The position numbers and the translations under genes are program-made. DNA of 31,728 bases from a virus. This document shows, in pieces, positions 1 to 31,728 of the stretch. The notes below the pieces were generated by a model. The model had not been told where the DNA came from and did not search any database. It saw only the letters and a program-made list of their open reading frames with translations. Within the stretch, counting starts at the first letter, position 1. Every line of letters begins with the position of its first letter. Location of the stretch: positions 1 to 31,728 of the IMG/VR virus record IMGVR_UViG_3300028843_000322; one strand, 5' to 3'.

Positions 1-2
1 GA

Positions 3-890
3 ACAAAATACTTTATCAAAGAAATTACTAGTATTTGGAATACAAGAGATGAAGCTGAGATTGAAGAGACTACAATCCAAAGAAACTTAGACATTGTTAA
101 AAATCCAAAATATTATAATCTTGCTATTGGTAATGCTTTTGATGGCTCTTGTAACATTGGTATGGTAACTTGCAGGGATATTTCAACTAACAAATTAATA
201 ACTATTGAGTCTAAAATATACCAGAGTAATAAAGACAAATATCTTTATCATCAAACCAATTTCTTTAATGCCTTTAATACAAAAACTAAAAAATACCAAA
301 AAGTTTCAACATTAGATTTTTATTCATCTCCAGAACTAGTTTCAGACCATAAAAATATGGTGGTAGCAAAATCTTTAAAAACAGGAAAGAAAGAATTAGT
401 TAATAAAACCACTTTCGAGAATAATAGTGATTTAGTGGGAGTTGCGAATAATAAGGTTTCAGTTCAACTAGCTGATGGAACTACAAAGTCAGTATCACTC
501 AATGAGTTTAAAAATAATACAGAGTTAAATGGTGTAACCAAAAATACAATAGCAGTTGAGAATATTCATACCAAAGAAGTGAAAAGGTTTAAGAAAGGAA
601 CATTTGATAAAAATATATGGACTACATTATTATCTAGTAGAGTAAGAGGTTCAAAAGTCAATACTGCAATAAAAGTTCAAATCTTTGATATGAATGATAA
701 TTTGCAGTTTGAAACTCATGGAAATTTTATACAAATTTGTAATAAAAATAATTTACCAACGACAGCGTTACAAACATCATATCTTGCTGGTGGAACTCCT
801 CTTTATGAAAGTGCAGCTAAAGGTACTATTACTAAATTAATCAATAACAATAAAATTCAATTTAAAGGTTGGTATGCTATTAAAGTATGA
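3..890 (+). CDS. GIY-YIG homing endonuclease, 3' part (cut by window edge)
   Basis: The frame is open from base 3, so the gene begins left of the window and the ATG at 162 is probably internal. The first residues (KYFIKEITSIWNTRDEAEIEE) match the segment after the GIY-YIG core in the two complete homologues in this window, at 26359-27405 and 28865-29974. That segment has the conserved W-x-TR-x-x-A-x-x-E pattern. The GIY and YIG motifs themselves lie outside the window. After it come about five units of 31-35 residues, each ending in a pattern such as TTFENNSDLVGV or NEFKNNTELNGV. A C-terminal domain with NKNNLPTTALQTSY and FKGWYAIKV is shared with the other two. The family makes double-strand breaks that copy the gene into endonuclease-free relatives. 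The homology call is strong; the target is unknown. Confidence 0.8.
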   Translation, partial: TKYFIKEITSIWNTRDEAEIEETTIQRNLDIVKNPKYYNLAIGNAFDGSCNIGMVTCRDISTNKLITIESKIYQSNKDKYLYHQTNFFNAFNTKTKKYQKVSTLDFYSSPELVSDHKNMVVAKSLKTGKKELVNKTTFENNSDLVGVANNKVSVQLADGTTKSVSLNEFKNNTELNGVTKNTIAVENIHTKEVKRFKKGTFDKNIWTTLLSSRVRGSKVNTAIKVQIFDMNDNLQFETHGNFIQICNKNNLPTTALQTSYLAGGTPLYESAAKGTITKLINNNKIQFKGWYAIKV

Positions 891-904
891 CTTTTTTTTC
901 TTCC

Positions 905-918
905 AAGGGTGTATCCTT
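905..918 (+). terminator. weak hairpin after the endonuclease gene
   Basis: AAGG and CCTT flank a six-base loop 15 bases after the stop codon of the endonuclease gene, with scattered T runs around it. The stem is only four to five pairs and no T tract follows directly, so termination here is possible but poorly supported. The rest of 891-1010 holds T and A runs and a promoter-like element. Confidence 0.25.
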
Positions 919-977
919 TATAGTTTTAATTTATCTATTATTATACATTTTTTTACTGTGAAAAAACTTAATTTGTG

Positions 978-985
978 AATAAATA
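978..985 (+). promoter_or_regulatory. late-promoter-like element AATAAATA
   Basis: AATAAATA matches seven of eight bases of the T4-type late element TATAAATA. It lies 26 bases ahead of the ATG at 1011, and the AGGAGG ribosome binding site at 1001-1006 falls inside the predicted transcript. It would start the long fibre-like operon that runs to the terminator at 17820. Confidence 0.5.
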
Positions 986-1010
986 ATACAAAAGGAAATA
1001 AGGAGGATGT

Positions 1011-1235
1011 ATGTCGACATACCTACAAACTGATTTATTAAATGAACCATTTAAAATTGAACTTACTAAAAAAGTGTCTCTTAGTAAGGTTTTATCCGGT
1101 GTAGATAAATCAAGAATAAAAATACAGATTAAAAACTCAAATTTTATCAATAAACTTAAGGCCAATTTCAATAAAGGTGTTTTTACATCTAATGACATTA
1201 ATGCAGTGATAGATTTTTTAAAAGGAGCTAATTAA
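1011..1235 (+). CDS. small hypothetical protein, 74 aa
   Basis: I do not recognise this 74-residue, lysine-rich protein. It has no signal peptide, membrane segment or cysteine. The C-terminal half (FTSNDINAVIDFLKGAN) looks helical. An AGGAGG site at 1001-1006 precedes the ATG by four bases; the ATG at 1007 sits directly on that site and opens only a very short frame, so 1011 is preferred. The stop TAA shares one base with the ATG of the next gene (TAATG at 1233-1237), which implies translational coupling. As the first gene of the operon of giant fibre-like proteins it may be an accessory, for example an assembly or attachment factor, but that rests on position only. Confidence 0.7.
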   Translation: MSTYLQTDLLNEPFKIELTKKVSLSKVLSGVDKSRIKIQIKNSNFINKLKANFNKGVFTSNDINAVIDFLKGAN

Positions 1236-4200
1236 TGAGAGCATATGTCATTGATAGTAAAGAACAAGATATTTCATATATTCCAGTAAATAGTTTTGTT
1301 TATCACGATGGTTGTGGTTTTATAAAGAGGAAACATACGACTAATATATGGAATGATACTGATTTTGAAAGAATTTATTGTACAACTAATGAAGAGTTAA
1401 ATCCCGTAATACAATCACCAGATGATGGTGTTTTGATGAAGGATGCTTGTTGCTTGAGATTTGTAGTAAGTGGTGCATTTGATTTTGAAAAAGGGGCAAC
1501 GATTACCGAAATTAGTTTTAAAGACATTCTTGGTAATCCAATTCTTTATGATGAAACTAATTTTTCGGATATAACACTTTCAAATGGTAGTTCTTGGGAA
1601 AATGAAACTGAATGGGGCTTTAGAAATTTATTTAATGGTGATTTTGCATATACAGATGTGGAGAGTGGTCCAAATAGTTCAACAATCTTTAATCTTGGTA
1701 TGGAAAATTATATGGATGAAAGCGAATTTCATATTAGTTTAACTCCTCAACAAATGGAAGTTTTAGATTATATTGAATTGACTGCAGGTTCTCCAGAAGG
1801 TAGAGTACCACAATCAATTGCGGTGTATGCAGTATTTGATAAAGATATTCCCGAAACTAAAAGAGAAACTTTAATCTTTTTAAGAACATTTACATCTGAA
1901 GTAGATGGTATGAGACCGGCTAAATCAACAAAAATAACTCAGGCTGTTAATCCATCCGACCCATGTCAAGATTTATTTCTAAATGGTATGAATGAAAATG
2001 GAAACTATTTAGTAATGAATGGTAATACTGGATTACTTAAATCAATTTATTGTGAATTTCCAGAAGTTTTTAAAGCAAATGGAACAGATGAACAAAACAA
2101 TCTACTGTGTGAGAAAGCTCCAAACTCTTTGATAGTTTTAGACGATGGCAATGGACATATCACACAATTATCAATTTCCGATTATTTCAAAAGTATTGGG
2201 TGGATATGCGAATTCAAAGGTTGTGAAGGTTTAACTAATACAAATTATGCCTCATGTATTAAAAAGGCATGTGAAGCTAAAAAGAGAAATGAAGCAACAG
2301 TAGTCAAATATATAGACAATAACTTTAATTTTATTGAAATGAATATCGTGGATTATCTAGCATCTAAAAATGCAGTTTGTGAAAATCTTTTACCTATTAT
2401 TGCTGTTGATACAACACCAACCAATATCATTATTGTTGATATAACATATGGTGCATACTTACTAGCAGTAGAAAATGGTTCTGTTGGGTCATACGAAGAT
2501 TGGTTAGCTGGGTTGTTTGAAGCTGGAAATTATGATTTACTTACATTCAATGAATGGAAATCTTTACAAGTTGCTGCTCAAGAAGCATACGAAGCAACAT
2601 TAGAAGATTTAGATAAATTGATTGAAAATACTGGGCATGGTACGGATGGATTGATTACTACTATAAATCCTGCTACTGGTGATACAGTTACCATGACTGC
2701 TGCCGAATACAAACAAATAATTGGTGCTCCTATACCAACACCAGTTTTAGCTGCATTATCAATAGATACAATTTATGGTGCTGAAGGCGACGATACTAAT
2801 ATTACACCTGAAACAGCTCCGGTAATTGAAATTGATAATGTTACTAATATGGATATTAATAATTTAGTTATTATGGATGATTTGAATGCTATTAGTTATC
2901 ATTTTGAAGAAGAAGTAATTATGATTCCTATGTTTGATGCTTTTGGTGAACCAATTGTTGATGAAAATGGATTTATTGTTGAAGAACCAAAAAATGTTAT
3001 CAAAGTCATTATTGATGAAATAAACTTACCTGAAGGTATGGACTTTGGTATGGACTTTGTAGATATTAAGATTACTATTTCCGATGGAACTACTAGCCAG
3101 ACAATAAACTTGTCAGTTAGAGATGACGGTCTATCAATTACAGAGTTCAAGAATATAAATGGTACATACACAAAACCATTAAAACATATTAAAGATAGAA
3201 ATTATCAGAAAAAATTTGAGTGGGATGAAGCTGGGTTAGCAATACAATATTATGGAGCAAAAGGACCAATGACGGTTAGTAATATTTCTGATAAATTTGA
3301 GGTTACTATTAACCCGTCAGGAAGAAGTGGTGTTATTATCATTAAATCATTATTCAATAGTGAAGATATTCAACATATAGAAAAAGAAAATATTATTATT
3401 AGTGATGGTTACAGAGAGTTTAATGTAGAGTTATATGTTACTTCACATATAAGATTGGTAAATAGAGAGTCTATTGTTGGTAATGTATATAACTTAGGTT
3501 TACACGAATTAAGTGATGGTAGTTTTACAATTCCAGTATTCAATGCGGATGCAAACCCATTAGTATTCACATATTGTCAATTTAAGAGTTATAAAAGACC
3601 ATCGGAAAAATGTATGTCTACTTGCAATGAATACTTTGGAACATCTGCCAAATTAATACCAAACCCAAATAACATTGATGATTTTGACAAATATCTAATA
3701 CAATTTAATCCTCATACCCAAAACTTAAATGGTATGACATTCAATATTATTGACCCATATTTTAATTTTGTTAATGAAGCTGAAAATATTATTGACTTAG
3801 AAGATATTGTGGATACAAAGGTTAAATTAACCATTAATAAATTAATGACAATTACAAGAAATGAAATAACTATAAACAAATATAGATTTCATCATTCTAA
3901 GAATAACTTTACTCACGAGTATAAATGTTGGGATAATGATTTTAAATTATACAATCAAGCTAATGGATTAAATCTGATTATAGACAACCCAAATATTGCG
4001 GGTGTTGATTATGTTGATGATTGCAATGGTGAAGACCCATATTGGAAGTGTAACCATGGTGGAGTTAAACCTAAGAAATTTAGAATTCTAACAGGCGAAG
4101 CATATAATGATTTGGGAACAACCAATTTTAAATTTTATGATATAGATAGTGAAGTTAATATTAGTGTTACAACTATCCAAAATTTAGATATAGTGTTAGA

Positions 4201-5026
4201 ATGGAATAAGAGTGATAAAGTATATAATCTTGAGAATGCTATGGTTGGTGGCCAAATGACGGTTCAATTATTACATCCGTGGGATAATGATTGGAGTAAA
4301 GTTAGAGCTTGGTCAACAGATGATTCAAAATGCACAACAAGTATTAATACCGACACACATGAACTTGTTATAGAATATCATACAATTGGTGAAGCATTTG
4401 TATATGTTACTGATGGTGTGGCAACTCATAAAATATTTGCTACAAGCACATACGGAACACAATTTACAGCTGCTTTTACAAGTATTTCTATAATAGACAC
4501 AGATGACCAATGGTATTATATGGACTTGGTCAATGTTCAGGGAACTGTATCGATGGGCGAATTCAATACAAATATCATAGAAGCAGAAGTAATTGATAAT
4601 TCGAGTGTTAGATTAAGAAATATTGCTGGTGAGGGTGTGTTTGATGTTAATACTACCATACCATTAACCGATGCACAGGGCAATGTAACATCGGGTATTA
4701 AAGTAAATATTTTAGACCATAACAAATGGTTTACTACAAATTATCTTTATCCTATTGGTGAAAATGGAGAGCTTGGAGAATTGTCTTTTGATATTCCGGA
4801 TGCAGGAAGTTGGACAGTAACCGATTCACCAGAAGGTGTTGAAGATTGGATAAGTTCGAATGGAAAACTAAATATTTCAACAATACTATCAGGAACACAC
4901 CTTATTGAATTAACGCATACAGATGGAACAATTAAACATGTCAATGTGTATGTTAGACCAGTATGGGTAATGGATGAGTCACCTATTATCTTTGATAATA
5001 ATGAATATACAACTAATGGAGATTAA
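1235..5026 (+). CDS. giant fibre/adhesin-like structural protein 1, 1263 aa
   Basis: A 1263-residue protein without signal peptide or membrane segment, rich in beta-strand-like sequence. Residues about 105-225 resemble a discoidin-like ligand-binding module (LFNG, then LDYIELTAGSPEG, then QSIAVYAVFD). Residues about 238-385 contain cysteine-bearing repeats of about 50 residues (for example NLLCEKAPNSLIVLDDGNG and the later DYLASKNAVCENL). Near residues 406-427, NGSVGSYEDWLAGL matches the short motif (NG-x-x-G-S/T-x-x-x-W-L-x-x-L) that I know from many phage tail-fibre proteins. The remainder is a chain of Ig-like beta modules, with further cysteines in the middle. It overlaps the upstream stop by one base and is followed after three bases by the next giant gene. 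A virion fibre or surface adhesin is inferred from domains and context; it could also be a baseplate-associated protein. Confidence 0.75.
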   Translation: MRAYVIDSKEQDISYIPVNSFVYHDGCGFIKRKHTTNIWNDTDFERIYCTTNEELNPVIQSPDDGVLMKDACCLRFVVSGAFDFEKGATITEISFKDILGNPILYDETNFSDITLSNGSSWENETEWGFRNLFNGDFAYTDVESGPNSSTIFNLGMENYMDESEFHISLTPQQMEVLDYIELTAGSPEGRVPQSIAVYAVFDKDIPETKRETLIFLRTFTSEVDGMRPAKSTKITQAVNPSDPCQDLFLNGMNENGNYLVMNGNTGLLKSIYCEFPEVFKANGTDEQNNLLCEKAPNSLIVLDDGNGHITQLSISDYFKSIGWICEFKGCEGLTNTNYASCIKKACEAKKRNEATVVKYIDNNFNFIEMNIVDYLASKNAVCENLLPIIAVDTTPTNIIIVDITYGAYLLAVENGSVGSYEDWLAGLFEAGNYDLLTFNEWKSLQVAAQEAYEATLEDLDKLIENTGHGTDGLITTINPATGDTVTMTAAEYKQIIGAPIPTPVLAALSIDTIYGAEGDDTNITPETAPVIEIDNVTNMDINNLVIMDDLNAISYHFEEEVIMIPMFDAFGEPIVDENGFIVEEPKNVIKVIIDEINLPEGMDFGMDFVDIKITISDGTTSQTINLSVRDDGLSITEFKNINGTYTKPLKHIKDRNYQKKFEWDEAGLAIQYYGAKGPMTVSNISDKFEVTINPSGRSGVIIIKSLFNSEDIQHIEKENIIISDGYREFNVELYVTSHIRLVNRESIVGNVYNLGLHELSDGSFTIPVFNADANPLVFTYCQFKSYKRPSEKCMSTCNEYFGTSAKLIPNPNNIDDFDKYLIQFNPHTQNLNGMTFNIIDPYFNFVNEAENIIDLEDIVDTKVKLTINKLMTITRNEITINKYRFHHSKNNFTHEYKCWDNDFKLYNQANGLNLIIDNPNIAGVDYVDDCNGEDPYWKCNHGGVKPKKFRILTGEAYNDLGTTNFKFYDIDSEVNISVTTIQNLDIVLEWNKSDKVYNLENAMVGGQMTVQLLHPWDNDWSKVRAWSTDDSKCTTSINTDTHELVIEYHTIGEAFVYVTDGVATHKIFATSTYGTQFTAAFTSISIIDTDDQWYYMDLVNVQGTVSMGEFNTNIIEAEVIDNSSVRLRNIAGEGVFDVNTTIPLTDAQGNVTSGIKVNILDHNKWFTTNYLYPIGENGELGELSFDIPDAGSWTVTDSPEGVEDWISSNGKLNISTILSGTHLIELTHTDGTIKHVNVYVRPVWVMDESPIIFDNNEYTTNGD

Positions 5027-5029
5027 CAG

Positions 5030-8000
5030 ATGATAATTAATGGAACATATACAATTAGGGTTATATCAACAGACAACCCTTCAAATTTTATTACAAAAGT
5101 AGAAGTATTAGATGATGCTTTATGCGATGTATCACACAATGGGGCAGAGATTATTATTACAACAAAGGATGTATTAGGCGAGTCATCATTAATAGTAGAA
5201 GACTTTGATGGCAGAGGTTATAATATGCCCATAATAGTTGATAGTATTAATTACACATATGATATTAAGTATAAAAATCAGATAGTAAATAATGATAATC
5301 CTGCAATTATATATTACAGCGAAAATAATACAGTAGAGCAGTTTGAAATTGTTGAAAATAGATATAGTGAATTGTTTAACAGATTTTTGACTGAAGATGA
5401 TAGTTCTTCTGGGGATTTTAATACTAACTACCATTATGAACATGCATCCAATGGCATTACAGTAAATAACAATGGTAAGGTTATCAACATTAATATGTTA
5501 TCTGCATTTTCTGATACAGATGTATTGTTTTCATTTATTTCTGCCGATAATACTGATTACTCTGTAAATGTACCAATTTATGTAATAGATGGTGATGTGC
5601 TGGGTATATTTCCTACCGGAACAATTTATTTAGATGAAAAAAATACAACTACAAGAAGATTGATAGTTACAGGCACAGACCAACCACTTACGATTACAGG
5701 GAGTGTATCTGGATTTTCATATACAAATGATGGTAATTTTATTGACCTATTGCCGATAAGTGGTAATACTAGTGGTTCAACATTAAATATTGAATCTTTT
5801 TATAATGGAAACACCAAAACAACATATGCACATGTCGCAGTAAGACCTTTCCCTTTAAGTGTAAATTCAAAATTAAAAATAATTGAAGTTGGAAAGTCTC
5901 ATACATTTTTGGTACAACAAATAATAGGTAAGCTGACATTAGAAGCTGAAGGTAATACTATTGATACATTTTCGCACAACATAGTATATAATAGAGATAC
6001 ATATTCTGCATTAGTAACTATTACGCCATTCAACCAAATGTCCAATATCGGAACAATAAAAATTATCGATACTGTTACAGATAGAGCACCAAGAGTTGTA
6101 AGAACAAAAGTTAAATTTGTTGTTGACTTGGATTTAACAGTCATTACAAACAATGTAGTTGCACTTGATATACCATTTAAAATTAGATTTGAAAATGCTG
6201 AAGGTGCTCTAAAGTTTATGGCTGTTTCAAAACTAACAGGCTATAGTATTAGAACAGAGATTGAATACGATATTAACAACTACAACGGTAAAGTAGACAA
6301 AACTGCAGGTTATCTATTTGTGTATCCAATTGCAAAAGATAATATTATTTTAAGAGTTGCTGATTCAAGAAGGTTTGAAGATGTTGATTTGACTTCGCTA
6401 CACAATGATAATGATTTTTCTAAATGGGTTGCTGTAATTCCTACTTCAATTGAACAACAAGATTTAACTAATAATTTAAATTCACCAGCTGATTATTCCG
6501 ATACAAATATAAAAGCAGGTGACTTTGTAGGTAATACATGGATATATGGATACAAGTATGGTATCCACCAGATTAACAAAATTACTTATAAAGTTTCTCC
6601 TCCTGAATCTATAAGAGATAATTCAGAAGAAAGTTTAAATTGGATGAGAAACCTTACTGGTGCCACTCATACATTGAATATATCAATAAGAGATGGATTT
6701 GTATTAGATGATATCAACAAGAATTTTACAGTCGAAAGTAATTGGATTGCTGACAATATATTTGAAACGGATGATTTAACAAGTCTTGGTATTATTACCA
6801 CAGATGCTCAAACAGTTTTAATAGCGGATGAAACAGATAGAATTTCTGTTACAATTGGTGCTGAAAATACTGGTGTAATTATTTATAATATTGATGGTGA
6901 TGAAAATGTTTCATCAAGAATAGATTATGAACCAATTTCATATATCGAAATTACACCTATCTCTCCTGCTAAGAAAATTCCGATGAATAAACCGTCTAAC
7001 TGTTATGACATTAAAAGAATGGATTCATCAGCGGTAGATGGGGAGTTTAAAATTTTTCCATCTACAAAATCTGATGATAGTATTGATGTTCTTTGTGAGT
7101 TTAGTAAGAATGAAGATGGTTCAGACGAAGTTTGGACAGTTATACCAGAGAAGAGTATTAGAAACTTTGCAGAGATAGTTGGTAAAGTTGTTGGTGCAGG
7201 AAATATTGAATTAGATATTATATCTAATGGTGGTATTCACCCTGAATTTTATCCATCTGCATACGACTCTAATGATTCACTATCATACCTATTCTTAGAG
7301 TTGCCTTACAAAGTAAAGGCGTTCAGTTATACATTGGATACAAGAGAAGTTGATGAAGACTCAGCGGGTACATTTAAGATATTAACAGATACATCAGATA
7401 TTTTTCACATCAATGGTGCTGCATTTGCTAACTCAATGCTTACTAGACAAGGTTCTACTTTAGAATACAATCCACTTTTATCAGCATCAAACTTAGGACA
7501 AGTTGTTTCTTTACCTGAAGGTATGGAAGATTATGAATATATTGAAAATGCCAATGGTGGAACGATTACTCCGACTGAGCCTTCTGATAGATTGATTTTA
7601 ATGAATTCAGGTACTACAAATCCTTATACACTTTCTGAAACATTTTTAAAGGAATTAAGATTTAATTCAATTTATAATGCTGAGAATATTTCTACTAATT
7701 ATTGGGTTGATGGTTCTAGTTCTGGTATTGATTTTGTTAATATTGTTACTTTATATACTGACCCTTCTGGAAGATGGATTATATCTGATAAAGAAGTTGT
7801 AACTTTTAATATCCCACAAAAAGCTACATTACTTGCAGATACAACATGGTTAATTTCTAATACTTCATCTGAAGTTATTGAAATGGCTGAATTTGTTAAG
7901 GTTCTACCAGTAGAAACAGTTTATAATATTTCTGATTCTCAAACAACTTTAACTGATTTAAGTGAATTTGTGAAAGTTAATCCTGATGAAGTTACATACA

Positions 8001-10750
8001 TAATATCAGATGATACAGCAGAAACTATTGAAGCGACAACTGATACAGATTTATATCCAAATGATGTAAATTATATTATTTCAGATATTGAACCTTCAAC
8101 TATTGAAACAACAACCGAAACAGTATTATATCCAAAAGATTTCATAGCAAATATTTCTCATATTACAGATGAGATTGTTCAATTTGAAACAAATGACATT
8201 ACGGCAAGAGGAAATATTTTAGAAGATATTAATTCAGATTACCACCTTTATAATATATCATTAAATGACGATTTATCTACTGTTTCTGAATTAGGTACAA
8301 ATAATATTACTCATGATTTAAATATTAGAGAGATAGTTGAAACTTTACCACATGTATATAATGTTTCATTTGTTGATGATACAATAGTTGAATTATCTGC
8401 AAATAGAATAGTTGCTCTTTCAAATGTTAGAACTGATGTTGATACTTTATACCACGATTATAATATTTCTGAGATTGATGGTGGATTATTAGATTTAGCT
8501 GAATTTGTTAGAATGAGTGTTTATGACCATGATAAAGTGGTGAGTGTTGTTATAGAAGATGAAACTGTTGCAGAAGTACCTACTTCAGTTGCATTAACTT
8601 ATGATATTGCTGAAGTTATTACTAATTTAGATGCATATGCTTACAATATTAATGAATTTGTAACTCTTACTCCAAACTTACCGCATGATTTAGTTGTAAG
8701 TTATGTAGAAAATGAAATTTTAGAAATACAAACAAGAAGTCACTTTGATTCATATCACCCAGTTAATAGATTATGGAGAGATGCTACTCCTATGGATATA
8801 TCCAGCAACGATATTAACTCATATATGACACAAGAAAGAAGCGACATAATTAATCCTATTAGTCACCAGATAATCGAATTAGTAAGTAATATCAATGGAT
8901 GTTTAAATGTTCAAGGACATAACCCTCCACATCCTGAATATATATTCCAAGATGGTGTTGTTGCGGATGCTTATAATGATACAACTGATATTAATTTCAT
9001 TAATTTAGAATATACTGGTTTAGAAACAGATATAATCAACCAGCATAATAGTGCGTTAGTTGCTATTGATTTCTTTAATACAGAGTTTATCAAAGTTGAA
9101 AATGATGTATTAACACAAGGTAATTATGATACTACAATGTTAGTTGATATGAGAAATTTAACATGTGTAGGTTCTGAATCTGATATTATTAATCAGTATT
9201 TCACTAATGATACAGAAAATACAGTTACAGTAAATGCAGATACGGAAGCTTTACATTTATTGGCGAATGAACCTAAAACAATTTTACAGAAAACTTACAA
9301 AGATTTAGAGTTAGTTACTGTTACAAGAGAAGATTGGACTCTACAAGATATGTTCAATAAATGGCCAAGAATAAATGGTGCATCTTATTTTGAGAATGGA
9401 CTAGTGGCAACCGGTCAAGCTAATGATTGGTATATGAGTGGCAATACAATCATTATGCCTGCAAATACTGCTGGTTTAAATGCTTTTATTTCACCATACA
9501 AACATGAGAACTATACATTAGAAAGTAGATTATACTCAAGTAATAGAGATGATGACACAATTGGTTTAGTTGCTGCTCATGAAAGAATTGGGAATGATAA
9601 TTATACTCTCTCGGTAGATAGAACAAAGGGAGGATTTTTAGCTGCTAAAAAAGGTTTGGGGTTTGTATTCACAATCAACAACACACAACACCAGTTGTCA
9701 AATATAAGTGTTAATGGCACATCTGGAGGATGGTCTGGTAGATGGTCTAAATTAAAAGTAGTAAGAGAAGGTAACATATTTAAAGTATGGGCTGGAAATT
9801 GGAACTCTTGGAGTTATAGTACGACTGAACCTGTTATGACTATTGACTTAGCTGATTATCCAGAAATGGAAATGTTAATGGGTGCAAAATCATATGGTTA
9901 TTTGACTTGGTCACAAGCTGATACTAGATATTATGATAATGTATTTGTTGGTTGCTCTGGTGCTGGTGCAGATGCTGAAATTAAAACAATTGAGGGCGAA
10001 TGGGTTGATTTTATATCAGATACAGAATATCCTACATTTGCAGACCATGTTACAATTAGGTCAACAGAAGAAATTGAATTCAATTTAACATTTAAAGAGA
10101 AAATGGTTTCAACACCAATAGACTTCGTTAATATGGATTTCATAGGGTTCAACAATGACATCATCGAACAACAAAATTTTGATACCGTAATGCCTATACC
10201 AATGACCAACTTAGTATATACAGGACTTGAATCATATATTAGTTCACAAGTTGAATGCAACACTACAATAGAATCAAGTTTTACCAATATGGCATTTAAT
10301 GGTGGTCCAAATAATAATATAGTTTCACAACATAGTAGCAAAGCTTTTATGATTGATGCTAACCCAACAATCGTTTCAGATGATTTTGATAGAGTGTATA
10401 TTACAACTCAAAAAGAAATGAGTATTATGGCAATTGGTGAGCAATCATTAACAGTTAGAGATAATACAAATATCATAACACAGAAAGCGCCATCTTTTGT
10501 TTGTGAGTTAGAAGATACATTAAGATTTCACTTACCTACTCAATATAAAGAAAATGTTACCGTTACTGTTACAAGTGATGAATGTACAAGTGATAATAAT
10601 ACAGCTTCAATAGTTTATACATTTACTGAGGATAATATCAGAGAAACAGAAGTTTTAGATTTTGTTATTACTGGTGAAGTTGATAATGTTAGTATAAATA
10701 CATACAAAGGTTCAAACATTGAAGCAGTAGAAACTGTTTCAATAGTTTAA
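5030..10750 (+). CDS. giant fibre/adhesin-like protein 2 with internal repeats and LamG-like domain, 1906 aa
   Basis: This is the largest protein in the window. Residues 1-950 look like successive Ig-like or Big-type beta modules. Residues about 957-1237 hold a degenerate repeat of roughly 30 residues built around phrases such as VYNISD, TYIISDD, NYIISDIE and LYNISLND. Residues about 1437-1645 form a LamG/concanavalin-like beta sandwich with aromatic-rich strands (DWYMSGNTIIMPANTAG, then GGWSGRWSKLKVVREG, then RYYDNVFVG). Before and after that domain runs another repeat with N-L/M-x-F/Y-x-G-x-x-x-x-I-x-x-Q, as in NLEYTGLETDIINQ and NMDFIGFNNDIIEQ, so the lectin-like domain seems to have been inserted into a repeat array. 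Binding to a host-surface glycan is a reasonable inference. No enzymatic residues are evident. Confidence 0.75.
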   Translation: MIINGTYTIRVISTDNPSNFITKVEVLDDALCDVSHNGAEIIITTKDVLGESSLIVEDFDGRGYNMPIIVDSINYTYDIKYKNQIVNNDNPAIIYYSENNTVEQFEIVENRYSELFNRFLTEDDSSSGDFNTNYHYEHASNGITVNNNGKVININMLSAFSDTDVLFSFISADNTDYSVNVPIYVIDGDVLGIFPTGTIYLDEKNTTTRRLIVTGTDQPLTITGSVSGFSYTNDGNFIDLLPISGNTSGSTLNIESFYNGNTKTTYAHVAVRPFPLSVNSKLKIIEVGKSHTFLVQQIIGKLTLEAEGNTIDTFSHNIVYNRDTYSALVTITPFNQMSNIGTIKIIDTVTDRAPRVVRTKVKFVVDLDLTVITNNVVALDIPFKIRFENAEGALKFMAVSKLTGYSIRTEIEYDINNYNGKVDKTAGYLFVYPIAKDNIILRVADSRRFEDVDLTSLHNDNDFSKWVAVIPTSIEQQDLTNNLNSPADYSDTNIKAGDFVGNTWIYGYKYGIHQINKITYKVSPPESIRDNSEESLNWMRNLTGATHTLNISIRDGFVLDDINKNFTVESNWIADNIFETDDLTSLGIITTDAQTVLIADETDRISVTIGAENTGVIIYNIDGDENVSSRIDYEPISYIEITPISPAKKIPMNKPSNCYDIKRMDSSAVDGEFKIFPSTKSDDSIDVLCEFSKNEDGSDEVWTVIPEKSIRNFAEIVGKVVGAGNIELDIISNGGIHPEFYPSAYDSNDSLSYLFLELPYKVKAFSYTLDTREVDEDSAGTFKILTDTSDIFHINGAAFANSMLTRQGSTLEYNPLLSASNLGQVVSLPEGMEDYEYIENANGGTITPTEPSDRLILMNSGTTNPYTLSETFLKELRFNSIYNAENISTNYWVDGSSSGIDFVNIVTLYTDPSGRWIISDKEVVTFNIPQKATLLADTTWLISNTSSEVIEMAEFVKVLPVETVYNISDSQTTLTDLSEFVKVNPDEVTYIISDDTAETIEATTDTDLYPNDVNYIISDIEPSTIETTTETVLYPKDFIANISHITDEIVQFETNDITARGNILEDINSDYHLYNISLNDDLSTVSELGTNNITHDLNIREIVETLPHVYNVSFVDDTIVELSANRIVALSNVRTDVDTLYHDYNISEIDGGLLDLAEFVRMSVYDHDKVVSVVIEDETVAEVPTSVALTYDIAEVITNLDAYAYNINEFVTLTPNLPHDLVVSYVENEILEIQTRSHFDSYHPVNRLWRDATPMDISSNDINSYMTQERSDIINPISHQIIELVSNINGCLNVQGHNPPHPEYIFQDGVVADAYNDTTDINFINLEYTGLETDIINQHNSALVAIDFFNTEFIKVENDVLTQGNYDTTMLVDMRNLTCVGSESDIINQYFTNDTENTVTVNADTEALHLLANEPKTILQKTYKDLELVTVTREDWTLQDMFNKWPRINGASYFENGLVATGQANDWYMSGNTIIMPANTAGLNAFISPYKHENYTLESRLYSSNRDDDTIGLVAAHERIGNDNYTLSVDRTKGGFLAAKKGLGFVFTINNTQHQLSNISVNGTSGGWSGRWSKLKVVREGNIFKVWAGNWNSWSYSTTEPVMTIDLADYPEMEMLMGAKSYGYLTWSQADTRYYDNVFVGCSGAGADAEIKTIEGEWVDFISDTEYPTFADHVTIRSTEEIEFNLTFKEKMVSTPIDFVNMDFIGFNNDIIEQQNFDTVMPIPMTNLVYTGLESYISSQVECNTTIESSFTNMAFNGGPNNNIVSQHSSKAFMIDANPTIVSDDFDRVYITTQKEMSIMAIGEQSLTVRDNTNIITQKAPSFVCELEDTLRFHLPTQYKENVTVTVTSDECTSDNNTASIVYTFTEDNIRETEVLDFVITGEVDNVSINTYKGSNIEAVETVSIV
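10693..10700 (+). promoter_or_regulatory. possible internal late promoter TATAAATA
   Basis: This is a perfect TATAAATA inside the last 60 bases of the preceding gene. It lies 63 bases ahead of the ATG at 10764, a spacing that would give a leader containing the AGGGG ribosome binding site. It lies in coding sequence (Ser-Ile-Asn-Thr), so chance occurrence is possible in such AT-rich DNA. Confidence 0.35.
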
Positions 10751-10763
10751 TTAGGGGTTGAGA

Positions 10764-13700
10764 ATGAAAAAAAATATACAAAATTCTATTGATTCAAATT
10801 GGAAGAGTTACCAAGCGGTGGCTCAAGCAAATATTCAAAGTTTAGAAGATTTAGAAATTATTTCTTATACAAGGTTTAATTCATCAACAAGATTATATGT
10901 TGGTGATGATATTCTAGTTAATAATAAATTAGCTAGAATTGGTACAGTTTTTGTTGATGAAGTGTATGGACATAGATACAGTATATCTTATCCAGAAATG
11001 AGTCTTGGACATGAAGAAATAATTTTCACTATTGAATGGGTTTTAGATGTTTCAATCTTACCAGAAGACAATAATATTGTTGGTTTTAAGTTAGAGCAAG
11101 TTGATACTACTGAGTTAGTTATTGATGTTGTTGGTGATATTACATCTTTAAAAGTAACTCCTTATAAAACTTTAGTAACACCTAATGATATTGTTGATGA
11201 TATTGATAATATTTTTCAATCAGAATTCAAAGGTACTGATACTATTGATGTTGAGAGTACAGAAAGTGGAGCTGTCAGAAATCTATTAGCTGGTGAAGTA
11301 AAATTAATAACTAATTTGAATTTTAATGCTGAGTGGAGTGGAACACTTTTACAAGGTATTAAGGGGGAAACATTAAGTAGTGATTTACATCCTGAAATTA
11401 ATTTATTTCATTCACTAGCAGATACACTACTAACACAAGTATTAGATGCTGGGGTAGATGCTGAAATTAAATTCGGTCCTTTTTCAACTGTTGGAGCTAG
11501 TACAGATAGTTTTAAACTATCTTCATCAAATGATGGTATTGAATGGTTAGAAGAATATACTGTCGGACACCAGACTGTTGCAGAAGCAGTTTTACACAAT
11601 GTTAATTTTCAGAGTAGATTTGTTAAAATTGAAAGTTTAACTAAAACTGATGTTGGTAATGGGCATGAATATACTAGAATATGTATTGGTGGATTATTAG
11701 ATATGTCTTATGTGGATGTTATTAAACCTTCAAATACATTAGCTGTTATTGAAGATTACCAATTAATTGGAAATAATGTAGATGGAATTATTGCGGTTAA
11801 TGGGGTTGAACAGATTGTAGAGAGTACTAATGATAATATTACAACTTATACTTTGCAAACAGTAGATACAGATACCCTAAATATTACAACTGATGGAACT
11901 TTTGATAGTATAAATTATACTACAACTATTTCAACTCCTACTGAAATTGTTACGGATATTTCTAAGACTATTACTCAAGATGTTCAACAAGAGAATTGGA
12001 CAAAATACCAATTAAAAGCAAGAGAATTAGATGGAACTGTTACAGTTAATGGTGTTGAGCAAGTTGTAGAGAGTGTAGATGAAATAATAGTTGATACGAT
12101 TACCGTTGATGAATCAACGGATTTATCAAGTGGAGTAAGTTGGTTTATTGTTGATGGTTATGGTGGTTCGGGAACGGGTCTTGTAATTCAAGATGATTAT
12201 GCTGGTGATACACACACTAGAATGTACAATTCATGTACTTTGCATATTACTTTACCAGCTAAAGCTATTCTGACAGGTACAACCAATATGAATTTAACAA
12301 CTGATTGGACGGTCAATAATCATGCTCCAGTAATGTCACCAGAGGGTCAATCGGGATTGTGTGTTTTAGAAGCTGGTGAGAATGTTCTTTTTGCTATAAG
12401 AACCGATGGTGACCCACTTTTCACTGGTTTAATATTAAAACCTTTTGAATCAAGTAGAATAGATAATATTTTGGCAACACAAACTACATTCACAGAACAG
12501 TTAGTAGATACAAATACTTTAGATATTTCTGTAAGTGGAACAGTTGAAAGAATTGACACTACTACATATATTAATGAAGATATTATTACCACTATTCAAG
12601 ATACAGATAGTATTACCGATTTAACTATATCTGATTTTCCTTATACTTTAACTCAAGAAGTTGACCAAACTAATTTCAATAATTACTTGATTTCAACTAT
12701 TGGTTTAGAAGATGGAGCAAATGTTACTGTGAATGGTGTCACTCAAACTATTGAAATAGATATTGAGGGAGTGTGTTCATTAGAAACATCGAATGATTTA
12801 TTTGATATAGTTAGAACATTTGATTACAAGGCAGTAGCTAAAGAAAATATTTTTTCTGACTTTATTTTTAATTCACCTACAACTTTTAGAACTATGGAAG
12901 ATATTGAATTAGGTCAACAATTACTATTAGACAACTTAAATTTTGCAAGTCTTGATTCAAAGGAAATAGTGACGATTAAAAATGATAGTGTAACTGAAAC
13001 CATTAGTTTTATTGATACAACAACTGTCACAAATACAACTGAAAATTGGTTAGATTACAAGATGATTGCTACTGAAATAGTAGGAGATTTAATTGTTAAT
13101 GGATTAACTCAAACTGTTGAGAGTGAAGAAGAAATTGAAGTTATTAATTTTGATATTTTATTCCAAAATGGTATAGATATGGGTGCTGATATTAATTATG
13201 ATACCAATGAAATATATGGATATAGAGTTGATGGGACTAGTGGGACTCCTGGTAGATACAGTATGAATATGCAAGATATATATGATACAGGTTGTAGAGA
13301 ATTAAAATTTAATGTAACATCAGGTGCTAATGGTGCAATTTATATAGGAAGATTTGTAAATGGTGAAATTTTAGACCATGACAATGTCGATAATACATTT
13401 TATAATACGGGTGATATTGATTATACTCTCAATTTAGAAACAAAGGTATTATCATTTGTTGTTAATGGAACATTAGATGATAGATTTATAACTGTTCCTG
13501 ATTTCACAAATACCCCACTTTCGGAAATAGTTATTGGTATTAGTGCAATACAAAGTACTGATGGATGGACACAATGGTCAGTAACTCCTTTCACAAAAAC
13601 AATAACTACATTTGAAAAAGTAGAAACTGATACAAATGAATTATTAATTGAAGGTTCTTGTGAGAGTTTAGATTACTCTACTTCAACTCTTAATCATTTA

Positions 13701-14048
13701 CAACCCGAATATACAGTTACACATCAAGATTATTCAAGAGTTGAAGATAATGGGATAGTTTCTCATAACTTTGTAGAAGCAGCAGAAGCAGTTTATACAG
13801 ATGAAAATTTACCGTCGACTATGAAATCTTTTGAATTTCCAACTTTATCTGTGTCATATTACGATATTGATGATGAAACAACAGTTGGGCCTATTGAAAA
13901 AGAGTACAATACTATAAATATTTCTGAAGATAGAGTAATATTTGATTACAATGATGAGACAAAAGCAAATACTAATAAAATTGATTTCAATCCTACTGGA
14001 ATTAAAGAGATTGTAGTAAGCACTAAAAAAATACAAGAGGATATATAA
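10764..14048 (+). CDS. giant fibre/adhesin-like protein 3 with VNG repeats, 1094 aa
   Basis: A 1094-residue beta-rich protein. I place the start at the ATG 10764 rather than the in-frame TTG at 10758, because AGGGG at 10753-10757 then has normal spacing. Residues about 150-310 resemble a discoidin-like module (SFKLSSSNDGIEWLEEYTVG, then SRFVKIESL, then TRICIGGLLD). Four spaced copies of a repeat with N-W/F-x-x-Y-x-L/I followed by VNGV-x-Q-x-V/I-E occur, as in GIIAVNGVEQIVES, TVTVNGVEQVVES, NVTVNGVTQTIE and DLIVNGLTQTVES. Between them sit separate beta modules, so the VNG units look like a recurring shaft or linker. It is nearly contiguous with its neighbours (13 and 1 bases). The role is inferred as a virion fibre; no catalytic site is visible. 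Confidence 0.75.
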   Translation: MKKNIQNSIDSNWKSYQAVAQANIQSLEDLEIISYTRFNSSTRLYVGDDILVNNKLARIGTVFVDEVYGHRYSISYPEMSLGHEEIIFTIEWVLDVSILPEDNNIVGFKLEQVDTTELVIDVVGDITSLKVTPYKTLVTPNDIVDDIDNIFQSEFKGTDTIDVESTESGAVRNLLAGEVKLITNLNFNAEWSGTLLQGIKGETLSSDLHPEINLFHSLADTLLTQVLDAGVDAEIKFGPFSTVGASTDSFKLSSSNDGIEWLEEYTVGHQTVAEAVLHNVNFQSRFVKIESLTKTDVGNGHEYTRICIGGLLDMSYVDVIKPSNTLAVIEDYQLIGNNVDGIIAVNGVEQIVESTNDNITTYTLQTVDTDTLNITTDGTFDSINYTTTISTPTEIVTDISKTITQDVQQENWTKYQLKARELDGTVTVNGVEQVVESVDEIIVDTITVDESTDLSSGVSWFIVDGYGGSGTGLVIQDDYAGDTHTRMYNSCTLHITLPAKAILTGTTNMNLTTDWTVNNHAPVMSPEGQSGLCVLEAGENVLFAIRTDGDPLFTGLILKPFESSRIDNILATQTTFTEQLVDTNTLDISVSGTVERIDTTTYINEDIITTIQDTDSITDLTISDFPYTLTQEVDQTNFNNYLISTIGLEDGANVTVNGVTQTIEIDIEGVCSLETSNDLFDIVRTFDYKAVAKENIFSDFIFNSPTTFRTMEDIELGQQLLLDNLNFASLDSKEIVTIKNDSVTETISFIDTTTVTNTTENWLDYKMIATEIVGDLIVNGLTQTVESEEEIEVINFDILFQNGIDMGADINYDTNEIYGYRVDGTSGTPGRYSMNMQDIYDTGCRELKFNVTSGANGAIYIGRFVNGEILDHDNVDNTFYNTGDIDYTLNLETKVLSFVVNGTLDDRFITVPDFTNTPLSEIVIGISAIQSTDGWTQWSVTPFTKTITTFEKVETDTNELLIEGSCESLDYSTSTLNHLQPEYTVTHQDYSRVEDNGIVSHNFVEAAEAVYTDENLPSTMKSFEFPTLSVSYYDIDDETTVGPIEKEYNTINISEDRVIFDYNDETKANTNKIDFNPTGIKEIVVSTKKIQEDI

Positions 14049-14049
14049 T

Positions 14050-17000
14050 ATGGACATTCAAGAATTATTAGTAAGTTTCGACCAAAATACGGTTGAATTT
14101 ACAGATATACCATCTAAAACAACTTCAGTTATTGAAGTTGAAGAAGGTAATAGCGATTTAGAATACTTTTATGCTACATCAGAAGTTAATATGGATAAAG
14201 CAGATGTTGAATTGCATAAATTAGTTAATCCGGTTGGGGAAATAATTATTTCTAAACCAACTAATAGTACTAACTTCGACAAATATAAATTAAACTTAAT
14301 TGGAAGTGTAGATTCTGTTGCTAAAGTTTATAATGGTATTTATTTTAGGTCTCTGCTACCATACAAAAGTGTAGGAGATAAGAGAGATATTAACATAGCA
14401 AGTACTGCTACTCTTTCATCGTATGAGCCAAATGGTTTAGGTGATGGAAGTAGTGCAATTGATGTGATTGTTGATGGATTAACTACAAGTATTTGGAATC
14501 CTTATACTTCTGAAACTGAAAATTGTAAAGCTATTTTTGAATTTGATACGATAACAAGTGTTGAATATGTTGAAGTAACAGGGTATGCTGATGATAATGG
14601 GTATGCACCATATGATTGGAAAATTACTGGTAGTGATGATGGTATTACTTGGAATTTAGTTCATGTAGTATCATGGGATTCAAACTCTAGAGAAAATAAT
14701 ATTGGTGAAGTTAGAACTCCAGAAAGAAGTGATGATGTTCCTTCTACTGTAAGATTAGATACAACTACCAATTATAAATTTTATGCTATTGAATTTATTA
14801 ACAATAACAACTCAATATGGACAACAATTCCTGTTATAGAGATTAAACTATTTGAAAAATCAGAAATTTATACAAAGTTTTACAATACTGAATTAATAGA
14901 TTTACCAGAACTAACATTTATTTTTGAAAATGTTACAAATGTTGATTTGTATACATCTACTTTAACAGATTGGTATATGTCATATTCATTAGATAATAAT
15001 AATTTCACTAATATGGTAGAAGTTTCTTATAACAAATCATTTAGTGGAACTTTTGACAATTTAATCAATCCAGCAATATACACAATTAATAATATTGAAT
15101 TTGATGGTGGAGCTAATATAGGTAATCTTTTTGATGGTGAAACAGCTACTTTTGTGCCTTGGGATTCTGATAATGATTATTTTGAATTAACAGTTGAAAA
15201 CTCTTTTAGAATATGGGCTAAAACTTCCACTACATTACATGATAGTAAATTATACATAATGCAAAAAGATGTAGATGGCGATTGGATACCTACAACTGCC
15301 GGAATCACAAATAAAAATAGACAATTAGACATATTTGAGTTGGCTTCTGAAAGGTTAGCTCCTGGTTCTTATAGATTTTATGCATCAGATGATTATTCTA
15401 CTGGTGGCTTTAAAAATCAGAGAACTGATACCGAGTGGTTTATAGAAAGAGAATTAGAATTAAAAGAATGGGATTTTGTTAATTTAAGTGCAAGGACAGT
15501 ATTCTTTAAATCAGAGTCTTCAAATTATGATATTGATTTCTTTAATCATAGAAAACCTGAAACTATTGCGACAGTTCCAAAGTTATTTGTTACTGAAAGC
15601 CCAAATGATTTCATACCAGAGTTACATTTCGACAGCAATGTAGTTTTAGCAATGCCTCTAGCAACAGATTTATCATTCTACAAAGGTGGTGCTGGTTTTA
15701 ATACTTCAAGTGTTGGTGTTACTTTTGTTGAAGATGAAAAATTTGGTTCTTGTGCTAAATTCTCAGATATTGATACTTCAGCAAAAATTACTGTTGACCC
15801 TAGTGCAAATTTATCATACACTACATGGACATTTAGTTTTAATGCTAAGAGAGATGATGGATACCAAAGTTGGCTAGATTCAATGTTAATGAGTATAGTT
15901 GGTGATACTGCAATTAGTGAATTTTTTTCACAAATTAAGAGACCAATATTTAGAGAACAACAAACTACTGGGACAAATTTAGAAGAATACAGTAATGGAT
16001 TAATAGACAATCTAAATAATACCCCAAATATTTGGAGAAATATAATTTTAACTTGCAATCTATCAGTTGAGAAAGATGAAGGAACAAACCAAATCATTTC
16101 ATTATATATTGATGGTATTAATGAAGCAACTTTTCAAATTAGAGACAGAAATAGTTATACACTTTCAATATACAAAATACTTCTTGGTGGATATGACTCT
16201 AATGGACATGCCTTTAATGGTGGATATATGAAAGATTTTATATTCTATAATAGAGGTTTTAATGAAACAGATGAAATTACTAAACTTTTAAATAATCAAT
16301 TAACATATGTTGAAAAACCTACTAAACAATTAGTAGTTGATTTAGTTGATATTGAAACAGGTACAATTACATATAATATAGAAAAATGTGATACTACCCA
16401 TTTAGAAATTGATTACGATGAAAATAATGTTTCAAAATTAGATTTTAATTTTAAAACTGTAAATACTGAAATACTTGAAAGTAAAGAATTAGATACTACT
16501 AATCCTGAAATACATTACTATAATAAAACCGATGTTTGGAAATACGATATTAAAGTAGAAAATGACTTAGTCGATATGAATGATGTTACTGTGATTAGTA
16601 GTGGGTCTATATCTTCTACATCAGATATTGATAGTTTAATCATTATAGATTTTAATATATTTTTAATCACAACAAAAGTCGAAGAAGATGGTATATTTAC
16701 ATACACATTTGATGGGGATACACACTTACCACAAAATTTTAAATATATAGCTAATCCGGTATTAATTGATAGAATAATAGGTGAAGATTCAACTGCTTTA
16801 ACTATGTTAGACAACAAGCAAATTATGAGACAATCTACTAATAACCTTTCTTATTTTTTCCAACCAGCAGATGGTGTTGCTTGGTTTGGTTTTACACCAA
16901 CTATAAATGTATCAGTTGTAGATATTTTAGGTTATCAATTTGTTGCTGAAACAAAATTCATTGCAACTGAAGAAATACCATTAAATTCATTAGTATTAAA

Positions 17001-17811
17001 TGACTTAGATGATTCATTTAAGGTTATTGATGTTGAGCCTTCTGGAACTAGATTACTATATACTGTTGAGCCTTACAAAGTAAGAGAAAATATTGTAGAT
17101 ATTAATGGTACAACTTTAAGAGATGAAACAAATATTACAAATCTTAGTGGGTGGAGTATTGGTGGTACTAGAAGTATGAATAACCAAATAATGCATTCAT
17201 TAGAAGGTAAACAAAAAAATACTATAAATTTTGATATTCAAGATGATATTGAAACAATCACAGTTAGTTTTAGATATTATTCATTAGATAATTGGGATGA
17301 TAACTTAAATGATTATGGTTTTTGTAATGTAAATGGTATCCAAAAATGGATGAGTAAGAGAAATGGTGCTGTCGGATTTGAAGATTATAATAGTGGATAT
17401 ACAGACAGAGCTTATAACTTAAAATATTATAAAGACATCACAATACAATTATCTAAAGAAGATATAACAAGATTAAATGGTAAATTAACCATTGATGTGG
17501 GTATTCATCATCATTCAGACGAAACAACGGGGTCTGGTGGATTTAACAATTTTAAAGTTTCAGCTACAAAAGCATACGATACACAAAATCTAAAGAGATT
17601 ACCTTTTAATACATATAAGGTAACTGGAACGAAGCTAGATGAAGAAGACTTATTATTAGAAGATATAATCAATTATAATACATCATTTCCTAATGTTGAG
17701 GTACAATACAAAGACTATATGATGACTGCCGATGACTATACAGTCGATATTACAAGAGAAACAGAAGATTCATTCAACAAGATTAGTTTAGAAACTATTA
17801 GGAAAATATAA
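14050..17811 (+). CDS. giant fibre/adhesin-like protein 4 with discoidin and LamG-like domains, 1253 aa
   Basis: Last gene of the operon of giants. Residues about 111-271 are a clear F5/8 type C (discoidin) module, with YEPNGLGDGSSAIDVIVDG at the start, WKITGSDDGITWNLV in the middle and YKFYAIEFINNNNS at the end. Residues about 531-754 form a LamG/concanavalin-like sandwich (VVLAMPLATDLSFYKGG, CAKFSDIDTSAKITVD, WRNIILTCNLS, then ISLYIDGINEATFQI), typical of phage and bacterial carbohydrate-binding proteins. Residues about 1016-1177 look like another beta sandwich. Two different lectin-like folds in one protein argue for a receptor-binding or surface-decoration role. It starts one base after the previous stop, and the operon terminator begins nine bases after its stop. 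Confidence 0.78.
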   Translation: MDIQELLVSFDQNTVEFTDIPSKTTSVIEVEEGNSDLEYFYATSEVNMDKADVELHKLVNPVGEIIISKPTNSTNFDKYKLNLIGSVDSVAKVYNGIYFRSLLPYKSVGDKRDINIASTATLSSYEPNGLGDGSSAIDVIVDGLTTSIWNPYTSETENCKAIFEFDTITSVEYVEVTGYADDNGYAPYDWKITGSDDGITWNLVHVVSWDSNSRENNIGEVRTPERSDDVPSTVRLDTTTNYKFYAIEFINNNNSIWTTIPVIEIKLFEKSEIYTKFYNTELIDLPELTFIFENVTNVDLYTSTLTDWYMSYSLDNNNFTNMVEVSYNKSFSGTFDNLINPAIYTINNIEFDGGANIGNLFDGETATFVPWDSDNDYFELTVENSFRIWAKTSTTLHDSKLYIMQKDVDGDWIPTTAGITNKNRQLDIFELASERLAPGSYRFYASDDYSTGGFKNQRTDTEWFIERELELKEWDFVNLSARTVFFKSESSNYDIDFFNHRKPETIATVPKLFVTESPNDFIPELHFDSNVVLAMPLATDLSFYKGGAGFNTSSVGVTFVEDEKFGSCAKFSDIDTSAKITVDPSANLSYTTWTFSFNAKRDDGYQSWLDSMLMSIVGDTAISEFFSQIKRPIFREQQTTGTNLEEYSNGLIDNLNNTPNIWRNIILTCNLSVEKDEGTNQIISLYIDGINEATFQIRDRNSYTLSIYKILLGGYDSNGHAFNGGYMKDFIFYNRGFNETDEITKLLNNQLTYVEKPTKQLVVDLVDIETGTITYNIEKCDTTHLEIDYDENNVSKLDFNFKTVNTEILESKELDTTNPEIHYYNKTDVWKYDIKVENDLVDMNDVTVISSGSISSTSDIDSLIIIDFNIFLITTKVEEDGIFTYTFDGDTHLPQNFKYIANPVLIDRIIGEDSTALTMLDNKQIMRQSTNNLSYFFQPADGVAWFGFTPTINVSVVDILGYQFVAETKFIATEEIPLNSLVLNDLDDSFKVIDVEPSGTRLLYTVEPYKVRENIVDINGTTLRDETNITNLSGWSIGGTRSMNNQIMHSLEGKQKNTINFDIQDDIETITVSFRYYSLDNWDDNLNDYGFCNVNGIQKWMSKRNGAVGFEDYNSGYTDRAYNLKYYKDITIQLSKEDITRLNGKLTIDVGIHHHSDETTGSGGFNNFKVSATKAYDTQNLKRLPFNTYKVTGTKLDEEDLLLEDIINYNTSFPNVEVQYKDYMMTADDYTVDITRETEDSFNKISLETIRKI

Positions 17812-17819
17812 TTATAATT

Positions 17820-17858
17820 AATTAGGGTATAAAATTAGTTTTATTTCCTTAATTTTTT
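17820..17858 (+). terminator. intrinsic terminator of the giant-protein operon
   Basis: AATTAGGG (17820-17827) pairs with CCTTAATT (17847-17854) with one G-T wobble. Inside this, ATAAAA pairs with TTTTAT around the loop TTAG. A run of T follows at 17853-17858. The stem is long and immediately follows the last giant gene, ahead of a new late promoter. Confidence 0.8.
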
Positions 17859-17868
17859 ATATTTTATG

Positions 17869-17876
17869 TATAAATA
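17869..17876 (+). promoter_or_regulatory. late promoter TATAAATA
   Basis: A perfect T4-type late element lies directly after the terminator and 41 bases ahead of the ATG at 17918. The predicted leader holds an A tract and an AAGGAGA ribosome binding site. It would drive the three A/B gene pairs, consistent with abundant late structural proteins. Confidence 0.8.
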
Positions 17877-17917
17877 AACACAGAAACATTCAAACAAAAA
17901 AAAAAGGAGAGTTAAAA

Positions 17918-18448
17918 ATGAGAGTTTTAAATTTTTATGGTTTAAGTTACCACTTTATGCCTACATCAAATGTAGTATCAAATAATGTGGTTACAGACCT
18001 AGTTACGGATTTAACAATTGAGGATAATAAGATTATATTTTTTGATGGTGCGATGCCTGCAACAGAGGATATTTACAATTTGACAAGCGAAGCAGCTTTA
18101 TTAGGAACATATGGTGACAAAAAAGTAATGGAAGTTACTGATTTAACATTCGTATATTCATATGACAAAGCTAAAAAAGAAAAGAAAATTAAGAAAATCC
18201 CTGTTGATGCAATTGATTTAACTTATGAAATTAATGCTACTATTGGTTGGGCTGCTATTATTCTTAATGATTCTGCAAATCCTACTGATAGTGAAAAAAT
18301 TATTTTATTCACAGATTCTTTAGGAACATGGGGTGACCAAGTTGCACCAATTATTATTGATAAGTATGCAGGTGTTGCAGGCGATGCTAACATATTCAAA
18401 GATTTCTCTTTAATTTTAAGAGATATTTCAACTAATGAAGGAGCATAA
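17918..18448 (+). CDS. A1: first member of the A family, 176 aa, probable virion protein
   Basis: This 176-residue protein shares a core with the products at 19242 and 20612. All begin with a pattern like NFYG-x-S-x-x-F-M/L-P and continue with FFDGAMPATEDIYNL, a LGTYGDK-type segment and Y-x-x-x-K-K-E-x-x-I-K-K. They then have GTIGW/ATIGW-x-A-I and an FTDSLGTWGD segment, and end with FKDFSLILRD. It therefore looks like a compact beta-rich domain. There is no signal peptide or membrane segment. A strong AAGGAGA site and a perfect late promoter suggest high late expression. The B1 gene starts two bases after its stop, so A1 and B1 probably work as a pair. Function is unknown to me; a capsid- or tail-surface protein is an inference. 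Confidence 0.75.
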   Translation: MRVLNFYGLSYHFMPTSNVVSNNVVTDLVTDLTIEDNKIIFFDGAMPATEDIYNLTSEAALLGTYGDKKVMEVTDLTFVYSYDKAKKEKKIKKIPVDAIDLTYEINATIGWAAIILNDSANPTDSEKIILFTDSLGTWGDQVAPIIIDKYAGVAGDANIFKDFSLILRDISTNEGA

Positions 18449-18450
18449 TA

Positions 18451-19230
18451 ATGAATTTTGCTGTAAATAAAATAATGAACGAAAACTATTTAGAAAGTTA
18501 CTTAACTTCTATAATGGCACCAAATGATAATGCATATGTTGGTTTTCAGGTATATACAGAATTAAATTCTGACCAAACTATTAATTCAAATGGAGAATAT
18601 CCATTTTTATTATTCACACCGGCTGGTTTCTTAAATGTTATTGACAAACTTAACTTAGAAAAATTTAATGGTACATTATCATTAGGTTCTGGTGTTAGTT
18701 TTACTATATTAATGAATACTTTATATTCTAAGAATTCTGCACAAAGAAATAGTGCTTTAGATTACTTAGTTACACAAACTGTTTTAACTGAAGCCGAAGT
18801 AATTAGTGCTAAAGCATTGACTTCTGATTTCTTAAACTTTGATATTGCTAAGTTAAATATGGGTTATGTTGATATTACTATTCCAGGAAATGAAGCTTTA
18901 ACTGATGTTATTGAATATTCATATGCTGACCCAATTGAATTAAATAACAACTATGATAACAGTAATAATGCTGGTGGAGATAAAATTTATTTAACAATTT
19001 TCCCTCTTATCAATAAAAATTATGGTAACACAGATGGAACTATTGGTGATTATGTTTCAACACATACATACCAAAATGATTTAATTACTGTTGAACAGTC
19101 TTCTTACTTAGCTGTTGAAATGGGTGATATTAATGATGCTGATGCTGATGTCAAATATGACCACGTTGATAAAATTGATTTTATTGATAGTTTTAGATTA
19201 AGATTCAGATTACCAAAAATATTAAGTTAA
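18451..19230 (+). CDS. B1: first member of the B family, 259 aa, probable virion protein
   Basis: A 259-residue protein with an N-terminal NKIMNEN and a C-terminal signature shared with the products at 19819 and 24589: SSYLAVEMGD followed by a KYDHVDKIDFIDS segment and LPK near the end. The middle part holds a conserved-looking ALDYLVTQTVLTEAEV helix that has a counterpart in B3 (AFLYLLTQGLITQEEY). The shared features place the three B proteins in one family despite low overall identity. An AAGGAG site precedes the ATG. Translation is likely coupled to A1. Function not recognised; the pairing with A1 suggests that the two proteins contact each other or occupy neighbouring positions in the particle. 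Confidence 0.75.
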   Translation: MNFAVNKIMNENYLESYLTSIMAPNDNAYVGFQVYTELNSDQTINSNGEYPFLLFTPAGFLNVIDKLNLEKFNGTLSLGSGVSFTILMNTLYSKNSAQRNSALDYLVTQTVLTEAEVISAKALTSDFLNFDIAKLNMGYVDITIPGNEALTDVIEYSYADPIELNNNYDNSNNAGGDKIYLTIFPLINKNYGNTDGTIGDYVSTHTYQNDLITVEQSSYLAVEMGDINDADADVKYDHVDKIDFIDSFRLRFRLPKILS

Positions 19231-19241
19231 GGAGTTAAGAT

Positions 19242-19817
19242 ATGAGATTTTCAAACATTTACGGTCACTCACTAATGTTGATGCCATATTCAGTACCTAA
19301 ATATAATACTTCTAACAATTCAGTAATTAATGGTGGTTGGGCTATTGAACACCCATCATTTACTACTGCTGGTAATGAATTTATTTTCTTCCAAGGTGTA
19401 AAACCAACAGATGAAGAATTATATGCTATTGAAAACAAGCAACAATTATTAGACACATACGATACAGATATTCTTACAAGAATTGATGGTATTAATATTA
19501 GTTGGACTTATACTAATGGTTCATGGCAAAGAGAAAGAGTTATTACTAAGACACCTATCGATGCTTTAGATATGACTTTAGAACAAGCTGGAACTATTGG
19601 TTGGTGTGCAATTATTTGTACTCAAGAAGTTGGATACCATTCAGCTTCAATTGACTATTCACAAGATTCTATGCTTTTTACAAGTAGTATTAATAGCTGG
19701 AACAATGATGAATCAGTTATAACATTAGATGTTTTGACAGGTGATTCTGGAGAAACAGTTATTTTTAAAGATTTCTCTTTTAAACTAAGAGATAAATCTG
19801 TTTTAGAGGGAGTGTAA
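19242..19817 (+). CDS. A2: second member of the A family, 191 aa
   Basis: This paralogue of A1 has the same order of segments: IYGHSLMLMP at the start, FFQGVKPTDEELYAI, LDTYDTDILTRIDGI, GTIGWCAIICTQ, then LFTSSINSWNNDE and VIFKDFSFKLRD at the end. It is slightly longer than A1 because of an insertion near the N terminus and one before the LFTSS segment. It follows B1 by 11 bases with a GGAG site and precedes B2 by one base, so it repeats the A-B arrangement. Divergence from A1 is high, which indicates an old duplication or separate acquisition. Function unknown. Confidence 0.75.
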   Translation: MRFSNIYGHSLMLMPYSVPKYNTSNNSVINGGWAIEHPSFTTAGNEFIFFQGVKPTDEELYAIENKQQLLDTYDTDILTRIDGINISWTYTNGSWQRERVITKTPIDALDMTLEQAGTIGWCAIICTQEVGYHSASIDYSQDSMLFTSSINSWNNDESVITLDVLTGDSGETVIFKDFSFKLRDKSVLEGV

Positions 19818-19818
19818 G

Positions 19819-20598
19819 ATGACACAACTACAAATTAACAAAACTTGGAATGATAGAATGACAGGTGGGGTTATTAATCACTTTTTTGAGAATATGACAA
19901 ATAGAAACTTTGGGGACAATCATAATTCACACCATACCAGGTTCAATGATGATGGTACAATGACTGACTCTACACCCTATGGAAATAGATTAAACAGATA
20001 CCATAACACCGGTATGAGATGGTTTTTAGCTTCTAAAGAAGCTTTAGATGAAGTAGATACACTTAATAGTGTGTTGTTTAATAAAGTTGCAGATGTTCAA
20101 ATACCAACAGATTCTATATACTATTCTGCTGGGGCAAGAAATGCTTACTCTTTGATTGATGGTATTTTTGAAACATATGGTGCATCTGATTTCGGTACAT
20201 TTATCAATAATAATATTCCTGGAAAGGAAAATGCTTATTGGAAACCTATTAATGATTTAAATTTTGGAAACTTAACGGTTACACCAAATAATAACACTAA
20301 TAGTATTAATGTTAAGTATAGTAAACCATTCAAATTTAATGAACATTTTAATAATGCAGATTTCTTAGCAAATGGAAATACCGATTTGTTTTTAGTCATC
20401 CCATATGTAAGATATGACGGCCATAGAAGTATAGTTGTTCAAAATCCTGAAACTGGTTTTGCAACACACCAAGCTTCTTATATCGCTTTAAAAATAACAG
20501 ACATGGATGGTGATGGCGATATTAAATTCGACCATATTGATGACATCGATTATATTGACAACGTAGAGTTTACACTTACTACTCCACACTTAATTTAA
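19819..20598 (+). CDS. B2: second member of the B family, 259 aa
   Basis: Same length as B1 and the same C-terminal signature: HQASYIALKITDMDGDGDIK followed by FDHIDDIDYIDN and a final LTTPHLI. The N-terminal half differs strongly from B1, with many His, Asn and Asp residues (NRNFGDNHNSHHTRFNDDG). This suggests a variable outer part on a conserved C-terminal base, although that is inference. The Asp-rich motif DMDGDGDIKFD could bind calcium. The gene starts one base after A2 and is followed by A3 after 13 bases with an AGGAGAG site. Confidence 0.72.
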   Translation: MTQLQINKTWNDRMTGGVINHFFENMTNRNFGDNHNSHHTRFNDDGTMTDSTPYGNRLNRYHNTGMRWFLASKEALDEVDTLNSVLFNKVADVQIPTDSIYYSAGARNAYSLIDGIFETYGASDFGTFINNNIPGKENAYWKPINDLNFGNLTVTPNNNTNSINVKYSKPFKFNEHFNNADFLANGNTDLFLVIPYVRYDGHRSIVVQNPETGFATHQASYIALKITDMDGDGDIKFDHIDDIDYIDNVEFTLTTPHLI

Positions 20599-20611
20599 TA
20601 GGAGAGAGAAA

Positions 20612-23600
20612 ATGATAGTTAAAAATTATTTTGGAACATCACTTGACTTTCTTCCTAAAGAAGTTATGACAAGAGGTCTTTCAACACATATTAATTCTTA
20701 TAAAGAGTTAGTTTCATACAAGAATATAATTTATTTAATGACTGGTTCTATGCCAGAAACCAATGAATTGTACGAAATCAATGATGTTACAGAATTTGAA
20801 GCTACTTATGGTTCTGATATTGTAACAAAGATTGATGGTATTGATTTAGCTTATCACTATGATACTGCTAAAAAAGAAAGAATTATTAAGAAGGGCTGGA
20901 AAGATGCTTTAGATTTCACTTATAATGTAGATGGGACTATTTCATGGTTTGCTGTTAAATTATCAGAGTTAGAAGAACCCTTTGTTAAGGCAGAAAGTAT
21001 TGAATGTATTGATGCGGTACCTTGTGAAGATTTTTCAATCAATGATTTGGATACACCACCACATGATAATATAAGTTTTTTGAATCTCGCAAGATTAGGA
21101 ATTACTAAATACACAGTAATGGACATAATATTTACTTTTAGTAAGCCAGAATTATTAACTCAATTTTTATTCATGGAATATAGTTATATTTCTGAATTTT
21201 TTGTATATCTATCAAATGATAAAACAAATTGGTTAGAAGTTGATTATCAATCAACCGATAGTAATGGTTTGTTACACACTAAAAGATTAAACAACCACAA
21301 TGATACGACAAAATATAAATATGCGAAAGTAAGAGTTGTTAATAGGAATAATGGTGCAGGTTATATATCTTTTGCAGGCTTTAAAAGACAAGTCGATGAA
21401 GACCATACTTTAATTTTTTCTGATAGTATAGGTGTGTGGGAAGATACAGATAGAGTAATCATTACTGAAACTTTATCAGGAACTCAAGGGTCTCCAAACA
21501 TATTTAAAGATTTTACTTTAGCTATGAGAGATACATGTAATCTTGAAATTGCTGCAGAACCTACTGTGGAATATACAGACAATGATGCAGGTATAATCAT
21601 TATTAATGCTATTTCTGATAATATCATTACTAACCCAGAAAGATTACAAGATTTAATTATTGATGGAACAACTATTGGTATTGAAAATGGGCAAGAAATT
21701 GAGGCTTATTTAAATGGTGCAAGATATGTTACCAATGTAGTTGATAGTATTTGGTCTATTACAGTTCCTGCAGAAGATGTTTCTGTTTTAACTTATGATA
21801 CTACTTACAATGTTAAAGTTGATTGTAGAGATAGAGCTGGTAACTTAGGTACATCAAATAGAGATGTTTTCGTTAAAGCTGAGAATGTTGCTCCTGTTAT
21901 TACTGTTGTTTCTACTCTAACAGTTCTTGAAGATAGCTCAACTGAAATCGCTGTATCATTTAGTGATACTGACGGTTCAATTGTAAGTAAATCTGTAAGT
22001 GCGTTAAATGGTACTGTTGTGTACAATGAAGATACAAATATTATTACATATGCACCAAATAATAACTTTAATGGTAGTGATACTATTTCAATTAGTGTAA
22101 TAGATGACTTAAATGCGGAAACTATTGCAACTATTTCAACAACAGTTACAAGTGTTAATGATATAGCTACTCTTATTATTGCTGAAAGTGTTACTACTGA
22201 TGAAGATACATTAATTACTATTCCTTATACTGCTACTGATATAGATGGAACTATTGTTTCTGTCACTGCAACTGTTGGAAATGGTACGGTATCTGTTGAT
22301 ATGGACAATAACACAATCGCATATACTCCAAGCTTAAACTTTAATGGTGGAGATACAATTGTTGTAACTGCTACTGATGATGAAGGTCTAGAAGTAATTA
22401 AAAATATTAGTGTAGTTGTTAATGCAATCAATGATGCTCCGGTTATAGCTATCTCTGATACTACTACAAATGAGGATACATTAGTTAATATCCCTTATAC
22501 TGCTAGTGATATTGAAGGTGGAATTGTTATTACTGTAAATGGAACTAACGGTGTAGCTGTTGTAGATTTAACAAACAACCAAATCGTATTTACACCAGAT
22601 AATAACTATGTTGGAACGGCTTCATTCGATGTAACTGTTACTGATAGTGAAGATGCTTTTATTACTAAAACTGTTAATGTTGAAGTAACATCTGTAAATG
22701 ATAATCCGATATTAGTAATGACTACTGTATATACTATGAATGAAAATACTTCTGAAGTAATTTCTTATTCTACTTCTGATATTGATGGAACAGTTGATAG
22801 TGTAACAACTACAACAAGTCAAAATGCAACTATTGTTGTAGATATGGTAGCTGAAACTATCACATATACACCAGATGCTGAATTTATTGGAAATGATTCA
22901 TTTACTGTTACTGCAACAGATAATGAAGGTGGAACAGATGAAAAAATTATTACTATTACGGTAGAAAATGTAGATGCTCCGGCAACTATAACTGTTGATA
23001 GTTTAGTTCTTACTGATGAAGAAACTGCTTTAGAAATTCCATTTACTTTTGATGATATTGATGGTGATGTTGTAGCTGTTGCCAGTGCTTTAAATGGTTC
23101 AACAACAATCTTAGATGGTGTGATTACATATACACCAACAATGGATTTCTTTGGAGATGATACAATTACATTATCAGGAACAGATGAGCTAGGTGGTGTT
23201 ACATCAACTACAATTACTGTTACTGTTGCTAATATAAATGATGATTCGATATTTGTTGTAGCTGAGAATATTTCTTTAGTTGAAAACACTTCAATAGAAA
23301 TACCTTTTACTGTTACTGATGTTGATGGTTCAATTACAGGAACAACTGTTTCAGCTTTAAATGGCTCAACAACAATCTTAGATGGTGTGATTACATATAC
23401 ACCGACTGAAGATTATGAAGGTTCAGATACAATTACTTTAGAAGCTACTGATATTGATTCAAATGTTACAAGCACAACTATTCCTGTAACGGTTACTCAT
23501 TTTGATAACTCAGCGGTAATTACAGTTGAAGCCAATGTAAGTGTAGATGAAGATTCAAGTATTGTTATTCCTTATACTGCTTCTGATGAAGATGGAACTA

Positions 23601-24577
23601 TAACAACTACTGTTAGTGCTACTGAAGGTGATGTTACTATTGATGCTACGGATATTACATATACTCCATCGGCTAACTTTAATGGAACTACTACAATCAC
23701 ATTAACTGTAACTGATAGTGTTGGTGGTGTAACTACTTCTGATATTACTGTTACTGTTGGTAATATTGATGATGTGGCAACTTTCACTATTGAAGCTAAT
23801 GTTTCTTTAGATGAAAATACTTCATTAGATATACCATATACTGTAACTGATATTGATGGTGATATTGTAGATACTACTGTATCTGCACTTAATGCTATTG
23901 TAACTGTATCAGAAGGTGTGATTACATATACACCGACTGCAGATTATGAAGGCTCAGATACAATTACTTTAACTGTAACTGATTCTAAAGGTGGTGTTAC
24001 AAATACTACTGTTTCTGTAACTGTGAATCATGTTGATACTCCATCTGTAATAACTATTACAAGTGGTGTGATTATGGATGAAAATACTTCATTAGACATT
24101 ACATTTACTGCAACTGATGCTGATGGAACAATTACAGGTCAAACTGTAACTGCTTCAAATGGTTCTGTAACAACTACTGCTGATACGATTTCATATACAC
24201 CAACAACAGACTTTGTTGGAGATGATACAATAGTATTAACTGTAACTGATTCTGATGGTGTTGAAACTATTGAAAATATTACTGTAACAGTAAATAATGT
24301 TGATGAAAATACTCCGGCTGAAGTTACTTTAATTGAAACTTTAACTGTTGCTCCAGATTCTTTAACAGATATTGATTATACTGCAACAGATGTTGATGAT
24401 GATACATTAACGATAACAGTTACTAATTCTGAAAATGGTTCAGTTAGTATCAATACAGAGAATAAAAGAATTTCTTATGATGCTCCAAGTGTCGCAGGAA
24501 CAGACACAATTACATTAACAGTTAATGATGGAACAGTAGATACAATTAAAACTATCTCTGTTACTATTGAAGCATAA
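20612..24577 (+). CDS. A3: enlarged A-family protein with discoidin insertion and ten cadherin-like domains, 1321 aa
   Basis: The first 120 residues follow A1 and A2 (FGTSLDFLP, MTGSMPETNELYEI, FEATYGSDIVTKIDGI, then GTISWFAVKLSE). The core is then interrupted by a discoidin-like module at about residues 121-266 (FFVYLSNDKTNWLEVDYQS, then YAKVRVVNRNNGAGYISF). It resumes with TLIFSDSIGVWEDTDRV and IFKDFTLAMRD. After an Ig-like linker domain come ten tandem cadherin-like domains of 88-92 residues (427-1321). Each begins with a D/E-E-D/N-T-type strand, carries a D-x-D-G motif and ends before N-x-D. Such domains commonly bind calcium and act in adhesion. The protein probably projects a long flexible arm from a particle site built by the A core. 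This role is inferred. Confidence 0.8.
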   Translation: MIVKNYFGTSLDFLPKEVMTRGLSTHINSYKELVSYKNIIYLMTGSMPETNELYEINDVTEFEATYGSDIVTKIDGIDLAYHYDTAKKERIIKKGWKDALDFTYNVDGTISWFAVKLSELEEPFVKAESIECIDAVPCEDFSINDLDTPPHDNISFLNLARLGITKYTVMDIIFTFSKPELLTQFLFMEYSYISEFFVYLSNDKTNWLEVDYQSTDSNGLLHTKRLNNHNDTTKYKYAKVRVVNRNNGAGYISFAGFKRQVDEDHTLIFSDSIGVWEDTDRVIITETLSGTQGSPNIFKDFTLAMRDTCNLEIAAEPTVEYTDNDAGIIIINAISDNIITNPERLQDLIIDGTTIGIENGQEIEAYLNGARYVTNVVDSIWSITVPAEDVSVLTYDTTYNVKVDCRDRAGNLGTSNRDVFVKAENVAPVITVVSTLTVLEDSSTEIAVSFSDTDGSIVSKSVSALNGTVVYNEDTNIITYAPNNNFNGSDTISISVIDDLNAETIATISTTVTSVNDIATLIIAESVTTDEDTLITIPYTATDIDGTIVSVTATVGNGTVSVDMDNNTIAYTPSLNFNGGDTIVVTATDDEGLEVIKNISVVVNAINDAPVIAISDTTTNEDTLVNIPYTASDIEGGIVITVNGTNGVAVVDLTNNQIVFTPDNNYVGTASFDVTVTDSEDAFITKTVNVEVTSVNDNPILVMTTVYTMNENTSEVISYSTSDIDGTVDSVTTTTSQNATIVVDMVAETITYTPDAEFIGNDSFTVTATDNEGGTDEKIITITVENVDAPATITVDSLVLTDEETALEIPFTFDDIDGDVVAVASALNGSTTILDGVITYTPTMDFFGDDTITLSGTDELGGVTSTTITVTVANINDDSIFVVAENISLVENTSIEIPFTVTDVDGSITGTTVSALNGSTTILDGVITYTPTEDYEGSDTITLEATDIDSNVTSTTIPVTVTHFDNSAVITVEANVSVDEDSSIVIPYTASDEDGTITTTVSATEGDVTIDATDITYTPSANFNGTTTITLTVTDSVGGVTTSDITVTVGNIDDVATFTIEANVSLDENTSLDIPYTVTDIDGDIVDTTVSALNAIVTVSEGVITYTPTADYEGSDTITLTVTDSKGGVTNTTVSVTVNHVDTPSVITITSGVIMDENTSLDITFTATDADGTITGQTVTASNGSVTTTADTISYTPTTDFVGDDTIVLTVTDSDGVETIENITVTVNNVDENTPAEVTLIETLTVAPDSLTDIDYTATDVDDDTLTITVTNSENGSVSINTENKRISYDAPSVAGTDTITLTVNDGTVDTIKTISVTIEA
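21890..24574 (+). repeat. ten tandem cadherin-like coding repeats
   Basis: Ten consecutive units of about 265-275 bases encode the cadherin-like domains of A3. Neighbouring units share long stretches at the DNA level: the block around 23098-23138 recurs almost unchanged around 23366-23406, and a stretch from about 23383 recurs with few changes near 23915. This indicates recent unequal recombination or gene conversion in the middle of the array, while the first and last units are more diverged. Confidence 0.85.
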
Positions 24578-24588
24578 GGAGCTAAATA

Positions 24589-25554
24589 ATGAAAACAATT
24601 ATAGTGAATAAGAACTTTAATAAGAAGTTCTTATCAAGAAATATTAAAGAAATATTTATGCCTAGATGGTATGCACATGAGAGTCAAAATATTGATGACT
24701 ATAAATGGTATTATCTTAAACCAGTTGATACTGTTGAAACTAGAAATACTACAAATAAAACATATCAAGGGTATATTAGAGATAATCAGCAGAGAATTTT
24801 TGATAGAACATTATCATCCTATACTGAGGATTTAAATAATTCTCATTATAACTACTTCAGTAATACTTATTGGAGAAATCTAGTAGGTACTAATGGTGCT
24901 GATAAGAGAAATTATGTTCAACCAACATTATTTTATGTTGTTACTCAAAGTTATATAGATTTAATTGATAAGATTAATACATTACTGTACAACAAACAAA
25001 TTCCTCTTACTGTTGATGGTGAAGACCAAGCTTCTCATAGATTTTTAAATCTTATGGGTGCGTTCAGTTTAGTAGAAAGAAGAAAAGCATTTTTATACTT
25101 ATTAACTCAAGGGTTAATTACTCAAGAAGAATATGATGCTACTGCTTTAAATAATGTGGCGACTACACAATATAAATGGGAATCATTTTCTATGAATTAT
25201 GAAGAAATTAATGATTATTATATTGTAAAGCATAACACACCATTAAAGTTAGAGACAAGATGGGAAACTGAAAGAAATAATGTAAATGGTGAACAACTTT
25301 ATTTAATGATAGATATTCCAAGTACAACTAATAATAATAATTGGGATTATGATACTCATGATATAGGTACAAGAACTAATGCAGTAAGATTTTATAGAGC
25401 AGATAATAATCAGTATATTTACCAATATTCTTATATGGCTTATACTTTAGGAGATTTATCAACTAATGCAGACATTCAATTTGACCATGTGGACAAAATA
25501 GACTACTTAGACAGTATTGAAGTTGCTATAAAACTTCCAAGAGTTTATAACTAA
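24589..25554 (+). CDS. B3: third member of the B family, 321 aa
   Basis: The longest B paralogue. The C-terminal signature is intact (YSYMAYTLGDLSTNADIQ followed by FDHVDKIDYLDS and LPRVYN). The middle has AFSLVERRKAFLYLLTQ and GLITQEEYDA, corresponding to the B1 helix. The N terminus carries a longer extension rich in Asn, Tyr and Arg (NTYWRNLVGTNGADKRNY). It starts 11 bases after the stop of A3 with an AAGGAG site, completing the third A/B pair. The larger size parallels the enlargement of A3, which suggests that each B is matched to its A. The stop codon lies inside the terminator stem. Confidence 0.75.
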   Translation: MKTIIVNKNFNKKFLSRNIKEIFMPRWYAHESQNIDDYKWYYLKPVDTVETRNTTNKTYQGYIRDNQQRIFDRTLSSYTEDLNNSHYNYFSNTYWRNLVGTNGADKRNYVQPTLFYVVTQSYIDLIDKINTLLYNKQIPLTVDGEDQASHRFLNLMGAFSLVERRKAFLYLLTQGLITQEEYDATALNNVATTQYKWESFSMNYEEINDYYIVKHNTPLKLETRWETERNNVNGEQLYLMIDIPSTTNNNNWDYDTHDIGTRTNAVRFYRADNNQYIYQYSYMAYTLGDLSTNADIQFDHVDKIDYLDSIEVAIKLPRVYN

Positions 25555-25578
25555 GATTACCCTTAATGGGTAGTCTTA
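25552..25578. terminator. bidirectional terminator between convergent genes
   Basis: An 11-base-pair stem (TAAGATTACCC with GGGTAGTCTTA, one G-T wobble) closes a five-base loop. It contains both stop codons: TAA of B3 at 25552-25554, and the complement of the stop of the - strand gene at 25576-25578. It lacks a long T tract on either side, so part of its action may be RNA 3'-end protection. Confidence 0.7.
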
Positions 25579-25776
25579 ACTCTTAAATCCTCCTCTCACA
25601 CCAACATCATGATACCAATCTTCTACTTCACCATCTAAATCTATAACTCTTTCATAATTCGCTTTTTCTAATATCTTTGGTTCTACTTTATACTTAACAT
25701 CTTCATGTTTTTTAGTTTCTGTATATTTGTCTATTTTCTCTTTAACTTTGTTTAGAACATTCTCTAAATGACCCAT
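25576..25776 (-). CDS. small charged protein, 66 aa, late expressed
   Basis: A 66-residue, highly charged and probably helical protein (LENVLNKVKEKIDKYTETKK) with an acidic C-terminal part (VIDLDGEVEDWYHDVGVRGG). I do not recognise it. It is real on regulatory grounds: an AAAAGGAA ribosome binding site lies just ahead of its ATG, a perfect late promoter lies about 27 bases ahead of the start on the same strand, and its stop codon is built into the shared terminator. It has no membrane segment or cysteine. A small late scaffold, head or assembly protein would fit, but nothing in the sequence decides it. Confidence 0.75.
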   Translation of the reverse strand: MGHLENVLNKVKEKIDKYTETKKHEDVKYKVEPKILEKANYERVIDLDGEVEDWYHDVGVRGGFKS

Positions 25777-25802
25777 GGTTTTTTCCTTTTATTTGTTTAA
25801 AT

Positions 25803-25810
25803 TATTTATA
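25803..25810 (-). promoter_or_regulatory. late promoter TATAAATA on the - strand
   Basis: TATTTATA on the + strand is a perfect TATAAATA on the - strand. It lies 27 bases ahead of the ATG at 25776, and its predicted transcript includes the AAAAGGAA ribosome binding site. Confidence 0.75.
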
Positions 25811-25822
25811 GTTAAAAGATTG

Positions 25823-25828
25823 TATAAT
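25823..25828 (+). promoter_or_regulatory. possible -10 element TATAAT
   Basis: A perfect TATAAT lies 30 bases ahead of the ATG at 25858 on the + strand. No good -35 hexamer is present at the usual spacing and no obvious MotA-type box is seen, so activator-dependent (middle) or weak transcription is possible. Confidence 0.35.
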
Positions 25829-25857
25829 AAAGAGAAATATAACAAAAGGAATGAAAA

Positions 25858-26346
25858 ATGACAGAAGAAATTATAGAAACCGTTAATAAAGATGTATTAC
25901 GAGGATTTAAAACACTACAAAAAAACAAAAATGTTCTTTTTACTGCTGCTACTGGTGAATACTTAACATCAGTAAGTGACAAATCAATGATTGTTTATGC
26001 TAATGCTAAAGAGATTTATTTCGAGGGAACTTTTAAGTTAGCAAGAAACAAATTAATTCCAGTCGAACACGAATTAATAACAAACCCAAAAGAAGCAATC
26101 AATACAAACCACTTTAACAAGCTTAAAGAATTTGATAAGAATATGATTGTGTTTCAGAAATATTGTTATGACAACAACTTACATGTTAATATAGCCGACA
26201 TAATTGATACTATTGGAAGACTACTTAGTGTATATAGCTCATTCACACTATACAGAAGCAATGAAAAAGAGGAAGTGAAAGAGGAAGTGATGTTATCTTT
26301 CTCAAATACAAAGCATAAAACTTGCTTACTTTCTAAACTACTTTAA
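25858..26346 (+). CDS. hypothetical protein, 162 aa
   Basis: A 162-residue soluble protein that I do not recognise. The N-terminal third is Lys- and Glu-rich. A beta-like central part (FTAATGEYLTSVSDKSMIVY) is followed by helices (NKLKEFDKNMIVFQKY, then IADIIDTIGRLLSVYSSF). An AAAGGA site precedes the ATG; the ATG at 25851 is out of frame. Because it sits ahead of the terminase half gene, I considered both terminase small subunit and terminase N-terminal half. The length is close to that of T4 gp16 (about 164 residues) but I see no diagnostic motif. It lacks Walker A and any N-intein sequence, so it is not the missing terminase half. The 3' end is followed by a compact terminator. Confidence 0.7.
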   Translation: MTEEIIETVNKDVLRGFKTLQKNKNVLFTAATGEYLTSVSDKSMIVYANAKEIYFEGTFKLARNKLIPVEHELITNPKEAINTNHFNKLKEFDKNMIVFQKYCYDNNLHVNIADIIDTIGRLLSVYSSFTLYRSNEKEEVKEEVMLSFSNTKHKTCLLSKLL

Positions 26347-26352
26347 TCACTT

Positions 26353-26369
26353 AGGAGATTATATCTCCT
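26353..26369. terminator. bidirectional terminator between convergent genes
   Basis: A perfect seven-base-pair inverted repeat, AGGAGAT and ATCTCCT, closes a three-base loop just after the stop of the + strand gene. It overlaps the stop of the - strand endonuclease gene (26359-26361). The stem is short and only two T follow on the + strand. Confidence 0.6.
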
Positions 26370-27405
26370 TCGCATACCACCCCTGATACTTTAAATAATC
26401 ATACTTCTTTAACTTCCACATATTACTACCAACAAGAGAATAAATTGGTTCTCCATCATTTTGACACGAAGTAGCAAAAGCATTAAATGGTAATTTATTA
26501 TCTTTACACATTTGTTTAAATTTTCCATAGGCTTTAAATCGCTCTATACCATCTAAATCATATATTGCTATCACTTTTGAAGCATGGTGTTTGTAATAAT
26601 CATATTTTCTGTAATCTTCTTTTGTAACTTGTTTGAATTGATTGTCTCTTGTGTCACGAACGATTAATGTTCCCTTCATCACACTAATATAATGTTCATT
26701 GGTGTCAAATTCTTCTTTTGATACAGATTGGTTCTTTCCAGTATGTTTATTCAAAACATTAACTCTTCCTTGTTGAACACCACATAAGTTGTCATCATTA
26801 TCAAACTTTTCTTTTGTAACTTGTTTAGTAATTCCAGTCAATTTATTCACAGCAGTAACTGTGTTTGTAACTCTATGATTATATAGGTGTTTGTTCTCCT
26901 TATATTCACTTCTTGAAACTCTTACCTTTTCACCGGTTTCTTTCACTATTACAGCAACTCTATCACTATGAATTGAATGATATTTTTCGTCTTTGGCTTC
27001 TTTAACGGTAACGAACATCTTATTATTATTTTCATCCAATACAGTAACCATTCCAGATACATCAAAATTTGTCCCATGTGATTTTGATTTATTGTAATAA
27101 GACGGATGTTTAGCAATATCTAAGATGTTATGTATTCTTATTTCCTCAAGCATTGCTTCGTCTCTTGTATGCCAAGTTGATAAGATTTCTTTTTTAAAGG
27201 TTTTTATACCTTGAGTATCCATTGCTGCATCTAAATATTTTGATGATCCCATATAACCATCTTTGAGTGGATTTGAATTTTTATCAGAATGAACACCGAT
27301 ATAAAATTGTTGTTCGTCAATAGGATTTAAGTTTGTGATTTTGTACACATAATGTGTTTTGTTTGTGGTTGTGGTTGTGGTTGTGGTTGTGGTTGTGGTT
27401 GTCAT
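26359..27405 (-). CDS. GIY-YIG homing endonuclease with polythreonine N terminus and repeat array, 348 aa
   Basis: This is a complete freestanding GIY-YIG nuclease. The catalytic half has HYVYKITN (residues 18-25), FYIGVHS (34-40), DGYMGSSKYL (49-58) and the conserved WHTRDEAMLEE (78-88). Residues 119-276 form five repeats of about 31-33 residues, with patterns such as VTKEKFDNDDNLCGV and VSKEEFDTNEHYISV. The C-terminal domain (CKDNKLPFNAFATS, YQGWYAKEI) is shared with the other two copies. The product should cut DNA at a phage target and promote spread of its own gene. Oddly, the protein begins with Met and 13 threonines, encoded by six copies of a hexamer; the related gene at 29974 begins directly at MIHYVYKITN. 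A late promoter and two hairpins lie in its leader. It stands back to back with the terminase half gene. Confidence 0.85.
   Translation of the reverse strand: MTTTTTTTTTTTTTNKTHYVYKITNLNPIDEQQFYIGVHSDKNSNPLKDGYMGSSKYLDAAMDTQGIKTFKKEILSTWHTRDEAMLEEIRIHNILDIAKHPSYYNKSKSHGTNFDVSGMVTVLDENNNKMFVTVKEAKDEKYHSIHSDRVAVIVKETGEKVRVSRSEYKENKHLYNHRVTNTVTAVNKLTGITKQVTKEKFDNDDNLCGVQQGRVNVLNKHTGKNQSVSKEEFDTNEHYISVMKGTLIVRDTRDNQFKQVTKEDYRKYDYYKHHASKVIAIYDLDGIERFKAYGKFKQMCKDNKLPFNAFATSCQNDGEPIYSLVGSNMWKLKKYDYLKYQGWYAKEI
27365..27400. repeat. hexanucleotide microsatellite (GTGGTT)6
   Basis: Six perfect tandem copies of GTGGTT on the + strand (ACAACC on the coding - strand) encode most of the threonine run at the N terminus of the endonuclease. 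A change in copy number would add or remove two threonines without shifting the frame. Confidence 0.95.
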
Positions 27406-27445
27406 TTTATTTACCTTTTATTGTATAATTTAAGTAGAAGGACAG

Positions 27446-27464
27446 ATGGCGATTGCCTTGCCAT
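27446..27464. promoter_or_regulatory. leader hairpin 1
   Basis: ATGGC and GCCAT form a perfect five-base-pair stem with a nine-base loop, about 40-60 bases ahead of the - strand endonuclease start. It lies within the leader expected from the late promoter at 27512. A role in translation or RNA stability is inferred. Confidence 0.4.
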
Positions 27465-27466
27465 TT

Positions 27467-27492
27467 TCTATTAATCTGCCAGGATTAATAGA
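27467..27492. promoter_or_regulatory. leader hairpin 2, long perfect inverted repeat
   Basis: TCTATTAATC and GATTAATAGA are perfectly complementary (10 base pairs) around a TGCCAG loop. The repeat lies between the late promoter and the start codon of the - strand endonuclease gene. It may instead serve the + strand terminase half gene or be a protein-binding site. Confidence 0.5.
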
Positions 27493-27511
27493 TTACTTCT
27501 TCTCTTACATC

Positions 27512-27519
27512 TATTTATA
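27512..27519 (-). promoter_or_regulatory. late promoter TATAAATA for the endonuclease gene
   Basis: TATTTATA on the + strand is a perfect late element on the - strand. It lies about 107 bases ahead of the endonuclease start codon. The long leader it implies contains both hairpins. Confidence 0.6.
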
Positions 27520-27581
27520 CTTCCAAACCATTAATTATTCAAACTTTCATATTTTTGGAATACAAATGGATAAATAGGTGT

Positions 27582-27914
27582 ATGACTAAAAATAATAGAT
27601 ACCTAATAAAAACACCAGATGGATATAAATCGTTTGCAGGAATAGCAGAATCAGAACATAAATCATATACTGAAATATTTTTTACCAACGGTGAAAAAGT
27701 TAAGTGTAGTAAAAATCATGTATTGTGGACTGATGAAGGTGATGAAATAAAAGTAGAAGATGTAATGGTTGGAATGAAGCTTAAAACTGAAAAAGAACCT
27801 TTCATAATTGAGTCAATTAAAGAGTTTTTTCATACTTCAAACCTATTAGATATTATAGAAGTTGACAACGAAAATAATAGCTTTTTACTCCAGAACACCT
27901 TATTATCTCACAAT
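27582..27914 (+). other. C-terminal fragment of an atypical (AceL-TerL-like) split intein
   Basis: Residues 1-111 of the terminase half gene. Visible blocks are a B-type motif (KVKCSKNHVLW, His46), an F-like segment (LLDIIEVDNENNSFLL) and the terminal SHN, followed by the +1 nucleophile Cys112. The N-terminal A block with the first catalytic Cys is missing: the fragment begins with NNRYLIKTPDGYKSFAGI. This matches in order and spacing the C-fragment of the Ace Lake terminase intein as I remember it (about 104 residues, paired with an N-fragment of about 25 residues). It also aligns to gp41-1 only from its second beta region onward. Confidence 0.85.
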
Positions 27915-28868
27915 TGCCAGTTTCTTTCATTTGAGCGTATACTTATTGACTCAGATCACCTTGACTTTTTACAGACACCAGAGGTTACTTCAATACATAA
28001 TGGCTTTACTGTCTTCAAAGATAGTTTAGAGAATTTAGATTCATTTGTGATTATCACCATTGATCCAAGTGCCGGTGGAGAGGATAGCTCAGTGATGCAA
28101 TTATGGGAAGTTACTCCTAAAAAGATTTATCAGCTTGGGACTATTGCAGACCCAGACTTAGATGCTTCTGGTCTGTTTGAAATGATTTTATGGATGCAAG
28201 AATTCCTAAGAGAGCAGTGGAACTACGATCCACAAGATGCACTAATTATGTTTGAGAGAAATGGTGTTGGTGAGGGGCTTTCACAGATTTTAACACAGAC
28301 TGAAAAAGCAACAGAGTTCTTAGAGATACCTATATACTATGATAGCAAAAATGCTGGTGTTCAATTAACACCGCCAATGAAAAAGAAATTAGCACTACAA
28401 TTCAAGAACCTTGTAGAGTATAATAAGATTCAGATTAATGATTCCGAACTAATTGATGAGTTATATGGTTTTATTAGAAACACAAATGGTAGTTATTCTG
28501 CAAAAAGTGGATATCACGATGATAGAATTATGGCAGCTTTCTACTTAGTATATTACATCATGAATGTGTTTGCAGAATTTGCAGATGGTGAGTTTTCACT
28601 CGATCACATGATGTTGGTTGATAAAGACGATAAGATTAAAATAGACAATAAGACTGTTGCAGACCCAGCCGCCAAATATAGAGAGAGAATTGAAAAAGAA
28701 AAATCTGATTTAGCTGACCTTGATAAGAAAATATTAGATGATAAAGCTCGTGAAAGAGAACAATATGCTCAAATGGCTCAAATGGGTTCAAGTGTTATTG
28801 AAGGTGACGATGAAGATGGTGATTTTGTTGACTACGACAATTATGATATATTACCCACCAATTTCTAA
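27582..28868 (+). CDS. terminase large subunit, C-terminal (nuclease) half with N-terminal split-intein fragment, 428 aa
   Basis: Residues 1-111 are a C-terminal split-intein fragment and residues 112-428 are the C-extein. The extein is the RNase H-like nuclease of a T4 gp17-type terminase, which cuts concatemeric DNA during head filling. It has IITIDPSAGG (Asp161), IMFERNGVGEG (Glu225) and SGYHDDRIM (Asp313/314), corresponding to the three catalytic acidic positions of T4 gp17. The stretch CQFLSFERILIDSDHLDFL aligns with the T4 segment AAFEGTSGTLISGMKL, just before the nuclease domain. No Walker A or B motif is present, so the ATPase half must be encoded elsewhere and joined by trans-splicing. 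I chose the ATG at 27582; an in-frame TTG at 27555 is less likely. An acidic tail of about 80 residues extends beyond the T4-like core. The stop overlaps the convergent endonuclease stop by four bases. Confidence 0.88.
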   Translation: MTKNNRYLIKTPDGYKSFAGIAESEHKSYTEIFFTNGEKVKCSKNHVLWTDEGDEIKVEDVMVGMKLKTEKEPFIIESIKEFFHTSNLLDIIEVDNENNSFLLQNTLLSHNCQFLSFERILIDSDHLDFLQTPEVTSIHNGFTVFKDSLENLDSFVIITIDPSAGGEDSSVMQLWEVTPKKIYQLGTIADPDLDASGLFEMILWMQEFLREQWNYDPQDALIMFERNGVGEGLSQILTQTEKATEFLEIPIYYDSKNAGVQLTPPMKKKLALQFKNLVEYNKIQINDSELIDELYGFIRNTNGSYSAKSGYHDDRIMAAFYLVYYIMNVFAEFADGEFSLDHMMLVDKDDKIKIDNKTVADPAAKYRERIEKEKSDLADLDKKILDDKAREREQYAQMAQMGSSVIEGDDEDGDFVDYDNYDILPTNF

Positions 28869-29974
28869 TACAATGGTATAGATGAAATCATCCAGTCTTT
28901 ATATTTGAGCAATCCATTTGTTACCAGCATTTTATAATTTGGCCCGACATTATTATATACAGGTATCTTAGTAGAATAAGATTTATAAAAAGCAGTATAT
29001 GGATAACCATTGTCTTTACAAAATGTTCTGAAATTATAATCAGACATTTTTACAAATTTTTTGTTATTATCATATATATATATACATTTTGTATTAACTC
29101 CAACATAATTTAAATTCATGTCAAAGTCTTTTTTAGAAACTTGCTTTGTAATACCGTCCAGTGTATCAATACAAGAAACCATTTTTGTAGATGCTGTTTT
29201 GTATCTATCCGAAGCATAAAATTCTTCAATCGTTATATAGACATTTTTATTTGTAAGAGTATCATTGGCAGTAATTTTACCTGCTGACACACTTATATAT
29301 AATGTTGGTTGTGAATCAAATAGTGCTTTCGTTATTTGTTCTACTTTATTCGTTTCTATATTTAATACGACTACTTTATTAGTTGATACACCAATATATC
29401 TATCCGTCTTATCAAATAATTCTTTACTAATACGCACATTTGTGTTTGTAACAATATCTATAGCTGCAACATTATTATTTGTTGGCATATCATAACATAT
29501 TTTATTCGTGTGATATTCATTTTTTGATACCCAGCACCAAACTTTAGCTTGTTTATCAAAAGTCCATACTAACCCTTTATTGATACCATTATAATCGTCA
29601 GTGGATTGAAATTCAGACTTTGTAAGCCAAACTATCATATTATTTTTATCTAATGCTACTACACGATCATAACCTATTGTATTTTCATCAGATGCATTAT
29701 GTTTATTGAAATAACTATTATTATTTCTAACATCAAATAATTTATGGAGTCTTTTCTCTTCTTTTTCTGCTAATTTTCTTGTGTTCCATGTAGATAGTAT
29801 GGTTTTATCAAAGGAATCGATACCCTGATTTTTAATTTCTGATGAGAGATACTTAGATGAACCCATATAACCATCTTCCAATGGTATTTTATTGTCAGTG
29901 GAATGAACACCAATATAAAATTGTTTTTCATTTATGGGGGTTATATTTGTTATCTTATAAACATAATGTATCAT
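28865..29974 (-). CDS. GIY-YIG homing endonuclease inserted at the terminase 3' end, 369 aa
   Basis: A complete GIY-YIG nuclease: HYVYKITN (residues 3-10), FYIGVHS (19-25), DGYMGSSKYL (34-43) and WNTRKLAEKEE (63-73). It carries six repeats of about 31-33 residues at 104-296, for example VSKKDFDMNLNYVGV and ISKELFDKTDRYIGV. The shared C-terminal domain has CKDNGYPYTAFYKSY and LKYKDWM. An AGGAG site precedes the ATG. The gene is convergent with the terminase half gene, and the two stop codons overlap at 28865-28868. Upstream of its start, on the other side of the insertion, lies a detached copy of the terminase C terminus. So the gene appears to have entered the end of the terminase gene with a replacement tail. 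Its likely target is that 3' end. Confidence 0.87.
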   Translation of the reverse strand: MIHYVYKITNITPINEKQFYIGVHSTDNKIPLEDGYMGSSKYLSSEIKNQGIDSFDKTILSTWNTRKLAEKEEKRLHKLFDVRNNNSYFNKHNASDENTIGYDRVVALDKNNMIVWLTKSEFQSTDDYNGINKGLVWTFDKQAKVWCWVSKNEYHTNKICYDMPTNNNVAAIDIVTNTNVRISKELFDKTDRYIGVSTNKVVVLNIETNKVEQITKALFDSQPTLYISVSAGKITANDTLTNKNVYITIEEFYASDRYKTASTKMVSCIDTLDGITKQVSKKDFDMNLNYVGVNTKCIYIYDNNKKFVKMSDYNFRTFCKDNGYPYTAFYKSYSTKIPVYNNVGPNYKMLVTNGLLKYKDWMISSIPLY

Positions 29975-29992
29975 ATTAATCTCCTATATATT

Positions 29993-30000
29993 TATTTATG
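29993..30000 (-). promoter_or_regulatory. possible late promoter CATAAATA
   Basis: The - strand reads CATAAATA, one base off the late consensus. It would start transcription only about 12 bases ahead of the endonuclease ATG, with the AGGAG site right at the 5' end, so the leader would be very short. Support is weak. Confidence 0.3.
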
Positions 30001-30019
30001 GAGAATTGTGTTTTCCTGG

Positions 30020-30058
30020 GATTTAGACAGTTATGATATTCTTCCAACTAATTTTTAG
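30020..30058 (+). pseudogene. detached remnant of the original terminase large-subunit C terminus
   Basis: Thirteen codons read DLDSYDILPTNF-stop. The present terminase gene ends DYDNYDILPTNF-stop at 28830-28868. Ten of 12 residues are identical, while codons for Asp, Ile, Leu, Pro, Thr and Phe and the stop codon differ synonymously. The remnant is 1.15 kb beyond the current stop, with the endonuclease gene between. Upstream in the same frame the similarity fades within a few codons, and a ribosome start is lacking, so it is not expressed as a gene. Its stop overlaps the stop of the - strand gene at 30055 by four bases, just as the current terminase stop overlaps the endonuclease stop. Confidence 0.85.
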
Positions 30059-30348
30059 ATGCAGTATTGAGGATATCTATCCTCATAATATTTGATGTCC
30101 ATTATAAGCATTGACATACTATATTCACTGTCACCATTTTTATTCCTACCTTGTGCAATACATCTACTGTAATGTGCTTTTACAGCAATATATTCAGCCA
30201 TTATCTTGTTATCACCCACATATAGGGTTTCAGTTCTTTTGATTTGCGAATTCAATAAGTTTCCAGTTTTATTGTTCTTATACTTGGGTTCATCATCACG
30301 GCGAGTATAAATTCTTCCAGTTTTAGTAACAATATAATGTATTTTCAT
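30055..30348 (-). CDS. hypothetical protein, 97 aa
   Basis: A 97-residue basic protein that I do not recognise, beginning MKIHYIVTKTGRIYTRRDDE and containing MAEYIAVKAHYSRCIAQGR. It is soluble by appearance, with no signal peptide or membrane segment. The ATG shares one base with the stop of the upstream membrane-protein gene (TAATG type), so the two are translationally coupled and transcribed from the sigma70-like promoter near 31616. Its stop overlaps the stop of the old terminase remnant, so it was probably the original convergent neighbour of the terminase gene before the endonuclease insertion. Confidence 0.7.
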   Translation of the reverse strand: MKIHYIVTKTGRIYTRRDDEPKYKNNKTGNLLNSQIKRTETLYVGDNKIMAEYIAVKAHYSRCIAQGRNKNGDSEYSMSMLIMDIKYYEDRYPQYCI

Positions 30349-31529
30349 TATCTTTTTCTATCATAATTATTAAGAAATTTCCAAGTAATGAAAGTTGTTA
30401 GTGCTGCATTCATTAAGAAAATAAGCAGTTGCCAATACCATTCAAGAGTGATATTATCTTTAAGGTATGCAAATTCTTTCATTGGTTTACGAACATATTG
30501 ATTATGCACATGTTTCTTGTAGATTTCCAGTATTTTAGTAGAGTCTTTGTTCATATCCAAACCAATAAAGTCATTCTGCATATCAACTATAAAGTCAGTA
30601 TTATTGGTGTAAGTAATAACATCTGACCATACAACAACACCGCTGTCATCAACACCAACTACAAGAGTAATATCATTCTTTTTACCCTTAGCCCAATGCT
30701 GAGAGATAACATCTGTAAAGCTTCTTGGTTCATTAACAACATAGATAATTGGATTACCTTGTTTTACTTGCCCAATAGCTATTGACATATCATTCAGTGG
30801 GTTGATATAGTCTGATTTAACTACCCCAGTTACATCAATAAATCTATTCAACTTTGGAGCGCCAAACTTGTCTTTGTATCGGGTAGGATAATCTCTAAGA
30901 GTTCCTGCTTTTAAAGCTAAGTCAATATCAGATTGTGGCACTTTTGTATGCACTACATTACTTTTAACTGCTTTCACTAAGTTCTCATAAGTGTGACTTA
31001 CAGCAGTTGGTATAACTATATTTGGAACTGAAACATATTTGTCTCCATCATCCCATGATACTTGGTTATATCTACTAATATTAACTTCTTTGTGACCAAA
31101 CTGTTTTGAAGCAGACCTATATTCACTTTTTGTTATACGAACAGTTTCATCATTAGAAGTTGTTATTTGCCAGTAAGGTGGATGATAATCAATTCTTGTT
31201 TTAGTTCTGGTACAAGTCTTTGGATTTTTTGAAGACCCACAAGAATAACTCTCAGTGTATGTTACTTCTTCTTTCCATTCTTCATAGTATTCAAACTTAG
31301 AAACTTTTGCACTCCAGTATTCATTGTCAATCAAGTCAGTGGTTGTGCTAAATAATAGTGAGTAAATTAATACAACAAATACAAATGTTGCACCCGCTTG
31401 GATTCCAAATTCTTTCCAAATGTATTCTTTATGTGTCATCGCCAAATATAGTGCCGAAGCAACTGGCAATAAGAGGTTAAAATAAAAACCAAAGTTGGCA
31501 AACACTATCTCAAATAAACTACTAAACAT
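30348..31529 (-). CDS. phage membrane protein, three predicted membrane segments, 393 aa
   Basis: Hydrophobic segments are seen at about residues 9-31, 43-61 and 366-386, with a large polar domain of about 300 residues between the second and third. The polar domain begins with FEYYEEWKEEVTYTESY, two cysteines (97 and 106, in SCGSSKNPKTCTRT) and YHPPYW. That pattern resembles a conserved membrane protein of unknown function I remember from other large T4-like phages. The two cysteines could form a disulphide if the domain lies in the periplasm. Location in the host inner membrane is predicted. It is first in a two-gene unit with the 97-residue protein, behind a sigma70-like promoter, suggesting early expression. 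A role in host takeover, lysis control or exclusion is possible but unsupported. Confidence 0.75.
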   Translation of the reverse strand: MFSSLFEIVFANFGFYFNLLLPVASALYLAMTHKEYIWKEFGIQAGATFVFVVLIYSLLFSTTTDLIDNEYWSAKVSKFEYYEEWKEEVTYTESYSCGSSKNPKTCTRTKTRIDYHPPYWQITTSNDETVRITKSEYRSASKQFGHKEVNISRYNQVSWDDGDKYVSVPNIVIPTAVSHTYENLVKAVKSNVVHTKVPQSDIDLALKAGTLRDYPTRYKDKFGAPKLNRFIDVTGVVKSDYINPLNDMSIAIGQVKQGNPIIYVVNEPRSFTDVISQHWAKGKKNDITLVVGVDDSGVVVWSDVITYTNNTDFIVDMQNDFIGLDMNKDSTKILEIYKKHVHNQYVRKPMKEFAYLKDNITLEWYWQLLIFLMNAALTTFITWKFLNNYDRKR

Positions 31530-31563
31530 TTTGTTCCTTTAAATTTACCTACCGAGCGTAATG

Positions 31564-31583
31564 CATCGCCCTTCAGGGCGGTG
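31564..31583. other. GC-rich hairpin in the early leader
   Basis: CATCGCCC and GGGCGGTG pair over eight positions (one G-T) around the loop TTCA, in DNA that is otherwise very AT-rich. No T tract follows on either strand, so it is not a typical terminator. It lies in the leader of the - strand membrane-protein transcript. The motif also resembles the hairpin at the ends of IS200/IS605-type elements, but no transposase or tnpB is present. Confidence 0.6.
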
Positions 31584-31615
31584 ATGTAAGCGGAAGATAA
31601 TCATTTATTTCATGA

Positions 31616-31643
31616 ATTATACAAGATTGTTCCTTAAAATCAA
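31616..31643 (-). promoter_or_regulatory. sigma70-like early promoter
   Basis: On the - strand, TTGATT (31638-31643) and a perfect TATAAT (31616-31621) are separated by 16 bases, close to the bacterial consensus. Transcription would start near 31609, giving a leader of about 80 bases with the GC-rich hairpin, ahead of the membrane-protein gene. Confidence 0.6.
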
Positions 31644-31661
31644 ATAAAAACAAATTTTTGG

Positions 31662-31669
31662 TATAAATA
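31662..31669 (+). promoter_or_regulatory. late promoter TATAAATA
   Basis: A perfect late element 33 bases ahead of the ATG at 31703, with a GGAGGT ribosome binding site at 31691-31696 inside the predicted transcript. Confidence 0.8.
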
Positions 31670-31702
31670 AATATGTAAAGAAATAATAATGGAGGTCACA
31701 AA

Positions 31703-31728
31703 ATGAAGTTACATCGTAATTATAAATA
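31703..31728 (+). CDS. late gene, first eight codons only (cut by window edge)
   Basis: ATG at 31703 opens a frame (MKLHRNYK) that runs off the window. A strong GGAGGT site seven bases ahead and a perfect late promoter make this a real gene start, probably for a late structural or packaging protein. Nothing can be said of the product. It could in principle be the missing terminase N-terminal half, which only the sequence beyond the window can show. Confidence 0.65.

What the first reader, a model, noticed from the sequence alone, without database searches (positions are those of the whole stretch)
26359..27405. GIY-YIG nucleases with a variable array of about 32-residue repeats
All three endonucleases in the window share the plan nuclease - repeat array - C-terminal domain. 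The arrays hold about five units in the left-edge gene, five here and six at 28865-29974. Each unit follows a loose pattern: a beta-like V-x-V-x-D-x-x-T-G turn, then V/I-S/T-K-x-x-F-D and a closing Y/L-x-G-V. Because the nuclease part is conserved and the repeats diverge, the array may be a modular DNA-recognition region in which unit number and content set the target.
Basis: inference. Interest (0 to 1): 0.65.

Follow-up and report, generated by a model that had tools for sequence, protein, structure and literature searches.

The report
Repeat-armed phage homing endonucleases
This virus carries three selfish DNA-cutting enzymes whose cutting part is followed by a chain of 32-amino-acid modules; the modules belong to a widespread but apparently undescribed phage repeat family (1 to 14 copies) that most likely grips DNA and helps choose the cut site.

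Summary
The three GIY-YIG proteins carry 5, 6 and 5 degenerate units with a 32-residue period, far above shuffled controls. The nuclease is SegB/SegE-like (I-TevI fold). The repeats match no informative Pfam, NCBIfam or PDB family. They belong to a large phage-associated family. A pattern scan of viral contigs plus phage records gave 98 distinct ORFs with 1-14 units, and 230 of 269 unit spacings are exactly 32 residues. The units are shared by GIY-YIG and HNH homing endonucleases, including one copy in T4 MobA. The core is conserved. Variation concentrates at positions 29-32/1-4 and on one face of a predicted beta-hairpin, whose register is supported by covariation. Related arrays differ by whole units. 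In two orthologue pairs each unit keeps its own identity. The window genes flank a terminase gene fractured at an atypical split intein, a classic homing-endonuclease niche. Best reading: a modular DNA-binding region of free-standing homing endonucleases. DNA contact, sequence specificity and any code are inferred, not shown. The general idea (beads-on-a-string DNA-binding modules in phage homing endonucleases) is known; this repeat family and its TALE-like layout appear unreported in the libraries available here.

The parts
26578..27054 (-). P0001 repeat array, 5 units (residues 118-276)
   Evidence: lag-32 self-similarity and held-out HMM; AF2 model shows hairpin + short helix in each unit
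27061..27357 (-). P0001 GIY-YIG nuclease domain (residues 17-115)
   Evidence: Pfam SegE_GIY-YIG E 2e-5; PHROG_314 homing endonuclease 3e-18; Foldseek to I-TevI catalytic domain prob 0.98, E 0.05
26362..26577 (-). P0001 C-terminal domain (residues 277-348): predicted hairpin + two helices, NUMOD1/IENR1-like by eye only
   Evidence: AF2; no Pfam hit and NUMOD1 search of the record negative
27363..27402 (-). (TTGTGG)6.7 microsatellite encoding the poly-Thr N-terminus of P0001
   Evidence: TRF
29675..29974 (-). P0002 GIY-YIG nuclease domain (residues 1-100)
   Evidence: PHROG_314 5e-16; SegE_GIY-YIG E 1.4e-4, below curated cut-off
29090..29668 (-). P0002 repeat array, 6 units (residues 103-295)
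28868..29089 (-). P0002 C-terminal domain
   Evidence: aligned with that of P0001, 40% identity
3..143 (+). P0003 remnant of nuclease domain, cut by the window edge
   Evidence: 55% identical to P0001 over 47 residues; full-length orthologue L126:3257-4321
159..638 (+). P0003 repeat array, 5 units (residues 53-212)
639..887 (+). P0003 C-terminal domain
27555..27914 (+). IntC of an atypically split intein (no block A, no Cys1 partner in the gene)
   Evidence: matches engineered consensus intein CatC, PDB 6dsl_B, E 2.5e-9
27915..28868 (+). C-terminal (nuclease) piece of terminase large subunit; the N-terminal pieces are not in the window
   Evidence: T4 Gp17 E 1e-4; PHROG terminase

Best explanation
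The three genes are free-standing homing endonucleases. A SegB/SegE-like GIY-YIG domain cuts DNA. The array of 5-6 tandem 32-residue units, followed by a small C-terminal domain, is the DNA-binding region. Each unit is predicted to fold as a beta-hairpin plus a short helix. Its exposed hairpin face (positions 2, 4, 12, 14, 16) and the linker to the next unit (29-32/1-4) would lie along the DNA, so that unit number and content help define a long, allele-specific site near the fractured terminase gene. Shown: homology, repeats, wide distribution, whole-unit length changes, variability pattern, hairpin register. Inferred: DNA contact, base reading, the exact target, and cleavage itself.
For: Homing-endonuclease PHROG and SegE Pfam hits and I-TevI fold match. 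The same unit occurs on HNH homing endonucleases: split-intein/HNH protein in the terminase gene of Campylobacter phage IBB_35, HNHs interrupting DNA polymerase genes incl. I-LimII and I-LimIII, and T4 MobA, one unit, 12.3 bits, i-E 6e-5, an HNH nuclease reported to nick its target (PMC2988022). 98 distinct ORFs with 1-14 units; 230/269 spacings exactly 32. Positions 19-27 conserved, 29-32/1-4 hypervariable; within arrays pN ~0.55 at positions 4, 29, 31 versus ~0.01-0.1 at most core positions. Covarying pairs 2-16, 4-14, 5-13 match the predicted hairpin register i+j=18. Homologues have 4, 5, 6 and 7 units. In two orthologue pairs corresponding units are far more alike than others (true order ranks 1 and 2 of 120). 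Two DPRY-type units in one array can be 92-93% identical at DNA level while non-adjacent. The genes abut fractured-terminase pieces here and in two other phage contigs.
Against: No DNA-bound structure, target site or binding data. T4 SegB has the same nuclease and no repeats, so the array is not needed for homing as such. Net charge per unit is only +0.7 to +0.9. Codons in the hypervariable segment also differ more at synonymous sites (same residue, different codon: 0.40 vs 0.22 in core), so part of the variation may come from recombination or relaxed constraint rather than selection for new specificity. P0002 and its positional counterpart L160 do not show unit-by-unit correspondence. AF2 pTM is low.
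Confidence: 0.62

Rival explanations
1. The array is a spacer, ruler or non-specific DNA clamp: it touches backbone or no DNA, sets the distance between the nuclease and a specific C-terminal domain (as the I-TevI linker sets cleavage distance), and its surface residues drift.
For: I-TevI has a linker that measures distance (PMC2988022). Low net charge. Local synonymous divergence is raised in the variable segment. Many HNH members have a single unit (12 of 14).
Against: Hypervariability is confined to specific positions while other likely exposed ones (6, 8, 18-21, 24-26) stay more conserved. Corresponding units of two orthologue pairs keep their identity. Some arrays, such as L040, reach the ORF end without a clear C-terminal domain.
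Confidence: 0.25
2. The array binds a protein or RNA partner (for example replication or packaging factors) to localise the nuclease.
For: Short beta-rich repeats often mediate protein contacts (general knowledge); no DNA evidence here.
Against: Spread over two nuclease classes, many phages and different insertion sites, almost always beside a site-specific nuclease where the ORF is complete.
Confidence: 0.07
3. The repeats are remnants of neutral tandem duplication with no role.
For: Recent unit duplications exist; the Vibrio phage 2.275.O HNH copy is broken by a stop codon.
Against: Conserved core with pN far below pS at core positions; exact 32-aa register over up to 14 units.
Confidence: 0.04

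Closest known systems
T4 Seg / I-TevI GIY-YIG homing endonucleases
   Same: N-terminal GIY-YIG nuclease followed by a modular DNA-binding region (beads on a string, PMC2988022); SegB aligns over the nuclease
   Different: I-TevI uses a zinc finger, minor-groove helix and HTH, SegB has no repeats; here a long array of one repeat type
T4 MobA, I-LimII/I-LimIII and other HNH homing endonucleases of T4-like and Ackermann phages
   Same: carry one or two copies of the same unit
   Different: HNH nuclease and mostly a single unit (12 of 14)
T5orf172 homing endonucleases with tandem CapR/DUF723 zinc fingers (PMC10448857)
   Same: GIY-YIG-related nuclease plus a variable number of DNA-binding repeats; repeat recombination described
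   Different: those repeats are Cys-rich zinc fingers; these units lack the Cys pattern
TAL effector repeats (analogy only)
   Same: ~33-residue units, conserved scaffold, a few hypervariable positions, long arrays
   Different: TALE repeats are helical; these are predicted beta-beta-alpha; no code shown; no homology claimed
NUMOD1/IENR1 modules of homing endonucleases
   Same: the C-terminal domain looks like hairpin + HTH
   Different: no significant profile match

Membership tests
GIY-YIG homing endonuclease (Seg-like) | GIY-YIG fold and motif | tested here: met
   SegE_GIY-YIG and PHROG_314; I-TevI fold match
GIY-YIG homing endonuclease (Seg-like) | conserved Glu and Asn of the active site | tested here: met
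   Glu88 invariant in A6; a Tyr/Phe-Asn at the expected place (Asn105 of P0001) in all three window proteins
GIY-YIG homing endonuclease (Seg-like) | cleavage of an allele lacking the gene, and homing | not testable with these tools
   needs biochemistry or mixed infection
Phage 32-aa repeat family (DPRYxSGEL/SKEEF units) | same unit by profile and register | tested here: met
   mixed arrays; hhalign of the two forms E 3.5e-4, probability 38%; same predicted unit fold
NUMOD1/IENR1 | profile match in the C-terminal domain | tested here: not met
CapR/DUF723 zinc-finger repeats | CxxC...CxC motif in each repeat | tested here: not met
   no such Cys pattern in the window units
TALE-like base-per-repeat code | each unit reads a defined base | not testable with these tools
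   no target sequences known

The most novel reading that the evidence does not exclude
The repeats are a new beta-hairpin-based, TALE-like modular DNA-recognition array: each 32-residue unit reads a fixed number of base pairs through positions 29-31, 2, 4, 12, 14 and 16, so that arrays of 1-14 units form a readable and programmable code.
Probability: 0.15. Interest if true: 0.93.

Novelty: new variant of a known kind. Interest (0 to 1): 0.66.

Why it matters
If the arrays read DNA modularly, phages evolved their own analogue of TAL effector repeats, fused by nature to small nucleases. The many natural arrays (hundreds of distinct units) with conserved scaffolds and a few variable positions would make recognition rules directly testable, explain how homing endonucleases shift targets, and offer compact DNA-binding scaffolds. 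Even the modest version supplies a module for many phage genes now annotated 'hypothetical' or simply 'homing endonuclease'.

Tried and rejected
Pfam hits to the arrays (Myosin_N, Cupin_3, TUDOR, RuvA_N) were discarded: they are unrelated to one another, mostly part-unit matches and differ from protein to protein. The PDB profile match to SAM lyases (E 0.026) is not significant, and the Foldseek match of the DPRY array to virginiamycin B lyase (E 2.5e-4) has TM 0.09 and rmsd ~25 A, so no solved fold is claimed. NUMOD1 for the C-terminal domain could not be supported. SegB was first thought to share the array because the match ran to residue 192, but its sequence has no units. A claim of positive selection was dropped, because local synonymous differences are also high in the variable segment. 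P0002/L160 was tested as an orthologue pair and did not show unit correspondence. Literature searches for the motif DPRYLSGE and for repeat arrays in GIY-YIG homing endonucleases found no description; subscription papers are not covered.

Full report
Observation. The window is the whole of a 31.7-kb virus record, probably a fragment of a larger phage. Three ORFs encode GIY-YIG-type proteins with 5 (P0001, 26359-27405 minus), 6 (P0002, 28865-29974 minus) and 5 (P0003, 3-890 plus, truncated by the edge) tandem units. The period is 32 residues by blind self-comparison, and each protein is recognised by a profile built only from the other two, well above shuffled sequence.

What the proteins are. 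The N-terminal domain matches SegE_GIY-YIG in Pfam and the PHROG homing endonuclease family, and the predicted structure matches the I-TevI catalytic domain. The repeats match nothing informative in Pfam, NCBIfam or the PDB. PHROG_12434 'HNH endonuclease' contains one unit (profile positions ~165-196) and therefore hits arrays many times.

A wide repeat family. Related units turned up on other phage nucleases: the split-intein/HNH protein lying in the terminase gene of Campylobacter phage IBB_35, an HNH ORF and a GIY-YIG protein of Vibrio phage 2.275.O, HNHs that interrupt DNA polymerase genes of several phages, and T4 MobA with one unit. A scan of viral contigs for DPRYxSGEL gave 100 stretches with at least one match and, with the phage records, 98 distinct ORFs with 1-14 units; 230 of 269 spacings are exactly 32 residues. 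The same scan of 85,000 cellular genomes gave 7 stretches. The window's 'SKEEF' form and the 'DPRY' form are one family: both occur in single arrays (L105, L102, L125, L077, I-LimIII), profile comparison links them (E 3.5e-4 for a single comparison, probability 38%), and AlphaFold gives both hairpin + short helix + short strand per unit.

How it may work. Across 328 distinct DPRY units the scaffold (V5, D7, G10, V15, D19-L27) is conserved, while 29-31, 2, 4, 12, 14 and 16 vary most. Covarying pairs 2-16, 4-14 and 5-13 fit the predicted antiparallel hairpin (i+j=18), which puts 2, 4, 12, 14 and 16, with the mostly Lys/Arg position 6, on one face (inference from hairpin geometry). Among units with at least 80% core DNA identity, 66% of residues in 29-32/1-4 differ versus 16% in the core (pairs are not independent). 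Array length changes by whole units: close relatives of the window proteins have 4, 5, 6 and 7 units, and P0001 aligned to L160 needs a gap of about one unit. Non-adjacent units of one array can be 92-93% identical at DNA level, as expected from duplication and shuffling. For two orthologue pairs (P0001/L126a, P0003/L126b) corresponding units match best, so units keep individual identities. These facts fit a modular DNA-binding region that sets the target. They do not prove it: unit arrangement is unresolved (pTM 0.33-0.37), charge is only mildly positive, and synonymous divergence is also raised in the variable segment.

Genomic setting. P0001 and P0002 flank a gene (27555-28868) made of an IntC like the engineered CatC split intein and the C-terminal piece of a T4-like terminase. 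In contig L126 the P0001 orthologue sits beside the same terminase piece, and in a 306-kb phage contig terminase pieces with split-intein ends lie at about 169, 200 and 230 kb and two repeat-bearing GIY-YIG genes abut two of these pieces. Free-standing homing endonucleases at fractured, split-intein genes are a known theme (own knowledge: Dassa et al. 2009; AceL-TerL-type atypical inteins reviewed in PMC11766414).

Known or new. Modular DNA-binding regions in phage homing endonucleases are known (PMC2988022; PMC10448857 for tandem CapR zinc fingers in T5orf172 homing endonucleases). This non-zinc, fixed-length repeat, its spread over GIY-YIG and HNH enzymes and arrays up to 14 units were not found described. 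I therefore rate it a new variant of a known kind, with a small chance of a TALE-like code.

Noticed in passing
window 27555-28868; L142:4165-4917; L160:2705-4027; L161:1002-1796: Terminase large subunit appears broken into several genes rejoined by atypical split inteins. The window holds only the last piece. In the 306-kb contig three pieces at about 169, 200 and 230 kb carry IntC and/or short (about 33-45 aa) IntN ends, implying at least four pieces and three trans-splicing steps.
   Followed up: partly
L161:1796-2968: A large ORF directly after one terminase piece ends in a Vsr/EDxHD-like nuclease segment (by eye), as in described fractured genes.
   Followed up: no
window 27363-27402: Perfect (TTGTGG)6.7 microsatellite encodes poly-Thr at the N-terminus of P0001; it could vary in length.
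   Followed up: no
L146:1558-2778: The contig with P0001/P0003 orthologues also encodes a threonyl-tRNA synthetase-like protein (by eye).
   Followed up: no
L013:2146-3537: Campylobacter phage IBB_35 terminase locus carries an atypical IntC (CatC match, E 8e-7), apparently a second intein start, an HNH domain and repeat units in one ORF.
   Followed up: partly
L033:3788-4795, L105:11409-13010: A second repeated module, W-x-N-G...GWxxG, follows the 32-aa units in some endonucleases; a similar motif is the tail of T4 SegB.
   Followed up: no
window 20612-24577: 1321-aa protein with about 10 cadherin-like/Big_9 domains among large, probably structural, genes.
   Followed up: no
window 30348-31529: Putative membrane protein of PHROG_2087, unknown function.
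   Followed up: no
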